Positions 1-64,000 are shown, counted from the first letter of the stretch. The stretch: 64,000 nucleotides of DNA from Spirochaetota bacterium (GCA_038043445.1 JBBTBY010000047.1:1-64000), one strand, 5' to 3'. Translations and numbers: made by a program. Notes: generated by a model not told the origin, from the sequence alone.

Positions 1-67
1 CATTGTACAATGATATCGAAATTTTAAACAGCTTTGAAAGGTGGGAATTTTCAAGTCCAGCGGCTCA

Positions 68-95
68 TTGCGTTCACACCCGCCTGTGATATACT
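68..95 (+). promoter_or_regulatory. Vegetative promoter of obg
   Basis: TTGCGT (68-73), a 16-bp spacer and TATACT (90-95). The predicted transcript starts near 102, leaving a leader of about 35 nt before the obg ATG at 137. Confidence 0.6.
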
Positions 96-136
96 GCCGA
101 CACGATCGACCCGCAAATAGAACCATCTGGCATACC

Positions 137-1159
137 ATGGATCCCTTTCTTGATGAAATAACGCTCGCAGTCACCGCCGGTCACGGCGGTCCGGGCGCAG
201 TATCGTTCCGCCGCGAGGCGGGCGTACCCAAGGGCGGCCCGGACGGCGGCGACGGCGGCAAAGGCGGCGACGTCATTTTCATCTGCGACCGGCGCGAGAC
301 AACGTTCTACAAGCTCCGCACGAAACGGGAATTGTTCGCCAGGAACGGCGACAGCGGCAAAGGCTGTATGATGTCGGGAAAGGCGGGCGACGACCTCATC
401 ATACGGCTCCCCGAGGGAAGCGTGATATTCTCCGAGGATGGTGCTGTCGTTGCCGATCTTACCAGGGATGGAGAAACGTTCATCGGCGCACGCGGCGGCA
501 AGGGCGGCAAGGGCAATAAATTCTACACGACGTCGACGAACCGTGCGCCTGACTATGCGCAGCATGGATTATCCGGCGAGGCGTTCACCTATCGGCTCGA
601 AATAAAGCTCATCGCGGATGTGGGTCTTGTGGGGCTCCCGAATGCAGGCAAGTCAACGCTCATAGCGCATCTGACGAAGGCGCATCCGAAGATAGCCGCG
701 TATCCGTTCACCACGCTCACGCCGCATCTGGGCGTCTGTTACATCGATGTGGACGCGAGCTTCATCATCGCCGATATCCCCGGCATCATCGAAGGTGCGC
801 ATGAAGGCCTGGGCCTCGGGATATCGTTCCTCAAGCATGTCGAGCGTACGCGAGTGCTCGCTTTCGTCATCGATCTCTACGAGGTCGATCCTGCCACCGC
901 CTACCGGACGCTCCTCAATGAGCTTCTGCAGTACAAGGATGAGCTCGCGAAAAAACCGGCCATCGCCGTCCTCACGAAGACCGATCTCATCGATGTCGAG
1001 CTCCTCCCCGAGATGATCCGGGAATTCCGGGAAGGGATACGCGGGAGCACCATCGAAGAGGTGTTCGCCATTTCCGCGGCTACCGGCGACGGTGTCGCGC
1101 CGATGAGGAACGCGCTCTACCACATATCACAGCGGCATAAGACCGCGGTGTCGTCCTGA
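137..1159 (+). CDS. obg: Obg family GTPase (CgtA)
   Basis: Ribosome-associated GTPase acting in large-subunit assembly and stress signalling. The N-terminal glycine-rich Obg fold (about residues 1-158) is followed by the G domain: P-loop GLPNAGKST near 166, switch I YPFTTLTPHLG, DIPG near 213, TKTD near 280 and SAA near 312. At 340 residues it lacks the C-terminal OCT domain present in Bacillus-type Obg. The ATG at 137 is chosen because the Obg fold begins exactly there; the open frame further upstream (from a GTG at 41) has no family similarity and runs through the promoter. No strong Shine-Dalgarno is visible. The small membrane ORF starts 7 nt after the stop. Confidence 0.97.
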   Translation: MDPFLDEITLAVTAGHGGPGAVSFRREAGVPKGGPDGGDGGKGGDVIFICDRRETTFYKLRTKRELFARNGDSGKGCMMSGKAGDDLIIRLPEGSVIFSEDGAVVADLTRDGETFIGARGGKGGKGNKFYTTSTNRAPDYAQHGLSGEAFTYRLEIKLIADVGLVGLPNAGKSTLIAHLTKAHPKIAAYPFTTLTPHLGVCYIDVDASFIIADIPGIIEGAHEGLGLGISFLKHVERTRVLAFVIDLYEVDPATAYRTLLNELLQYKDELAKKPAIAVLTKTDLIDVELLPEMIREFREGIRGSTIEEVFAISAATGDGVAPMRNALYHISQRHKTAVSS

Positions 1160-1166
1160 GATCACC

Positions 1167-1340
1167 ATGAGCGGCATCATCATCGCAGGTATCATCTCGA
1201 TCGCCGTGCTCCTTATTGCCGTCATCGTGCTTGTCATCATGCTCCTCGTGCGTCCGCGTTCCGACATGTCGCCGATGCTGGGCAAATTCGAGGGGGATCT
1301 TGAGCGGGTGACACAGGAGTCGTCGCGCATCGAGGGGTAG
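1167..1340 (+). CDS. Small single-span membrane protein, possible RmuC N-terminal remnant
   Basis: A 57-residue ORF beginning 7 nt after obg. Residues 4-28 form one very hydrophobic helix. The rest is a short charged segment (LGKFEGDLERVTQESSR) that looks like the start of a coiled coil. This layout resembles the N-terminus of RmuC-type proteins, which carry a long coiled coil and a nuclease-like domain, but here the frame stops after 57 codons at the edge of an inverted-repeat element (1342-1495). No continuation was recognised downstream. It may be a real small membrane protein co-transcribed with obg, or a truncated gene. The RmuC resemblance is weak and based on pattern only. Confidence 0.5.
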   Translation: MSGIIIAGIISIAVLLIAVIVLVIMLLVRPRSDMSPMLGKFEGDLERVTQESSRIEG

Positions 1341-1341
1341 A

Positions 1342-1495
1342 ATAACCCCTGTCCCCCTGCCCCTTTCCGTAGCGGCTTTGGCCATCCATGGCCGCCGCCA
1401 GCTGCGCCATCCTTGGCGCATGCCTTTTGAAGGGCAAAGGGGCGCCAAAAAAACATTCAGGAAGAAAAATTGAAAACGGCGGGGTAAGGGGTTAT
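1342..1495. repeat. Short inverted-repeat-bounded element with nested palindromes
   Basis: The 154-bp intergenic stretch starts with ATAACCCCT (1342-1350) and ends with its reverse complement AGGGGTTAT (1487-1495); the homology extends inward as C-rich against G-rich sequence. Inside are two perfect palindromic hairpins, GGCCATCCATGGCC (1380-1393) and GCGCCATCCTTGGCGC (1404-1419). It resembles a miniature inverted-repeat or REP-like element. No coding potential is seen. Confidence 0.5.
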
Positions 1496-1510
1496 CATTT
1501 CAATGCGTGT

Positions 1511-1538
1511 TTGACTTTTGAACTCCAGCGGTTATAAT
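1511..1538 (+). promoter_or_regulatory. Promoter, probably giving a leaderless transcript
   Basis: TTGACT (1511-1516), 16 bp, TATAAT (1533-1538). The start codon at 1545 lies 7 nt after the -10 box, so transcription would begin at or next to the ATG. Confidence 0.65.
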
Positions 1539-1544
1539 TCGCCC

Positions 1545-2300
1545 ATGATAAAATATGTTCTTGCATCCATCACGCTCGCCGCGCTCACCGTTTCCTGCAC
1601 GACATTCGGCCTTCCGAAAGAGGACCTTCGCCGCATAAAGACGATAGCCTTGGTACAGGTGAAAGTGAATTCCGCCTGCGACGGCACCGATTCCGAGATG
1701 ATGGAACGGCGCGTGTCGTCCCGTTCGATAAAAGTACTGCCGTTCGTCTCCGGAAAGAGCGACCGCATGAAATACCTCAATACGCAGGTATATGCGGAAT
1801 ACATCGCGACGAATTTCCAGACGGCATTCAATGGCGGGAACACTAATTACCGCATCATAAGCCTTCGCGAAGCGATGAACGCCGCCGAATACAAGGCGCT
1901 CACGCGCGTCAACGCACGCGACGGCATGGCTGTCGCGCGCGACACGATAGACCTCTCGCGGTATGCCGCCCCCGAGCGGACAGCGCTCTTTGCGAAAGTA
2001 AAGGCCGATGCCTTCATGTCGATAACCCTCTATCATTCGGTCTGGGGGCAGGCGATGTCGGCACGGGTAAGCATAAGCGACAGGAACGGCACCGTACTCT
2101 ACGCCGACTTACTGCGCACGGAATCAACCTATATCGTCAAGGACGTCGAATCCCCGTACACGAGCGAATTCGAGGTGTTCGGCGATTCGAGCGCGCTCAC
2201 CAATCGCCGGCATCAGGACGAGGTGTTCACGGTATTGGGCGAAATGGTCCAGAGTGCGGGCAAAGACTGTGCGCGAACGCTTACAGAGGCCATTCGATAA
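1545..2300 (+). CDS. Lipoprotein of unknown function
   Basis: A 251-residue protein with a lipoprotein signal, a short Lys tail then a hydrophobic stretch ending in ALTVSC near residue 18. The mature part is mixed alpha/beta without a motif I recognise. It mentions no catalytic residues but resembles envelope lipoproteins that precede lytic transglycosylases. The ATG at 1545 is preferred over a TTG nine codons upstream because the signal peptide begins there and the promoter's -10 box sits only 7 nt upstream, so the upstream codons would not be transcribed. The MltD-like gene follows 21 nt after the stop and is probably co-transcribed. Confidence 0.8.
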   Translation: MIKYVLASITLAALTVSCTTFGLPKEDLRRIKTIALVQVKVNSACDGTDSEMMERRVSSRSIKVLPFVSGKSDRMKYLNTQVYAEYIATNFQTAFNGGNTNYRIISLREAMNAAEYKALTRVNARDGMAVARDTIDLSRYAAPERTALFAKVKADAFMSITLYHSVWGQAMSARVSISDRNGTVLYADLLRTESTYIVKDVESPYTSEFEVFGDSSALTNRRHQDEVFTVLGEMVQSAGKDCARTLTEAIR

Positions 2301-2321
2301 CGCTGCCGCTTCGGAACGATA

Positions 2322-3746
2322 ATGCAACGCATACAACACATTCGACGGATCATCTTCTGGCTGATGCTCTCTGCCATCGCCGGCACGCAATTTTCCTGTT
2401 ATGAATATGAGCAGTTCGTACGCCGCGGGCTTGCCGGGGAGAACCTCTTCGAGCTTGAGGTGTACGGTGAGCGCATGACCGCTTCCGATGAGATAAAGAT
2501 CATCGAGCTTGACGGTTTCACCGTTGATGATTTCGCCGACGATACGGTGAAGTCCTATATCAAGGGTTTTCAGACCGGCGGCAGACGCTGGTTCCAGGCG
2601 GCGCTCGATCGCGGGCAGCTCTATATCCCGTACATTAAAAAGATATTCAAGCAGTATGATATCCCGGAAGACCTTGCGTATCTCCCCATCATCGAGAGCG
2701 AATTCGTCATCGGCTGCAAGTCGCCCGTGGGCGCTTTCGGCATCTGGCAATTCATGTCACAGACCGCCGTCATCTACGACCTGCGCATCAACTACTGGGT
2801 GGATGAGCGTAAGGACCCCATCAAATCGACACACGCCGCCGCGAAGCATCTCAAACGGCTCTATCCGAATTTCAAGAGCTGGGTATTGGCACTTGCCGCG
2901 TACAATGCCGGCGGGGGGAAGATATCACGTTCCATAAAGCGATATAAAACGAACGTGTTCTGGGAGCTCGTGCAGAAGAAAGCGCTCGCGGACGAGACGA
3001 GGCGCTACATACCGAAATTCATCGCGGCCACGATGATAGCGAAGAACCCCGAGCGTTACGGGTTCAAAGTGAACGCACCCGCGGTCGATTTCGGGCACTA
3101 CGATGTCGTGTACATCGACGATGCGGCAGACATTACAATGCTCGCTTCCATGATCGAGTGCGATCAGAAAACGATAATGACGCTCAACCCCGAGCTCAAT
3201 CAGTGGATAACGCCGCCGAAGGCGATGCGCTATCCGCTCCGCCTCCCGAAGGGAAAAGCCGCCGTGTTCAATGAGACGTTCGCGCAGATACCGCCCGAGG
3301 AGCGTGTAACGTTCCGGCAGCACACCCTGCGCATGGGTGAATCGCTCTGGCAGCTCGCTGCGTTCTACAATGTCCCCGTAACCGCCATCATGGACGTGAA
3401 CAAACTGCGCTCGTCAAAGATAGTACAGGTCGGGGAACGCATACTCATCCCGGTGAGCGGGCTCGGGAACGCCAAGCAGATAGACGAGAAAGAGTACGAG
3501 GCACGCCAGGCGGAGATCGCGCTCGGGAAGTATGTCAATTTCAAGAGGCTCAAACCGCCGGGCTACGACCATCGCGATGTCATCTACTGCGTCGGAAGGA
3601 ATGAGACGATGTGGACCATTGCGATGAAACTGAAGATAAGCATGGATGAGATACGGGCGTGGAATTCGCTCCCCGGCTATTTTGTGGGCGAGGGGGAGGA
3701 GATATTCCTCCGCATACCGGTGAAGAATGCTGGCAGCAAGCGCTAG
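2322..3746 (+). CDS. mltD: Membrane-bound lytic murein transglycosylase, MltD-like, with two LysM domains
   Basis: Cleaves peptidoglycan glycan strands in the periplasm. It has a lipoprotein signal (TQFSC near residue 27) and an SLT domain at about residues 110-230, with the catalytic-region signature ESEF, GAFGIWQFM and AYNAGGG. Two LysM domains follow at about 332-376 (HTLRMGESLWQLA) and 420-468 (YCVGRNETMWTIA). Domain order and the 474-residue length are those of MltD. The ATG at 2322 follows the upstream lipoprotein by 21 nt. The stop codon TAG is also the first half of the -35 box of the next promoter. Confidence 0.93.
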   Translation: MQRIQHIRRIIFWLMLSAIAGTQFSCYEYEQFVRRGLAGENLFELEVYGERMTASDEIKIIELDGFTVDDFADDTVKSYIKGFQTGGRRWFQAALDRGQLYIPYIKKIFKQYDIPEDLAYLPIIESEFVIGCKSPVGAFGIWQFMSQTAVIYDLRINYWVDERKDPIKSTHAAAKHLKRLYPNFKSWVLALAAYNAGGGKISRSIKRYKTNVFWELVQKKALADETRRYIPKFIAATMIAKNPERYGFKVNAPAVDFGHYDVVYIDDAADITMLASMIECDQKTIMTLNPELNQWITPPKAMRYPLRLPKGKAAVFNETFAQIPPEERVTFRQHTLRMGESLWQLAAFYNVPVTAIMDVNKLRSSKIVQVGERILIPVSGLGNAKQIDEKEYEARQAEIALGKYVNFKRLKPPGYDHRDVIYCVGRNETMWTIAMKLKISMDEIRAWNSLPGYFVGEGEEIFLRIPVKNAGSKR

Positions 3747-3771
3747 ACATTTTCGGATTTATTGTTATAGT
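3744..3771 (+). promoter_or_regulatory. Promoter of the ferredoxin gene
   Basis: TAGACA (3744-3749), 16 bp, TATAGT (3766-3771). The -35 box overlaps the mltD stop codon. Confidence 0.55.
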
Positions 3772-3801
3772 ATCCCCGAAATTATTATGAGGAGTAATGA
3801 G

Positions 3802-3972
3802 ATGGCCCACAAAATAACAGAAGATTGCGTTGCCTGCGGAGTCTGCCTTCCTGAATGCCCGAAAGGCGCGATACTGGAGGGAGACCCGATCTATACGATA
3901 GAAGCCGCAAAATGCGACGATTGCGGAAGCTGCGTGGCCGTATGCCCGAGCGAAGCGATCAAGAAAGCGTAA
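3802..3972 (+). CDS. 2[4Fe-4S] ferredoxin
   Basis: A 56-residue electron carrier with two CxxCxxCxxxCP clusters (CVACGVCLPECP and CDDCGSCVAVCP), the classical clostridial-type layout. The ATG at 3802 is chosen because GAGGAG (3789-3794) lies 7 nt upstream and the protein then begins at the usual ferredoxin start. It is monocistronic, with its own promoter and a hairpin terminator after the stop. Its redox partner cannot be told from the context. Confidence 0.95.
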   Translation: MAHKITEDCVACGVCLPECPKGAILEGDPIYTIEAAKCDDCGSCVAVCPSEAIKKA

Positions 3973-3995
3973 GCATCATAATGCATCGGAACATC

Positions 3996-4029
3996 CGGGG
4001 AGGGCGCAGGCCTTCCCCGTTTTCATTTA
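3996..4029 (+). terminator. Rho-independent terminator after the ferredoxin gene
   Basis: Hairpin with arms CGGGGAGGGC and GCCTTCCCCG (one G-U pair), followed by a T-rich tail at 4020-4029. Confidence 0.7.
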
Positions 4030-4046
4030 TTGTCCGATAGGGCGTA

Positions 4047-4099
4047 CACTCACCCCCTCGGGGCTCCCCCTCTCTCACGGGGATGTGAGAGAGGGGGAG
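4047..4099 (+). repeat. Palindromic repeat, copy 1 (short form)
   Basis: CACTCACCCC at 4047-4056 is followed at 4064-4099 by a perfect hairpin with 15-bp arms (CTCCCCCTCTCTCAC) and a 6-nt loop. Copies 2 and 3 are at 5925-6016 and 14760-14853; this copy is shorter between its two parts. Confidence 0.85.
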
Positions 4100-4186
4100 A
4101 ACACATCACATACGGAAAAGCATTCAGTCTGAATATTAATTCCTTCCGTGGTAAATATTATTTGAAGACAGGAATATACTGTCAGC

Positions 4187-4242
4187 GCCGCCCGTAGGCA
4201 TGGATGCCGGGGCGGGCGGTGACACCGCAGCGAAACGCGGTG
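4187..4242. repeat. GC-rich double hairpin
   Basis: A nested palindrome, CCGCCCG ... GGCATGGATGCC ... CGGGCGG (about 4188-4219), is followed by CACCGC-8 nt-GCGGTG (4223-4242). Its CATCCATG core, read on the other strand, also occurs in the hairpin at 1380-1393. It lies in the 342-bp space between the ferredoxin and the lipoprotein, which otherwise holds the terminator, repeat copy 1 and a promoter. Confidence 0.5.
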
Positions 4243-4256
4243 CGACACGGTTTGAA

Positions 4257-4284
4257 TTGACAGGAATTCGGCGGGTGGTATACT
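4257..4284 (+). promoter_or_regulatory. Promoter of the islet lipoprotein
   Basis: TTGACA (4257-4262), 16 bp, TATACT (4279-4284): the best vegetative promoter in the window. Start codon at 4315. Confidence 0.7.
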
Positions 4285-4314
4285 TGGCGGTATTGCAGGT
4301 GTCGGCAGTAAAAA

Positions 4315-5643
4315 ATGCAAAGTGCTTTCTATTCTATCTTTCTAAAACACCTTCATCTCATTTGCGCTTTAGCGCCTTTGTGGTTATCCTTACTATGCCT
4401 ATCCTGCGCCGCTCCTCAAAAAAAGCAATTGACAGTCATGCCTGAAAGTGAAAAGAAATATGTTGCAAAGAAATTATATTCAGTAAAAAAAGGGGATATA
4501 ATACTTGCCGAAAAAGACGGCATGGTATTGGTAAGGGTTAATGATGTGGACTTTTGGACAAAGGTCGATAAAGAAAATATCGCACCACTTCCCAAAACGA
4601 ATGTATTTGGCTTTTGCGAGAATACCGCTACGATCACTAATGCCATCAATGTTTATGAATTGCCGGATATTTCGAGCAAGGTCGTTGATAAAATCAGTAA
4701 AGGCATGCTTGTCCAAATTGTAGAAACGGCTGATTATTTTGTGAAAATATCAACACCGAAAGTTGAAACGTATGGTTGGGCGCAAAAAAAGGATTTGAGC
4801 GACTACAGTGATTACTCCTCGAGGTCAGGGGCAAAAGCGAAAGTTACGATTAAGGAAGATTCCGCAAATGTATATATCGGAGATATTAAGCTTCAAAAGG
4901 GTATTGAAACAGGTCATGATTACAAAACCTATAATGCTCGCCTTGCGGCGAAATCGGTTCCTGTTTCAAAAGCAAATATAAATAGCTACTCGCCTACATT
5001 TGAAAATTATCCACCGTATCAACGTGCAATTGAACAAATAAAAAATGGTTCGACCATGCAGTACTTTGAACGCGCGTATATTTATACCAACTTCCCACAT
5101 GGCGAGTCAACAGTCATTTTTAAACAATTTGCTTTCGTTAACAAGAATAGCCCCGACGGCGGTGATTTTCTTGCTAGGGATATAGATGGCAGTGGCGGAT
5201 TCGCCTATTCGAAATTAGAGTTTTATAACATTTATGGTGAAAAAACCGGCGAATGGTTTGGCAATCCTGAGGGGAGAGCCTCCATAACGTACGATGGGAA
5301 CTATATGCTCTTAATTGATGCGGGAGGATTTAGTGATAATGGGATGTATGGCGCCCGCACAACTGGTTATCTTGATAAATATGGACGATTGGTAAAACGA
5401 CTTGATTATGATTCTGACCCAGTAGACAAGTATTATTGCGTTTCTCATAGCCGACACAATTATAGACCCAATGCACCGGCAATAGATATAAGTATCCTCA
5501 GTCCAGAATCAAATATTCCACTTATACGATTCATTCATCAGGAAAAACCGGGGAAGGGCTATAATATTTCAGTTGGAAGTCCTACGGCAAATGATGAAGG
5601 TGGATTTGCAGAGGGCTGGAATATAGCTTACAAGGCAAGTTAA
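4315..5643 (+). CDS. Lipoprotein with an SH3-like domain, function unknown
   Basis: A 442-residue protein with a hydrophobic N-terminus ending in a lipobox (SLLCLSC near residue 31). Residues about 95-165 (ATITNAINVYELPDISSKVV through YGWAQKKDL) look like a bacterial SH3 module of the kind that binds cell-wall material. The C-terminal 250 residues contain aromatic-rich, Gly/Asp-rich strand repeats that I do not recognise. Codon use is AT-rich, unlike all neighbours. A strong promoter lies 31 nt upstream of the ATG; no Shine-Dalgarno is evident. The peptidase fragment follows 44 nt downstream, so the two may once have formed a wall-related pair. Confidence 0.8.
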   Translation: MQSAFYSIFLKHLHLICALAPLWLSLLCLSCAAPQKKQLTVMPESEKKYVAKKLYSVKKGDIILAEKDGMVLVRVNDVDFWTKVDKENIAPLPKTNVFGFCENTATITNAINVYELPDISSKVVDKISKGMLVQIVETADYFVKISTPKVETYGWAQKKDLSDYSDYSSRSGAKAKVTIKEDSANVYIGDIKLQKGIETGHDYKTYNARLAAKSVPVSKANINSYSPTFENYPPYQRAIEQIKNGSTMQYFERAYIYTNFPHGESTVIFKQFAFVNKNSPDGGDFLARDIDGSGGFAYSKLEFYNIYGEKTGEWFGNPEGRASITYDGNYMLLIDAGGFSDNGMYGARTTGYLDKYGRLVKRLDYDSDPVDKYYCVSHSRHNYRPNAPAIDISILSPESNIPLIRFIHQEKPGKGYNISVGSPTANDEGGFAEGWNIAYKAS

Positions 5644-5687
5644 TTTCTACCGAAACCGTTAATTGGGCAGTGCCAATGAGAGAGTAA

Positions 5688-6149
5688 ATGAAACACCTAA
5701 CTTTTTTCATATTCATTATCTCTTTGACAATACATACAACGGTGTATTCGACAGTAAAATCAGAAACGTATTTAAATCCCGATACTCAAGGCAATTTACG
5801 AAAACAATTTCGAAATGGAGCAGATAAATTTAGTTCCGATTTTGGCTGGAGAGACATGCCGGGCGGCGGTGGAAATTGCAACGTACTATCCATCTCTTCA
5901 AAACAGAATCACCCAGGCATTGACCTTCCCCTCTCTCACATTCCCGTGAGAGAGGGGAAGAGGCAAGTTCACTATCTGTTTCAGGTTTTGTTTTATGCCG
6001 TAGGGGTGAGTGTTCCAAAACCCGCGGAAAACCGTCATCGCTATGCAAGCCTCGTCGCAAGCGCCCGTGAAGCAACCGCATCATCCACCGGAAAACTGTA
6101 TACACCCTTCTCAGAACGCACCGTGCCGATGCTGCTGAGCATGACATAG
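5688..6149 (+). pseudogene. Truncated M23 (LytM-type) peptidase, interrupted by repeat copy 2
   Basis: The protein starts with a signal peptide (MKHLTFFIFIISLTIHTTVY). It reaches the first half of an M23 metallopeptidase: SDFGWRDM, then HPGID carrying the first zinc-binding His and Asp. At codon about 79 the frame enters the palindromic repeat (5925-6016). The remaining open frame to 6149 is repeat-derived and then antisense to the 3' end of aroB. The second half of the catalytic domain, with its HxH motif, is missing. AT-rich codon use matches the preceding gene. I infer a gene cut by repeat insertion or recombination. Confidence 0.65.
5925..6016 (-). repeat. Palindromic repeat, copy 2 (inverted)
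   Basis: A hairpin with 15-bp arms (CTTCCCCTCTCTCAC, loop of 6) lies at 5925-5960 and GGGGTGAGTGTTCC at about 6003-6016. Its overall length, 92 bp, is nearly that of copy 3 (94 bp), and it is in opposite orientation to copies 1 and 3. Confidence 0.85.
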
Positions 6150-7146
6150 CGCGCTTTCCCGCCGACGGCCTTCTTGTCAGCCCGCGTGAGCGGAATTATC
6201 CGCCGGGGGTCGAAACGGGCCGGCGTAACGATAGAAAGCCCGCGAAGAAGGTCGGCAATACGCGTCACATCGGTCTGCGTGAGATGACCCAGGTCGGACG
6301 ATATTATCGATTCGTACACAAGGCCGCAGCCCACCGCGCGTCCGTGGTTCATGCGGTAATTCGACGCGCGTTCTATCGCATGGCCGATGGTATGCCCGAA
6401 ATTGAGTATCTGCCTAAGCCCGCCCTCGCGCTCATCCTTCTCTACTACCGATTTTTTTATCTCGATGTTGCGTGCTATGCAGTCTGCGAGGAATGACATG
6501 TCCCGCGCGCGGATCTTGTCGATGTTCTTTTCGAGGAGAGCGAAGAGCGCCTTGTCGCGTATAAGGGCGTGCTTTATCACCTCGGAGAAACCGAAGCGAT
6601 ATTCGTCGTCCGGGAGCGTTGTAAGCAGATCGAGCGATGCGAACACCGTTTGAGGCTGATCGAACGTGCCGATGAGGTTCTTGCCGTAGCGCGTATCCAC
6701 GCCGGTCTTGCCGCCGACGGACGAATCGACCATGCTAACGATGGTGGTGGGCATCTGCACGAAGGGAACGCCGCGCGTGAATATCGATGCGGCGAAGGCC
6801 GTCATATCGCCGACAACGCCGCCGCCCAAGGCGATGAACACGCTGTCGCGTCCATAGCCGCGGGCGAAAAAATGGTCGGTGATGCGTTCGATCGTTGCGA
6901 GCTTTTTCGTACGCTCCCCCGGTTGAAGAACGCAGACGTCCGCTCCCCTGCCGACCGCGGAGAGCGCGGACAGGAGGCGTGCGGAATATCGGTTCACATG
7001 CGAATCGGTAACGACGGCAATGCGCCGCTTCGGGAATTCTTTTGCGATGAAAGCGGCCGCCGCATCGAACAGGTCCTCGCCGACGGTGATATCATACCTC
7101 CGGGGAAGTCCTGCCGGTATCGTTACGGATATGCGCTTGATGCGTT

Positions 7147-7150
<4 letters not shown>
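6041..7150 (-). CDS. aroB: 3-dehydroquinate synthase
   Basis: Second step of the shikimate pathway, converting DAHP to 3-dehydroquinate with NAD and a divalent metal. The NAD-binding signature GGGVVGDMTAFAAS, the segment PTTIVSMVDSSVGGKTGVD, and the metal-site His regions HTIGHA and HGRAVG are all present. At 369 residues it is full length. Its ATG overlaps the cheX stop codon (ATGA), indicating translational coupling at the end of the purM-pyrR-thrC-cheX-aroB operon. The 3' end lies only 25 bp from repeat copy 2, and no terminator hairpin other than that repeat is visible. Confidence 0.96.
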
Positions 7151-9530
<2,380 letters not shown>

Positions 9531-9534
<4 letters not shown>

Positions 9535-10550
9535 CGGATGAAGCCTTCGCCGGTCCCCTTCGCCATCTCGCCGATAACGCAGGCGCTCGCCTTCAGTTGC
9601 TTTAAGGCACGGAGCACCGCGTCCGCCTTCGACTTCGATGCAATGACGACCATGCCGATGCCGTTATTGAACGTCTCAACCATATCATCATCCGGTATGC
9701 CGCCCGCTTTCTGTATGAAGGTGAAGATGCCGCGCGGAGCCACATCCGTTTTTCGGAACACGATGTCGGTCTTCGCGGGTATCACACGAGTGGCATTGCC
9801 GATGAGGCCGCCGCCGGTGATATGCGCCGCCGATTTGATGAGGTCCTTTTTCACGAGCGCCTGCAATGTCTTCACATAGATGATGGTCGGCGTAAGGAGC
9901 ATCTCCCCGAGCGTGCGGGGGAGATCGTATTTTTTATTGAGGTTGAGCTTCGCTTTCGCAACGACCTTGCGCACGAGCGAATAGCCGTTGGAGTGAAAGC
10001 CGCTCGATGCAAGACCGATCACCACATCGCCCGGTATGATGTTCTTTCGGGGAAGAAGTTCGCTCTTCTCGGCCACGCCGACAGAGAACCCGGCGAGATC
10101 GTATTCGCCGATGCCGTACATGCCGGGGAGTTCCGCCGTCTCGCCGCCGACGAGCGAACACCCGGCGAGCTTGCAGCCTTTCACCACGCCGCGGATTATC
10201 GACTCATAGGGGATGGACGCGAGTGAACCCACGCCGATGTAATCGAGGAAAAAAAGCGGCTGTGCGCCGGTGGTTGCCACATCGTTCACGCACATGGCGA
10301 CAAGATCGATGCCGATGGTATCGTGAATATCCATGTCCTTCGCAAGGAGGAGCTTGGTGCCCACGCCGTCGGTGCCGGACACCATGATCGGCTGTTTGTA
10401 CTTTTTATCAAATCCAACGAGCGACGCAAAACCGCCGATGGGTGTCAACACGTTCTTTGTGTACGTCGTTTTTACGTTCGCTTTAATCCTGTCGATGAGG
10501 CTGTCGGCGTAATGGATATCAACGCCCGCTTTTTTGTAGGTCAGTCCCAT
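9531..10550 (-). CDS. purM: Phosphoribosylformylglycinamidine cyclo-ligase (AIR synthetase)
   Basis: Fifth step of purine synthesis, closing FGAM to AIR with ATP. The PurM signature regions are clear: SGTDGVGTKLLLA, GIDLVAMCVNDVATTGAQPLFFLDY and GGETAELPGMY. The 339-residue protein begins MGLTYKKAGVDI, the standard PurM start; the ATG at 10550 has AGGGA 5 nt upstream. It heads a five-gene operon whose members all overlap or abut by 1 nt. A promoter with TATAAT lies 26 nt upstream. Confidence 0.97.
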
Positions 10551-10575
10551 AGCGTCCCTTGCATGATTTTTACGC

Positions 10576-10603
10576 ATTATACTATCGGCAGGTGAAAAAG
10601 CAA
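10576..10603 (-). promoter_or_regulatory. Promoter of the purM-pyrR-thrC-cheX-aroB operon
   Basis: Minus strand: TTGCTT (10603-10598), 16 bp, TATAAT (10581-10576). No attenuator or PurR-like box was recognised in the short leader. Confidence 0.6.
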
Positions 10604-10610
10604 TGAACCC

Positions 10611-11738
10611 CTATTTTTTTCCGCGATTGTATTCCGCTATTCGCTGCCATCCGATGGCCCCGAGGAGGACATTGGCATTCCCGGAAGCTCCGTTCGCCAT
10701 TGCCACGACATAGGCCTTCAGCTGCGGGGAGTACTGCATGGTCGCACTGTTCCCTTTGAGCGGCCCGCCGCCGTGTCCATAGAGCTCGAAGCCGTTCGCG
10801 TATTTTTTGATATGAAAGCCAAGGCCGTAATCCGCATCAGCCCCATTTTCAAGTTTTACGGGGATGAAGATATCCTTTGCAGTGGCCGGGGCAAGAACCT
10901 TGGCATGCAGCACCGCCTCGAACCACAACCCAATATCCGATGCGCATGAGATGACCGCACCGGTGCCCCATACCATGGACGGTGAAACGGATGTTGTCAC
11001 CTCGCGAAAACCGCTGTCGTATCCATGCACCGGACCCCATCCATCGTTCTGTGCCGCGACAGCGGTGTGCTTGAGGCCGATCGGGCGTATGATCCTTTCT
11101 TCGATGTACCGTTCGTACGGCATACCGGAAAGCGATTCGATGATCCGGGCAAGTATCAGCATCGCCGTATTCGAATACCGTGATCGTGTCCGGGGACGCA
11201 CACTGTCCTGATGTTTCGATGCGGTGAGGATGATCGCCCCCGGGGAAAGCACCTGGTTCCAGTTGCTCAGGTATTCCGGCAGCACCATATAGTCGATGAT
11301 GCCCGAGGTGTGACTGAGCAGGTCCCGGACCGTTACGGCGCCGCTGCCGGGATAATGCTTCAGGGCACCCTGATAGAGGTCGGGAAACTCTTCCTCGATG
11401 CTGCTGAGCGTCCTGTCAGGACGCAGCGCACCCGACTCGATCAGCATGAGTATCGACACGTGGGTGAACGTTTTTGAGATGCTCCACATCTTCATGGGGG
11501 ATGTCGCGGTCATGGGCTTGTCCGGTACGATCGAGAATTGACCCGTACTCAACGAGTGGACCGTACCATCCGAAAGCTTGACATACAATTGCCCTCCGGG
11601 AGCAGGGATCTGCGCAATGACCTTGTTCAATTCCAGCTGAAGGTCCGCGCCTATGTCAGCGCGCACCTCATGGACGGCCGCGATCGAACAAAGAACAAAA
11701 GAAAATCTGACGAGCATACGATAGACCGCAGTATGCAT
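10611..11738 (-). CDS. Secreted serine beta-lactamase-family hydrolase (class C / DD-peptidase fold)
   Basis: A 375-residue exported protein of the beta-lactamase/DD-carboxypeptidase superfamily. The N-terminal signal peptide ends at VHEVRA. The nucleophile motif SxxK is SISK (in MWSISKTFTHV), the YxN motif is YSN, and the C-terminal HGGG-type motif replaces KTG (YGHGGGPLKG). These features fit the broad esterase/peptidase/beta-lactamase class; substrate cannot be told. The ATG at 11738 follows a strong GGAGGGGAG. It is monocistronic with its own promoter. Confidence 0.88.
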   Translation of the reverse strand: MHTAVYRMLVRFSFVLCSIAAVHEVRADIGADLQLELNKVIAQIPAPGGQLYVKLSDGTVHSLSTGQFSIVPDKPMTATSPMKMWSISKTFTHVSILMLIESGALRPDRTLSSIEEEFPDLYQGALKHYPGSGAVTVRDLLSHTSGIIDYMVLPEYLSNWNQVLSPGAIILTASKHQDSVRPRTRSRYSNTAMLILARIIESLSGMPYERYIEERIIRPIGLKHTAVAAQNDGWGPVHGYDSGFREVTTSVSPSMVWGTGAVISCASDIGLWFEAVLHAKVLAPATAKDIFIPVKLENGADADYGLGFHIKKYANGFELYGHGGGPLKGNSATMQYSPQLKAYVVAMANGASGNANVLLGAIGWQRIAEYNRGKK

Positions 11739-11798
11739 TCTCCCCTCCGAAGCGTTCATCCGGCAGAATATCCTGATGAAGAATTCTTCATTCGGGAG

Positions 11799-11826
11799 AG
11801 TATATCATCCGCAGCACCGGATGCAA
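11799..11826 (-). promoter_or_regulatory. Promoter of the serine hydrolase gene
   Basis: Minus strand: TTGCAT (11826-11821), 16 bp, TATACT (11804-11799). The leader holds the small palindrome GAAGAATTCTTC. Confidence 0.6.
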
Positions 11827-11890
11827 ATGTGATCGCCGGGAACAACGGCGGCTGAACAGGTGGATACGAAGGCGAATGCATGTATGCTCC

Positions 11891-11919
11891 TTGACGGTAT
11901 GATGACGCGGGAATATACT
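11891..11919 (+). promoter_or_regulatory. Promoter, probably giving a leaderless transcript
   Basis: TTGACG (11891-11896), 17 bp, TATACT (11914-11919). The ATG at 11927 coincides with the predicted transcription start. Confidence 0.65.
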
Positions 11920-11926
11920 ATCGACA

Positions 11927-12583
11927 ATGCCCGCAGGAAATAATGCACATTCATCTCCGTCCCATCCACAAGGGACGTTCGCCGTCATAGACTTTGAGAC
12001 CACCGGCATCTCGCCTGAATGCGGCGCCCGGCCCACCGAGATCGGCGTCGTCATCCTTGAGGACGGGGTTATCGTCGATACCTACGAAAGTCTCATGAAC
12101 CCGGGCGTGCACATCCCCTATTTCATCCAGGAACTTACCGGCATAACGGACAGCATGGTCAGGCATGCGCCCGATGTGGGAACGGTCATGCAGGAAGTCA
12201 CCGAGTTCATTGCATCGCATCGATTGGTCGCGCACAATGCGGCGTTCGACAGTAAATTCCTCGATGCAGAGCTCATCAAGCTTAAGAGGCCGCGGGATAA
12301 GGAAATGCTCTGTTCGCTCATGCTTTCGCGCCGCGTGTTCCCTGAGATACCAAGCCACAAGCTTTCCTCGCTCGTGGAAACGCTCCGTCTGCCGTCGACT
12401 AAGCATCACCGCGCATTGGCGGATGCCACGGCTGCTGCGCACCTTCTTATGCATATACAGCGGGAATTAGAGCAGCGTTTCGATCTGGACCATGTGTCGC
12501 ATGAAATGCTTCTGAGCATACAGCAAGCCCCGCGTGCGAAGCTGGAAAAGTGCATCGCAGAGTTCATGAAAGCCCCGAAATAG
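11927..12583 (+). CDS. DnaQ-like 3'-5' exonuclease
   Basis: A 218-residue DEDDh exonuclease. ExoI is FAVIDFETTG (Asp, Glu), ExoII NAAFD and ExoIII HHRALADA with the final Asp. This is the domain of DNA polymerase III epsilon, but a short free-standing form may serve repair or RNA turnover instead. The C-terminal 50 residues carry no second nuclease domain. The ATG at 11927 lies 8 nt after the -10 box, so the mRNA is probably leaderless; an ATG at 11943 with an AGGAA upstream is out of frame. Confidence 0.9.
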   Translation: MPAGNNAHSSPSHPQGTFAVIDFETTGISPECGARPTEIGVVILEDGVIVDTYESLMNPGVHIPYFIQELTGITDSMVRHAPDVGTVMQEVTEFIASHRLVAHNAAFDSKFLDAELIKLKRPRDKEMLCSLMLSRRVFPEIPSHKLSSLVETLRLPSTKHHRALADATAAAHLLMHIQRELEQRFDLDHVSHEMLLSIQQAPRAKLEKCIAEFMKAPK

Positions 12584-12626
12584 AGGCTTGTATCCGTCAA
12601 CTCGTATAATTACATATAGGGTAAAA

Positions 12627-12719
12627 AAAGCCCCCCCCTGTATCCGTCCGGGAGAATAATTATATAGGGGGTATTTGCAAGGAATATCGTATCCTTGGGA
12701 GGCACGATAGGGGGGCTTT
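12627..12719. repeat. Inverted-repeat-bounded intergenic element
   Basis: AAAGCCCCCC (from 12627) pairs with GGGGGGCTTT (12710-12719), enclosing about 70 bp of AT-rich sequence with several TATA runs and extra C-runs and G-runs. It lies in the 208-bp space between the exonuclease and the next gene. It may be a miniature element or a transcript structure; no ORF is seen. Confidence 0.4.
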
Positions 12720-12791
12720 GTAACGCGAATTCCGTATATATATGTATAGGGGTATTTTCCTTAAACTGGATAATGCCCGAAGGAGATGTCG

Positions 12792-13274
12792 ATGGCTGCG
12801 ATCGAGTATAGTGTCTTGGTCGATCACGTATCCGGCAGGATGGGCGATCTGATATTCCAGCGCCGAAAACAGACACGCTATGTACGGCGGTATACGCCTC
12901 CAAGGGACAGGCGTTCGCCGGCACAGCTCCGCCGCCGGGGTCAATTCAGGGCGCTCGTGGCCCTGTGGCGTACGCTTGATGCCGGGATACAGGCCGCTTG
13001 GAACAAAGAAGCGGCTGATCTCAATATGTCAGGCTATAATCTCTTCATCAGCAGGAATATGCACCGTATGAATGCCGAACACCCGGGAGAGAACGCTCAT
13101 TGCCCGTTCCCGGATGTATATGGAAAGTACCCATGCCCGACGGCTGTCAGGTTCGCATCACCTTCGTTCCGAAGTCGTTTCGGATACGCTTTGACGACAT
13201 CATACCCCCGAACACGGCTTTTCTGCCGCTCCGGATGGCCGGGGAGTGCATTTTTCGGCCCCGTTTGCCGATAA
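12792..13274 (+). CDS. Small phage-like/DUF6266-like protein, possibly frameshifted
   Basis: About 160 residues. Residues 15-100 follow a pattern seen in small proteins of the DUF6266 kind: GRMGDLIFQRRKQTRYVRRY, then PRDRRSPAQLRRR, an AAWN segment and SGYNLFISRN. Their role is unknown. The ATG at 12792 is chosen because AAGGAG ends 6 nt upstream; the ATG at 12786 would be too close. From about 13090 the third-position pattern becomes poor, while the +1-shifted frame (DGCQVRITFVPKSFRIRFDD) looks more protein-like to about 13250. A frameshift there is possible, so the C-terminus is uncertain. Confidence 0.55.
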   Translation: MAAIEYSVLVDHVSGRMGDLIFQRRKQTRYVRRYTPPRDRRSPAQLRRRGQFRALVALWRTLDAGIQAAWNKEAADLNMSGYNLFISRNMHRMNAEHPGENAHCPFPDVYGKYPCPTAVRFASPSFRSRFGYALTTSYPRTRLFCRSGWPGSAFFGPVCR

Positions 13275-13302
13275 TAAAGGCATACTTCCAGCGGGAAATG
13301 CC

Positions 13303-13884
13303 ATGCGAAAAAGCAAGCGCGAGCGCACGACAAAAGAGACACAGATCGAACTTTCTCTCGATCTTGACGGCACCGGCACGTATACCATCGACACGCCGAT
13401 AGGCTTTTTCAATCACATGCTCGAACTGTTCGCCAAACACGGGCGATTCGACCTTGCAATAAAAGCGAAGGGCGATGTGAACGTAGATTTTCATCACACC
13501 GTGGAGGATGTCGGCATCGTTCTCGGCGAGGCCGTTGCGGAAGCGCTTGGCGATAAAAAAGGTATAGAACGCTACGCGAACGTATCGCTTCCCATGGATG
13601 AGACCCTCGTCGATGTGGCCCTCGATATCTCCGGCCGCCCTTACGCGGTCTATAAAGCCGACGGTCTTGCCCGCGATAAAGTGGGCGAATTCGATACCGA
13701 ACTTGCCGCCGATTTTTTCCGCGCCTTCGCGGTGAGCGCAAAAATGACCATGCATGTGTCCCTTAGCTACGGCACCAATGCGCATCACATCATCGAAGCG
13801 ATGTTCAAGGCGAGCGCGGTGGCGCTCCGCCGTGCTTCGCGCATAACGAACGAAAGCATCCCGTCCACGAAAGGGATACTCTGA
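13303..13884 (+). CDS. hisB: Imidazoleglycerol-phosphate dehydratase
   Basis: Histidine biosynthesis, dehydrating imidazole glycerol phosphate with two Mn ions. The 193-residue monofunctional form carries the metal-binding signatures FFNHMLELFAKHG, DFHHTVEDVGIVLGEA and AHHIIEAMFKA. The start ATG at 13303 gives MRKSKRERTTKET, typical for HisB; a GGGAA lies 5 nt upstream. No other his gene adjoins it. An AraC regulator follows 13 nt downstream and may be co-transcribed. Confidence 0.96.
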   Translation: MRKSKRERTTKETQIELSLDLDGTGTYTIDTPIGFFNHMLELFAKHGRFDLAIKAKGDVNVDFHHTVEDVGIVLGEAVAEALGDKKGIERYANVSLPMDETLVDVALDISGRPYAVYKADGLARDKVGEFDTELAADFFRAFAVSAKMTMHVSLSYGTNAHHIIEAMFKASAVALRRASRITNESIPSTKGIL

Positions 13885-13897
13885 GCGGGGTAGTCGC

Positions 13898-14740
13898 GTG
13901 ACTGCAGAACAACTGAAAGGCGCGCGATTCTTCACCGCTGAAGCTCCTGTCTATGTCGGTGATTCGCTTTTCACCTCCGAGCGCAAATTCCATCCGCATC
14001 GCCACGATTTCCATGAGTTCTTCATCGTTCGTTCAGGGTCGCTCGTACATCATCATAACGGGAGTGATACGACCATCCATGCCGGCACGATCTGGTTCAT
14101 ACTGCCCGACGATACGCACTGCTTTTCGGCGACCGGCGAGGATGCGCTCCTCACCAATGTCGCGTTCACGAAAGCGCTCGCGGATTCGGCCGCTGTCTAT
14201 CTCGGCATAAAGGACCTCGAGGCAGCGGTACGGACCCGGGCACATACGACGCTCTCACCGCACGGATTCGGACACTTCATCGAACGTATCGGCGTGCTCG
14301 CACAGGCGAAGGCCGATGTGAAGCGCATGCTCGGCCGATCGCTTATCGCCGATGTCATAGCCATGCTGTCATTGCCGCGCACCGAGATCGTTGATCCGCC
14401 GCCTGCGTGGCTTTCCGCCGCATGCAATGCCATGCAGAAGGAGGAGAATTTCCCCCGCGGGCTTGAACGCTTCATCGAACTTGCCGGGAAAAGCCAGGAG
14501 CATGTTACGCGCTCCATGCACGATCATTATGGGCAGACGCCCACTGAATTCATCAATACGATACGCCTCGACCGTGCCGCCTACCGCATGCGCGCAAGCA
14601 CGGACGACATCCTCAGCATCGCCTACAGCGTCGGCTTCAACAACAGTTCACATTTCATCGCGCTGTTCAAGAAGCGCTACGGTGTTACGCCGAGCGCCTA
14701 TCGCCGTCAGAGCGCGCGCATTTTTGCGCAGAAGGGATGA
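13898..14740 (+). CDS. AraC-family transcriptional regulator with N-terminal cupin
   Basis: A 280-residue regulator. Residues about 25-100 form a cupin-like sensor (HPHRHDFHEFFIVRSG, then HAGTIWFILPDDTH), as in AraC proteins that bind sugars. Two helix-turn-helix motifs make up residues about 185-275 (AYRMRASTDDILSIAYSVGFNNSSHFIALFKK shortened here, ending YGVTPSAYRR). It starts with GTG, preceded by AGCGGGG. No obvious target adjoins; it lies between hisB and repeat copy 3. The inducer is unknown. Confidence 0.9.
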   Translation: MTAEQLKGARFFTAEAPVYVGDSLFTSERKFHPHRHDFHEFFIVRSGSLVHHHNGSDTTIHAGTIWFILPDDTHCFSATGEDALLTNVAFTKALADSAAVYLGIKDLEAAVRTRAHTTLSPHGFGHFIERIGVLAQAKADVKRMLGRSLIADVIAMLSLPRTEIVDPPPAWLSAACNAMQKEENFPRGLERFIELAGKSQEHVTRSMHDHYGQTPTEFINTIRLDRAAYRMRASTDDILSIAYSVGFNNSSHFIALFKKRYGVTPSAYRRQSARIFAQKG

Positions 14741-14759
14741 TGGCTTTCCTGCGGGTGTC

Positions 14760-14853
14760 GGAACACTCACCCCCTTGGCTTATGAAAATGTCCGTTATAC
14801 TGAGAATATACTTGCCGTTCCCCCTCTCTCACAGAGAAGTGAGAGAGGGGGAA
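14760..14853 (+). repeat. Palindromic repeat, copy 3 (solo)
   Basis: GGAACACTCACCCCC (14760-14774), about 43 bp of intervening sequence, and a hairpin with 15-bp arms TTCCCCCTCTCTCAC and a 6-nt loop (14818-14853). It is a full-length copy without an islet and lies between an AraC gene and a PocR-AraC gene. Confidence 0.85.
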
Positions 14854-14948
14854 TTCATCACTCGGGTCATTTTATTTTGATGAGAAATCGAAACATGGAC
14901 GAATATACATTGCAGCCCTGAAAGCATGTCGGCGGGAATAAAATCCCT

Positions 14949-15770
14949 TCAGCAATTCTCTTTTCTGTGCCGCAGACGATACGCCCGCGGCGTAATCCCC
15001 ACCGCATGCTTGAATGAACGGCTCAGATGATACTCATCAAAGAACCCGGTGGCGGATGCTATTTTTTCGAGGGTAAGGTCGGATGAGGCGAGGAGCGCCT
15101 TCGCCCGTTTCAGCCGTTCTGCGGTAACGAGAGAAGGGAGCGATACACCGAATATCTTTTTGAGGAGAACGCTCGTGCGCGAGCTTGAAATGCTGAGAAG
15201 CGCAGCGATATCGGAAAGGCGTATCGTTCCGGAAGCGTTCTCGCGGATATAGGTCGCCACTTTATTCCCGCGCGAATCCGGGAAGGAAAGCGTGTTCATC
15301 TCCTTGAGCCGTGTGATGATGCCGTCCGCGTATACCGCGAGTATCGACATGAGCGCCGCCGCACGATCGTCGCTGTACTCGGGGAGGGCTTTGTACGCCG
15401 CCGCGAAAGCGGACGAAAGCCGTGCCGGGGATGTGAGCTTCGTCCGCCAGGAACCGGCATAGAGCATGCCGTAGTGAATCCCCCCTGAGCTCATCGGGAC
15501 AACGATCTCAACAACGCCCTTCCAGCACTCTTCACGGAACGGCGTTCTCTGCCCCTGGCATTTTTCATTCATCTCGTAGCGGCAATGGGCTATGCATTTC
15601 TCGCAGAAGTCGATGTCGCATACCGCGTTCTTCCGGTGCGACTGCCGCGCATGGCTGAAGACGGACATGCCCTCCGGTGTATGCAATACGCCGTCATTAT
15701 CGACGATGGTCATCGATATCCCCAATTCGGTCTCGATGGCTGTAACGCTGTCTTCCAATGTATCGTGCAC
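14949..15770 (-). CDS. AraC-family regulator with PocR-like sensor domain
   Basis: A 273-residue regulator. The N-terminal domain (about 5-160) resembles the PocR ligand-binding domain: it opens with a helical LEDSVTAIETELGI segment and a cysteine cluster (CDIDFCEKC, CRYEM, C) and ends in VVPMSSGGIHYGMLYAGSW. The C-terminal AraC domain has two helix-turn-helix units (LSDIAALLSISSSRTSVLLKK and IASATGFFDEYHLSRSFKHA). It is divergent from the toroid-like gene at 15886 and probably controls it, through a shared 115-bp region that holds an inverted repeat. Confidence 0.88.
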   Translation of the reverse strand: MHDTLEDSVTAIETELGISMTIVDNDGVLHTPEGMSVFSHARQSHRKNAVCDIDFCEKCIAHCRYEMNEKCQGQRTPFREECWKGVVEIVVPMSSGGIHYGMLYAGSWRTKLTSPARLSSAFAAAYKALPEYSDDRAAALMSILAVYADGIITRLKEMNTLSFPDSRGNKVATYIRENASGTIRLSDIAALLSISSSRTSVLLKKIFGVSLPSLVTAERLKRAKALLASSDLTLEKIASATGFFDEYHLSRSFKHAVGITPRAYRLRHRKENC

Positions 15771-15777
15771 AATGCCT

Positions 15778-15815
15778 CTTGTACTATTCTTTCGGATACA
15801 GTAATAGTATACAAG
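15778..15815. promoter_or_regulatory. Inverted repeat in the divergent AraC/toroid-gene region
   Basis: CTTGTACTATT (15778-15788) and AATAGTATACAAG (15803-15815) are near-complementary arms around a 14-bp centre. The right arm contains a minus-strand TATACT. It is a candidate operator for the PocR-AraC regulator. Confidence 0.4.
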
Positions 15816-15885
15816 AAAACGATATGAATTTCCATTTCCGTTCGCTTACACCGTGTCTATCTTAAGGGTATCACAGGGAGTTTTT

Positions 15886-18084
15886 ATGACCACTACAGCA
15901 ACGGATCATCTTCGCCTGCTCGAGCGCTGGGCGAATGCGATGCGCGGTTTCGTGCGCGTATCCCCGAAAAACCGCGACCTTTCATATTATGGTACGGGTG
16001 AAAGCGCCCATTGGCCGGTGCAGAGCAATTTCAATGTGTTCTCCGCTCTCGCTGTGCTCGGTACCGCGCCCGAACTCGATGGAAAGCGTACCGGTATGAA
16101 GCGCGATGATATCCGTTCATTATCGCTTTCGCTCCTGCGCTACGGGCTCTCCACGCACAAGGGTGAAGCGAACGTGTGCACGGATAACGGACAATGGGGC
16201 CATTTCTGGATAAGCGTCCTCGGTCTTGAGCGCATGATGCACGGCATCGATGCGATAGAGGAACATCTTTCCGCCGATGACAAGTCGCTTCTCAAGCGCG
16301 TGCTCATATCAGAAGCGGATTGGATAACCGATGAGCACCCCGTCGTCGCGGGCATCGAACATTCCATCAACAAGCCTGAATCGAATATATGGAACGGGAC
16401 ATTTCTTCTTCGTACAGCGCTCACGTATCCGGACACAGCGCGCCGCGATGCCTATCTCGAAAAGGCGACGGCATTCTTCCTCAACGGCATTTCCATCCCG
16501 TCGGATGCCGCGTCCGCCAAGGAGTACCGCGGTAAACCGCTCTCCGCATGGCATGTCGGCCCTAATTTCACCGAGGCATATTCGCTCAATCATCACAATT
16601 ATCTCAATGTCGGCTACATGGTGATTTGCCTCTCGAACATCGCCATGCTCCATTTCGATATGAAGCGCAAAGGGATAGCGCTGCCTCCCGAGGTATATCA
16701 TCACTCGGAAGACCTCTGGCGTATCGTGAAAGGCTTTACATTCTCTGACGGACGCCTCTGGCGCATCGGCGGCGACACCCGCGCACGGTACTGCTACTGT
16801 CAGGACTATGCTCTCCCGATGTGGCTTCTCGCCATCGATCGCTTCGGTGATGACGCTTCGGCATTTGAAGCGGGCTGGCTTTCCATCGTCGCACACGAAA
16901 TGGATGAGAATCGTGACGGGGCATTCCTTTCCAAACGCCTCGCATCGGTACGGGATAATAGTTTTTTCTACTACGCCCGCCTCGAATCCGACCGCGCGGT
17001 AACGCTCTCGCAGGCGTCATTCTGGCGCCGTCACTTCCCGCTCACATCCTCGCCGAAGCCGCCGCCGGTCACTACAGCATGGAACGAGGACTTTCACGGT
17101 GCGGCCGTACATCGCTCGGAACATCGGCTCGCGTCGTGGGTATGGAAGGGTGCCGACGGTCCTGCGATACAGTGCGTACCGGCGCATCGAAGCGATATGG
17201 CGGAATGGCAGAACAATCTCTACGGAGAACTGCGTACCAGAGGAAAGCTCGTGCCGAAACGACTCGCGTGCAATTACAGGATGTTCAACGGCGGTTTTAC
17301 CGCGTGCGGAGAGCTCGAATGGAATGAAACACTGCCCATGGGTGAAGGTGAAGAAAAATATACGTTCGCGCGCCACTTCGTCGCTGCCGCGGCATTGCCC
17401 GATGCACGCACCATGGTCGTTCTGCAGCATGCGGTAATGACCAAGGATTCCATTCTCTCCGAAGTGAAAGGTCTCGGGCTGAAAATGCCCAACGATATTT
17501 TTAACGGCAGCTCACGGCGGTATCGAAGCGCTGTCGGGGAGACAACGCTCAGCGGGATACCACAGTGCGGTGAAATGACTCCCGTCGATTCACCATGGCT
17601 TTCCATCGATAATGAGCTTTCGTTATTTCGCATCTATGGCGGCGAACGGTTCAACATTTTCCGCCCGAGCGAACGGCGTATTGCGATATGCCGCCCGACA
17701 AGGCCGACACTCGGGAGCTTGTACGCGGATGAGATATGCCTCACCTGTGCCATCGGCAATATTTTCTATCCCGAAGGCGCCGTACTGTTCGACAACGGTT
17801 TTGCCGTAAGCACCGTATCATCGGGCGAAGCGAAGCGGATGGCAGAATGCGTTGCGCAGATACAATGTGATGATCCGGGCTTACGCGCGGTACGGGTCAG
17901 CGGATATGACGGCGTCGACTATATTTTCGCCGCCAATTTCGGACAGGAAACGCACGCGCGGCTTTCACTTGGCAACACGATCAGAGAGCTCAGCAACGGC
18001 AATGCTCATCTTGCAGCGAGCGGTATAACCGAGATAGACCTCGCCGCAGGAATGGCATCGGTATATAGAATACAGAATACATGA
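15886..18084 (+). CDS. Uncharacterised large protein, possibly an alpha/alpha-toroid carbohydrate enzyme
   Basis: A 732-residue protein without a signal peptide. The first 400 residues are helix-rich with repeated aromatic motifs (NRDLSYYGTGESAHW, WGHFWISVLGLERM, GRLWRIGGD), in the manner of (alpha/alpha)6-toroid proteins such as heparinase-like or DUF2264-like families. The second half is beta-rich, as in such enzymes' supersandwich domains. I do not recognise the family, and catalytic residues cannot be assigned. The ATG at 15886 has AGGGAG 5 nt upstream. A GH-A-like hydrolase gene follows 25 nt downstream, suggesting joint action on the same polysaccharide. Confidence 0.7.
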   Translation: MTTTATDHLRLLERWANAMRGFVRVSPKNRDLSYYGTGESAHWPVQSNFNVFSALAVLGTAPELDGKRTGMKRDDIRSLSLSLLRYGLSTHKGEANVCTDNGQWGHFWISVLGLERMMHGIDAIEEHLSADDKSLLKRVLISEADWITDEHPVVAGIEHSINKPESNIWNGTFLLRTALTYPDTARRDAYLEKATAFFLNGISIPSDAASAKEYRGKPLSAWHVGPNFTEAYSLNHHNYLNVGYMVICLSNIAMLHFDMKRKGIALPPEVYHHSEDLWRIVKGFTFSDGRLWRIGGDTRARYCYCQDYALPMWLLAIDRFGDDASAFEAGWLSIVAHEMDENRDGAFLSKRLASVRDNSFFYYARLESDRAVTLSQASFWRRHFPLTSSPKPPPVTTAWNEDFHGAAVHRSEHRLASWVWKGADGPAIQCVPAHRSDMAEWQNNLYGELRTRGKLVPKRLACNYRMFNGGFTACGELEWNETLPMGEGEEKYTFARHFVAAAALPDARTMVVLQHAVMTKDSILSEVKGLGLKMPNDIFNGSSRRYRSAVGETTLSGIPQCGEMTPVDSPWLSIDNELSLFRIYGGERFNIFRPSERRIAICRPTRPTLGSLYADEICLTCAIGNIFYPEGAVLFDNGFAVSTVSSGEAKRMAECVAQIQCDDPGLRAVRVSGYDGVDYIFAANFGQETHARLSLGNTIRELSNGNAHLAASGITEIDLAAGMASVYRIQNT

Positions 18085-18109
18085 TAGCATTGACAAAGGA
18101 GCATCATTC

Positions 18110-20704
18110 ATGAAGCAAAGTGCCGTGCTCTTGATCTTCATCGCCGCTTTTCTTTCCGCCGGTGACGGGCTCTCAGCGACACCCGGCTTATTCCGCGGAT
18201 ATACAACCGGCGTGATACGCCCCGACGAAGGTACGGTGGAAGTGGAGCTTTCCTTCAGCAAACCGGTTGAGGAATTCGCAAGCGCTGACGGCCAATTCAT
18301 CTTTGCCGTGAAACCGGCCAGGCGCCCCGGCAAGGACGGCAATACGCTTCTCTGTCTTTTCATGCCGCCCGAACCCGGCAGGGGTCTTTCCGCGCTCGTG
18401 CGTACCGGGAAAGGCTATTATCGTGTGGACATGCCCTCGTTCTCGTACGTCAAAAACGAGATGATTCACCTCGCGATGAGCTGGGGTAAAGCGCTTACGC
18501 TCTTCGTGAACGGCAGGGCCGTCGGCTCCACGCCGATGAAGGAGGGCATCGGTCCTGAATTCCTGTCGCACGGTTTTCAAGCCGATATGTTCCCGCCGTT
18601 CAATGTGCACGCGATGAAACTATCGACGCGTGCCTCCGGCGAAGGCGATGTGTACCCCGGACGGCTGCATGTCGCCGACGATGATACATCATTCATCGCA
18701 TCGAACGGCATGCGCGATGTTTCCTACCGCACGACACGGTGGCATACTTCATGCGGGTATCATGCGCTTATTCCCGCATGGCGCTTTGAGACGCAGGTGT
18801 ACACCGAAGGCGAAACGCCGTTCATGGAATTCATCGGCGTCGCACATAAAGCCGCCGAATACCGCGTGAGCATACAGGCATACGACAGCGACGGGGTATC
18901 CGCTTTTACCACAAATACGCGCATCTCGCTCATGCCCGACGGCGTCCATCGCGTGTTCAGCATACCGCTCGCGCTCAAGCATGACTACTATCGCATTATC
19001 ACCTCTATTCACGGGGCAGATGATGCATTCTATACCAACGCAATATCGATACTCCCGAGAACAATGGGTACCGACGGTGCGCTCTCGAAATTCTACGGAC
19101 AGCACCGCGATACCGACGTTGAGGCTTCATTCTTCACGAAACTCGGCGCGCGCTCCACGCGAACATGGGCGGGCGGACGCGTATTTCTCTGGCAGCACAT
19201 TGAACCCGAGCAGGGGCAGTTCGAATGGACACAGGCGGACGCGTATGTGTCCGAATGCAGAAATGCGAAGCTGGATATCCTGGGACTCCTCGGCAATCCA
19301 CCGCGCTGGGCCGCCCTCGAACCGGATGAAGCGCATAAGAAAAAGCACCCCCTTGCCTGCCGCCCGGAGCGATGGAAGCCGAAAGATACCGCGGCATGGG
19401 GCAGATATGTCTTTGAAACGGCACAGCGATACAAAGGCGTTGTCGCATCATGGGAAATTTACAATGAAGTGAATTTCGCCCCGCCGGCACGGCCGGGATC
19501 GTTCTCCGGATCAGTGGAGGACTATTTTGAGATGCTGAAGACCGCGTACACGGAAGTAAAACGGGCGGACCCGAAAGCGAATGTGCTCATCAGCGGATTC
19601 TCCCCGAATGGCGACCGCGCCTGGCCGCTCTCGCTCATGAAAATGGGCGCGCTCAATTACTGCGACATATTCAACATACACGGGTATTCCGGCGTCGACG
19701 GCGTGAAGGACTGGCTTGCCGCGTACAAAAAGGAAAAGCCCGCAATGCCGTGGTGGCAGACCGAGCAGATGTGGTTCCAGATAGAGGACCATGAGAAGCG
19801 CATACTGCCCACCGTGGAGTATTACGCACAATTCCTCGCTGCAGGTGCTGAGCGGTATTACAACATGGGAACGACCGAGGTGTTCGCCGACCGCTACATT
19901 TATTCACCGACATCCGGATATCACATAACCGGGGTGTTCATGGAAATGCTCCGCACGTGCAATGCATACAAGGGGATGTATCGATTCACCGGAAGCGACG
20001 AATTCCCCGTGCGTCATTATTTCACGAGAACGGACGGCACAATCCTCAGCATATTCGCAAGCGCTCATGCATCTGTCACGGCGGGACCCTGCATCGCGGC
20101 ATATGACAGCATGGGGCGGACCAATACCATCACAGACGGCGAGACAGTACCGGTCTCGAATGCGGCCTATATCATCAGCGCAAAACCGCTTGTAATAAAA
20201 AACGCCGTGCTTCATGCGCGGAAAACCGTCTGCCAGAACGGCGGCTTTGAGGAGATAGACGGGGATATCGGCGAAGGCGGACTTGCCGCGGGCAAACCGC
20301 GCATCTGGTCGTATCGCGATAAGAATTTCGATCCATCGGGCGCGATATCGATCAGCGCCGACGCGAACAGCGGGAAATATGCGCTTGCTGTATCCGGCTC
20401 CGGGAAAGGGCGCGTGTTCGCCGTGCAGTACACCCGTGTACCGGCAGGCAATTATATTTTTTCGGCATATTTCAAGCGCGGTGAAGGAAGCGGGCAGAAG
20501 CCGCATCTGCAGTACAATATCGCGGATGTGGAAAAAAAAGCCGAGTTGAAAATAAAAGCATTCGATGCTGTCTCAGGGGAATACCGCCGCTATGAATGGG
20601 TGATCACCATGCCTGATGTGGAAGCCCTCACGCTCGGGGTCGGGATGAGCGAGGGAACGGGGACGGTACTTATTGATGAAGTACGCTTCGAAAGAACGGA
20701 CTGA
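18110..20704 (+). CDS. Secreted clan GH-A-like glycoside hydrolase (GH39/GH5-like)
   Basis: An 864-residue exported enzyme. It has a signal peptide (to about residue 23) and a LamG/concanavalin-like domain in the first 200 residues (EVELSF ... LALSW-type strands, HLAMSWGKALTLFVNG). A beta-strand linker follows, then a TIM barrel at about 320-660. The acid/base is probably the Glu of WEIYNEV near 453 and the nucleophile the Glu of WWQTEQ near 552. The C-terminal 150 residues form a jelly-roll binding module (NGGFEEIDGD ... GNYIFSAYFKRG). The ATG at 18110 has AAGGAG 8 nt upstream. Substrate is unknown. Confidence 0.85.
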   Translation: MKQSAVLLIFIAAFLSAGDGLSATPGLFRGYTTGVIRPDEGTVEVELSFSKPVEEFASADGQFIFAVKPARRPGKDGNTLLCLFMPPEPGRGLSALVRTGKGYYRVDMPSFSYVKNEMIHLAMSWGKALTLFVNGRAVGSTPMKEGIGPEFLSHGFQADMFPPFNVHAMKLSTRASGEGDVYPGRLHVADDDTSFIASNGMRDVSYRTTRWHTSCGYHALIPAWRFETQVYTEGETPFMEFIGVAHKAAEYRVSIQAYDSDGVSAFTTNTRISLMPDGVHRVFSIPLALKHDYYRIITSIHGADDAFYTNAISILPRTMGTDGALSKFYGQHRDTDVEASFFTKLGARSTRTWAGGRVFLWQHIEPEQGQFEWTQADAYVSECRNAKLDILGLLGNPPRWAALEPDEAHKKKHPLACRPERWKPKDTAAWGRYVFETAQRYKGVVASWEIYNEVNFAPPARPGSFSGSVEDYFEMLKTAYTEVKRADPKANVLISGFSPNGDRAWPLSLMKMGALNYCDIFNIHGYSGVDGVKDWLAAYKKEKPAMPWWQTEQMWFQIEDHEKRILPTVEYYAQFLAAGAERYYNMGTTEVFADRYIYSPTSGYHITGVFMEMLRTCNAYKGMYRFTGSDEFPVRHYFTRTDGTILSIFASAHASVTAGPCIAAYDSMGRTNTITDGETVPVSNAAYIISAKPLVIKNAVLHARKTVCQNGGFEEIDGDIGEGGLAAGKPRIWSYRDKNFDPSGAISISADANSGKYALAVSGSGKGRVFAVQYTRVPAGNYIFSAYFKRGEGSGQKPHLQYNIADVEKKAELKIKAFDAVSGEYRRYEWVITMPDVEALTLGVGMSEGTGTVLIDEVRFERTD

Positions 20705-20718
20705 ACAAACGCGCACCC

Positions 20719-20746
20719 TTGACATTTTCAGATACATCCCTATTAT
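20719..20746 (+). promoter_or_regulatory. Promoter of the SBP-chemoreceptor pair
   Basis: TTGACA (20719-20724), 16 bp, TATTAT (20741-20746). Transcription is expected near 20753, which excludes the ATG at 20745 as a start and favours the TTG at 20775. Confidence 0.65.
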
Positions 20747-20774
20747 GGAGGCATCCCGTTCCCGGAGGCACGTT

Positions 20775-21809
20775 TTGAAAACCTTCATCCGCTCGTTCTT
20801 GCTCGCCGCGTTGTGCTCGATCTCGCTCCTTGTCATTGCAGCACCGCTGTCAGCACAGAAAAAAATACTTGTCATCGACACACAAAAGACCGGCTGGCCT
20901 GCCGATGCCGCCGTTGCGCGTAAGAAATACCTTGACGCGAACGGTTTCGTCGAAGGGAAGGACCTGACCGTCGTATCGGTCTCCGTCGAGAACGATGAAA
21001 CGAAAGCGGCCGCGCTCCTTGCTGAAGAACTCCCGAAGAATTACAATGTCATCGTGCTCAACGGCACCATACCGGCGCGCGCCGCAAAAAAAGCCGCGTT
21101 CGGAACGAAGCAGCCGTTCGTGTTCGCCGGCGTCACGGACCCCGTGGGTGTCGGCATCATCGCCGATTTCAAAACAGCCCCGACGGCGAATTTTACCGGC
21201 GTTTCGTTCCCCGTACCGGTGAGATCACGTCTGGCTTTCATCAAGCAGGTCATGCCGAAAGTGAAGAAGATCGGCCTTATCTATGCCGATATGCCGCAGT
21301 CGCACAGCTATAAAACGTGGCTCGATGACGCCATTGCCGGCGATCCTTCGCTCAAGGGTATGCAGGTCATCTATCGGATGGTGCCCGCGGTGACCGGCGA
21401 GACCGGTCCGCAGCAGATGGCTGATGCCGCCAAGGCGTATGTGCAGGAGCTCGATGCGCAAGTGGACCTTTTTATCAGCGCGAACGATCAAATGGGCGTG
21501 AGCAAACAGTTCCCCATGATGGTCTATCAAACCGCAAAGAAACCGCTCTGCGGGCTCGGCCGAAGCGATGTCATGGACGGTCTCGGTGCAACCATGTCGA
21601 TATACCCCGTGTTCGACACCTTCGGCGTGCAGTCAGGACGCATGATCGCGGAACTGCTCAAGGGCAAGAAGGTGAGCGATCTGGTCCCCGAATGGCCGAA
21701 GCAGAACGGCGTCGCCTTCGACCTCGGGAAAGCGAAGAAATTCGGGATCTCGGTACCGGTAGGCTTGCTTGAGCTCGCCGGCCCGAACGTCGTTCGCGCC
21801 GCGAAATAG
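20775..21809 (+). CDS. ABC-type substrate-binding protein (PF04392-like), orphan
   Basis: A 344-residue exported binding protein with a signal peptide ending PLSAQKK. The mature protein follows the two-lobe pattern of the PF04392 family, which includes the tryptophan/tyrosine binder TrpX (KKILVIDTQKTG, AGVTDPVGVGI, KKIGLIYAD, LFISANDQMG). The TTG at 20775 is chosen as the start because GGAGG (20764-20768) lies 6 nt upstream and the promoter excludes earlier codons. No permease or ATPase gene adjoins. Instead a chemoreceptor gene begins 42 nt downstream, suggesting a sensory rather than a transport role. Confidence 0.85.
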   Translation: MKTFIRSFLLAALCSISLLVIAAPLSAQKKILVIDTQKTGWPADAAVARKKYLDANGFVEGKDLTVVSVSVENDETKAAALLAEELPKNYNVIVLNGTIPARAAKKAAFGTKQPFVFAGVTDPVGVGIIADFKTAPTANFTGVSFPVPVRSRLAFIKQVMPKVKKIGLIYADMPQSHSYKTWLDDAIAGDPSLKGMQVIYRMVPAVTGETGPQQMADAAKAYVQELDAQVDLFISANDQMGVSKQFPMMVYQTAKKPLCGLGRSDVMDGLGATMSIYPVFDTFGVQSGRMIAELLKGKKVSDLVPEWPKQNGVAFDLGKAKKFGISVPVGLLELAGPNVVRAAK

Positions 21810-21851
21810 CGCGCACACGCCGCAACACGATCTGCATACCCCGTACGGTGC

Positions 21852-23723
21852 ATGAAAAGCATTCGCTTTAAGATAATCATCGTCGTCGTTCCGGTCATAT
21901 CGGCCTTTGCAGTGGCGATGTGGCTGCCGAACATGCTCGGCACGCGGCGTGTATATAAAGAAGCGTATATCAGCGGGAATTTCACCGCTGCAGAGCGCAT
22001 CGTCGATATCGCGGCAAAAGGACTGCAGTTCTTCTCGTTCGATTCGCTCACCGGTATGAACGAAGCACTCTCGGATTATATCGCAAAGCATCCGGAAACC
22101 GTATACTGCTATGTTACGGACCGGACGCCGAAGGTGCTCTACCACGCAGCCGCGGACACCAACCGATATGAACCGGCGTCCGACTTTTCACCGGCAGCGC
22201 TCACGAACGCCGGCCAGCGGATCGTGTCGCCGCGTCGGGACATCTTCGAGCTCATCCTCCCGGTCGAGTTCTCATCTGAGATCGTCGGCGCCGTTCATGT
22301 CGGCATAACGCAGTCATCGATCAACGCCCTCTTGGCCCGTTCGCTCTTGACCGCGCTCATCCTCCTTGTGACTCTCCTTACCGCAGCGGTGATCGTGCTC
22401 GCGATAATCCTCGACCGCATCGTCTCGCGGCCGCTGATAGAGCTCGAGAACATGCTCCACAATATCGCCGAGGGCGACGGTGATCTGCGTAAACGCATCG
22501 TGGTGCGGTCGACGGACGAGATCGGGCAGCTCGCCGGATCGTTCAATACGTTCGCGGGGAAAGTACAGTCGCTGGTGGCCCTCGTCAAGCAGAACAGCGC
22601 TTCATCCCATGAACGCGCCAGCGCTTTTGGCGACAGCATGAACGAAGGCGCACAGACGATACAGGAGATCGCCGCCACCGTGTCCATGGTGGAAAAGAAC
22701 GTTCAGCAGCAGAACGAACTGGTGAAGAAGACCGATGCGAACAATGAAGCGCAGCGCCACGGCATCGCCGGTATCGTACGGGGTATCGATGATATACTGG
22801 CGAGCACGAACGCGCTTAAGCAGGTCGTTGAGAATCAATCTGCGAACGTGACCGAGATAGCCTCGGCCATCGAGGAGATGTCATCCACGATAATAAGCGT
22901 CACCTCGGTCACCGAAAAGGCGCGGACGTCGGCGGCCATGCTCAAGGACGTAACGACGCAGGGCAAGGAGCGCATGCTCAAGACCACCGATATCATCAAC
23001 GGCCTCCTGTCGTCGGTCGGTACTATCAACGAATTCATCGGCGTCATCGTTTCCATCGCGCAGCAGACGAATCTCCTTGCGATGAACGCCGCTATCGAAG
23101 CGGCGCATGCGGGCGATCAGGGGAAAGGGTTTGCGGTCGTCGCCGAAGAGATACGCAAGCTCTCGGATATTTCCAACAAGCAGGCCGGTGAGGCGAACAA
23201 TTCGCTCAAGGCCATTGCGACAAAGATCAAGGATGCTGCGACGGAACTCCGTGAGACCGAGAAGAGCTTTGCGACACTGTCATCGGAATCCGAGAACGTG
23301 TTCACGATAACCCATGAGGTGAAGAATGCCGCCGATGAAGAATCGAAGGCGGTGTCCGAGATCGTGATATCCATATCCGAAGTATCCAAAATAACCCAGA
23401 ACGTGCGGAGCAATTATACGGCGATACACGGATCGCTTAACAGCATGCGCGAAACGCTCACCTCGGTGATGGAAAGCTCGGGCGAAACGACGGATTCGAT
23501 GAAAGCGCTCAGGGAGCTTTCGGGATCCATCGCCGGCAGTATGGGGGAAATGGCCGTCGGCGCCGGTGAGCTGAACCGGATGACAGCGAAGCTCCTGTCG
23601 CTCACGAAGAACATGTCCGAGAGCATCGATATGCTGACCGAGACCGTTACGCCCTACAAGACCGATGACATTGATGCGGCGCTCGATCCGCTGCTGCCCC
23701 CGCCTCGTACAACGGCGAAGTAA
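21852..23723 (+). CDS. Methyl-accepting chemotaxis protein
   Basis: A 623-residue chemoreceptor. It has TM1 at about 6-28, a periplasmic sensor of about 130 residues, TM2 at about 162-188 ([20 protein letters not shown]), a HAMP domain and a long cytoplasmic coiled coil. The highly conserved signalling hairpin is near 400-440: [20 protein letters not shown] and [20 protein letters not shown]. It passes ligand state to CheA/CheW. It is the distal gene of a two-gene unit with the binding protein and is followed by a strong terminator. I infer that the binding protein presents the ligand to this receptor. Confidence 0.95.
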
Positions 23724-23771
23724 AAAGACCGCGGGGCGGCCGAAACGAACATCCCCTTCTGTTCGTGTATA

Positions 23772-23803
23772 AAAAAAGGACGGGCACGCGCCCGTCCTTT
23801 TTT
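23772..23803. terminator. Bidirectional terminator between the chemoreceptor and the porin
   Basis: A-run, GGACGGGC-ACGC-GCCCGTCC stem-loop, T-run. It can serve the receptor gene on the plus strand and the porin gene on the minus strand. Confidence 0.9.
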
Positions 23804-23816
23804 CTGACTTTTGTTG

Positions 23817-24932
23817 CTAAAAATCGTAGCGGTACGAATTCATGACATGGAAATTATCACGTACTTCCGCGCCGGTCGGAAGACCGTATGTCGTTCGTAC
23901 GTAGTCACATTCCAAGGTTATCGAGAATTTTTCGAATATCCTAACCGTACCGTTGACCATGAAGGTTACGTTCATCAGTTTCGCGCTCGCGCTCGGGACG
24001 ATACGCTCATCCAGCGGATCATCGATACCGGCGGCAAGGTTGAACGAGAGCTCCTTGATCGGATCGATCTTAAGGTCGACGAAACCGCCCATGGCCATGA
24101 CCTCGCCCGTGGCGCCGTATCCCATTTGTCCAATGCCGCCGAGGAAGTCGTACAGGTTCTGCCCGAACCAGAACTGCCCAAATATGGTGAACATATTCAC
24201 GAGCTTGATGCTCCCGCCGACATCGAAAAAATACGTCTGGGACGTTCCGCCGATATTGGTTATCCACTGCTCATAGCCGCCGGACACGGTCATGTCAAAT
24301 GCGAAAACATCCTTCACGTCAAGAAGTTTGCCGAACCAGATATTTGCCTGCGCACCGGGAAGTCCCGCGGCTGTGGCTTCGGCGTCGATCATCTTGCGCG
24401 AGGGGCGCGTTATCGCCAGATTGAGCTTAAGGAAATTCGCCGGGGCAACGGTCAGGCGCAACTGCGGCGCTCGTCCCCAGAGACAGCCCTGATAGCCGAA
24501 CGCGGCATCATTGATCGTTGCCGGCATAGGCATCGGAAGGAGATACCAAGTCTGCCCGGCAAGGAGCGTAAGCCAGTCGGTGATAGCGACCGTTGCATAC
24601 GCATGCCTCAGACGAAGGAAAGCGTACGTGAGCTCGGAAGTAGGCGTGGCAGAAAAATCCGCCTCGATCTTGGCGCCGATGAACGTGCCGTTGGACACAT
24701 CAAGCCCGAGACGGCTTTGCTTCGCCGCGATACGGAATTCGCGGTTCACGTTCACGCGCGGCACGTAGAAATAGAGGTCATCATTGACGGTAGCACCGGC
24801 ATTGATGTCGTACGACATGTCCACCTTGATGAACCCGTAGAGCTTGACGCCTATCGGCGGCAATTCGAATTTCGGGGCTTCCTGCGCGAACGCGAACGCC
24901 GCAAGCGCAAGAACACAGACGATTCGTTTCAT
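23817..24932 (-). CDS. Porin-like outer-membrane beta-barrel protein
   Basis: A 371-residue protein with a signal peptide (ALAAFAFAQ) and alternating beta-strand pattern throughout (GVKLYGFIKVDMSYD, FAFDMTVSGGYEQW). It ends in Phe (SYRYDF), as outer-membrane barrels do. It resembles porins with an N-terminal LYGFIKVD strand from other Gram-negative sugar users. The ATG at 24932 has GAGGAG 7 nt upstream. It has its own promoter and shares a bidirectional terminator. In context it probably admits oligosaccharides. Confidence 0.8.
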   Translation of the reverse strand: MKRIVCVLALAAFAFAQEAPKFELPPIGVKLYGFIKVDMSYDINAGATVNDDLYFYVPRVNVNREFRIAAKQSRLGLDVSNGTFIGAKIEADFSATPTSELTYAFLRLRHAYATVAITDWLTLLAGQTWYLLPMPMPATINDAAFGYQGCLWGRAPQLRLTVAPANFLKLNLAITRPSRKMIDAEATAAGLPGAQANIWFGKLLDVKDVFAFDMTVSGGYEQWITNIGGTSQTYFFDVGGSIKLVNMFTIFGQFWFGQNLYDFLGGIGQMGYGATGEVMAMGGFVDLKIDPIKELSFNLAAGIDDPLDERIVPSASAKLMNVTFMVNGTVRIFEKFSITLECDYVRTTYGLPTGAEVRDNFHVMNSYRYDF

Positions 24933-24967
24933 GTTTTTCTCCTCTGACAAAATTTGGTACTGCCTGC

Positions 24968-24996
24968 ATTATTCCGCAAATACATATAAATGTCAA
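24968..24996 (-). promoter_or_regulatory. Promoter of the porin gene
   Basis: Minus strand: TTGACA (24996-24991), 17 bp, AATAAT (24973-24968). The rest of the 338-bp space up to 25271 holds only a TATACT at 25163-25168 and the leader ORF at 25236. Confidence 0.6.
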
Positions 24997-25235
24997 GAGA
25001 AATCGGCTCGCCATACGGCACAGCGGAGCACAGAAAGATCGGCGAAAAGCGCCGTGCAGAGCATAACGGCCGCTATGGCGAGGTGCTGTGAAAAACGTTC
25101 CCTGTCGCGCCTCTGTACGGTCGAGCATCCCGTATCCCGAAAATATTGACATTGCAGGCAATTATACTATCATCACCTCGACATGTCGTTCACCGATACG
25201 CCTCGTGCGTACCGTGAATCACGCCCGGAGGGGAT

Positions 25236-25274
25236 ATGATGGCCGTGCATACAACCGCAGGGACCGGCGCATGA
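25236..25274 (+). CDS. 12-codon leader ORF overlapping the SBP-AraC gene
   Basis: It encodes MMAVHTTAGTGA and is preceded by the strong Shine-Dalgarno GGAGGGG. Its TGA stop overlaps the ATG of the regulator as ATGA (25271-25274). The regulator itself has only a weak AGGGA site, which lies inside the leader. Translational coupling is the likely role; the peptide sequence suggests no amino-acid-sensing attenuation. Confidence 0.45.
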   Translation: MMAVHTTAGTGA

Positions 25275-26758
25275 GGGCATCCGGAATACCGGTCTTCCTC
25301 AGCGGCGAACCCTATGCCCATAGAGCAAAGTACGCCGCGGCGCTCGCCCGTGCACTCCGCTTTTCCGGCGTCAAGGTCGAAATAATGCGCGCATCCGAGA
25401 TCACCACGGTGGTAAAGCACGATCTCTCCGCGCCCCATGATATCGCCGTCATCAATGTTCTCGCAGAAGAGATCCCCGCGATGATCGAGCACGGCATGCT
25501 CCTGCCGGTATCCGTCCTCGTGCCGGACGCATCGCTCCGCACGCTCCATCCGCTCTCCGCGATATTCGCATCCGGCGGAAAACAGTACGCGATACCGAAG
25601 AACATCGCCTGCGGACTTTTCTTCGCCCGCCGCGACATTCTCGACCGATACGGATTCGATATCCCGCGGACCTGGGATGAGCTTGTACGTTTCGGCAGGG
25701 AAATACGGAAGAACAGGAAGGGGCCCGTCCTTGCGCTCCGCGGAAAGAACGGCTGGGCGCAGACATTCCTGGAATATTACTGGTCGAACGGCGGATCGCT
25801 CCTCTCCGAAGACGGCGCGATGGCGTTCGATGCACCCCGCGCACAGGGGGTACTATCTTTCCTTTCCGATCTTGTCCATATACACAAGCTCATGCCGCGT
25901 GCATTCGTTACCCGTGAATCGTGGAAGACGCCGGAAGATATTACCGACGGCCGTCTTGTCTTTGCACAGGCAAGTTCGGATGCGCTGCCGAAACTCGCTG
26001 AACGCTACCGTGCATCGTTCGAGGAGCGTTTCAAGATCGGCCTGTGCCCGATCGGCCCGGCGGGTACGAACGCCGCAACCTATATCGAAGGATCATGCTT
26101 CGCCGTGCCGAGAACGACGGCACACCCGCGTGCCGCACGGGATGTGCTCCGCTTCTTCTGCGACAGGAATCGTTCGGGGAATTTCGATACACACTGGCTG
26201 CATCCGTTCCCGCGCTACGCCATGCCGTTCGCCGAGCTCGCATCATTCCCGTGGTATGTACGGCGCGGCTGTCAGCTCCTTGCCGACGCGCGCATCCCGC
26301 AGCATGATATGCCGCTTGCGCCCGGCATTGCCGGTATCATCGAGAGCGCCGTCATTTCCTGCCTTGATCGCTCCGCAACGCCAGCCGACGCGGCATCCGC
26401 CATCGCCCGCGCGCTTACAAGATCGATCGGCAGACGATACTCATCCCCGGTCGCCCGTGCGGTCACGCATATCAGGACGAATTTCTCGAAGCAGATATCC
26501 CTTGCCGATATCGCACGCATATCCGGGCTCACCCGCGCGCACCTCACGCGCCTTTTTACGCGCGAGACCGGCATGTCCCCGGGCCGCTACCGCACCGATG
26601 TCCGCATACGGCATGCTGAGCGTCTCCTCGAAGGCGGGGCCACGGCGGCACACACGGCGGCGGCGAGCGGTTTCAGCGACGCGAAATACTTCTTCCGGGC
26701 GTTCAAGCGTGCCACCGGCAAGACCCCCGCCTCGTACCGCAGATCACGAAGAGCATGA
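25271..26758 (+). CDS. Fusion of an extracellular-type solute-binding domain with an AraC DNA-binding domain
   Basis: A 495-residue protein. Residues about 5-385 match family-1 solute-binding proteins (GIPVFLSGEPYAHRAKYAAA; YAIPKNIACGLFFARRDILD; YGFDIPRTWDELVRFGREIR; YWSNGGSLLSEDGAMAFD), the maltose/oligosaccharide-binding fold. There is no signal peptide, so the sensor is cytoplasmic. Residues about 395-495 are a complete AraC double helix-turn-helix (ISLADIARISGLTRAHLTRL; GFSDAKYFFRAFKRATGKTP). It probably binds an imported oligosaccharide and activates the GH gene that starts 96 nt downstream. The start at 25271 is uncertain, since the frame is open further upstream. Confidence 0.8.
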   Translation: MRASGIPVFLSGEPYAHRAKYAAALARALRFSGVKVEIMRASEITTVVKHDLSAPHDIAVINVLAEEIPAMIEHGMLLPVSVLVPDASLRTLHPLSAIFASGGKQYAIPKNIACGLFFARRDILDRYGFDIPRTWDELVRFGREIRKNRKGPVLALRGKNGWAQTFLEYYWSNGGSLLSEDGAMAFDAPRAQGVLSFLSDLVHIHKLMPRAFVTRESWKTPEDITDGRLVFAQASSDALPKLAERYRASFEERFKIGLCPIGPAGTNAATYIEGSCFAVPRTTAHPRAARDVLRFFCDRNRSGNFDTHWLHPFPRYAMPFAELASFPWYVRRGCQLLADARIPQHDMPLAPGIAGIIESAVISCLDRSATPADAASAIARALTRSIGRRYSSPVARAVTHIRTNFSKQISLADIARISGLTRAHLTRLFTRETGMSPGRYRTDVRIRHAERLLEGGATAAHTAAASGFSDAKYFFRAFKRATGKTPASYRRSRRA

Positions 26759-26781
26759 AAATCCACCCGCAGCAGACAATA

Positions 26782-26808
26782 GTACACTCGCCGACACTTC
26801 CGTACACT
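26782..26808 (+). promoter_or_regulatory. Tandem GTACACT half-sites abutting a -35 box
   Basis: GTACACT occurs at 26782-26788 and 26802-26808, 20 bp apart, the second touching the -35 box of the GH promoter. This layout is typical of AraC-type activators and suggests binding by the adjacent SBP-AraC regulator. Confidence 0.5.
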
Positions 26809-26836
26809 TGACGGTAGTACGCCCCGTGCATATACT
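26808..26836 (+). promoter_or_regulatory. Promoter of the GH gene at 26855
   Basis: TTGACG (26808-26813), 17 bp, TATACT (26831-26836). GGAGG at 26844-26848 serves the ATG at 26855. Confidence 0.65.
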
Positions 26837-26854
26837 CATCATCGGAGGCATACC

Positions 26855-29800
26855 ATGATACAACGGCTTGCCGCGCTCGTGCTTTCCGCTTCGCTCCTGA
26901 CAGCAGCGAACCTCATCACCGATAATTCATCATTCGAAACGGGGCGCTGGGGGCACGATGCCGTCCCCTGCGCCTTCATACGCAATTGGCCGTCATTCAT
27001 TCATCCTGAGATAACCGATGCGGCCGCCGCGCACGGAAAATTCAGCTTGAAGATGGTGAACGCGAGCGGCATGGATTCGGTCTTCCTCGTATTCCCTGCA
27101 TTCAAAATACCCGCACGTACGAAGCTCACGATATCGTTCTTCGCGAAAGCGGACAATGAAAAGACACCCGTCACTGCGAACATCGCCTGCGGCTGGTACC
27201 GTGCCGGTTTCACCAAAGGGTTCTCGCTCAGCACCGAATGGAAGCGCTACTCATACGATGTCGAAGTGATGGCCGATCCGGTGAAGGAATCGGCGAGCGC
27301 TGGCAACCGCGGCGTCTATGCACTTTACTTCATGCTCGACTCCGTGAGCAAGCCCGTGTTCTCGACGGTATGGATGGATGCCGTGCAGGTGGAGGCGAAT
27401 CCCCTCTCCGACTACGCCCCTGCGAAAAAGCTCGAAGCCGCCATCGATATGGAACAATACCGCGAGAAGCGCACGCTCGTATATGCTGTCGGAGAATCAG
27501 AGAATGCCGCGGTGAGCATATACGCATCCGATATACGCTCATCGCCGTTCACCGGAAGTTATGCCGTGTACGACGCAGTGAACGCATCACGCGCAGCAGA
27601 AGGCAAACTTGCCGGCACCATCGACGAGAACGGCCATGGGCGCGCACGGATAACGCTCCCGACGATGAAGCGCAGGCTTTACCGCGTCGAAGCACACATT
27701 GCTGTCCAGGGGCAGACGGCAAAGGCGCAGCGTTTGTACGGCGCCGTTAATGACATGACATCGGTCCCGCAGCGGACGAAATTTTTCGGCGGCAGCATAG
27801 AGATGCAGGAGGAAGCGCGTACGTATCAGATCGTCGGCAAGGATGCATCGTATCGCATGGGATCATGGCGCATGGACCCGTCGATATACGCAAAGCTTGC
27901 AAAGGCCGTCGGCTGGCAGTGGGTACATGCGTATCCGCAGCTCGGGTACGGCATTGTCGCTCCCGAAAAAGGGAAATTCCAATGGGAAGACGCCGACCGC
28001 TACGCCGATATCCATTTGAACGCGGGGCTTGAGATCATGGCGCTCATGTCATCGCACGGGAATTATCATCAATGGTACTTCGAGCCGAAGTGGATGCTCA
28101 CCGGCAAACCGAGCGACGGGGGGAACAATGCCGGCAAGGGCGCAAAACTTCCCGATACCTCCGCTGTCGAGGAACTTTCGTACGAGATAGCGAAGCATTT
28201 TGCGGGAAAGGTGAATATCTGGGAAAGCTGGAACGAGCCCGGCGTGAAGATGCGCGAATACGAATATCTGCCGATACTCAAAGCGTTCTACAGCGGCGTC
28301 AAGCGCGGCAATCCGGACGCGAAAGTGCTCGGGCTCTGCGGCACCTGGGACTTAAGCGGAGATCTCTACGGCTGGGTGAAGCTCTGCCTGAAGCTCGGGG
28401 CGGCGGATTACATGGACGGCATCGGCATACACGGTTATCACACGAAGGACCGCGATTACGGATATCAGGTGCGGCGCATCGCGAAGGAGATGATCGGACG
28501 CGATATGCCGGTATGGGATACCGAGTCCGGAAAGGTGATATACGATCCATACGGGTTCCCGTCGTATTTCGCCGACTGGGAGATAAAACCTGACGAGGCA
28601 GCCGATGTCTCCCGCTTGGCCGATTTTGTCGTCAAGCATTCCGTCAATGAACTTGCATCGGGGCTCAAGCGCGCAAGCTATTTCAATCTCGACAGCACGT
28701 ACAGCAGACTCGGACAGCCGTCATATGGCATGATACAGTATGACGGCTCACCCGATGCATCGCTTATCGCGCATAATGCCGTCATCGACATGATGAAGGA
28801 TGCCGTGTTCGTGAAGGATGTCCCCGCCGAGGGCGGCTCGGTCGTCTACGTGTTCGACCGCCCTGAAGGCGCTTTCGCGGTGTATTGGAACGATACGGTG
28901 AACACCACAGCGACTATCGGCATTCCGCCGGCGAACGCCGCCGTGCTCGATGTCCTTGCCGGTAGCATTCCCTTTTCAGGGAGCTCGTCATCGGTAATAC
29001 CGCTCTCTGCCTCGCCGCGGTATCTTACCACGAAAGGCCGCCCCGACGCGCTCATAAAAGCGTTCGAGACAATGGATGTCGCCGGGCTTTCGCCGGTGAA
29101 GGTAACGCGTACGCGCATGGGCGTTGACAACGCTTCACCCGCGCTCATCATCGATCTTGAGAACAGGAGCACGAAAGAGCAGTCGTTCTCCGTTACTGCG
29201 GGAACGAAGCCGCCCTGGATACGGGGAAGGATCAATGTGTCAGCGACGATACCGCCGCTCACGATGAGTTCCGTGCTCTGGCCGTTCACATCGTCTGACG
29301 GCGGTTCGGGGAACGGCAGCGTATTCATCGAGATGCCGCGCGATACGGTCGCAGCACCGTGCGCTTTTCATGTGTTCATCTCCCGCGCTGGCACGCCCGT
29401 CATCGACGGCGACGGAAGCGATGCCGCCTGGAAGAACACGATACCGCTCGGAAGCATCGCTTCGGTGTCTTCCGCGAACGATGATACCGCGCTCTATTTC
29501 CTTTTTCGCGTCAAGGATGATGCCCCGTTCCATTATCGTGATGCGAGCGTACCGACACCTGCCTGGAAAAGTGATAATATCGAGCTTTTCATCGACTGGG
29601 ACCGCGACGGGGATATGGCCGACAGCGTCTACAATGCAGACGATACGCAGCTTGTCTTCACGGCCAAAGGCGTGAGCAAGGTCGGCTCTGATGAGATATC
29701 GAAAGGCGGCGATAATTATGCAGGCAACAAGAATTTTTCCGTCGATAAGGTGCGCTTCGTATCTCGCACAATACCGGGCGGGTACACGGCCGAGATAGCG

Positions 29801-29977
29801 ATACCCTGGGAATGCGTGAAGACGCTCGGCGTACCGAAAAAGAAGATCATCGGCTTCACCATGTCGGTACGCGATATGGATACGCGCGGCGAGGAGCGAA
29901 GCCGTGTGATATGGCGCGGCGACAATAACGTCTACCGCGATACGTCCGATCTCGGACTGCTTATCATCGATCGGTAG
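26855..29977 (+). CDS. Secreted multimodular glycoside hydrolase (GH39/GH5-like) with CBM9-like C-terminus
   Basis: A 1040-residue exported enzyme: signal peptide, then a jelly-roll binding module at about 20-190 (DNSSFETGRWGHDA, a CBM4/9-like opening). A beta-strand domain follows, then a clan GH-A barrel at about 310-640. The acid/base is probably the Glu of WESWNEPG near 460 and the nucleophile the Glu of VWDTESG near 557. The C-terminal 190 residues match CBM9 (DGDGSDAAWKN, NIELFIDWDRDGD). GGAGG lies 6 nt before the ATG. A LamG-like protein gene follows after 29 nt. Probably activated by the upstream SBP-AraC regulator. Confidence 0.85.
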   Translation: MIQRLAALVLSASLLTAANLITDNSSFETGRWGHDAVPCAFIRNWPSFIHPEITDAAAAHGKFSLKMVNASGMDSVFLVFPAFKIPARTKLTISFFAKADNEKTPVTANIACGWYRAGFTKGFSLSTEWKRYSYDVEVMADPVKESASAGNRGVYALYFMLDSVSKPVFSTVWMDAVQVEANPLSDYAPAKKLEAAIDMEQYREKRTLVYAVGESENAAVSIYASDIRSSPFTGSYAVYDAVNASRAAEGKLAGTIDENGHGRARITLPTMKRRLYRVEAHIAVQGQTAKAQRLYGAVNDMTSVPQRTKFFGGSIEMQEEARTYQIVGKDASYRMGSWRMDPSIYAKLAKAVGWQWVHAYPQLGYGIVAPEKGKFQWEDADRYADIHLNAGLEIMALMSSHGNYHQWYFEPKWMLTGKPSDGGNNAGKGAKLPDTSAVEELSYEIAKHFAGKVNIWESWNEPGVKMREYEYLPILKAFYSGVKRGNPDAKVLGLCGTWDLSGDLYGWVKLCLKLGAADYMDGIGIHGYHTKDRDYGYQVRRIAKEMIGRDMPVWDTESGKVIYDPYGFPSYFADWEIKPDEAADVSRLADFVVKHSVNELASGLKRASYFNLDSTYSRLGQPSYGMIQYDGSPDASLIAHNAVIDMMKDAVFVKDVPAEGGSVVYVFDRPEGAFAVYWNDTVNTTATIGIPPANAAVLDVLAGSIPFSGSSSSVIPLSASPRYLTTKGRPDALIKAFETMDVAGLSPVKVTRTRMGVDNASPALIIDLENRSTKEQSFSVTAGTKPPWIRGRINVSATIPPLTMSSVLWPFTSSDGGSGNGSVFIEMPRDTVAAPCAFHVFISRAGTPVIDGDGSDAAWKNTIPLGSIASVSSANDDTALYFLFRVKDDAPFHYRDASVPTPAWKSDNIELFIDWDRDGDMADSVYNADDTQLVFTAKGVSKVGSDEISKGGDNYAGNKNFSVDKVRFVSRTIPGGYTAEIAIPWECVKTLGVPKKKIIGFTMSVRDMDTRGEERSRVIWRGDNNVYRDTSDLGLLIIDR

Positions 29978-30006
29978 CGGCGGACAATGACACTTCGGAG
30001 GAACAC

Positions 30007-30708
30007 ATGAGAGCATTCATCACGATCATCGCCGTGGCCGTTTCCGTATATGGCGAACGGCTTCTCACCGACACGTTCGAAAAGAGCATCGATGATGCCG
30101 TGCTCTCCGGCGCCGAGATCATCGACGACGATGACGGCGGAAAATGCGTGCGTGCAGTAGGCGCCGTAATGTACCCGCAGTCGAAATACATCGATCCGCG
30201 GGAAGGCACGGTCGATTTCCGCCTCCGGTTTAACGCTGAAAGTGCGCTTACGAACAACGCCACGCTCACATTGTTCCGCGCCGTAGCGCCCGGCGGCAAG
30301 GATTCCTTCGCGAATACCATCGTGTTCATGCGCGGCTGGGGCACCGGTGCTCTACTGCTCGTCGGCGATAAGGACGGCAAGCGCACGACGATCAATTTCC
30401 CGAAGATACGCGAATGGAAGATCGGGGAATGGCACCGCATCGCATTCACCTGGAAGACCGGCGAGGCCGGCGCATCCGAGGTCGCGCTCTACGCGGACGG
30501 CGCCCTTGTCGAGAAGAAAAGCGCCCTTACCATCATCATGGATGATGCACTTTGGGCAAAAGCGATGGAAACGCCGAAGTCGCGTTCGTTCAATGACTAT
30601 CAGTATTCCTGTGTGTGGTTCGGCGGCTGCTGGGGGACGAAGGATGCGGATGTGTTCCTCGACGATCTATCGATATTCAAGATCGCCCGTCAGTACCGAA
30701 GGCAGTAG
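30007..30708 (+). CDS. Secreted LamG/concanavalin-like domain protein
   Basis: A 233-residue protein: a short signal peptide (to about residue 16) and one lectin-like jelly roll (VDFRLRFNAESALTNNATLT, WHRIAFTWKTG, VALYADGALVEKK, FLDDLSIF). This is the LamG-type fold that commonly binds carbohydrate and is here free-standing. GGAGG lies 6 nt upstream. It is co-directional with the multimodular hydrolase and probably in one operon. Its 3' end is 2 bp from the convergent GH gene. Confidence 0.8.
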   Translation: MRAFITIIAVAVSVYGERLLTDTFEKSIDDAVLSGAEIIDDDDGGKCVRAVGAVMYPQSKYIDPREGTVDFRLRFNAESALTNNATLTLFRAVAPGGKDSFANTIVFMRGWGTGALLLVGDKDGKRTTINFPKIREWKIGEWHRIAFTWKTGEAGASEVALYADGALVEKKSALTIIMDDALWAKAMETPKSRSFNDYQYSCVWFGGCWGTKDADVFLDDLSIFKIARQYRRQ

Positions 30709-30710
30709 CG

Positions 30711-33281
30711 CTATCGCATCACGAAATAGAGCGGGTTGCTGTCGACGACCGTCGCATCGTTCGCCGATATCGGATTACCCATCATATCGAACGCCGCGCG
30801 CGACTTCCAGCTCTCGGCAGGGAAATTCTTCAGTGCCACAGGCTTCTTCGACCAGAGCACGTCGATGCGTTTTCCTGCTTTGATGAATCTCCCGACGAAC
30901 GCCGAGTTCTTCGAAATGCCCGCTATTTCGGGGTAGACGAAACCGTCCGGCGACGCCTCATCAATGAACGATACCGCCACCGCATGAGCGGTGAATGCCG
31001 GATGCGGTGATCCGTCGACGTCATTCAATCCGACGCACATGTCGTAATAGGCGCACCGCCCCGTTGGTTTTGCGTTGAAAAGATAAAAGAAATTCCGCTT
31101 ATATCCTGCCGCCTTGAAGGCGACCACCGTACGTACGAGCGTGTTGGCCGCATCAAGCACGCCGTACGATGAGACAGGCGGTATATCCCAGCTCGTCATC
31201 CAGCTTTTCGCTCCGTTGAGATAAATGCCGCCTTCCGTCTGCCAGAGCTCGGGAACTTTCCCCGCGCGACTCTTCATCTTCCCGAAACGTTCGGATGCCT
31301 GCACGGTAAATGGCATTTCAGGCATTTGATCCGGAGACGCATTTTCATAATACCAGTGATGCGAAATGCCGTCGGCACGCGATGCAATATCCTTTCCAAC
31401 GATATCATTGAAGAACGAACCGACCGGATTTGCCGCCGCACCGCCGAGGAGCGTTACGTTCGCGCCCATTTCATCGATGGCGGCACGGCTTTCATCAACG
31501 ATACGAAGGTACACATCCGCTTTGTCAGTGACGCCTTTTTTCAACATGAGATATGCGTAGTCAGGTTCATTCCACACTTCCCAATGCTGTATCCACGGTG
31601 CAAAATTGCTGACCGCAAGTCTCACATAATTCCGCCATGTGTTCCAATCCTTCGGCGCATACGGCTGCCAGATGGTGCTTTTCTGCCCGGGATCAGAATC
31701 GCCTTCATGTACGGGCGTCGTATTGAGGAGACCGAGGATCTGAAATCCGCGCGCGGTCGCGATGGCAACGCGATTGGTAAGCCAGAGCCAATCGCCCGGT
31801 GTTTCTTCTATCAGGAACCATTCCGTGTAATGCGGAGGATACGTCCTTAACCAGCGGAAACCCGCCTTTTCACAAAGGTCGAGACTGTAATCCGAGAAAA
31901 GCGCGTGCGTGCCGAAGAAGGAGTCCTTCACCTCCGACGACGGCTTCAGCCGCGGAACGACCGAATACAATGTATCGCTTATCGCCTTCGTGCCGCCGCG
32001 CTCGCGAATTTCTATTTTGAAACACCCGTAGCGTGTACTCGGGAATGACAATCGCGTCATGTCCTTTGCGGGTATCGTTCTCTTATCGATCACTGTGTCC
32101 CAGGCGTCGAGTGTGACAATGTCGAGATCGCCGGAGGCTGCCGTCATGAGATCGAATTCTATTTTTTCACTGGCGTAGTACACATTCCCCGGATGCTTCG
32201 TGTCCGTTCTCATCAGCCCCGCTTCACGCTGTGCGGGCGCTGCATCGGGAATATCGGCATCCCCCTCGACGACGCTCACATTATCGAGCATGAATTCGCG
32301 CGGCGTGTCGAATACGAACTCAAGAATATATGATCCGCTCGATGATGGCTTGGGCACTACCGTGAATGATTTCCGTTCCCATGCTCCTCCGGCCATTGAA
32401 AAATTCGTCCTGAGCGACCAGTCAGGCCGTGTTTTGCCTGCTCCGAAACCGACCACAGCCCTCGCCGAAGTCGACGACTTCACCGAAAATCCGATGGTCA
32501 CCGGGTGACCGTATCGCACGGGAAAATAGGCGGATGCAAGAGTGAAGCTTGCTTTTTCAGGAAGCGTGAAGGCAAGTGCGCGCGCACCGGCCGCAGCATC
32601 GGGTGACGCTATCGAAAAATCGAACACATTATCGCCGACAAGCGTATCGACACGATATCCGCCGATGCCGCGAATATCTCCCGACCAATGGACGCGTCCG
32701 GCTTCGAACGAACCGTTCTTCACCAGATTGCCCGGGCGGGCGGGGGAAATATCCTTTTCCGGCAGCCGTCTGACACTGACATCATCAAGATAGATGGTAT
32801 TTACGTTCTTCAGATTAAAAAAGAGGCCGAGCTTGTTCGGATCGATCCCCTCGGGTACGATGAATGTAACGATATACTCAGTCCAGTCATCGAGAATAAT
32901 GAATTCTCGCGGGATAAAAGCGCGATATGGTCCGCTCGTCGGGCGCAGACTGAAATCCATGGCGCCGCTGTTTGCGCTGCCGCGAAGCCAGAACCGGAGT
33001 TCGACGAGATCGCCGGGGTTGAGTTTGACAGGGGCGATAAGCTCGAGCGCAGCTAATCCGGTTATGCGCGTCATCGCCATCTTCAGTGCGTAACTTCCGC
33101 CATGCGGAAAATCGGTGACGCGGTCAAATGCCGCCTCGTTCTTCGCCCAATTGTTGGGCCGCCAATTGCCGCTCAATTCATCCTCAAATCCGCCGTTGGC
33201 GAGGAGATCAACACCGATGGGTGTTGCTTCCGCAAAAAGCACCCATGACATTCCCATAAGAAGCAGTGTGCGAATGATCAT
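30711..33281 (-). CDS. Secreted glycoside hydrolase (GH39-like) with two N-terminal binding modules
   Basis: An 856-residue exported enzyme. After the signal peptide it has two tandem CBM4/9-like jelly rolls (LLANGGFEDELSGNWRPNNW near 28 and LVKNGSFEAGRVHWSGDIRG near 190) and a beta-rich spacer. A clan GH-A barrel follows at about 460-760. The acid/base is probably in HWEVWNEPDY near 570 and the nucleophile in LWQTEGG near 680. The C-terminus is a small beta domain. Start at 33281 with CGGAG upstream. It is transcribed towards the LamG gene from its own promoter. Confidence 0.85.
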   Translation of the reverse strand: MIIRTLLLMGMSWVLFAEATPIGVDLLANGGFEDELSGNWRPNNWAKNEAAFDRVTDFPHGGSYALKMAMTRITGLAALELIAPVKLNPGDLVELRFWLRGSANSGAMDFSLRPTSGPYRAFIPREFIILDDWTEYIVTFIVPEGIDPNKLGLFFNLKNVNTIYLDDVSVRRLPEKDISPARPGNLVKNGSFEAGRVHWSGDIRGIGGYRVDTLVGDNVFDFSIASPDAAAGARALAFTLPEKASFTLASAYFPVRYGHPVTIGFSVKSSTSARAVVGFGAGKTRPDWSLRTNFSMAGGAWERKSFTVVPKPSSSGSYILEFVFDTPREFMLDNVSVVEGDADIPDAAPAQREAGLMRTDTKHPGNVYYASEKIEFDLMTAASGDLDIVTLDAWDTVIDKRTIPAKDMTRLSFPSTRYGCFKIEIRERGGTKAISDTLYSVVPRLKPSSEVKDSFFGTHALFSDYSLDLCEKAGFRWLRTYPPHYTEWFLIEETPGDWLWLTNRVAIATARGFQILGLLNTTPVHEGDSDPGQKSTIWQPYAPKDWNTWRNYVRLAVSNFAPWIQHWEVWNEPDYAYLMLKKGVTDKADVYLRIVDESRAAIDEMGANVTLLGGAAANPVGSFFNDIVGKDIASRADGISHHWYYENASPDQMPEMPFTVQASERFGKMKSRAGKVPELWQTEGGIYLNGAKSWMTSWDIPPVSSYGVLDAANTLVRTVVAFKAAGYKRNFFYLFNAKPTGRCAYYDMCVGLNDVDGSPHPAFTAHAVAVSFIDEASPDGFVYPEIAGISKNSAFVGRFIKAGKRIDVLWSKKPVALKNFPAESWKSRAAFDMMGNPISANDATVVDSNPLYFVMR

Positions 33282-33308
33282 AACGACTCCGTCCCGGTTA
33301 TTGCATAC

Positions 33309-33337
33309 AGTATAAGCGCTTCACAAATGAGCGTCAA
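33309..33337 (-). promoter_or_regulatory. Promoter of the GH gene at 30711-33281
   Basis: Minus strand: TTGACG (33337-33332), 17 bp, TATACT (33314-33309). Confidence 0.65.
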
Positions 33338-33374
33338 TGCACAAAACGGTTCAGATCCTTGCAGGAATTCGGCG

Positions 33375-34181
33375 CTAGCCGGTCTTCCCGCGGTTCTCCT
33401 CCCGCCAGACGCGCGGGGAGACATGGAAATGCCGCTTGAACATGCGTGAAAAATAGTATGCATCGGTAATGCCGACCGACGAAGCGATGTCATCAAGTCC
33501 GCGGTCGGCGTCCATGAGGAGCTCCGCGGCGCGTTCCATGCGCGAGCGCAGGACGAATTGATGCGGTGCATAGCCGGTCGCATCACGGAACTGACGACGG
33601 AACGCAGAGTAGGAGATGCGTTCGTTCGCGGCGAGTGCCGGAAAATCCCATTCGTGCCCGGGCGTTTCGCTGATGCGCCTGCAGAGCTCCGCGATATGCT
33701 GCGTGCGTTCCGGCGGGAGTTGTGCCGTCGCTTTCTGTTCGACGAACATGAGGAGAAGCCCCTCGAGCATATGCACCGCGCGATGATAGTTCATGCGATA
33801 ATCGGCCAGGTATGAGATAAGATCGTCCATCGCATGACGGAACCGTTCCGAACCGCGTATCATTACGAGCGGGCTCTCATGGTCGATGGGGAAAAGTCCC
33901 GACTCGATGAAGCGTTTCACACGGACACCGCTGAAATTGATATACCGATTGTCCCATTCGCCGTCACTGCTGCCGTAGGTGAAATGAACGCCCGGGTAAG
34001 AAAGCCAGGCGACCGGCGCGTTCACGTGTATCATCGGAGCGCGGTCATAGGAGATATCGAGCGTGCCGGTGTGGACGTAATTGATGCCGTAACGGTCCTT
34101 GAAATCACGTTCGGCAAGCCGGTAACAGTTCGGGATATGCGCGGCGTTCAGCCAGATAAGGCCGTCGAAATATGCTGTCAT
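33375..34181 (-). CDS. AraC-family transcriptional regulator
   Basis: A 268-residue regulator. The N-terminal 150 residues are an AraC-type sensor (GTLDISYDRAPMIHVNAPV, WLSYPGVHFTYG, then a helical dimer segment). Residues about 165-262 are the double helix-turn-helix (FRRQFRDATGYAPHQFVLRS; IASSVGITDAYYFSRMFKRH). The promoter's -10 box ends 7 nt before the ATG, so the mRNA is probably leaderless. It is divergent from the UroD-like gene at 34358 and upstream of the GH gene on the same strand; either could be its target. Confidence 0.9.
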   Translation of the reverse strand: MTAYFDGLIWLNAAHIPNCYRLAERDFKDRYGINYVHTGTLDISYDRAPMIHVNAPVAWLSYPGVHFTYGSSDGEWDNRYINFSGVRVKRFIESGLFPIDHESPLVMIRGSERFRHAMDDLISYLADYRMNYHRAVHMLEGLLLMFVEQKATAQLPPERTQHIAELCRRISETPGHEWDFPALAANERISYSAFRRQFRDATGYAPHQFVLRSRMERAAELLMDADRGLDDIASSVGITDAYYFSRMFKRHFHVSPRVWREENRGKTG

Positions 34182-34187
34182 CGGGGT

Positions 34188-34215
34188 AGTATACTGCAGG
34201 GAAAGGCATCGTCAA
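34188..34215 (-). promoter_or_regulatory. Promoter of the AraC gene, probably leaderless
   Basis: Minus strand: TTGACG (34215-34210), 16 bp, TATACT (34193-34188). The start codon begins at 34181. Confidence 0.65.
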
Positions 34216-34298
34216 TCATGCATCATGCGATACGCCAAGCGCATGCGGCAGGTGTATCAAGTGCCGGTCATTTTTTACCAAAATGGTCAAATCACACA

Positions 34299-34327
34299 TT
34301 GCCGCTCCAACGGCCGAGGCTTATATT
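34299..34327 (+). promoter_or_regulatory. Promoter of the UroD-like gene
   Basis: TTGCCG (34299-34304), 17 bp, TATATT (34322-34327). Two GGTCA motifs 19 bp apart (34266 and 34285) precede the -35 box and are possible AraC half-sites. Confidence 0.5.
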
Positions 34328-34357
34328 ATACCCGTCGTCACCGACAAGGAGCGCACC

Positions 34358-35437
34358 ATGACAGCGACAGCGAATCTCACGGACTATCTCGTCATCGATG
34401 AGAAGCAGGAAGATCGCCTTACCGATCTCTACGCCCGCTACCGCAAGCTCTCCGAAACGCCAGACACATGCCGCCCCATGATCATCATCAATACGCCCGT
34501 CCAAGCACTGCCGGTATGGGAAGAACGACTTGCCGATCCGCTCATCATGCTCAAGGCCGAACTCGATCAGATACGCCCGCATCTTGCACTTGAGGACGAT
34601 CGCGTGCCGACGGTGCGCGTACAGTTCGGCACCGCGCAGGTAGCCGCGGCCTTCGGTTGCGAGATGTTCGTCCCGCCCAACAATCTCCCCGCAGCGGGGT
34701 CACATGTCGTGACATCAAGCGATGCGGTTTTCAGAACGAATGTCCCCTCACTCGACGCCGGATGGTACGGTAAACTCGCGGAATGGACGGATGTATGGAA
34801 GAACAATCTACCCGCGGGTGTGCACATCCAGCATCCCGATATTCAGAGCGCATTCAATTCCGCGCATCTCATCCGCGGTAACGATATACTTCTTGACTTC
34901 TATGACGCCCCGAAAGCGGTGGGTCATCTCCTTGACACGGTCACCGATTTCATGATCGCGGAGACGAAACATCTGAAAACGATGATAAGCGATGACAAGA
35001 AATTCTTCTTCGACTGGGGATCGATGTGGAAGGGTGCGGCGCGCATCAGCAATTGCTCCATGCATCTCATCAGCCCTGACTGGTACCGCGAGCATGTGTT
35101 CCCGCGCGATGTACGCTTCTTCAAAGCCGTCGGCGGCGGACGCATGCATTACTGCGGATCGTACGGCGAGGTCATCGATGAATTCTTCAAGGTGCCCGAC
35201 ATCACCGGGCTTGATTTCGATATAGTGCATCATGACTTTCATGCTGTCTGCGGAAAAGCGCCCGCGCATGTCGTTCTCACCGCTACCGGCGGACCGCGAG
35301 CCGATCATCCGTTCATCAAGAGGCTCCTTGCCGGCGATTGGCCGAAGAAGCGCAACATCATCATACCTGTCGCCGCGGCGAGTATCGACGAGGGGAAGCA
35401 GCTGCTTGCGGCATTGCAGAAGAGCATGCCGTATTGA
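34358..35437 (+). CDS. Uroporphyrinogen decarboxylase (UroD)-like protein
   Basis: A 359-residue protein of the UroD/methyltransferase superfamily (TIM barrel). The fold is suggested by the spaced motifs VRVQFGTAQVAAAFGCEMF, FFFDWGSMWKGAARISNCSM, GGRMHYCGSYGEV and DFDIVHHDFHAVCGK. It lacks the full haem-pathway UroD signatures. Such divergent UroD-like proteins are common beside sugar-degradation genes and may act in methyl transfer, but the reaction here is unknown. The ATG at 34358 has AAGGAG 6 nt upstream. A palindrome at 35459-35486 follows the stop. Confidence 0.8.
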   Translation: MTATANLTDYLVIDEKQEDRLTDLYARYRKLSETPDTCRPMIIINTPVQALPVWEERLADPLIMLKAELDQIRPHLALEDDRVPTVRVQFGTAQVAAAFGCEMFVPPNNLPAAGSHVVTSSDAVFRTNVPSLDAGWYGKLAEWTDVWKNNLPAGVHIQHPDIQSAFNSAHLIRGNDILLDFYDAPKAVGHLLDTVTDFMIAETKHLKTMISDDKKFFFDWGSMWKGAARISNCSMHLISPDWYREHVFPRDVRFFKAVGGGRMHYCGSYGEVIDEFFKVPDITGLDFDIVHHDFHAVCGKAPAHVVLTATGGPRADHPFIKRLLAGDWPKKRNIIIPVAAASIDEGKQLLAALQKSMPY

Positions 35438-35458
35438 AAGACAATTCCGGATGCTGAA

Positions 35459-35486
35459 AGAACAAGGGCTCATGATCCCTTGTTCT
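35459..35486. repeat. Dispersed 28-bp palindrome (AGAACAAGGG family), copy 1
   Basis: The arms are AGAACAAGGGCTCA and its near-perfect complement (one mismatched pair). A perfect second copy lies at 47725-47752 and a related form at 46128-46156. It has no T-run, but sits after a gene end and could still end or protect the transcript. Confidence 0.8.
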
Positions 35487-35519
35487 CAGGTATGCGAGGA
35501 TATGTCACAGTATTTCGGA

Positions 35520-35547
35520 TTGTATATATGTCATCGTATGGTATCAT
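35520..35547 (+). promoter_or_regulatory. Promoter of the isomerase/beta-helix/dehydrogenase operon
   Basis: TTGTAT (35520-35525), 16 bp, TATCAT (35542-35547). Weaker than most in the window. Confidence 0.45.
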
Positions 35548-35584
35548 GAAGCGTCATCGACAATATCAAGCATAAGGAACACAC

Positions 35585-36334
35585 ATGAAATTCGGCGTCG
35601 CAGATTACGGAATGAATGTCTGGTACGGCGGCTGTTATGATACCATGCAGCGTCTTATCGATCTCAAGAACATCGGTTACGACGGCATAGAACGCCTCGA
35701 GGCATCAAGCCCGTCGGATGCCGTTGCGAAAGCCGTCGAGTTCAAGCGCCTGGGCATGGATTTCGCCACCGTGCGCGGTCCGTCAATCGAAGCGACGATC
35801 AAATGGACGGCGGCATTCGGTAAGGAATATGTATGGGCGCAGGTGACAGGCAAGGACTTCGATACCTACTGCCGTCAGGTGAATGAGCAGGTGAAAGCGG
35901 CGTCAGCGCTCGGCGTGCGCGTTGTGCTCCATAATCATCTCGGCACGCTTGTGGAGACCGAGGAGGAGCTTGAAGCATTCCTCGCGAAATGCCCGCTCTG
36001 CGGTCTCGTGTTCGATACGGGGCATCATGCGGCCGCGGGCGGCGATCCGCTTGGCATCGTGAAACGATATTATCCGCGTATCATCGCACTGCATCTGAAG
36101 GACTGGAAGAAGACGGGCGATATATCCCCGGTGCATAATCCGAAATGGTATGACTGCGGCTACTTCACCGGCTTAGGCGAGGGGAATATCGGACAGGACA
36201 ACGGCGCTATACTCAAAGCGGCGGTGAAGGTCGGCTATGACAGATGGGTATTCGTCGAGCATGATACGCATACGCAGGAAGCACTCGTGGACCTTGCCGC
36301 GAGCAGGGACTATCTGAGAAAGTCCGAACAATAG
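35585..36334 (+). CDS. Sugar phosphate isomerase/epimerase (AP endonuclease 2-like TIM barrel)
   Basis: A 249-residue protein of the xylose-isomerase-like superfamily that includes IolE, IolI and D-psicose epimerase. Metal-binding motifs are visible in order: a Glu in GIERLE, VVLHNHLG, GLVFDTGHH, ALHLKDWK and WVFVEHDTH. Members isomerise or epimerise keto-sugars or inosose. It heads a likely operon with the beta-helix protein (22 nt downstream) and a Gfo/Idh/MocA dehydrogenase. The partner genes suggest a role in catabolism of a released sugar; substrate is not assignable. Confidence 0.88.
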   Translation: MKFGVADYGMNVWYGGCYDTMQRLIDLKNIGYDGIERLEASSPSDAVAKAVEFKRLGMDFATVRGPSIEATIKWTAAFGKEYVWAQVTGKDFDTYCRQVNEQVKAASALGVRVVLHNHLGTLVETEEELEAFLAKCPLCGLVFDTGHHAAAGGDPLGIVKRYYPRIIALHLKDWKKTGDISPVHNPKWYDCGYFTGLGEGNIGQDNGAILKAAVKVGYDRWVFVEHDTHTQEALVDLAASRDYLRKSEQ

Positions 36335-36356
36335 ATGCAGTGAAAACGAGGCACGT

Positions 36357-38633
36357 ATGAAAAAGATCATCCTCCTGTTCGTCTCTGTCGCCGTGTTCGG
36401 CATAACGCGCCAAACGCTTCCGCTTCAGAAAATGATCGATGAAGCGCGGGCATCCGGCACCTCGGTATCGATACCGGCGGGCGAATGGCTTATTGATACG
36501 GACGGTGTCGCAATTCGGGGCGCTACCAATCTTACCATCTCCGGTGCGGGTGACCGCACGGTGATCGTATCGTCGAACATGAAGATCATGTTCAGCATCG
36601 GCGGGTCGAAGGGCATCGTTCTTAAGGATTTCAGGATCGATTACGATCCGCTCCCGTTCACCCAGGGAACGGTGACCGCCGTCGGTCCCGATGCGGCATG
36701 GGTGGAATACGAGATACACGATGGTTATCCGCGCCTTGCGCCGCCGTACAATATGCGTACCGCGTATTTTTTCGACCCGACAACGCGTAACTGGAAACCG
36801 GATGTGCCGGACACCTATTGCCAGGCGAACGAGATCATAAGCCCGACGAAAGGGCGTATCGTCAAACCGAATCATCCGAGCGGTCTTGATTACCGCACGA
36901 TCTGCGTCGGTGACCGCGTGGCCTTCGCCGTGCGCCCCGCGGCCGCGATATCGTACCGCGACTGCGAGAATGTGCGTATTGAAGATGTCGATATCCTTTC
37001 CGCGCCGGGTGCCGCCGTTATTCTCCGCTTCATGCGCGGGGATAATTATTTTCGATACAACATCGAACGAGGACCGATGCCGGAAGGCGCGAGCGAAGCA
37101 CGCCTCATGTCATCGTCAGCCGACGGTTTCAATATCGCCATCGCCGAAAAAGGGCCGACGCTCGAACGCTGCGATTTCTCGTTCATGGGCGATGATTCGG
37201 TTAATTTTCACGGCGGCATACTGCCGGTCGTTCATGTCGAAAACCCTGCGACAATATGGGTGACCGACCGCTACAGCGATACGAAGCAGTTCATCGGTTT
37301 TTTACGCGGCGGCGAGAGGGCACAATTCCTCCGCTACGGAACATTCGAACCGCTGGGCGAGAGCGTCATCGTGAGCGCGGTCATGGATAACGCCGAGGTA
37401 TCGCGCATCAACGACAAGCTCGTGAACGATTGGTGGTATAAGTCCACTTCCCCCGGATATTTCAAGGACCGCTCGACGTTCCACACCTACCGCATTACGC
37501 TCTCAAAGCCCGTTGCCGGCGTTTCATTCGGCGACGGGTTCGCCGTGCCCTCGCTTGAATGCGAAGGATATGCGATACGCAACTGCCATTTCCACGACCA
37601 CCGCGCCATGGCGATACGCATGATGGCGGGCAACGGCGTCATCGAGGGATGCACGATCGAGCGTATAAAATACGCGGCGATCACGATGGGCCCGGAATAT
37701 GCCGGCTGGTCTGAAACGGGGTGGGTGAAGAACATCGTCGTACGCAACAATGTGATACGCGATGTCTGCCAGGACCAGGCGTCGTATGCCGAAAAAACGT
37801 ATTACCCCGGTGCGCTTTCGATATTCCCTGCATTGCGCGCCAATCCCGATAAGCTTCCTGTGTCAGCGCATAATTCGAACATCGTCATACAGAGCAATGT
37901 CATCGACGGCGCAAGTACGGCGGCGATATACATCAACGGCGGACGGGACGTTGCTATCAGCGGCAACATCATACGCAACGTAAATCGCGTGAACGGAGAG
38001 AAAACGGCAAGCGAAGCGAATGCGCGTACCGATCATGCCATCGTTGTTTTCAATTCCATGAATGTTTCGGAGCGGGATAATACGTTCGGCCCCCCGGGGC
38101 CGTTCTCAAAGGGGAATTTCAAGGATTTCGGCTTCATCCGTGCCGAGAAAAAAGAGCGCGTCGCCGTGTCTTACGCTTTGCTTTCCGCCGAAGCGGACGC
38201 TGCTAACTGGAACGCGCTCAGTGTCGATACGATGAACAAGCGCGAGGGAGGCGTTTCGTTCAAATGGGAAAGAGCGAATGCAGGCGTGGCGCTGCAATCG
38301 GCGGCGCTTTCACGGAACGATTGGTCGGACTGCGATCATCTCTCGTTCTGGCTCTATGCGGAAAAGGATAATGGTGCGGCGATCGTCATCACGATCACAT
38401 CACCGCAGAAGAGCGAACTGGATAATTATTATATGAAGAAGATCGTCACCGCGCAGGGCTGGCAGCAGATCACGATACGCTTCAAGGATCTCGAAGTGAT
38501 GCGCTCGCCCAAGGGATGGTCGAACGTGAGCAAGATCGCCTTCAATCTGATAGGCTGGGGCGCGGTGAGAAAACCGGATACCGTCCTTTCCATTTCTGAT
38601 ATCCGTATCGGGTATGATCCTGCATTGCAATAA
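36357..38633 (+). CDS. Secreted right-handed parallel beta-helix protein, GH110-like
   Basis: A 758-residue exported protein. The signal peptide ends near VFGITRQ. The body is a parallel beta-helix with repeated short strands (NLTISGAGDRTVIV, CENVRIEDVDILSAPGAAV, GVIEGCTIERIKYAAITMGP, NIVVRNNVIRDV). The signature SSADGFNI followed by LERCDFSFMGDDSVNFHG resembles GH110-type alpha-galactosidases, whose conserved Asp residues lie in such motifs. The C-terminal 150 residues form a jelly-roll binding domain (DHLSFWLYAEKDNG). GH110 assignment is tentative. It lies in an operon with a sugar isomerase and a dehydrogenase. Confidence 0.75.
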   Translation: MKKIILLFVSVAVFGITRQTLPLQKMIDEARASGTSVSIPAGEWLIDTDGVAIRGATNLTISGAGDRTVIVSSNMKIMFSIGGSKGIVLKDFRIDYDPLPFTQGTVTAVGPDAAWVEYEIHDGYPRLAPPYNMRTAYFFDPTTRNWKPDVPDTYCQANEIISPTKGRIVKPNHPSGLDYRTICVGDRVAFAVRPAAAISYRDCENVRIEDVDILSAPGAAVILRFMRGDNYFRYNIERGPMPEGASEARLMSSSADGFNIAIAEKGPTLERCDFSFMGDDSVNFHGGILPVVHVENPATIWVTDRYSDTKQFIGFLRGGERAQFLRYGTFEPLGESVIVSAVMDNAEVSRINDKLVNDWWYKSTSPGYFKDRSTFHTYRITLSKPVAGVSFGDGFAVPSLECEGYAIRNCHFHDHRAMAIRMMAGNGVIEGCTIERIKYAAITMGPEYAGWSETGWVKNIVVRNNVIRDVCQDQASYAEKTYYPGALSIFPALRANPDKLPVSAHNSNIVIQSNVIDGASTAAIYINGGRDVAISGNIIRNVNRVNGEKTASEANARTDHAIVVFNSMNVSERDNTFGPPGPFSKGNFKDFGFIRAEKKERVAVSYALLSAEADAANWNALSVDTMNKREGGVSFKWERANAGVALQSAALSRNDWSDCDHLSFWLYAEKDNGAAIVITITSPQKSELDNYYMKKIVTAQGWQQITIRFKDLEVMRSPKGWSNVSKIAFNLIGWGAVRKPDTVLSISDIRIGYDPALQ

Positions 38634-38648
38634 ATCCAAGGAGCAGCT

Positions 38649-39710
38649 ATGAATCGCACAGGAGCAATTTCTATCGGCATCGCGGGCATCGGCCGCGCGG
38701 GCTGGGGCATGCACTGCAATGAGCTCAAGGGGCGCGAAGGAAAATTCACCATCCGTGCGGCATGCGATATCGACGAGGCGCGGCTGGCGAAAATGAAAGA
38801 GCGATACAGCTGCGTGACATATACGAGCTTTGATGAGATGATAAATGATAAGAACATCGAGCTTATCGATATCGCCACGCTCTCGCCCGATCACACGCCG
38901 ATGGCGCTCAAGGCGCTCGCCGCGGGGAAATATGTCTTCCTCGAAAAGCCCATTGCGCTCACGTACAAGGATGCGCTCAGGCTCAAAGCGGCATCGATGA
39001 AGTACAGAAAAAAACTTTATTGCCGTCATAATCGCCGGTTCGAAGCGCCGTTCGTGCATATCAGAGAGATCATCGCTTCCGGATTGCTTGGCGATGTCTA
39101 CGAGATAAAGCTTCGCCGTCACGGTTATTCGCGGCGCGACGACTGGCAGACGCATATCGCATCCGGCGGCGGGCAGCTCAACAACTGGGGACCGCATATC
39201 ATCGATCATGCGCTCCGCTTCCTCGAGTCGCCGGTCGCGACAATATGGGGTGATCTGAAAAAAGTGGCCGCTGTCGGCGATGCCGAGGATCATCTCAAGA
39301 TAGTGCTCACCGGAAAGAACGGACGCATTGTCGATCTTGAGATAAGCGGCGGTGCGGCGATAATCGAGCCGGAATATATAATTTTCGGATCGAAGGGTGC
39401 GCTTACCTGTACCGGCAACGAGATCAGGATGAAATATCTCGACCCCGCGGTAACACTTCCCCCGCGAAAAGCTGTAAAAGCGTCTCCGCCCATGGAAGGA
39501 AGCTTCGGTAACCCCGATGTGCTCACGTGGAAAGAAGAGACGATACAGGCCTCGCCGGCTCAACCGAGCAATACCGACCACATCTGGGACCATCTCCATG
39601 CCTCCATTCGCGAAGGGAAGAAATTCCCGATAACGATGGACGAAGCGGTGGAGGTCGTTCGCGTAGCGGACATCGTAAAACGGGGAACGGCATTCACCGC
39701 GAAAAAATAG
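38649..39710 (+). CDS. Gfo/Idh/MocA-family NAD(P)-dependent oxidoreductase
   Basis: A 353-residue sugar dehydrogenase. The Rossmann opening is SIGIAGIGRAGWGMHC, the EKP motif is VFLEKPIAL with the catalytic-region Lys, and the conserved GGGQLNNWGPHIIDHALR holds the His of the active site. The C-terminal alpha/beta domain (SGGAAIIEPEYIIFGSKG) binds substrate. Such enzymes oxidise or epimerise sugars and inositols. The start at 38649 has AAGGAG 7 nt upstream and lies 15 nt after the beta-helix gene, so the three genes from 35585 form an operon. Confidence 0.93.
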   Translation: MNRTGAISIGIAGIGRAGWGMHCNELKGREGKFTIRAACDIDEARLAKMKERYSCVTYTSFDEMINDKNIELIDIATLSPDHTPMALKALAAGKYVFLEKPIALTYKDALRLKAASMKYRKKLYCRHNRRFEAPFVHIREIIASGLLGDVYEIKLRRHGYSRRDDWQTHIASGGGQLNNWGPHIIDHALRFLESPVATIWGDLKKVAAVGDAEDHLKIVLTGKNGRIVDLEISGGAAIIEPEYIIFGSKGALTCTGNEIRMKYLDPAVTLPPRKAVKASPPMEGSFGNPDVLTWKEETIQASPAQPSNTDHIWDHLHASIREGKKFPITMDEAVEVVRVADIVKRGTAFTAKK

Positions 39711-39761
39711 CGTTCCCCATACGCAGCGCCAGTGCAACGCTTGTCGCATCGCCTGCGGGAC

Positions 39762-39789
39762 TTGCCGAATGCGATTATCGGTATATACT
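39762..39789 (+). promoter_or_regulatory. Promoter of the lipoprotein at 39821
   Basis: TTGCCG (39762-39767), 16 bp, TATACT (39784-39789). GGAGG follows at 39810-39814. Confidence 0.6.
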
Positions 39790-39820
39790 TACCACATCAT
39801 TCCCGATACGGAGGAATACC

Positions 39821-40354
39821 ATGAAAAAGCATACATGCATGCTCGCAGCATTGGCTGCACTTACCGTCTCCTCGCTGACGCTCGTATCATGCTCGTTCTT
39901 CGGCGCAAAGGTCACCGACGATACGGTGAAAAAATACTGCGCGGCATGGAAGAACCTGAAAGCGCTCGGTATCACCAAGGGCGAAATGCCGTCGGGCGTG
40001 AACGGATTGAAGCTGTTCGAAAAAGCGGTCAAGAGCGCCGGCTTCAAGGGCGTCCTCGAGTTCATGGGAATGCAGCAGAAGATCGGACAGGCGTTCATCG
40101 TGGTGAAAGCGGAGAAAGTGATGAACAATCCGAAGGCGACCGTTGCCGACTTTGACAAGCTGCTCGATGACCCGACCATACCGGAAGCAACGAAACGATC
40201 GATACGCGATGCGCTCAAAGCGGGCGGATCCGAGAAGAACCTCAAATATGCGAAGACCGCGTTCGATCTCCTCGCAAAAATGGTCGACAAGGAAACGCTT
40301 GCCGTGGTCCGGCGCAATGAGGCTGAATTGACGGCGGTCTTTTCCGAGAAATAG
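39821..40354 (+). CDS. Small helical lipoprotein, function unknown
   Basis: A 177-residue lipoprotein with a long hydrophobic signal and lipobox LVSC (Cys near 24). The mature part is almost all alpha-helical with many Lys residues (KVTDDTVKKYCAAWKNLKAL; ATVADFDKLLDDPTIPEAT), without known motifs. The ATG at 39821 has GGAGG 6 nt upstream and its own promoter. It ends 1 bp before the convergent sigma-54 regulator gene. Similar short helical lipoproteins occur in spirochaetes but no function can be given. Confidence 0.8.
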   Translation: MKKHTCMLAALAALTVSSLTLVSCSFFGAKVTDDTVKKYCAAWKNLKALGITKGEMPSGVNGLKLFEKAVKSAGFKGVLEFMGMQQKIGQAFIVVKAEKVMNNPKATVADFDKLLDDPTIPEATKRSIRDALKAGGSEKNLKYAKTAFDLLAKMVDKETLAVVRRNEAELTAVFSEK

Positions 40355-40355
40355 T

Positions 40356-41678
40356 TCAGGACAGACCGAGCTTCTTCATTTTCTGCCAGAGCGCCACGCG
40401 GCTGATGCCTATTTCCCGCGCGGCGGCGCTCCTGTTGCCCCCGTGCGCGGCGAGTATACGCACAATATCATCTTTGCTCACCAGTGAGCGCTTCGCCTCC
40501 CGGGGTTTCTGTTCCGGCGTGTGTTCGGCGGCGGATATCGATGGCGGGAGATCGAGCGCGTCAATGGATGCCCCTGCGGCGACAACGAACGCATACTCGA
40601 TGGTATTTTCAAGCTCGCGCACATTACCCGGCCACGTATGTGCCATGAGCACGCGCATGGCGCGGGGTGTACACCCTTGTATGTTCTTACCCGAACGGGC
40701 GGCATGTTTCTTTATGAACGCATCGCATAAGAGCGGTATATCGTTCATGCGCGTACGCAGGGGCGGCATGTGTATCGGGAACACCGCAAGGCGATAGAAA
40801 AGGTCCTCACGGAAATTCCTTTGTGTAACGTACGCAGGGAGATCACGATTCGTCGCTGCTATGATGCGCATATCGACGGGAATGCTGTCGGTGCCGCCGA
40901 CACGTTCGATCATCCGTTCCTGAATGACGCGAAGGAGCTTCACCTGCGTTGCCGGTGATATCTCACCGATCTCGTCGAGGAATATCGTGCCGCCGTGCGC
41001 AAGCTCGAATTTCCCTTTTTTATCCCGTATGGCGCCGGTGAATGCACCGTGTACGTGGCCGAAGAGCTCGCTTTCGAGGACGCTCTCGGCGAGCGATGCA
41101 CAGGATACCGCCACGAACGGCGTGGTCCTTCGCGGCGAGCGGTCATGAATCGCCCGGGCAGCGAGCTCTTTGCCGGTACCGCTTTCCCCGGTTATGAGAA
41201 CGTTCGCCATCGATTCTGCGGCAAGCGATATCTGGCGGAACACCGCATGCATTGCAGGCGCTTTTCCATAGATGCCGGAATATGACGACGGTGCATCGGC
41301 AACGGCGGTCTTCACCGACGTGCAGACGTTCACATCGCGTATATCGAGGACCATGATACGGCGGCGGCCGGCAACCGCATCGCTGTGGAGCATGACCGGG
41401 CAGAGATCGCCCTCTCGTATCATGAGATAGAAGCTCTTCGTGCCGGGTTCGTTTTCCTTCATGCAGTCGGCGAGATCGACCTCGCTTTCCGCGGACGGTG
41501 AAACGAAGTACCGCAGAATGCGATATGATCTTCCGACGGCATCGTCGCGGGCTATACCTGTCAGGAGCACCATCGCATCGTTCCAGCTCCGTATCGTCAA
41601 TTGTTCATCAAGTGAATAAAAACCGAGCGTGGGAAAACCATCAAGCGCTCCGAATGATGATGCATCAGATGCGTTCAT
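40356..41678 (-). CDS. Sigma-54-dependent enhancer-binding regulator (PAS-AAA-Fis)
   Basis: A 440-residue activator of sigma-54 RNA polymerase. An N-terminal PAS-like sensor (LGFYSLDEQLTIRSWNDAMV, GRSYRILRYFVSPS) is followed by an AAA+ domain with Walker A GESGTGKE, the sigma-54 contact loop GAFTGA, Walker B IFLDEIGEI and the arginine-finger region. A Fis-type helix-turn-helix ends the protein (NRSAAAREIGISRVALWQKM). It is divergent from the glutaredoxin operon that has a -24/-12 promoter. The ATG at 41678 with GGAG 9 nt upstream is preferred; an ATG at 41693 and a TTG at 41696 are alternatives. Confidence 0.93.
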   Translation of the reverse strand: MNASDASSFGALDGFPTLGFYSLDEQLTIRSWNDAMVLLTGIARDDAVGRSYRILRYFVSPSAESEVDLADCMKENEPGTKSFYLMIREGDLCPVMLHSDAVAGRRRIMVLDIRDVNVCTSVKTAVADAPSSYSGIYGKAPAMHAVFRQISLAAESMANVLITGESGTGKELAARAIHDRSPRRTTPFVAVSCASLAESVLESELFGHVHGAFTGAIRDKKGKFELAHGGTIFLDEIGEISPATQVKLLRVIQERMIERVGGTDSIPVDMRIIAATNRDLPAYVTQRNFREDLFYRLAVFPIHMPPLRTRMNDIPLLCDAFIKKHAARSGKNIQGCTPRAMRVLMAHTWPGNVRELENTIEYAFVVAAGASIDALDLPPSISAAEHTPEQKPREAKRSLVSKDDIVRILAAHGGNRSAAAREIGISRVALWQKMKKLGLS

Positions 41679-41698
41679 AGGGTATATCTCCATCAATG

Positions 41699-41710
41699 CT
41701 TAACGTAAAG
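41699..41710. promoter_or_regulatory. Operator-like repeat, proximal copy
   Basis: CTTAACGTAAAG, one base from the perfect palindrome 32 bp away. It lies just upstream of the regulator's start codon. Candidate binding site of the sigma-54 regulator. Confidence 0.6.
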
Positions 41711-41730
41711 CAAGTGCCGCGTGCATATGC

Positions 41731-41742
41731 CTTAACGTTAAG
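41731..41742. promoter_or_regulatory. Operator-like palindrome, upstream activating site
   Basis: CTTAACGTTAAG is a perfect 12-bp palindrome. It lies about 3 helical turns from the second copy and some 75 bp upstream of the sigma-54 start point, the usual range for enhancer sites. It overlaps the regulator's own -10 box. Confidence 0.65.
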
Positions 41743-41767
41743 ATAATATAATGCAACCGCAAATCAA
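41740..41767 (-). promoter_or_regulatory. Promoter of the sigma-54 regulator
   Basis: Minus strand: TTGATT (41767-41762), 16 bp, TATCTT (41745-41740). The -10 box overlaps the operator palindrome, suggesting autoregulation. Confidence 0.45.
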
Positions 41768-41788
41768 GCGAAATTTCACCGTTTTATA

Positions 41789-41804
41789 TGGCATACCGAT
41801 TGCA
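41789..41804 (+). promoter_or_regulatory. Sigma-54 (-24/-12) promoter
   Basis: TGGCATACCGATTGCA fits the sigma-54 consensus TGGCAYR-N4-TTGCW at every position. A start near 41815 gives a leader of about 28 nt, containing AAGGAGG before the ATG at 41843. Confidence 0.85.
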
Positions 41805-41842
41805 ATACTTAAGTAACAGATCATATGACCAAGGAGGTTATT

Positions 41843-42073
41843 ATGTCGGTCACTGTATATTCAACTCCGAGCTGCGGTTATTGCACCATGGCGAAGAATT
41901 ATCTGCGTTCCAAAGGCATTCCGTACACGGATGTTAACGTAGCCGCGGACCGTGCGAAGGCGGAAGAGATGGTACGCAAGACAAATCAATACGGCGTGCC
42001 GGTGCTTGAAATAAACGGGAGCATCGTCGTCGGTTTCGACAGGCCGCGCATCGATGCGCTCATAGGACGGTAG
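41843..42073 (+). CDS. Glutaredoxin-family protein (CGYC)
   Basis: A 76-residue thiol oxidoreductase of the glutaredoxin/NrdH class. The active site CGYC lies in VYSTPSCGYCTMAKNYL, with the cis-Pro motif GVPVLEI and the C-terminal GFDRP. It reduces disulfides or passes electrons to small partners. The ATG at 41843 follows AAGGAGG by 5 nt. It is the first gene of the sigma-54-controlled operon, 2 nt before the 4Fe-4S gene. Confidence 0.92.
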   Translation: MSVTVYSTPSCGYCTMAKNYLRSKGIPYTDVNVAADRAKAEEMVRKTNQYGVPVLEINGSIVVGFDRPRIDALIGR

Positions 42074-42075
42074 AC

Positions 42076-42273
42076 ATGGTCTCAATAATTGCAGCACGCT
42101 GCCCGCAGAACCATCCCTGTCCGTCGGTACATGTATGCCCGACGGGGGCGCTCACGCAGAAGGGTTATGGTCTGCCGGAGGTTGACGAAGAGAAATGTAC
42201 CGACTGCGGACAATGCATATCGTTCTGCCCGCGCGGGGCTTTCAAACCGGCAGCGGCGGGGGTTCTGCGATGA
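42076..42273 (+). CDS. Small 4Fe-4S binding protein
   Basis: A 65-residue ferredoxin-like protein. One cluster motif is canonical (CTDCGQCISFCP); the other is a looser set of cysteines in ARCPQNHPCPSVHVCPTGAL. This CPQNHxC pattern marks a distinct small family that often travels with DUF6132 proteins. It starts 2 nt after the glutaredoxin stop and its TGA overlaps the next ATG (ATGA), so the three genes are translationally coupled. Probably an electron carrier. Confidence 0.9.
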   Translation: MVSIIAARCPQNHPCPSVHVCPTGALTQKGYGLPEVDEEKCTDCGQCISFCPRGAFKPAAAGVLR

Positions 42274-42452
42274 CCATGCGTATAATAAAAACCGCCGCGT
42301 TCATAGTCATCGGCGGCGTACTTGGATTTGCCTATTACAAACTCGTAGGCTGTCGGACGGGCACCTGTCCGATAACGTCCAATCCCTATATATCGATGAT
42401 CTATGGGGCCGTTCTCGGCGGATTGGCAAGCGGGATCACAGCCCCATCATGA
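42270..42452 (+). CDS. DUF6132 family small membrane protein
   Basis: A 60-residue protein with two hydrophobic helices flanking the conserved loop GCRTGTCPITSNPYIS, the DUF6132 signature with two cysteines. Function is unknown; the family recurs beside thioredoxin, rhodanese and ferredoxin genes, which fits a membrane redox or sulfur role. The start overlaps the 4Fe-4S gene's stop. The last 17 bp overlap the convergent acetyl xylan esterase gene. Confidence 0.85.
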   Translation: MTMRIIKTAAFIVIGGVLGFAYYKLVGCRTGTCPITSNPYISMIYGAVLGGLASGITAPS

Positions 42453-43395
42453 ACGCAAAGACCTTATCGGAAAATCCGGGCAGGCCCTCGTGGCCGAAAT
42501 CCGGATAGATGACAAGGTCTTTTTTCGAGGTGATGCGGTTATACGCGGCGAACTGCGTCGACGGCGGACAGACGGCATCCATGAGCCCCACGCCCATGAG
42601 CACTTCCGCTTTGATCCGCGGTGTGAGGAATTGCACGTCGATGTAGCCTAAGCGGGTGAATATCTCGTCCTCACGCTCATGGCGCGGATCGAAATTGCGG
42701 AAGAACGTCTTCAGTTCAGCGTACGCATTGGCGGCCTGGTCCATCTCCCATACGCGCTTGTAATCGCAAAGGAAGGGGAATGTCGGCGCTGCGCGTTTTA
42801 CCCGCGGCTCAAGCGATGCGCATGCGAGCGTAAGTCCGCCGCCCTGCGAGCCGCCGAACACGCCCACGCGCTTCTCATCAACATCGTCCATGTTCATGAC
42901 GATGCGTACGAGTTGTGCCGTATCGAGATAGATGGCGCGAAAGAGGAGCTTATCGGGACTGTCGTTAAGACCGCGTATGATGTGGCCGTTCTGCGTCGTG
43001 CCTTTGATGCCGCCGACATCCTCCGATCGTCCGCCCTGACCTCGGCAATCGAGCGCTGCGACCGTATAGCCCTGCCCGACATAGGCGAGCTTGTCGTGCC
43101 AGTCGCCGGAGCTGCCGCTGTATCCGTGAAAGAGGACAACAGCAGGATGCTTCTTGGCGGGGTTCTTCGGGCGCAGGAGCTTCGCGTATACGCGCGCGCC
43201 GAGCACACCGGTGAAATACATATCGAAGCATTCCGCGTTCGGTGCGGAGAATTCAGCCGGCTTCAATTCCACCTTTGGGTCGATAGCATGCATCTCGGCG
43301 AGCGATCTGTCCCAGAACTGATCGAGATCGTCCGGGCGCGGATTGCGGCCGGTGTATTTGTATAATTCGGGAAGCGGTTTGTCTATCAACGGCAT
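42436..43395 (-). CDS. Acetyl xylan esterase / cephalosporin-C deacetylase (AXE1 family)
   Basis: A 319-residue cytoplasmic alpha/beta hydrolase that removes acetyl groups from xylo-oligosaccharides. The family-typical start MPLIDKPLPELYKYTGRNPR is followed by the nucleophile elbow GGSQGG, the catalytic Asp in GLMDAVCPP and the His in FGHEG; length is that of AXE1/CE7 enzymes. The ATG at 43395 has GAGGAG 8 nt upstream. There is no signal peptide, so it acts on imported oligosaccharides. Confidence 0.95.
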   Translation of the reverse strand: MPLIDKPLPELYKYTGRNPRPDDLDQFWDRSLAEMHAIDPKVELKPAEFSAPNAECFDMYFTGVLGARVYAKLLRPKNPAKKHPAVVLFHGYSGSSGDWHDKLAYVGQGYTVAALDCRGQGGRSEDVGGIKGTTQNGHIIRGLNDSPDKLLFRAIYLDTAQLVRIVMNMDDVDEKRVGVFGGSQGGGLTLACASLEPRVKRAAPTFPFLCDYKRVWEMDQAANAYAELKTFFRNFDPRHEREDEIFTRLGYIDVQFLTPRIKAEVLMGVGLMDAVCPPSTQFAAYNRITSKKDLVIYPDFGHEGLPGFSDKVFAFMMGL

Positions 43396-43421
43396 GGTAC
43401 ACTCCTCGTAAGGATCGGGGT

Positions 43422-43449
43422 ATGGTATCGTACTGGGATTTTTATGCAA
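43422..43449 (-). promoter_or_regulatory. Candidate promoter of the esterase gene
   Basis: Minus strand: TTGCAT (43449-43444), 16 bp, TACCAT (43427-43422). The -10 box is weak. Confidence 0.35.
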
Positions 43450-43485
43450 GTGGTGGGCCTGCATAGTCTCCGGATAAGCATGTTG

Positions 43486-43513
43486 TTGACGAAGCCCCTG
43501 CATCGTGTATACT
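43486..43513 (+). promoter_or_regulatory. Promoter of the ZIP-cNMP transporter
   Basis: TTGACG (43486-43491), 16 bp, TATACT (43508-43513). Confidence 0.65.
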
Positions 43514-43542
43514 GTCCTGAAATTCTGACATTGGCGGTGAAT

Positions 43543-44844
43543 ATGTTTTCGACATTCCCGTTCAATAATCCCGGGTTCCAGTCATTTGCATGGGGCGTCA
43601 TAAGCGCCATTTCACTGCCGCTCGGGACGCTCACCATCCTTGTCTGGAAGCCCGGGCCGAAAGCGGTCGCTTTCCTCATGGCGTTCGGCGGCGGGGCGCT
43701 TCTTTCCGCGCTGACGATAGATCTTGTCGGCGCGGCGATAAAAGCAGGGCATTTCATCCCATTGGCCATCGGCTGTGCCGGCGGCGGTGTGCTTTTTGAG
43801 GTCTTAAACCAGCTGCTCAATAAACAGGGCGGTTTTCTGCGTAAATCATCCACAACGCTGAATTATCTGAAAATAAAAAAGTCACGGCAATTCAAGCGCA
43901 TATTCCGGGAATTGAGCCGCATCCCGATATTCCATGAGCTTCCCCCGGAAGAAATAAAGCTTTTAGCACCCTATATAACCGATTCACGATATCCGAAAGG
44001 TGTTTCAATATTCAAACAGGGGGAGAAAGGCGACAGCCTGTTCATCATCGAAAAGGGGATCGTGGATGTATGGGACGATAAGAGTAAGAAGCGAATATCG
44101 CGTCTTACTGATAACGATATCGTGGGCGAGATAGCGATCATTACCGGCGCGACAAGAACAGCCACGGCACGTACCGTGACCGATACGAACATGTGGGTGA
44201 TACAGAAGACCGATTTTGAGAAGGTGCTGGCGCAGTCCCCGCGCTTATCCCAGGTCATGAAGGATCTTATACAGGGCCGGCTCAAGCGATTGGAAAAGGT
44301 CATGGCCATTGATCCGAAGAAAGCGCGCCGCTGGGCCGCAACGGTGATCAGGAACATCGATGAGCGGGCGATGCTGCCGACGAACCATGAGATACAAAAA
44401 GCTGCCGCGGAGAATAAAGGCGCACCGCTGGCGATATGGCTCGGGATACTGCTTGACGGAATACCGGAGTCGCTTGTCATCGGCGCGAGTCTCATCCATT
44501 CATCGATAAGCTTTTCCCTGATAGCCGGTCTTTTTCTGTCGAATTATCCGGAGGCGCTTTCCAGTTCCATGGGCATGAAGGAGCAGGGCAAATCGTTCCC
44601 GCGTATCCTGCTGATGTGGAGCTCGCTTGTGCTTATCACCGGCATCGGCGCATTTTTCGGGAACATGCTCTTCGCGCATACGCCGCACTTTCTTTTCGCC
44701 TTCATCGAAGGACTTGCTGCGGGGGCGATGCTCACGATGATAGCAGAAACGATGCTCCCGGAGGCGTTCCATAAGGGCGGGTCCATCATCGGCCTGGCGA
44801 CACTGTTCGGCTTCCTCTCCGCGCTGTTCTTCAAGATGATATGA
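43543..44844 (+). CDS. ZIP-family transporter with an inserted cyclic-nucleotide-binding domain
   Basis: A 433-residue membrane protein. Three N-terminal helices (about 12-100) are followed by a complete cNMP-binding domain in the TM3-TM4 loop (about 125-240): IFHELPPEEIKLLAPYI, FKQGEKGDSLFIIEKG, and the phosphate-binding cassette VGEIAIITGATRTATART with Arg. The remaining helices carry ZIP-like motifs (GILLDGIPESLVIGAS; LSNYPEALSSSMGM). The TM4 His of the usual HNIPEG is Asp here. The ATG at 43543 is favoured by the promoter position and a GGCGG. Probably metal transport gated by a cyclic nucleotide. Confidence 0.85.
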   Translation: MFSTFPFNNPGFQSFAWGVISAISLPLGTLTILVWKPGPKAVAFLMAFGGGALLSALTIDLVGAAIKAGHFIPLAIGCAGGGVLFEVLNQLLNKQGGFLRKSSTTLNYLKIKKSRQFKRIFRELSRIPIFHELPPEEIKLLAPYITDSRYPKGVSIFKQGEKGDSLFIIEKGIVDVWDDKSKKRISRLTDNDIVGEIAIITGATRTATARTVTDTNMWVIQKTDFEKVLAQSPRLSQVMKDLIQGRLKRLEKVMAIDPKKARRWAATVIRNIDERAMLPTNHEIQKAAAENKGAPLAIWLGILLDGIPESLVIGASLIHSSISFSLIAGLFLSNYPEALSSSMGMKEQGKSFPRILLMWSSLVLITGIGAFFGNMLFAHTPHFLFAFIEGLAAGAMLTMIAETMLPEAFHKGGSIIGLATLFGFLSALFFKMI

Positions 44845-44854
44845 GGCGACGGGT

Positions 44855-46120
44855 TCAGGTCTTCTTCTTTTCCTTCTTCGCCGCAGGGAAAAGTATATTG
44901 TTGAGTATCAATCGATACCCCGGTGAATTTCTATGAAGCGAAAGGTCCGTCGGCGAATCCTCGATGTAGTGATTGGGGTCCTCAGGGTCATGCCCGCCGT
45001 AGAACGTGAAGCTCCCCTTCCCGAAATTGCCGTGCAGATATCTGACTGAATCGCTTTTCGGCGTATCGGCGAGAATGGTTATGCTGTCCTTGATATGCTT
45101 TCGGCGGAACGTTGATGTGATGCCGAAGAAACCGCGTATGACGCTTTCATGGTTCTGATTGAGCATTGCCGGCACGGGGTCGATCTTCGCCGAGAACGGG
45201 AAAAGCTCGAAATCGGTCATGGGGACGCGGTTGGGGGCGTTCACCCAGTTGAAATCGATATCGGAGAACGGGTTGAGATACGGCGTTTCATTGACGGTGA
45301 ACCCCTCGAAGGCGAATGTCTTTTTATGATCGATCCTCTTTTCCCAGTCGGCGGTCTGCGGCGTGCCGTCTATCTCCGGCGGGATGAAATCCGTCCCGTA
45401 CAGCGCAAGTGCTATGTCGATAGTTTCCACGGCGGCGCACATGGCGAACAGGAAACCGCCGTTGGCGACATAGTTCTGTATGCCGCGCGCGACCGCTCCC
45501 TTGTGTTCGCGCACCGATGCGAAGCCCGCTTCTTTCGCGAGCTTGGTGAAAAGCGACACCTGTTTCTGATACCAGGGGGCGGCGGCATGTGAGTAGAAGA
45601 ATCGGCTGAACTGTCCCGTAAAATCCTCGTGATGCAGATGCAGCCAGTCGTATTCGGAAAGCTTCCCCAGGAGCACCTCCCTGTCCCAGAGCTTGGTGTA
45701 CGGTATGTCGGCATAGACAAGCGCAAGCGTTACCGCATCATCCCACGGCGCCGTCCATTCGGGCGTATACACCGCGACCTTCGGCGCCTTCTCGAGCACG
45801 ATGCGCTCCATGTTGTTCTGTTCCATCGTGCGGTATATCGCCGCGGCATCGCTTTCGGATATGCGCATGACGGCAATGCCGTTCACACGTGCTTTTGCAT
45901 AAAATGCCGCAGATTCGCGGAAGAGGAACGCCCCCGCGCGATAATTGAGCAGCCACTCCGCCTTCTCGCCTGCGGCAAGCACGGTATAGGCGAGTCCATA
46001 CGCTTTGAGATGATCGGTCTGCGCTTCGTCCATGGGGACGAGGAGATACTGCGGGTAGAGGGGGGAAAGAAGGAGAAGGAATGCAAAAACCATAGCCCAA
46101 CATGCAGAAACAAAATCCAT
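44855..46120 (-). CDS. Secreted protein of unknown function (421 aa)
   Basis: The protein has a signal peptide (FVSACWAMVFAFLLLLSPLY). The mature part begins YLLVPMDEAQTDHLKAYGLA and includes HLHHEDFTGQFSRFF and GGFLFAMCAAVETIDIALAL, the last resembling the nucleophile region of class-I amidotransferase-like folds. Related proteins are, to my recollection, sometimes named asparagine synthetase B, but no ATP-pyrophosphatase or Ntn motif is present, so I do not use that name. The ATG at 46120 is chosen for the signal peptide. The frame is open upstream through a palindrome (46128-46156) that I regard as non-coding. Confidence 0.75.
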   Translation of the reverse strand: MDFVSACWAMVFAFLLLLSPLYPQYLLVPMDEAQTDHLKAYGLAYTVLAAGEKAEWLLNYRAGAFLFRESAAFYAKARVNGIAVMRISESDAAAIYRTMEQNNMERIVLEKAPKVAVYTPEWTAPWDDAVTLALVYADIPYTKLWDREVLLGKLSEYDWLHLHHEDFTGQFSRFFYSHAAAPWYQKQVSLFTKLAKEAGFASVREHKGAVARGIQNYVANGGFLFAMCAAVETIDIALALYGTDFIPPEIDGTPQTADWEKRIDHKKTFAFEGFTVNETPYLNPFSDIDFNWVNAPNRVPMTDFELFPFSAKIDPVPAMLNQNHESVIRGFFGITSTFRRKHIKDSITILADTPKSDSVRYLHGNFGKGSFTFYGGHDPEDPNHYIEDSPTDLSLHRNSPGYRLILNNILFPAAKKEKKKT

Positions 46121-46127
46121 CAGCCCC

Positions 46128-46156
46128 GAACGCACGGGGTCTTGACCCCGTGTTCG
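46128..46156. repeat. Dispersed palindrome, diverged form
   Basis: Arms GAACGCACGGGGTC and GACCCCGTGTTCG are related in layout to the AGAACAAGGG palindromes at 35459 and 47725 (GAAC, a few bases, a G-run, then mirrored). It lies 8 bp upstream of the secreted-protein start and would form a hairpin in that mRNA leader. Confidence 0.6.
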
Positions 46157-46281
46157 ATTGCCGCGTATCATGGCACACGAGGCCAAGGCCCCGTGCTCTT
46201 TCGCCATCATGTTATTTGCCCCGCAAACTGAATTCCAGCTATCGATCAACATGTCTACACCGACTACGCGGTTTATCCATC

Positions 46282-47637
46282 CTAATTCATCAATCCCGCG
46301 ACGGCCGTTCCGATTAGCGTCGCATTCTCAACGGTGAGGATGTCATAATAGATGCCCTTCTTCTCCCGGAGATACGCACCGAGAAATCGCTCGGTCTTCT
46401 GTTTGAGACCCGCAAGGCGATGGAAAGTCGTCCCTTCGGCGGTTATGCCCACCGGCGCGAGCGGATCGGTGCCGGCCCCCGAGCGTATGACAACGGATGC
46501 GAGATTGATAGCAGTGATAGCAGCGGAACGCGAGACGAGCATGTCAAAGAGATGCCAGAGCGTACGCGCGTCGTCACCCATGACGAGGCGGGAGAGCGAA
46601 TACTCTGTGTCATTGGGCATGCTGATAAAGTCATTGATGTCCTTCGTTTCGAGAGCGGTGAGCGATGAAAGAAGCGTGGCCGCGGCGGGAGAGAACAATC
46701 CCTCGCGGCATGCGGCATGCACGGCAAGAAGGGCGAGCGGCCCGAGATAGCGCCCGGACACTATCTTCTCAAGTCGATAATTCCCTTTGTCCTGCGTCGT
46801 CGCATCGAGCGCATCATCGAGATCACCATGCGGGAGCACGTTCATACCGCCCATCTCGATATTGATGCACTGCGAACGCTTTGCATCGAGACCTTTGACC
46901 TTGGTGATATTCCTGTTCGCTTCTACATAGCTCGTATTGGTGCCGGTACCAAGAATGAAGCCGATATAGCTCCCGTACTGACGCGCACCGGAGACCGAAC
47001 GCCCGGCAAGAAGGGTTGCGACCGTATCATTGAGTATGACGATGTTCTTTTTCGACGCCCCGTTCGCGGCGAGCGCGGCCGTAAGCCCCTCGCCGATGAA
47101 ACTCCCCTCTACCGCTTTTGCTTTTACTTCCTTCGTCCAATGCATGAGCTTGCCGTCCTTCGACGGGAACATCTCGACGGGGTAGGAGAAGCAGAAACTG
47201 ATGGAATCGGAAACATCGGCCACCGCGCGGACATGGGCGGACATGGCAGCGTAGAATTCATCCTTGGCAAGCTCACGCTCGATACCCGGCATGCGATGCG
47301 TGGTGAAATTCTCCACCACCGGATTCCTCGATGCATCGAATCGCACCGTTGATACGCGGAAATTCGTACCGCCCGCATCGAGCACTATGACCTTCTTGTC
47401 GACAGGGAGTTCATGCTCGGTATCGACCTCGATATAGGTCGGTATCATCTTAAGCGAGCTTTTCTTCCCGGCAAGACCGTTCTCCATCTCGGAGCAGAAC
47501 CGCTTCGTCCATGTATCGATATCGATATCACGATAGTTCGCGCCGTGCCTCGTGAGGAATCGCGATACACGCGTTTCAGGCGTAACGGATTTCGCTTTCG
47601 TCGTCGCACGTGCTTTCTTTGCCGGTCGTTTCTTCAT
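46282..47637 (-). CDS. Eukaryote-type hexokinase
   Basis: Phosphorylates glucose and related hexoses with ATP. The 451-residue protein has the hexokinase_1/hexokinase_2 two-domain pattern: phosphate-binding VIVLDAGGTNFRVS, sugar-binding SFCFSYPVE, catalytic Asp in ILNDTVATLLAG, then GFILGTGTNTSYVE and the C-terminal phosphate motif GTAVAG. This type is typical of Treponema and other spirochaetes rather than most bacteria. A basic Lys/Ala-rich tail (MKKRPAKKARATTKAK) precedes the domain. It has its own promoter. It is probably the entry point for the sugars freed by nearby hydrolases. Confidence 0.92.
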   Translation of the reverse strand: MKKRPAKKARATTKAKSVTPETRVSRFLTRHGANYRDIDIDTWTKRFCSEMENGLAGKKSSLKMIPTYIEVDTEHELPVDKKVIVLDAGGTNFRVSTVRFDASRNPVVENFTTHRMPGIERELAKDEFYAAMSAHVRAVADVSDSISFCFSYPVEMFPSKDGKLMHWTKEVKAKAVEGSFIGEGLTAALAANGASKKNIVILNDTVATLLAGRSVSGARQYGSYIGFILGTGTNTSYVEANRNITKVKGLDAKRSQCINIEMGGMNVLPHGDLDDALDATTQDKGNYRLEKIVSGRYLGPLALLAVHAACREGLFSPAAATLLSSLTALETKDINDFISMPNDTEYSLSRLVMGDDARTLWHLFDMLVSRSAAITAINLASVVIRSGAGTDPLAPVGITAEGTTFHRLAGLKQKTERFLGAYLREKKGIYYDILTVENATLIGTAVAGLMN

Positions 47638-47664
47638 TATCCTGCTCCGAATGGAAGTGCAAGA

Positions 47665-47693
47665 ACAATATCATTGAAAAGATGCTTCGTCAA
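47665..47693 (-). promoter_or_regulatory. Promoter of the hexokinase gene
   Basis: Minus strand: TTGACG (47693-47688), 17 bp, TATTGT (47670-47665). Confidence 0.5.
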
Positions 47694-47724
47694 CAACCGC
47701 GTGTATGGAGAGCTGTGCGATCAG

Positions 47725-47752
47725 AGAACAAGGGCTCATGAGCCCTTGTTCT
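47725..47752. repeat. Dispersed 28-bp palindrome (AGAACAAGGG family), copy 2
   Basis: A perfect palindrome with 14-bp arms AGAACAAGGGCTCA. It differs from the copy at 35459-35486 in one base. It lies between the hexokinase promoter and the ilvC terminator. Confidence 0.85.
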
Positions 47753-47772
47753 TCAAACCGGGGCAGGGCAAT

Positions 47773-47804
47773 AAAAAAGGCAGGGCATATGCCCCGCCTT
47801 TTTT
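47773..47804. terminator. Terminator after ilvC
   Basis: A-run, nested stem GGC-AGGGCATATGCCCC-GCC, T-run. Strong, and usable in both directions. Confidence 0.9.
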
Positions 47805-47822
47805 CATTCGTTCGGTGTTCGA

Positions 47823-48833
47823 TCAATGCGCTTCGACGAGCTTGTCCTTCTTGATGAACGACATCATATCGCGGAGCTTCTTGCCCACGGTCTCGATGTC
47901 ATGCTTCTGATACTTCTCGCGCAGTTTCTTGAATTCCGGATAACCCTTGTCGCATTCCTCGATCCACTGCTTCGCGAACGCGCCGCTTTGGATCTCTTTC
48001 AACACCTTGCGCATCTCATCCTTCGTTTTCTCGTTGATGATACGCGGACCGATCTTGTATCCGCCGTACTCGGCCGTGTCGGACACAGAGTAGTACATAT
48101 CGGCGATGCCGCCGGCATAGATAAGGTCGACGATGAGCTTCGTTTCATGGAGGCATTCGAAATACGCCATTTCCGGGGCATAGCCGGCTTCAACGAGGGT
48201 CTCATAGCCCTTGATGATAAGGTCGGCAAGACCGCCGCAGAGCACGACTTGTTCGCCGAAAAGGTCGGTCTCGGTCTCTTCCTTGAACGATGTTTCGATG
48301 ACGCCGGCGCGCGTTCCGCCCAGTCCCTTCGCGTATGCAAGGGCGATATCCTTTGCCTTGCCGCTCGCGTCCTTTTCAATGGCGATAAGACACGGTATGC
48401 CCGAGCCGTTGACGTATTCGCGGCGAAGCGTGTGTCCCGGACCCTTGGGGGCTATCATGATGACATCGACGCCGTCCGGGGCAGCGATGCGTTTGAAGTG
48501 GATATTGAATCCGTGCGAGAAGCCGATGGACTTGCCCGGCTTCATATGCTGTTTGATCTCGGCTTCATAGACCTTTTTCTGCACCTGGTCGGGAAGGAGT
48601 ATGTGTATTATGTCCGCTTTCGAAGCGGCATCGGACGCGCTCATCGGCGAAAAGCCGTCTTTTTTGGCCCGCTCGAAGTTGGGCGTGCCGGCGACCTCGG
48701 CGATGATGACGGTGAGGCCGGAATCGCGGAGGTTCTGCGCCTGCGCATGACCCTGTGAGCCGTAGCCGATTATCGCAATGGTCTTACCTTTGAGTATGTC
48801 AAGGTTGGCATCATTGTCGTAATAGATCTTCAT
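47823..48833 (-). CDS. ilvC: Ketol-acid reductoisomerase
   Basis: Second step of branched-chain amino acid synthesis, isomerising and reducing acetolactate with NAD(P)H and Mg. Class I length (336 residues). The Rossmann motif is [20 protein letters not shown]; the metal-site motifs [12 protein letters not shown] and [14 protein letters not shown] are intact. AAGGAG lies 6 nt before the ATG. It is monocistronic with its own promoter and terminator. The C-terminal end carries a Lys-rich tail before EAH. Confidence 0.97.
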
Positions 48834-48866
48834 GGTATCTCCTTTGGAATGGATAATAGGGGCGTC

Positions 48867-48894
48867 ATTCTATATGGAACAGCCGAAATGTCAA
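48867..48894 (-). promoter_or_regulatory. Promoter of ilvC, framed by an inverted repeat
   Basis: Minus strand: TTGACA (48894-48889), 16 bp, TAGAAT (48872-48867). AGGGGCG (48858-48864) and CGCCCCT (48900-48906) flank it symmetrically. Confidence 0.65.
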
Positions 48895-48936
48895 TCCAGC
48901 GCCCCTAGAACAGATGCATATATGCTCGCTCAATCC

Positions 48937-48964
48937 TTGATTTCATGGAACAACACTGTATAAT
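48937..48964 (+). promoter_or_regulatory. Promoter of the comFB-pyrK pair
   Basis: TTGATT (48937-48942), 16 bp, TATAAT (48959-48964). Start codon at 49027. Confidence 0.6.
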
Positions 48965-49026
48965 AGTGATATCCGCCCAGGTCGTGTACCACAGAGAATA
49001 CGCCGAAGAAAGCGAGACGTTCCCCT

Positions 49027-49689
49027 ATGCGTTATATCGTCAATCTCCTCGAAGATATCGTCGAAAAATGCACGGATGAGTACCTCAAGGATGCCGGTGT
49101 CTCCGTAGATTCAAGCGTTAAATACGATATCATCGTATACACGCTCAACAAACTGCTTCCGCAGTACGTAGTAAGCGCGCGCGGCAAGCTCCATTCGATA
49201 AAGAACAACGAGAACGTACAGCACATCGCCGATATCTATCACTGCATACACGAAGGGTATGAGGTCGTACAGAAACGGCGCGGGTATTCGACGCGCGAGA
49301 CGCTCCCGATAATCCCCGAAGACGGGCTCTATTGTGTGTACCCCGAGGTCATGGGCACCGTGTTCAACGGGAAAAGCTTCATGCGCCTTTCACGCGGCAC
49401 GGTGAGCATGCTCGAGAACGAGGACCTCATCGCCCCCTACAACGGGAATTTCCCGAACCCCTATTCGATATCGGAAAAAACGAGCGGCCGCTACATGTTC
49501 CGGTTCAAGCCCAGGCGCGTGTACACCGAAGCGCTTGTCATGGCGGTGCTCACGCTTCGTATCGAAAGCCACGGGTTCGAACCGCATATCTCGCATGTGA
49601 AACTGCCGATAAGCCCGGTGCAATGCACGCGCAGCGAAGTGCCGGGGTTCACCACGCATATCGTCAACGATATCTATCTCACGGACTGA
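49027..49689 (+). CDS. ComFB-domain protein
   Basis: A 220-residue protein. The first 85 residues follow the ComFB family pattern (IVNLLEDIVEKCTDEYL ... VKYDIIVYTLNKLLPQYVVS), a small fold that in some bacteria binds cyclic dinucleotides. The family's zinc-binding cysteines are not evident here. The remainder (about 90-220) is unrecognised, with a conserved-looking GVMG-type loop and a basic MFRFKPRRVY segment. It has its own promoter, and pyrK starts 1 nt after its stop, so the two are co-translated. No competence genes adjoin. Confidence 0.75.
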   Translation: MRYIVNLLEDIVEKCTDEYLKDAGVSVDSSVKYDIIVYTLNKLLPQYVVSARGKLHSIKNNENVQHIADIYHCIHEGYEVVQKRRGYSTRETLPIIPEDGLYCVYPEVMGTVFNGKSFMRLSRGTVSMLENEDLIAPYNGNFPNPYSISEKTSGRYMFRFKPRRVYTEALVMAVLTLRIESHGFEPHISHVKLPISPVQCTRSEVPGFTTHIVNDIYLTD

Positions 49690-49690
49690 T

Positions 49691-50458
49691 ATGGCTTCAC
49701 GGGGCGTCTATACCGAACGGATCACCGGCGTACAGAAGATCGGCGATGATTACCGTGTGATCACATTCAATGATGCGCCACTCGCGAGAACGGTAAAACC
49801 GGGGATGTTCTTCACCGCAGCATGCGGCGGGGGCACGGTGCTCCGCCGGCCGTTCGCCTTCATGGATGTTTCCGGCGATGAGATACGTGCACTGTACCGC
49901 ATCGTCGGCACGGGTACGGAGAACCTCGCGAGGCTCTCCGTCGGCGATACGCTTTCCATCGTCGCACCGCTCGGCACGCCATTTCCCCTGCCGACAAAGG
50001 ACAGGCGCACGATACTGGTCACCGGCGGTGTCGGCACGCCGCCGATGTATCTCCTTGCGAAACATCTGTCACCGCGTCATGAGGTGCATGTGTTCATCGG
50101 CGCTTCAACGCGCTCGCACCTGCTCTTCGCCGAGCAGTTCAGGAAGATAACCCCGCATGTGTTCTGTGCCACCGACGACGGGAGCTACGGCGAAAAGGGC
50201 ACGGTCGTCGATCTGCTCAGGAAGAAATTCTCCCTCCCGCTCATGAGCGCGCTCGTGTATGCCTGCGGGCCCAAGCCCATGCTCCGCGCGCTTGCCGACT
50301 TTCTCGCCGTCAATAAGCTCACCGGCTATTTCTCGCTTGAAGCGCTCATGGGCTGCGGCTACGGCGTCTGCCTCGGCTGTGCGGTGACGACCAAGGACGG
50401 CTATAAGCTCTGCTGTTCCGACGGCCCGGTGTTCAAAGCGGATGAAGTGATATTCTAG
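49691..50458 (+). CDS. pyrK: Dihydroorotate dehydrogenase electron transfer subunit (PyrK)-like
   Basis: A 255-residue flavoprotein-iron-sulfur subunit of the ferredoxin reductase superfamily. It has an FAD-binding barrel (VLRRPFAFMDVSG, YRIVGTGTENLA), an NAD-binding lobe (TILVTGGVGTPPMYLLA, YACGPKPMLRAL) and a C-terminal [2Fe-2S] motif in ALMGCGYGVCLGCA followed by LCCSDGPVF, the PyrK signature. PyrD does not adjoin, though PyrK normally pairs with it. The ATG follows the ComFB stop by 1 nt; the last 4 bp overlap the convergent beta-helix gene. Confidence 0.9.
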   Translation: MASRGVYTERITGVQKIGDDYRVITFNDAPLARTVKPGMFFTAACGGGTVLRRPFAFMDVSGDEIRALYRIVGTGTENLARLSVGDTLSIVAPLGTPFPLPTKDRRTILVTGGVGTPPMYLLAKHLSPRHEVHVFIGASTRSHLLFAEQFRKITPHVFCATDDGSYGEKGTVVDLLRKKFSLPLMSALVYACGPKPMLRALADFLAVNKLTGYFSLEALMGCGYGVCLGCAVTTKDGYKLCCSDGPVFKADEVIF

Positions 50459-51882
50459 CGCGCCTCGATCGCCCCTGCGGTCGGGCGTGACGAACGCTTC
50501 TTTCCGAAAAAATCATGTGCTGCGCGGTATCGGACGTCGTTCGTACGTACATGATCATCGGGCACCGTTGACGGTGTCTGCGATGCTATCGTATAGACAT
50601 CGCCGTTCACGGTTATCGCGCTGCCGCCTTCCCGCGTGAGCGTGCTCCCGGCATCCTTGCCCTGTGCACGCCATTCCTCGAACGTGAACGACTCCTTACG
50701 CACACCGAAAAGCCATGGCGCGTTCTGTGAAAGCGAATATACGTTGTTCTCCGGATGGAAGGAGCGATATTTCTCCGTTCCCTGATCAGCATTCTGGAAC
50801 ACCATCGATATCGGGTTCGATGCGACGACAAGCGAATTGATGATATACGCGGGGCCGGTAAAATCCCAGAGCTTGTAATGGATGTTCGCTGTCGGCGTAT
50901 CGTAGATCCAGGTGTTATGCAGGAACACCTGCCGCCACGTGTGATGATAATCGCCGTGGAACACGTTGAAGAAAATGTTGTTCACCCACACGATAGCGTC
51001 ATCGGACGTGCCGGTGCCGGGGCTTTTCGTGAGCGTGCAGTTCTTCACGATGGTGCGTTCGATGCGCAGCACCCGATCGGAGATATCGGTACGGCGATGG
51101 CTCACGTCCATGGCGCCGTCCGCATACTTCATATCCCAGTTCTCGATATAGTTATTGAACAGGATGCCGTTCGGAGCGGAATGTATCTGTATGCCGTCCT
51201 TGTTCTCCCACGTGTCGCCGAAGGTATAATCGTGGATATAGCAATTCTGTATCGTCAGCCACTGTATGTCGCGTGCATTCGTCGAATAGCGGCGATAGAG
51301 TTTTCCGGATGCATCCATCTGCCCGCCCTCGATGAAGATGCCGATGCCGTTCCGGAAGAGGCCGTTCCCTTCGTAGTCGATGCCGGCTATCTCCACGCCG
51401 TCGATGAAGACATAACCGCAGTTCTCAATGCGCAGATGCACCTGGCTCAATGCGCCGGCGAAATACGAATTCCTGACAACGACCACATCGCAGTCCTCTA
51501 TGAAAACGTCATGAGACCCGGCATTCTTCGCGTTCTTCTGGACAACATAGACATTGTCGACAACGACACTCTTGCACTCGCGGATATAATACATCGTCGT
51601 CTTGTACTTGTCGGCGGGCACATCCCATGAGACACGCACCGCGCGGTTCGTGAGATACACCGCCGGCATCTCCTCGAAGCGCTCTTTCGCTTTCATGCCG
51701 TCGACATCCGAGAATCGTACGGCACGTATATCCTTTTTTGCTATCGCCTTCCCCGTACCCATGTTCGCCCAATCGCTCATATACGCCGCGCTGTATTTTC
51801 CATGCTCCATGATGAACCCCGGGGCATCGACCGCGAGCACGGATATTGCCGCGACGCACATGATAATAACTGCTTTTTCCAT
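50455..51882 (-). CDS. Secreted right-handed parallel beta-helix protein
   Basis: A 475-residue exported protein. Signal peptide AVIIMCVAAISVLAVDAPG is followed by repeated beta-helix coils (CKSVVVDNVYVVQKNAKNAG, NCGYVFIDGVEIAGIDYEGN, WLTIQNCYIHDYTFG, VKNCTLTKSPGTGTSDDAIV). This is the pectate-lyase-like fold found in many polysaccharide lyases and hydrolases; catalytic residues and substrate cannot be assigned. The start at 51882 is chosen for the signal peptide; the longer open frame upstream spans a promoter. It lies among other polysaccharide-degradation genes. Confidence 0.8.
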   Translation of the reverse strand: MEKAVIIMCVAAISVLAVDAPGFIMEHGKYSAAYMSDWANMGTGKAIAKKDIRAVRFSDVDGMKAKERFEEMPAVYLTNRAVRVSWDVPADKYKTTMYYIRECKSVVVDNVYVVQKNAKNAGSHDVFIEDCDVVVVRNSYFAGALSQVHLRIENCGYVFIDGVEIAGIDYEGNGLFRNGIGIFIEGGQMDASGKLYRRYSTNARDIQWLTIQNCYIHDYTFGDTWENKDGIQIHSAPNGILFNNYIENWDMKYADGAMDVSHRRTDISDRVLRIERTIVKNCTLTKSPGTGTSDDAIVWVNNIFFNVFHGDYHHTWRQVFLHNTWIYDTPTANIHYKLWDFTGPAYIINSLVVASNPISMVFQNADQGTEKYRSFHPENNVYSLSQNAPWLFGVRKESFTFEEWRAQGKDAGSTLTREGGSAITVNGDVYTIASQTPSTVPDDHVRTNDVRYRAAHDFFGKKRSSRPTAGAIEAR

Positions 51883-51960
51883 TCTTCCGCCCGGTATATA
51901 TCCCTCCGTCATCTCGATGCATGACAGTGCGATATACACATTTTTAATCTGCTCCGTCGG

Positions 51961-51989
51961 AGTATACTTCATTGCGATGCTTTTGTCAT
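51961..51989 (-). promoter_or_regulatory. Promoter of the beta-helix gene at 50455-51882
   Basis: Minus strand: ATGACA (51989-51984), 17 bp, TATACT (51966-51961). Leader of about 70 nt. Confidence 0.5.
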
Positions 51990-52067
51990 TGGAAAAAAAA
52001 GACATCTGCCTGCAGGAAGATGACACGCATATATCAGCAGCCAGCATGCATGCACAACGGCGTTCTA

Positions 52068-52095
52068 TTGACAATTACCCGCTCACGCATATAGT
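52068..52095 (+). promoter_or_regulatory. Promoter of the FecR-OmpA gene
   Basis: TTGACA (52068-52073), 16 bp, TATAGT (52090-52095). Confidence 0.65.
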
Positions 52096-52147
52096 TATTA
52101 CGTGCGGCGCACCCTATCGTCGAAATTCCCGGATGCAGGGGGAGAAC

Positions 52148-53266
52148 ATGAAAAGCAAAGGAAAACAGAAGATCGATCTTTCGGGGATCCTTACGGCAAA
52201 GAACATCGTCATCGCCTCTGTTGTATTCGCAGCGCTCATCGTCGGTGCCGTGAGCTTCCAGGTCATTACACAGAAAATGATGTTCCAGACGCCGATGCTC
52301 GTAGAGGCGAAGCCGGTCATCACGTTCGTGAGCGGCAATGCGTTCGTGAGGAAACGCCCGTCCTCGGCGTGGGAGCTGGCGATGATCGGCCGCGAGCTTA
52401 AGAAAGGCTATGAGGTGAAGACGGAATCCGACTCGCGGATGGACATCCGCTTCCATGCGGGCACTGCGGCGACCATAACGGAGAACAGTATAGTGAAGAT
52501 CGATGACCTCACGGTGAAGCGATTGAGCCTTGAACTTTCACGGGGCGCGTTCTTCGCCAAATTCGAGAAGCTCTTCAACAGCCATGATCTTCAGGTCATT
52601 ACACCGGCGGCTATCGCCGCTGTGCGCGGCACCGAACTCGGTTTCGAGGTGAACGAAGAGCAGCCGAAGAAAGAAGAGAAAAAAGAAAAGAACACCGCGG
52701 GAACGAACGAAATGACGAATGCCGCTGAAAGATCGTACGCAACAACGGTGTACGCGCTTTCCGGCATTACCGAGGTGCATAATCCGCGCTTTCAGGAAAA
52801 GAAAATGCTCCTCTCGTATCAGAACAGGATAACGGTCAGCGAGGACGCGGCGCCGGAAGATGCCGAAAAGATGTCCGACGATGAGGTGGACCGGGTGCGC
52901 TCGAAGATGAACGCCATCCATTTCAATGAAGTACTGTTCATATCGGATAAGATCAATTTCCGCAAAGGGAGCGCCGAAATACAGAGCGTATCTTTCCCCG
53001 AGCTTGATAAGATAGGCACCATCATCAAGGCGAAGGGCGCGAAGATACGCATCGAAGGCCACACCGATTCACAGGGCGATGCCGTCTTCAATCAATCGCT
53101 TTCAATACGCCGCGCCGAAGCGATAAAGGCGTATCTTGTCGAGAAAGGCATCAATAAGGACCGCCTGGAAACAGTCGGCTACGGCACGAGCATGCCCATT
53201 TCCGATAATCGCACCGAGCAGGGGCGATCGATGAACCGCCGCGTGGAGTTCATCGTCGTCAAGTAA
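52148..53266 (+). CDS. Envelope protein fusing a FecR domain to an OmpA-like peptidoglycan-binding domain
   Basis: A 372-residue protein anchored by one N-terminal helix (about 17-40), without a cleavable signal. Residues about 58-170 are a FecR domain (GNAFVRKRPSSAWELAMIGR; GTAATITENSIVKID; VITPAAIAAVRGTELGFEV). A charged linker follows. Residues about 255-372 are OmpA-like (INFRKGSAEI; IRIEGHTDSQGDAVFNQSLS; RAEAIKAYLVEKGI; NRRVEFIVVK), which binds peptidoglycan. The ATG at 52148 follows a GGGGGAG. The pairing would link a FecR-type domain to the cell wall. No sigma/anti-sigma or TonB genes adjoin. Confidence 0.88.
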   Translation: MKSKGKQKIDLSGILTAKNIVIASVVFAALIVGAVSFQVITQKMMFQTPMLVEAKPVITFVSGNAFVRKRPSSAWELAMIGRELKKGYEVKTESDSRMDIRFHAGTAATITENSIVKIDDLTVKRLSLELSRGAFFAKFEKLFNSHDLQVITPAAIAAVRGTELGFEVNEEQPKKEEKKEKNTAGTNEMTNAAERSYATTVYALSGITEVHNPRFQEKKMLLSYQNRITVSEDAAPEDAEKMSDDEVDRVRSKMNAIHFNEVLFISDKINFRKGSAEIQSVSFPELDKIGTIIKAKGAKIRIEGHTDSQGDAVFNQSLSIRRAEAIKAYLVEKGINKDRLETVGYGTSMPISDNRTEQGRSMNRRVEFIVVK

Positions 53267-53278
53267 GCATCGGCCGCG

Positions 53279-56200
53279 CTATTTTCCCCATTTCGGCAGA
53301 TACGGATGAAGCCGCGTACGCTCGGGTGCGGCAATGACCACACATTCGTGCGCCCCTTGTGTCAGTGCGCCGATATCGATGTGCACCATGCCGTTCGTAT
53401 CCGAGAATGATGCTTTCGCCCCATTGAGCGTGACCGACCGTATCTCACCGCGGGAAAACAGTACCAGTGCCGGGCGCTTTACCGTCGTTCCTTTTCGATC
53501 GAAACGGAGCGTGATCGTCCCGTTCCGCTGCCATGCCTCCTGTATGGATATTCCGCTCCAGTCGGCAAGGAAGAAATTCTCATCCCGCGCGGCGAGCATG
53601 GCGGGGACAACGGCATAATTCCCGTGACGGCTTTCGCGCCACATCGCGGCTAATGCGGTGTCGACCGTCGCAAGATCGGCAGCGAGGGTGTCCGTCGGAT
53701 AGTCGAGGAATGCACGCGCATGCAGACGCGACCATGGGCCGCCGATGATATCGTCCTCGCGCCACCCCGACGCATAGATATCAACGTTCTTTTCGAACGC
53801 CTCCGCTGCAGCGAGCGTATATGTCTTGTGAAAGAGCATCGTTTCCGGGGGAATGCCGATGCCGGCGGTATCATAGAGGCACGGAGGCCCCCGCCGCGCC
53901 GATATCGGACGCACATCAGGACCACCCTCCTTGAACCCGGTTATCGTCTGATCATCATCGGGAAGTGAATCCGAAAGAAAGCCGTTATTCTTTGCATATT
54001 TCCTGAAGTGCATCCGCGTGCGCATCGGCATCGCCTGTCGTGCCGACATGTATCTCCAGAAATCAGCCGTCCTAGTATCGCCAATGGCGTCGGCAATACG
54101 TGCATGCGCTATGGCGCCGGGCATCTCGGCATCGAGCATGTCAATGAACGATCCGCCGCCCCATTCCCGGCAGCCGGATGCCATATATCCCCAGTCGTGC
54201 ATGGCGGTGAGAAAACGCGCCTCAAATTGCGAGAACGACCATGTCGACGCGGCAGTCGACCAGTCACCGGCGTACAGGGCGGCGATGTTGTCAAAGTACT
54301 GCTGATTTGCGCAAAATTCGTTGACGTCGTTGTATATATCCTGCCCCGTAGTGAATATCGTATTCACCGGGTAGGATATGCCCGAGAACGGCTCGGTCCG
54401 GTATTCCTGTATGGCCACCGGCTGGAAAAAATTCCACAGATGACGGTAGCCCGCGCACTGCTCATGTGCAGCGATCACACCGGGGGGCTCGAGTATAAAG
54501 CGGGACAGTATGCCGCTTAACTGCTTTCGCATATTCGCCAGATCGATATAATCGCATTCTTCCGGCGGCAGATAGCGGTTCGTCGCTTCCTGCCCGCCCC
54601 AGGCACGCCAGACGCCGTTCTCTTTTTTTGCGTAACGCCAGCCCCAGCGCATGGGGAGAAGAAAATGCTCCGTCGCGCTCTTTTGAAGCGCATCCGAACC
54701 CTCACGCGGGACTATGCCGAAGTGATCGCTCGGCGGCAGCGGCAACTCAAGAATGGTCTCGCGTCCCGATGCGATATAGAGCGGGCCGTTAGGGGTCTGA
54801 CATCCCGAATAGACGACATCGTTGCGTATCTCCGAGAAACCTTTTCCCTTCTCGAATCCCGCGAGCGGCGGTATCGGTGACCACGATTCGGCGGTAACGT
54901 TCCAATCGCTTGTAACGGCTGTATGATCGAACACCGAGCGCACGACAGCGCACCCCTTCGCGCGGTCGATGACGAACGATTCAGTGCAGCGCACCGGGAG
55001 CGAAAGCGCCCGCGGCCACCAGAAGCGCATGAACTCTTCTATCTCCTTCACATCGCCTTGCGTCCAGCGCGCTTCCGTATCACCGTCATACCATTTCTCC
55101 CCTGAGGGGAAAAGAAGCATCATTCTTCCCGATGCTGCGGGAAAGCCCATGGTAATGCCTGTTCTGTTGGCGGACAATGACTCGGGTGCGCGCTCGAGCA
55201 CAAGAAGGAAGGGGACATACGCGTTCGATCGGTCGGATGACGTCCAGCCGCCGATGACGCCGGCAGACAACGCCCCTTGCGCTTTGGCATATCGTATCAC
55301 ATCGCCGGTGCGGACATCCGCGGTGTTGCTGCGCAGGAACACAAGACCGCGCTGCTTGACCCCGGCGATGGTGAATTTCGACGCGTCGGTCTCCATGACA
55401 AGGCCGGGTACGGCGAGCGAAAGGATGGAGCGTACGGTGTTCTTCTGCTGCTTGGCGGTAATGGTCTTCGAAAACCAGTTGACAGCGCTCACGGTGAAAT
55501 CGCTTCTCGCGGCGGTGCCGGCGATACGTAATTCGACGGGGCTTTTGCAGATCCCCGCATCGCCTTTATTGTTCTCTACGCGGACGAGGATGATGTTCTC
55601 CGCACCCGCTTTCACGATATCCTTCCTGACGGGATACGACCGCGGAGCGCTCCACCAGAATTCGGTGCGTTTATCGGTGGTGCCGACTTCAACACCGTTC
55701 ACATATGCGGTATCGAAATCATCGATGGCGCCGAAATCAAGCTCGAGGTCTTTGCCCGCGAACCGCGAGGGGACATCGACGCGGAGTCGATACCAGGAGA
55801 CATCATGTCTGCCCATGCCCTCCGCCTGCCAGAAACTCGGCACCGATATCGTTTTCCAGCCGTCGCCGGGGAGCGATGCCGGAGAGAACGCGCGTGCCGT
55901 GTCCGCGATGAAATCCCATGTCCCGGCAAGATCGACGGATTCAGCGTCGAGCGCGGAAGTGAAGAACATTATCTCCCGCTTCTTGTACACAAGGCTTCCC
56001 TTCTCCGTGAATTCGCCGACAAGCAGGCCGTCATTGTTCTTCCAGCCGAAACGGCCGAAATTGTTCTCCGATACACCCTGCTGCCAGGGACGTATTGTCC
56101 CGTCAGAAAGGCATGCGGTTTCATTCCCCGGTGTTCTTTCGGCTGCAGTAACAGCGGCAAGGTCCTTCTTCATGGCGTAATGGAGAATACGCACGAAGGC

Positions 56201-57205
56201 ATCATCGTGGTACGGCGTTATCGGCGGCATGCGATAATCACGACCGAACCCGGCGCTCCAATAGTACACACTGCCCCTGCCGAGTTTTTTAACGGCAAGC
56301 GCGGGAACGCCGTCGGCGAATCGCAGCACGGTCTTTGCGCCGTCGAGTGCTTTCACCGCACAGTGCGCCTGGGGTATTTCGGTGTTCAGATCAAGCGCAT
56401 TGGGCTTCTCAATAAGTGCCGCCGGTTCATCCTTTGATGTCATCGCGCAGGGAAGCATTTCCTCAAGCCCGGCAGCACCGAATCCGTACACGAGGATAGC
56501 ACCGCCGCTCTCCGCATATCGCCTCACATTCTCCGCGATGGACATATACGGCGTATGCTGGCGCTCCGGGCGTTGTACCGTGTATATCTCGTCGCCGGTA
56601 TCGGATGCCCCGAGAGGGAATGACGCAAGCTGGTATGAGACCGATGAATAGGTTTTTCCCTGCACTTTCTTCGCTTCACTGTCGGACGATATGACGACGC
56701 GGTTCAGTATGATGTTGAGCGACACCTCGCCCGGTTTCGCATCCCGCGGGAATGTGAGCCGATAGGGACCATCCTCGATGAGTTCCCCCGGTTTCCATGA
56801 TGTCATCGGCTGTCTGAAATTATGGTCGTTATTGATGAGTATATTCTGTCCCTGCCGGTAATGCACCGCCATACGCTGATCCCAGGGCACGGCATCCGAT
56901 GAGAGCAGCCGGAAAAAATAAATTGCGGTGAATTCCCCGCCGATGACCCGCCTTTTTGACAGGCGCACACCCTCGATGCGTATCACCGGCGCATTGAATT
57001 GACGGGAATAGATGACGAGCGGTGTATCGGCGGGAATGGGCAAGTTCCGCGGGAGCAGGGTGAAATCGAATCGGTTCGTGAACCGTCCGGCGAGCCATCG
57101 CATATACGGTACCTGCACATGGTCTTCACCGTTGATAGAAACGAGCACCGGTGCGGTGAACACAGATGATGTGAGTAGGAGAGCAAGGAACAGGATACGC
57201 TTCAT
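53279..57205 (-). CDS. Very large secreted multidomain carbohydrate-active protein
   Basis: A 1308-residue exported protein with signal peptide (LFLALLLTSSVFTAP). The N-terminal 380 residues include a class-I amidotransferase/ThuA-like segment (YAESGGAILVYGFGAAGLEEM, GSVYYWSAGFGRDYR). Residues about 440-600 are a GH2-type sugar-binding jelly roll (LAGTWDFIADTARAF, VPSFWQAEGMGRHDVSWYRL, LDFGAIDDFDTAYVNGVEVG). The last 450 residues are helical with a glucoamylase-like (alpha/alpha) look (WGYMASGCREWGGGSFIDML, SGWREDDIIGGPWSRLHARA) and end in a small beta domain. I recognise no single family. GGAGG lies 5 nt before the ATG. Confidence 0.75.
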   Translation of the reverse strand: MKRILFLALLLTSSVFTAPVLVSINGEDHVQVPYMRWLAGRFTNRFDFTLLPRNLPIPADTPLVIYSRQFNAPVIRIEGVRLSKRRVIGGEFTAIYFFRLLSSDAVPWDQRMAVHYRQGQNILINNDHNFRQPMTSWKPGELIEDGPYRLTFPRDAKPGEVSLNIILNRVVISSDSEAKKVQGKTYSSVSYQLASFPLGASDTGDEIYTVQRPERQHTPYMSIAENVRRYAESGGAILVYGFGAAGLEEMLPCAMTSKDEPAALIEKPNALDLNTEIPQAHCAVKALDGAKTVLRFADGVPALAVKKLGRGSVYYWSAGFGRDYRMPPITPYHDDAFVRILHYAMKKDLAAVTAAERTPGNETACLSDGTIRPWQQGVSENNFGRFGWKNNDGLLVGEFTEKGSLVYKKREIMFFTSALDAESVDLAGTWDFIADTARAFSPASLPGDGWKTISVPSFWQAEGMGRHDVSWYRLRVDVPSRFAGKDLELDFGAIDDFDTAYVNGVEVGTTDKRTEFWWSAPRSYPVRKDIVKAGAENIILVRVENNKGDAGICKSPVELRIAGTAARSDFTVSAVNWFSKTITAKQQKNTVRSILSLAVPGLVMETDASKFTIAGVKQRGLVFLRSNTADVRTGDVIRYAKAQGALSAGVIGGWTSSDRSNAYVPFLLVLERAPESLSANRTGITMGFPAASGRMMLLFPSGEKWYDGDTEARWTQGDVKEIEEFMRFWWPRALSLPVRCTESFVIDRAKGCAVVRSVFDHTAVTSDWNVTAESWSPIPPLAGFEKGKGFSEIRNDVVYSGCQTPNGPLYIASGRETILELPLPPSDHFGIVPREGSDALQKSATEHFLLPMRWGWRYAKKENGVWRAWGGQEATNRYLPPEECDYIDLANMRKQLSGILSRFILEPPGVIAAHEQCAGYRHLWNFFQPVAIQEYRTEPFSGISYPVNTIFTTGQDIYNDVNEFCANQQYFDNIAALYAGDWSTAASTWSFSQFEARFLTAMHDWGYMASGCREWGGGSFIDMLDAEMPGAIAHARIADAIGDTRTADFWRYMSARQAMPMRTRMHFRKYAKNNGFLSDSLPDDDQTITGFKEGGPDVRPISARRGPPCLYDTAGIGIPPETMLFHKTYTLAAAEAFEKNVDIYASGWREDDIIGGPWSRLHARAFLDYPTDTLAADLATVDTALAAMWRESRHGNYAVVPAMLAARDENFFLADWSGISIQEAWQRNGTITLRFDRKGTTVKRPALVLFSRGEIRSVTLNGAKASFSDTNGMVHIDIGALTQGAHECVVIAAPERTRLHPYLPKWGK

Positions 57206-57228
57206 GGTACCTCCGCGATCACCGTCAC

Positions 57229-57256
57229 AGTATACCGGTGCGACGGGAAATGGCAA
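57229..57256 (-). promoter_or_regulatory. Promoter of the 1308-residue protein gene
   Basis: Minus strand: TTGCCA (57256-57251), 16 bp, TATACT (57234-57229). The -35 box is imperfect, as expected for an activator-dependent promoter. Confidence 0.6.
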
Positions 57257-57290
57257 TCAGCGTCAGTATACCCGGAGAGCGATGCCGGTA

Positions 57291-57327
57291 ATGGTACGAT
57301 TTCACCCCTTCGGCATGGTACGATTTC
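57291..57327 (-). promoter_or_regulatory. Tandem repeat upstream of the multidomain protein's promoter
   Basis: GAAATCGTACCAT on the minus strand occurs at 57303-57291 and 57327-57315, 24 bp apart. The two sites lie about 35-70 bp upstream of the -35 box, the first touching and the second inside the 3' end of the regulator gene. Candidate binding sites for that regulator. Confidence 0.55.
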
Positions 57328-58537
57328 GCGCATGTTCCCGGAACGCCTCCGGTGTGCAGCCGAAACGGCGCTTGAAATGAGCATAGAAACGCTGATGCTG
57401 AAAATACCCGATACCAGCAAGAACAGCACTGACGGCGTCGGACGAATGCTCAAGGAGGAAAGCCGCCTTTCTCAATCGCAGATCGGTGAGATATGCCGTA
57501 ATGCTCGCGCCGAACAGGGTGCGAAATCGTTTTGAGAAGTATTTCCTTTTCATGCCGAATCTTTCGGCTATCGATGCGAGGGCATCGCGGTTCGCATACT
57601 CGCTGTGTATGAAATTCGCGATGCGCTCGCGCTCGGAGATGATGCTCGATCCGCTGGCACGGCTTGTGGATGCACCGATGACAAGCCGCGGCGGGAGCAG
57701 TATCTTCCGTTCGCCGTTCTTTCCCGCTATGGTTTCAATAAGCTTTCTCACCGCGGTACGGCCGATGCCGTAGCGGTTCTGTTTCACGGTGGTAAGCGAG
57801 TTGCGCTCACGGTCATGGCGATAGGAGCGTACGCCGTCGGTCCCTGCAATGGCGATATCGCGCGGGATGCGCACCCGTTCGCCGGAAGCGAATTCCCAGA
57901 AATGATAGGCGACAGGGTCGTTCGTGAACACAATGGCCTCGGGAGGCGATTTCGCGGCGATGACTGCCTGGAACAATCGTTCGCGGTCCTTGTGACGCCA
58001 CCCCGGGTGCACGGCAGGCAGACGATGGAATGTCCCGCTTAACGGATGATAATGTTCATAGAGAGGGACATCGCTGAACACCCAGCGCTCTTCAAAGGGA
58101 AGCTTGTTCGCATCGAGTGCTCTGCGAAATCCGCGATAACGCGCGAGCACCGGTTCCATCATGCCGAGCGTGAACAGCCCGATGCGGGTATAGCCCTCAT
58201 CGCACAGATGCCGTACGATGAGCGACACGGCATCCTCTTCCGCAGCGCCGACATACAGGCCGTTCGGATCGCGGCTGTCTATGAGCGTGCTCACGAGGGG
58301 AATGCGCGCAGCAAGCCGACGGAACACCGTGCGTTCCATGGCATGCCAGTGCATGACGATAATAACGCCGTCGAACGCGCGGTATGTCCGTTCCCGAATG
58401 AAATCATCGACCGCTGTGTCGATCAGGGTGACCGTGGCCGCATTCGCGTCCGCTTCATCGATCACACCGCGAATGAGATCGATAAGCGATGGCAGCGACG
58501 CCGTTGATGGCAGTGAAGTGAGAAAGCAGAGGTTCAT
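57302..58537 (-). CDS. Transcriptional regulator with LacI-type sensor and AraC DNA-binding domain (XylR-like layout)
   Basis: A 411-residue regulator. Residues about 1-280 follow the LacI/periplasmic-binding-like sensor pattern (FDGVIIVMHWHAMERTVFR, LCDEGYTRIGLFTLGMMEPV, PPEAIVFTNDPVAYHFWEFA, RDIAIAGTDGV), without the LacI helix-turn-helix. Residues about 310-405 are an AraC double helix-turn-helix (LASIAERFGMKRKYFSKRFR; LAGIGYFQHQRFYAHFKRRF). This is the layout of XylR-type sugar regulators. It lies directly upstream of the multidomain secreted protein, whose promoter region carries a tandem repeat. The ATG at 58537 has no clear Shine-Dalgarno. Confidence 0.9.
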   Translation of the reverse strand: MNLCFLTSLPSTASLPSLIDLIRGVIDEADANAATVTLIDTAVDDFIRERTYRAFDGVIIVMHWHAMERTVFRRLAARIPLVSTLIDSRDPNGLYVGAAEEDAVSLIVRHLCDEGYTRIGLFTLGMMEPVLARYRGFRRALDANKLPFEERWVFSDVPLYEHYHPLSGTFHRLPAVHPGWRHKDRERLFQAVIAAKSPPEAIVFTNDPVAYHFWEFASGERVRIPRDIAIAGTDGVRSYRHDRERNSLTTVKQNRYGIGRTAVRKLIETIAGKNGERKILLPPRLVIGASTSRASGSSIISERERIANFIHSEYANRDALASIAERFGMKRKYFSKRFRTLFGASITAYLTDLRLRKAAFLLEHSSDAVSAVLAGIGYFQHQRFYAHFKRRFGCTPEAFREHARNRTMPKG

Positions 58538-58565
58538 CGCAGTGATCTGTCCATTCGCAGCGAGG

Positions 58566-59276
58566 TCATGCTTCCTTTTCGGGTGCGGTCTTCGGGTCTT
58601 TTTTCATCGAGTCCAACAGCGCCCTGACGAATACTTCAACGCCCACCTTAAGCGCGGTGAAGAGCACAAGCAGCAGTATCGAAGCGGCGGCTTTCGAGAA
58701 TAACCCGACGATGATGCCGATGAATGCGCCGAGGATTATCGTAAGATGCACCGGGATGATGCGCGCATAGGGCGTCATCATCATGCCGGCGATGTTCGGC
58801 GGAGGGGCGTTCTCCCGTTTTCTGCGAACCGAATCCCCCGCGAAGGTGATGAGATTGCTGATAAAAAGAACAAGTGCGCCCGCCGCGATGAAGTAAACGT
58901 TCACCGTTCCGCCGCCGAAGATCTCAGGAAGTGCCTGCGAAAGGAACACTGCGTATACCACGTGGAAGAATCCGTAATGGAAGAGGAAGAAGATGGCCAT
59001 GAATATCTTAAGCCCATCGGATGCCGGCGGTTTCATTCCCGTACCGCCAACGCCGCTCGTATCGTATTCCTTAAGGGACAGCATGCGTATGACATTCAGA
59101 AGGCCGATGGCCACACTTTCCGCCCAGAACGCCCATATCACCGAAAGCGTGTCCATGCGGAGCACGAGCGCACCGGCGGCAACGGCGACATTCGCCAGTA
59201 TCGTCATCCACACGGAACGCTGTCTTAAAAGCGAGCGGATATCGATATTGCGAAGCGCCTGATTGATGTCTGCCAT
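58566..59276 (-). CDS. DUF6498-like integral membrane protein
   Basis: A 236-residue protein with about six membrane helices: WMTILANVAVAAGALVLRM, VIWAFWAESVAIGLLNVIRM, FFLFHYGFFHVVYAVFL, FIAAGALVLFISNLITFAG and two near the C-terminus. The FWAESxxIGxxNVxRM segment is the best marker of the DUF6498 family; function is unknown. The ATG at 59276 has GGAGG 5 nt upstream. The regulator gene at 58537 follows 28 nt after its stop and may be co-transcribed. Confidence 0.75.
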   Translation of the reverse strand: MADINQALRNIDIRSLLRQRSVWMTILANVAVAAGALVLRMDTLSVIWAFWAESVAIGLLNVIRMLSLKEYDTSGVGGTGMKPPASDGLKIFMAIFFLFHYGFFHVVYAVFLSQALPEIFGGGTVNVYFIAAGALVLFISNLITFAGDSVRRKRENAPPPNIAGMMMTPYARIIPVHLTIILGAFIGIIVGLFSKAAASILLLVLFTALKVGVEVFVRALLDSMKKDPKTAPEKEA

Positions 59277-59293
59277 GGCTTCCTCCGAAGAAC

Positions 59294-59321
59294 AGTATAT
59301 TCCGGGCGCAGGGGGCGTCAA
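59294..59321 (-). promoter_or_regulatory. Promoter of the DUF6498-like gene
   Basis: Minus strand: TTGACG (59321-59316), 16 bp, TATACT (59299-59294). Confidence 0.65.
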
Positions 59322-59343
59322 GCGCAGAAGCGTATTCTTCGCG

Positions 59344-59371
59344 TTGAAATATTACCCCCCCGTGATATAAT
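59344..59371 (+). promoter_or_regulatory. Promoter of the lolA-rodZ-argB operon
   Basis: TTGAAA (59344-59349), 16 bp, TATAAT (59366-59371). AAGGAG at 59401-59406 precedes the GTG start at 59415. Confidence 0.65.
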
Positions 59372-59414
59372 CACTGCCGTCCGGGATGTCCGTCCCGCCC
59401 AAGGAGCACTACGC

Positions 59415-60218
59415 GTGCACGCACTACGATACATCATTCTGTCCGCCGTGCTGTCGGCGCTCTTGTTCCCGCAGCCGAAGATAGCGGAAAGCAGCGAGGT
59501 CGTGAATTTGCTCGTTGCGAACCAGCAGCACCTTTCCTCGTTCCGCGGCCGTTTCATCGAGCGCAACGGCACGACCGTGACCAAGGGTGAAGTATGCTAT
59601 AAACGCCCCAATAAATTCATGCTCGAATATAAAAGCCCCAAGTCGGTGGTCACCGGCGATAACGGGAAGAACCAGGCTGTCGTGTGCAATGGTACGAAGC
59701 TGTGGATATATCTCCCGCGTATACACGTGGTGAGCGAACAGGATGTCAAGACCGAGGTCGCGGGCCTGTACACCGGCAAGGGCGTTCTTCGCCTGAAAGA
59801 GGATTATTATTTCAATTTCTTCGGCAAGCGGGAAATGGAAGAACTTCGCGCGTTCCGCGCAACCGATCTTACCGGCAGCGAAAAGAAGACCGATGCTGTC
59901 GACGAATATCTTGAGCAGGACGCCCGGCAGGCCTATCATATGTTCCTGACGCCCAAACCGCATTTAAAGACGACGGACAAGGCGGGCTTCACGAGCATCC
60001 ATGTATGGATCGATAAGAGCGGCATGATACTGCGCTCACTGGGCGTATCGACGACGCGCAAGGCGGTCGAGTACGTGTTCAGCGATATCGAGCGCAATGT
60101 CGACATCAACGACGCGACGTTCGACTTTCTCATACCGGACAATGTGCAGGTGGTGCGCAACAATCTGGTCGCGCCGAAGAAGAAGAAAGAGGATAAAGAC
60201 AAGGACGAGGAGAAATAA
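59415..60218 (+). CDS. LolA-like outer-membrane lipoprotein carrier
   Basis: Periplasmic chaperone that carries lipoproteins to the outer membrane. The 267-residue protein has a signal peptide and the LolA pattern: SSFRGRFIERNGTTVTKGEV, YKRPNKFMLEYKSPKSVVTG, NGTKLWIYLPRIHVVSEQD, then a C-terminal IHVWIDKSGMILRS. It ends in a charged Lys/Glu/Asp tail (KKKKEDKDKDEEK) not usual in LolA. It starts with GTG 8 nt after AAGGAG. rodZ starts 1 nt after its stop. Confidence 0.85.
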   Translation: MHALRYIILSAVLSALLFPQPKIAESSEVVNLLVANQQHLSSFRGRFIERNGTTVTKGEVCYKRPNKFMLEYKSPKSVVTGDNGKNQAVVCNGTKLWIYLPRIHVVSEQDVKTEVAGLYTGKGVLRLKEDYYFNFFGKREMEELRAFRATDLTGSEKKTDAVDEYLEQDARQAYHMFLTPKPHLKTTDKAGFTSIHVWIDKSGMILRSLGVSTTRKAVEYVFSDIERNVDINDATFDFLIPDNVQVVRNNLVAPKKKKEDKDKDEEK

Positions 60219-60219
60219 C

Positions 60220-61305
60220 GTGGAATCACTGGGTACGATACTCACGCGTGCGCGCGAGCAGAAGAAATGGACCATCGAGGACCTGCACAAGCAGACGCGC
60301 ATAAGCAAGAAATATCTTGAGGCGCTCGAGAAGGAAAGTTACGGCGACATTCCGGGCGATATCTACGTCAAAGGGTTCATCAGGAACGTTTCCATACGCC
60401 TCGGGCTCGATGCGGACAAGATGGTCGAGCTCTTCACCCGCACGAAGATGTCCGAAGCGCCGGCGCCGTACGAGGAACTCCTCAAGGGCGGATCCGACGA
60501 CAAACGCAAATATCTCCCCTGGGCCATCACGGTGCTCGGTGCCGTGCTCCTTATCGGCATCACGGCGGTCATCGTCAAGATGTCGGGCTCGGTACGCATG
60601 CCGGGGGCGACGTTCTCCGACGGCGGGTCCGGCCATGAAAAGAACATCGTCGAGGACCGTGCATCGGTGCAGGTCCGTTCGGGCGATACCGTGTTCTTCC
60701 GGCCACTCGGTGTTTCAGCGACCATTAAAGTGCTCGCCGTCGGCAATACGGTAAAAACGCTCCTCAATGAAAAAGAGGTGGTGCTCGCAAAAGGCAATCC
60801 CATCATGGCGGACCTCAATCGGAACAGCTTCCCGGATTTCCGCATGAACCTCGTTGATGTCATCGAGGATGTCGCCATGATAGAAGTGGAAAAGGTCGAA
60901 GAGGCGATGGTCGAAACGACGAACACCTTCGCGACGAACGCCGTCACACAGCCCGTCGATCGACCGGAGTACAAGACCGTCGGCGATACGATGTATCTCA
61001 TGGAGAACGTCGACAAGGAACCGCTCAAGATAAACCTCGTGGCGAAGAATTTCGTCTATGTACGGTACTTCGTTGATGCGGAGAAACCGCAGGTGCGGTC
61101 GCTGCCGTCGGGACGCACGCTCGATCTTACCGGCACGGATTCCATACAGCTTACCATCGGGAATGCAGGCTCGCTCCTCGTACGGATAAACGGCAAAAGC
61201 GTATCATTCGGCCGCGAAGGCGATGTGGCGAACAAGACGATCAAATGGGTGAAGAACCCGGACAATGAGATGAAGTACCATCTCATCGTCGTCACCACGA
61301 AGTAG
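60220..61305 (+). CDS. rodZ: RodZ-like membrane protein (HTH_25, DUF4115)
   Basis: RodZ links the MreB cytoskeleton to the envelope and helps set cell shape. The 361-residue protein has the N-terminal helix-turn-helix (LGTILTRAREQKKWTIEDLH, ISKKYLEALEKESYGDIPGD, VKGFIRNVSIRLGLD), one membrane helix at about 104-124 and a C-terminal beta domain of the DUF4115 kind (RSLPSGRTLDLTGTDSIQLT, GNAGSLLVRINGKSV). An extra periplasmic segment of about 120 residues lies between them. The GTG start has GAGGAG 7 nt upstream and follows lolA by 1 nt. Confidence 0.88.
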   Translation: MESLGTILTRAREQKKWTIEDLHKQTRISKKYLEALEKESYGDIPGDIYVKGFIRNVSIRLGLDADKMVELFTRTKMSEAPAPYEELLKGGSDDKRKYLPWAITVLGAVLLIGITAVIVKMSGSVRMPGATFSDGGSGHEKNIVEDRASVQVRSGDTVFFRPLGVSATIKVLAVGNTVKTLLNEKEVVLAKGNPIMADLNRNSFPDFRMNLVDVIEDVAMIEVEKVEEAMVETTNTFATNAVTQPVDRPEYKTVGDTMYLMENVDKEPLKINLVAKNFVYVRYFVDAEKPQVRSLPSGRTLDLTGTDSIQLTIGNAGSLLVRINGKSVSFGREGDVANKTIKWVKNPDNEMKYHLIVVTTK

Positions 61306-61310
61306 CGCGC

Positions 61311-62177
61311 ATGGAACGGTACATAGAAAAGGCGAAGACGCTCGTCGAGGCGCTCCCGTACATACGCCTGTTCAACGGCAAGACCATCGTCATAAAATAC
61401 GGCGGCTCGGCCATGGTCGAGGACGCGCTCAGAAGTCACGTGCTCGAGGATATCGTCCTCATGCGGCTTGTCGGCATCAATCCTGTCGTGGTCCACGGCG
61501 GGGGAAAGCATATCACCGAGCTTTCAAAGCGATTGGGCATCGAAAGCAAATTCGTGAACGGCCTGCGCGTGACCGACAGCGAAACGATGATGATAACGCA
61601 GATGGTGCTCGCCGGCCTCATCAACAAGGACATTGTTGCGGACATAGCCCTTCTCGGCGGCAAGGCCTGCGGCATTTCCGGCAAGGACGGCGGGCTTATC
61701 ATGGCGACGAAAAAATCCGACACGAGCGGCACCGATTACGGCTTCGTCGGTGATATAGAGCAGGTGAACCCCGAGCTTCTGCGCATTCTCGAGGAGAATT
61801 CGTATATCCCCGTCGTATCGCCGGTCGGCACGGACGATCAGGGCGATTCGCTCAATATCAATGCCGACGTAGCGGCGGCACGCATCGCCGAGGAATTGAA
61901 AGCGGAAAAGATAATCTATCTCACCGATGTCGACGGCATACTCCGCAATAAAAAAGACCCCTCGACGCTCATACCCGTCGTAAGCGCATCCGGGATAGAG
62001 ACGTTGAAACGCGAGGGCATCATCGAATCCGGTATGATACCGAAGGTGGACGCCTGCGTGCGTGCATTGAACCGCGGCGTGGGGAAAGTGCATATCATCA
62101 ACGGTACCGTGCCGCATGCGCTTATCCTCGAGGTGTTCACCGACAGCGGTATCGGGACCGAGATAACCCAGGGCTGA
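61311..62177 (+). CDS. argB: Acetylglutamate kinase
   Basis: Second step of arginine synthesis, phosphorylating N-acetylglutamate with ATP. The 288-residue protein shows the family motifs TIVIKYGGSAM, VVVHGGGKHITELSKRLGI, the acetylglutamate-binding segment LNINADVAAARIAEELKAEK, and LTDVDGILRNKKDPSTLIP. The ATG at 61311 lies 5 nt after the rodZ stop, so it is probably translated from the same mRNA. Other arg genes are not in the window. Confidence 0.97.
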   Translation: MERYIEKAKTLVEALPYIRLFNGKTIVIKYGGSAMVEDALRSHVLEDIVLMRLVGINPVVVHGGGKHITELSKRLGIESKFVNGLRVTDSETMMITQMVLAGLINKDIVADIALLGGKACGISGKDGGLIMATKKSDTSGTDYGFVGDIEQVNPELLRILEENSYIPVVSPVGTDDQGDSLNINADVAAARIAEELKAEKIIYLTDVDGILRNKKDPSTLIPVVSASGIETLKREGIIESGMIPKVDACVRALNRGVGKVHIINGTVPHALILEVFTDSGIGTEITQG

Positions 62178-62213
62178 CATTGACAGCGTGAAACGTACGA
62201 ACGGGAGAGCCAT

Positions 62214-63083
62214 ATGGAAATAAAAAAAATTCCCTACGAAGGGATAGACAACTGCTACGAATGCATCGCCGACGGGAAGCGTCTCGTCATAACTGCCGCG
62301 TTCGGTCCGCGCATACTCCATGCGAGCGTCGGGAAAAGCGGGAACCTGCTCTACATCGATACGAAGCGCGAACTGGGACTCGGCGACTGGAAGATATACG
62401 GCGGGCACCGGCTCTGGACGAGCCCGGAGGCGAACGATTCCTACAGCCCGGATAATTTCCCCTGCACGGTACGCGTCGAGAACGGCGAATGCGCAGTGAC
62501 GTTCCTTGATGAAAAGACCGACCTTGAAAAAAGCATCATCATCGGCTATGAAGAAGGCCGCTTCCGCATAACACATCGCTTCATCAACCGCGGTATTTTT
62601 CTCTATCCGGCGGCGCTCTGGGCGCTTACCTGCGTGAAGCCCGCCGGCACCGTGTTCATCCCCTGGGGCTCGCGCTCGAAGGAATGGGAGACAAAAAAGA
62701 TCATCTACTGGAAAAAATGGGGCGGTGTTCACTCATCGACGCTTAGAAGTCCGCAATATGTCGAAGGCGATGACCTCTTCCTCGTGAAGCCTACCGGCGA
62801 AGAGGGAAAGATCGGCACCGCGGGGCATGAAGGCTTCATCGGCATATCGACGCCTCAGGCTACGTTCATGAAGTCATTCACACGCCAGCACGGTGCGGTG
62901 TATCCGGACGATAATTGCGCCATCGAATGCTATACCTGCGATAAATTCATCGAGCTTGAAACACTTTCGCCGGAGTATATGCTCGAGCCCAACGTCACGT
63001 ATGAGCACACGGAAGAATGGCTGCTTATCGACAGTGCGGTCGATCCGAACGACGGCGCGGCGGTACGGCGACTTCTCTCATAG
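62214..63083 (+). CDS. DUF4380-like protein
   Basis: A 289-residue cytoplasmic protein. The segment KIYGGHRLWTSPEANDSYSP is the best marker of DUF4380, a family thought to resemble galactose mutarotase-like beta-sandwiches; the rest is beta-rich (RILHASVGKSGNLLYID, FRITHRFINRGIF, FIELETLSPEYML). Function is unknown; a carbohydrate role would fit. The ATG at 62214 has GGAGAG about 9 nt upstream. It lies 36 nt after argB and just before the convergent tRNA gene. Confidence 0.8.
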   Translation: MEIKKIPYEGIDNCYECIADGKRLVITAAFGPRILHASVGKSGNLLYIDTKRELGLGDWKIYGGHRLWTSPEANDSYSPDNFPCTVRVENGECAVTFLDEKTDLEKSIIIGYEEGRFRITHRFINRGIFLYPAALWALTCVKPAGTVFIPWGSRSKEWETKKIIYWKKWGGVHSSTLRSPQYVEGDDLFLVKPTGEEGKIGTAGHEGFIGISTPQATFMKSFTRQHGAVYPDDNCAIECYTCDKFIELETLSPEYMLEPNVTYEHTEEWLLIDSAVDPNDGAAVRRLLS

Positions 63084-63086
63084 CAT

Positions 63087-63169
63087 CGGAGAGTGAGGGA
63101 CTCGAACCCCCAAGCGATTGCTCGCGGCGGTTTTCAAGACCGCTACCTTACCAATTAGGCTAACTCTCC
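63087..63169 (-). tRNA. tRNA-Ser (UGA)
   Basis: On the minus strand the 83-nt sequence starts GGAGAGT and ends ACTCTCC plus discriminator G, giving a perfect 7-bp acceptor stem. The anticodon stem-loop GCGGT-CTTGAAA-ACCGC carries TGA. A long variable arm (class II) and the T-loop GGTTCGAGTCC are present. No CCA is encoded. Confidence 0.95.
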
Positions 63170-63223
63170 CGGGCAGGCGGGATTATATCATCCGCCGGAT
63201 ACGATTGCAATTCCGCCGGGCTG

Positions 63224-64000
63224 TCAGCGATTGCGCCGGTCGTCGGACGGGAAAAGGAGCAGATTGGGATTATCCTTGATGCGTTCGGTGAACTCACGAA
63301 GGTTCTTCGACGATATCTTCAGGTCCTCGTATATCTTGTCGTCCTTAAGGAGCCGCCCGATGCCGGTCTTGCCGTCATCGAGCTGCTTGGCAATGCGATT
63401 GATCGATATGACCATGGACGTCGCATTGCTGAGCGCAATATCCATATTCCGTATGGCCCCGGTGCTCCGCGCTATCGCCTCATTGATGGAGTCCTTGTTC
63501 GAGACGACCACGTCCCCCATGATGCGGATGTCCGCGCTGAAGAGCGATAATTCCTTGGACATCACGATGACGCTCTTTTTGCTCTCGTGGATTATCTCGC
63601 TTAAGTCGACGAACATCGAGAGTGTGCCTTTGAGAAAGCCCACGAATTCCTCTTTGGAGAATTCCTTGGTGATATCGCTTAACGAGCTGATGGCGCCTTC
63701 GAGCGAGAGGGGATCGTTCCCGCGGACGACGTCGCCATGCTTGAGCTTATCCCCCGGTACGCCGACGGGCGGGATGACGAGGATATATTTTTCACCGAGC
63801 CCCATGCCGACGGTGTAGATGGCGAACTTGCAGTTCTGGTACAGCGGTATCTTCGTGTCCTCGATGATAGTGGTGACGCGCACCATATCGTTCGTAGTTA
63901 TCTCCACCTTGTCCACGTAGCCGATGGCGAACCCGCCGCGATACTGCACTTTCGCGCCGGCGCGCAGATCGCCGAGGAAACTGAAATCGATCGCTACCGT
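63224..64000 (-). CDS. MlaD/MCE-domain protein (5' end beyond the window)
   Basis: The gene enters at 64000 and ends at 63224, giving 258 residues without its N-terminus. The first part is an MCE domain (FLGDLRAGAKVQYRGGFAIG, YVDKVEITTNDMVRVTTIIE, GMGLGEKYILVIPP), the lipid-binding ring module of MlaD-type transporters. A helical coiled-coil tail follows (ISSLSDITKEFSKEEFVGFL onward), as in long MCE proteins. It would anchor in the inner membrane and carry lipids across the periplasm. A GTG at 63949 is not the real start, because the MCE fold continues upstream of it. Confidence 0.85.
   Translation of the reverse strand, partial: TVAIDFSFLGDLRAGAKVQYRGGFAIGYVDKVEITTNDMVRVTTIIEDTKIPLYQNCKFAIYTVGMGLGEKYILVIPPVGVPGDKLKHGDVVRGNDPLSLEGAISSLSDITKEFSKEEFVGFLKGTLSMFVDLSEIIHESKKSVIVMSKELSLFSADIRIMGDVVVSNKDSINEAIARSTGAIRNMDIALSNATSMVISINRIAKQLDDGKTGIGRLLKDDKIYEDLKISSKNLREFTERIKDNPNLLLFPSDDRRNR

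Follow-up and report, generated by a model that had tools for sequence, protein, structure and literature searches.

A probable sigma-54-dependent thiol-redox regulon in a spirochaete genome and its candidate one-component activator

The 64,000-nucleotide stretch of Spirochaetota DNA analysed here (the window) comes from a draft genome of 5.13 Mb in 178 contigs and contains a gene for a sigma-54 activator facing away from a small operon of thiol and iron-sulfur proteins. The arrangement raises the question of which genes this regulator controls and to what signal it responds. A preliminary description had read it as a self-contained redox module with a dedicated sensor. We explain the locus best as a thiol-redox regulon that depends on sigma-54 and is served by a one-component activator of its own; to this explanation, with all of its conditional steps included, we assign a probability of about 0.62.

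The regulator, a PAS-AAA+-Fis sigma-54 activator of 446 aa, is encoded on the minus strand at 40356..41696; its longest reading begins at TTG 41696, and ATG codons at 41693 or 41678 are also possible starts. Pfam recognized a PAS domain (PF00989), the sigma-54 activation domain (PF00158, 232 bits), AAA_lid_14, and HTH_8 (42 bits). A GAFTGA loop is present, the AAA+ domain is joined to a Fis-type HTH as in bacterial enhancer-binding proteins, and the recognition helix reads GISRVALWQKMKK. Together with the gene coordinates, these domains bear out the divergent pairing of a PAS-AAA-Fis activator with a three-gene operon that had been described earlier. Orthologs were found in the spirochaete genomes G003, G054, and G012 and in Fibrobacter. 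The source genome encodes RpoN in a single copy (contig C28) and nine strong sigma-54 activators; among the seven of these nine with recovered N-termini, the regulator is by inspection the sole PAS type, the other six being receiver- or GAF-like in appearance. The PAS domain had no significant match among solved structures, and an AlphaFold model of the regulator built from two input sequences was unusable (pLDDT 41).

The divergent operon lies on the plus strand and encodes the CGYC thiol protein, the CPQNHxC iron-sulfur protein, and the two-cysteine membrane protein named in the preliminary description, each now assigned to a family (TIGR02196, Fer4, and PF19628, respectively). The first gene, grx (41843..42073), encodes a glutaredoxin-like redoxin of the YruB/Cp9 family (CGYC, 76 aa; TIGR02196, PF00462), which scored 96.8 bits against TIGR02196 YruB (cut-off 88.55) and is 60% identical to the redoxin of G054. 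Translation probably starts at ATG 41843 rather than at 41825, because a ribosome-binding site (AAGGAGG, plus strand, 41831..41837) stands ahead of the former. Next is a small [4Fe-4S] protein (Fd; CPQNHPCP, 65 aa; Fer4) at 42076..42273, and last a 60-aa DUF6132 membrane protein at 42270..42452 (PF19628, 30.5 bits, cut-off 23.2), the gene for which overlaps the Fd stop by 4 bp. The DUF6132 family alignment contains two invariant cysteines in the motif GC-x2-G-x-C. Sequence and profile searches of DUF6132 against solved structures returned nothing significant, and the literature searched contained no paper describing the family.

Between the regulator and grx are two operators and a promoter. 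Operator 1, CTTAACGTAAAG (41699-41710), lies 90 bp upstream of the -24 element; operator 2, CTTAACGTTAAG (41731-41742), lies 58 bp upstream of it. The earlier claim of two upstream palindromes 32 bp apart thus holds for their presence and spacing, and operator 2 is a perfect palindrome, whereas operator 1 is one mismatch short of one. The promoter, TGGCATACCGATTGCA (41789-41804, plus strand), matches TGGCAYRN4TTGCW at all positions, as had been stated, and is the sole such match in the 64-kb window (0.02 expected). The pattern TTAACGTWAA gave three matches at two places in the same 64 kb, against 0.08 expected, and every match to either pattern in the window falls in the regulator-grx intergenic region. 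In the 5.1-Mb genome, the exact sequence CTTAACGTWAAG occurs at three places, two of them in this intergenic region and the third on contig C92. Genome-wide, the -24/-12 consensus alone was at background (13 matches against 11 for a reversed control); TTAAC half-sites upstream mark only two of these matches, those of the window operon and of C92. One-mismatch operator matches on C35, C58, C78, C87, C94, and C118 were fewer than in the reversed control and were dismissed as chance; one of them, C58:27633, lies within an AraC-type gene.

The third exact operator (C92:27699; L020:4700-4711) precedes a second -24/-12 promoter, TGGCATAGTATTTGTA (L020:4618-4633, minus strand), with a half-site at the same 32-bp step as the window operators. 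The operon behind it encodes a thioredoxin-like protein (WCPWC; Thioredoxin_2/_7) that is predicted to be secreted, together with a thioredoxin (WCGPC). An exact operator and a -24/-12 promoter before a two-thioredoxin operon on another contig mean that the module is not self-contained, contrary to the preliminary description, and indicate a regulon of thiol-redox genes, a designation in which we have high confidence.

If these sites are functional, they should be kept where the regulator is kept, and the earlier claim had been staked on such conservation. The fullest case is the distant spirochaete G003 (locus L108, also L033), a MAG isolate SulCav_AS07-7_42_24 labelled Brevinema andersonii, Spirochaetota. 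The gene order, regulator//grx-Fd-DUF6132, is identical to that of the window, TGGCACAGTAATTGCA and CTTAATGTTAAA are present, and the distance from operator to -24 element is exactly 90 bp, as in the window. When the joint operator and promoter pattern was searched in 393 genomes of the phylum, only the window genome and G003 reached two matches; the reversed control gave four matches in total. The second match in G003 (C366:9348) belongs to another activator with a cysteine-rich PAS domain, beside an ABC transporter, and was not counted. That activator (L137:30-3115; PAS CCEVFKSNMCENECPL) is divergent from the ABC-transporter operon, which has a matching TTAACGTTAA and -24/-12 layout; this may be a separate operator or cross-talk.

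With two regulators as queries, the only further orthologs above 430 bits in the 393 genomes were those of G054 and G012, both of which are among the 18 of 393 genomes that carry DUF6132; for G003, which was found through DUF6132, the joint presence of the two is circular evidence, and G012 and G054 are the fair tests. The G054 ortholog is divergent from trx-grx-tlpA, with the promoter TGGCACAGATATTGCT, and a DUF6132 gene with a methyltransferase has its own promoter, TGGCACATTAATTGCT, in that genome; the two promoters have in common the 16-mer GTTAACTTATTGTTAA, which occurs nowhere else in the G054 assembly. In G012, where the regulator is located elsewhere, the genes of the operon run grx-DUF6132-disulfide reductase:rhodanese-rhodanese; eight half-sites precede them, and the -24/-12 element is imperfect. 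Half-site layout varies by species, being adjacent and inverted in the window and spaced in G054 and G012. Half-sites were enriched in six spirochaete promoters combined (p about 1.5e-9), and the enrichment was not significant in G003 alone (p 0.13). TTAAC-type sites accompany -24/-12 elements at L140, L005, and L105. All sigma-54 targets linked to the regulator clade include thiol-redox or DUF6132 genes. With a -24/-12 promoter and upstream activator sites in the window, kept in relatives, these sequence comparisons lead us to regard a sigma-54 regulon with TTAAC-type sites as very probable.

The Fibrobacter ortholog (L105) is 54% identical to the regulator over AAA+ and HTH and is divergent from a thioredoxin gene, the product of which is 71% identical to the C92 thioredoxin. 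Eight half-sites fall in the 100 bp upstream of its -24 element, against 0.53 expected, followed by TGGCATAGCGTTTGCG. A regulator paired with a thioredoxin gene behind TTAAC sites gives independent support for the C92 operon as a regulon member. The L105 contig carries the genes for the regulator, thioredoxin, ArsR-DUF6132-Fd, a CcdA-like protein, rhodanese, and TauE.

Specificity could be judged from a sister clade, from which the regulator clade separates at 99/99 in our tree. Sister activators in Fibrobacterota (L186:1-2853 and L205:1-2871) are divergent from thioredoxin and disulfide reductase genes with -24/-12 promoters. Their recognition helix reads DRTTVWR, as against S(R/K/T)(V/I)xLW in the regulator clade, and TTAAC is absent from their upstream regions, where TGTTGCA-type sites (GTTGCA repeats) recur instead. 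That helix and site differ in concert supports the view that each regulator binds the sites next to it. A full-length relative in Fibrobacteres (L187) has no adjacent thiol operon or -24/-12 element. As separate observations, the PAS domains of L186 and L205 are cysteine-rich (CCSLM...C...C), and a Treponema MAG (L208:1420-3488) encodes a sigma-54 activator with a similar cysteine-rich PAS domain beside a peroxiredoxin-like gene on the opposite strand.

What, then, would the regulator sense? The N-terminal 140 residues are 31% identical in the one ortholog pair measured, and an alignment of five thiol-linked orthologs retains five invariant N-terminal residues. One of these is Cys78 of the PAS domain (codon 41463..41465, minus strand), which is missing from a G054 paralog that has no adjacent thiol operon. 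Because of this distribution, our leading idea is that C78 may be a thiol switch or a site of persulfidation. A second cysteine, Cys125 (codon 41322..41324, minus strand), lies in the PAS/AAA+ linker, seven residues past the PAS 'DI' motif; it is found in the spirochaete orthologs and is absent from that of Fibrobacter. We lean, by a little, towards thiol oxidation or reactive sulfur sensed through C78 as the signal. Between these, the rhodanese and reductase:rhodanese partners favour sulfane sulfur. Gene sets for handling persulfide comprise a disulfide reductase with a rhodanese domain, rhodanese, and thioredoxin; the G012 operon resembles them, and the sister sigma-54 regulators are likewise linked to thioredoxin and disulfide reductase, whereas the window operon has neither the reductase nor rhodanese.

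The neighbourhoods of the Fe-S family, for which at least 525 matching stretches were confirmed in genome contigs, are enriched in four kinds of gene. Comparing near (within 2.5 kb) with far loci, we counted thioredoxins at 10 and 2, CoA-disulfide-reductase-like genes at 7 and 1, DUF6132 at 7 and 0, and ArsR-type regulators at 6 and 1, each near count being inflated by about one locus since the queries were drawn from near neighbours. In a Bacillota MAG, a single 152-aa ORF (L052:2154-2612) joins DUF6132 to a CPQNHPCP Fe-S protein; a CoA-disulfide-reductase-like gene and a Crp/Fnr-like regulator are nearby.

The mechanism we propose would run as follows. Thiol oxidation or sulfane sulfur (persulfide or polysulfide) would modify Cys78 of the PAS domain, and the activator, at its TTAAC sites, would remodel sigma-54 polymerase at the -24/-12 promoter. 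Reducing persulfides and disulfides would fall to the redoxin and the thioredoxins, while the Fe-S protein and the two-cysteine membrane protein DUF6132 might relay electrons or sulfur at the membrane. Both the use of sigma-54 in vivo and the biochemical signal are steps that we infer. The dedicated-sensor response to thiol, sulfur, or redox stress suggested in the preliminary description gains support in this form from the conserved sites and the thiol-redox targets, its signal being the conditional part.

The likeliest reading is that sigma-54 here drives a response to oxidised thiols or reactive sulfur that works in the manner of FisR, without the regulator being a demonstrated FisR. FisR is a sigma-54 activator of sulfide-oxidation genes that responds to sulfane sulfur in Cupriavidus pinatubonensis and Acinetobacter baumannii (PMC7315123; PMC9918477). 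Like FisR, the regulator unites a regulatory domain, AAA+, and a DNA-binding domain in one component, and its gene diverges from a thiol/sulfur operon that has a sigma-54 promoter; a TauE gene also adjoins the Fibrobacter ortholog. The targets differ: those of FisR are SQR and PDO, those of the regulator redoxins, an Fe-S protein, and DUF6132, and no sqr or persulfide dioxygenase gene was found in the window operon or in the C92 operon. We do not file the regulator as FisR, because the SQR/PDO targets are absent and because the comparison rests on FisR descriptions rather than on cysteines; A. baumannii FisR reportedly is without the conserved regulatory-domain cysteines of Cupriavidus FisR (PMC7315123).

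Other explanations deserve weight. Were the -24/-12 element and the palindromes chance matches, the operon would be run from another promoter, and the background frequency of the -24/-12 pattern alone (the 13 against 11 matches above) is what chance would give. Moreover, of 80 other Fd-family loci, L108 is the only one where such a promoter stands close to the Fd operon. We nevertheless consider chance very improbable, since promoter and operator recur at the orthologous position in G003, -24/-12 elements with TTAAC-type sites stand at regulon genes of G054 and Fibrobacter, and the rare operators link separate operons inside one genome. Absence of the promoter from loci lacking the regulator is what specific regulation predicts, and the finding at L108 only led us to reject sigma-54 promoters as a trait of the Fd family: sigma-54 control is tied to the regulator lineage, not to the gene family.

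Granting the same wiring, the signal could instead be peroxide or general oxidative stress, with the YruB (Cp9-type) redoxin feeding a peroxiredoxin and the PAS domain sensing peroxide or redox potential. The window redoxin exceeds the YruB cut-off and is thereby of the same family as Cp9 of Clostridium pasteurianum, where redoxins of this type reportedly reduce peroxiredoxins and the gene sits between those for thioredoxin reductase and peroxiredoxin (PMC3720550); the window gene has no such position. PAS domains, the commonest sensor domains in the reconstructed sigma-54 regulons of Clostridiales, can sense redox potential (PMC6615313). That reconstruction followed the same comparative logic as ours (activator, upstream sites, and -24/-12 elements), and its text mentions neither thioredoxin, glutaredoxin, nor persulfide (PMC6615313). 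We judge peroxide unlikely, since the regulator-linked operons read showed no peroxiredoxin or peroxidase; the partners there are thioredoxins, rhodaneses, disulfide reductases, and DUF6132. Metalloid stress of the arsenite type, in which the PAS cysteines would be ligands of As(III) and the redoxins would help to reduce arsenate or repair thiols, is suggested by an ArsC-like gene (L009) and an ArsM-resembling methyltransferase (L005) adjoining DUF6132, and by ArsR-type regulators near Fd or DUF6132 in several loci. It appears improbable: neither the window operon nor the C92 operon contains ars regulator, reductase, or efflux genes, the L005 methyltransferase matches general methyltransferase families only (Pfam), and persulfide sensors such as BigR are also ArsR-type (PMC7315123).

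A bolder form of the thiol/sulfur reading, which we offer tentatively and with more doubt than belief, is that the clade with PAS Cys78 and the recognition helix GIS(R/K/T)xxLWxK(M/L)KK constitutes a family of its own, made up of one-component sensors of reactive sulfur or thiol oxidation, and that DUF6132 and the CPQNHxCP Fe-S protein form a new minimal membrane relay for electrons or sulfur. If true, a widespread family for which the literature searched held no paper would acquire a function. The locus offers testable biology for two small families without assigned function, DUF6132 and the CPQNHxCP Fe-S protein, and suggests that sigma-54 serves thiol/sulfur defence in bacteria from two phyla or more. 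Because a rare operator, a promoter, and an invariant candidate sensor cysteine are linked here, the signal can be tested directly.

Several other features of the window and its genome were observed. The window encodes, at 43444-44844, a ZIP-like transporter (weak match) that carries a cyclic-nucleotide-binding domain in mid-protein and, at 46282-47637, a hexokinase with both Pfam hexokinase domains; the two-domain type is best known from eukaryotes. On C58, small cysteine-rich (CxxC) ORFs lie directly 3' of -24/-12 matches at 10381 and 33346 (L165 and L166), the latter near a sigma-54 activator at C58:32292. On C122, a GroEL-like gene follows 84 bp after a -24/-12 match (6393-6408; L171) that has no TTAAC sites.
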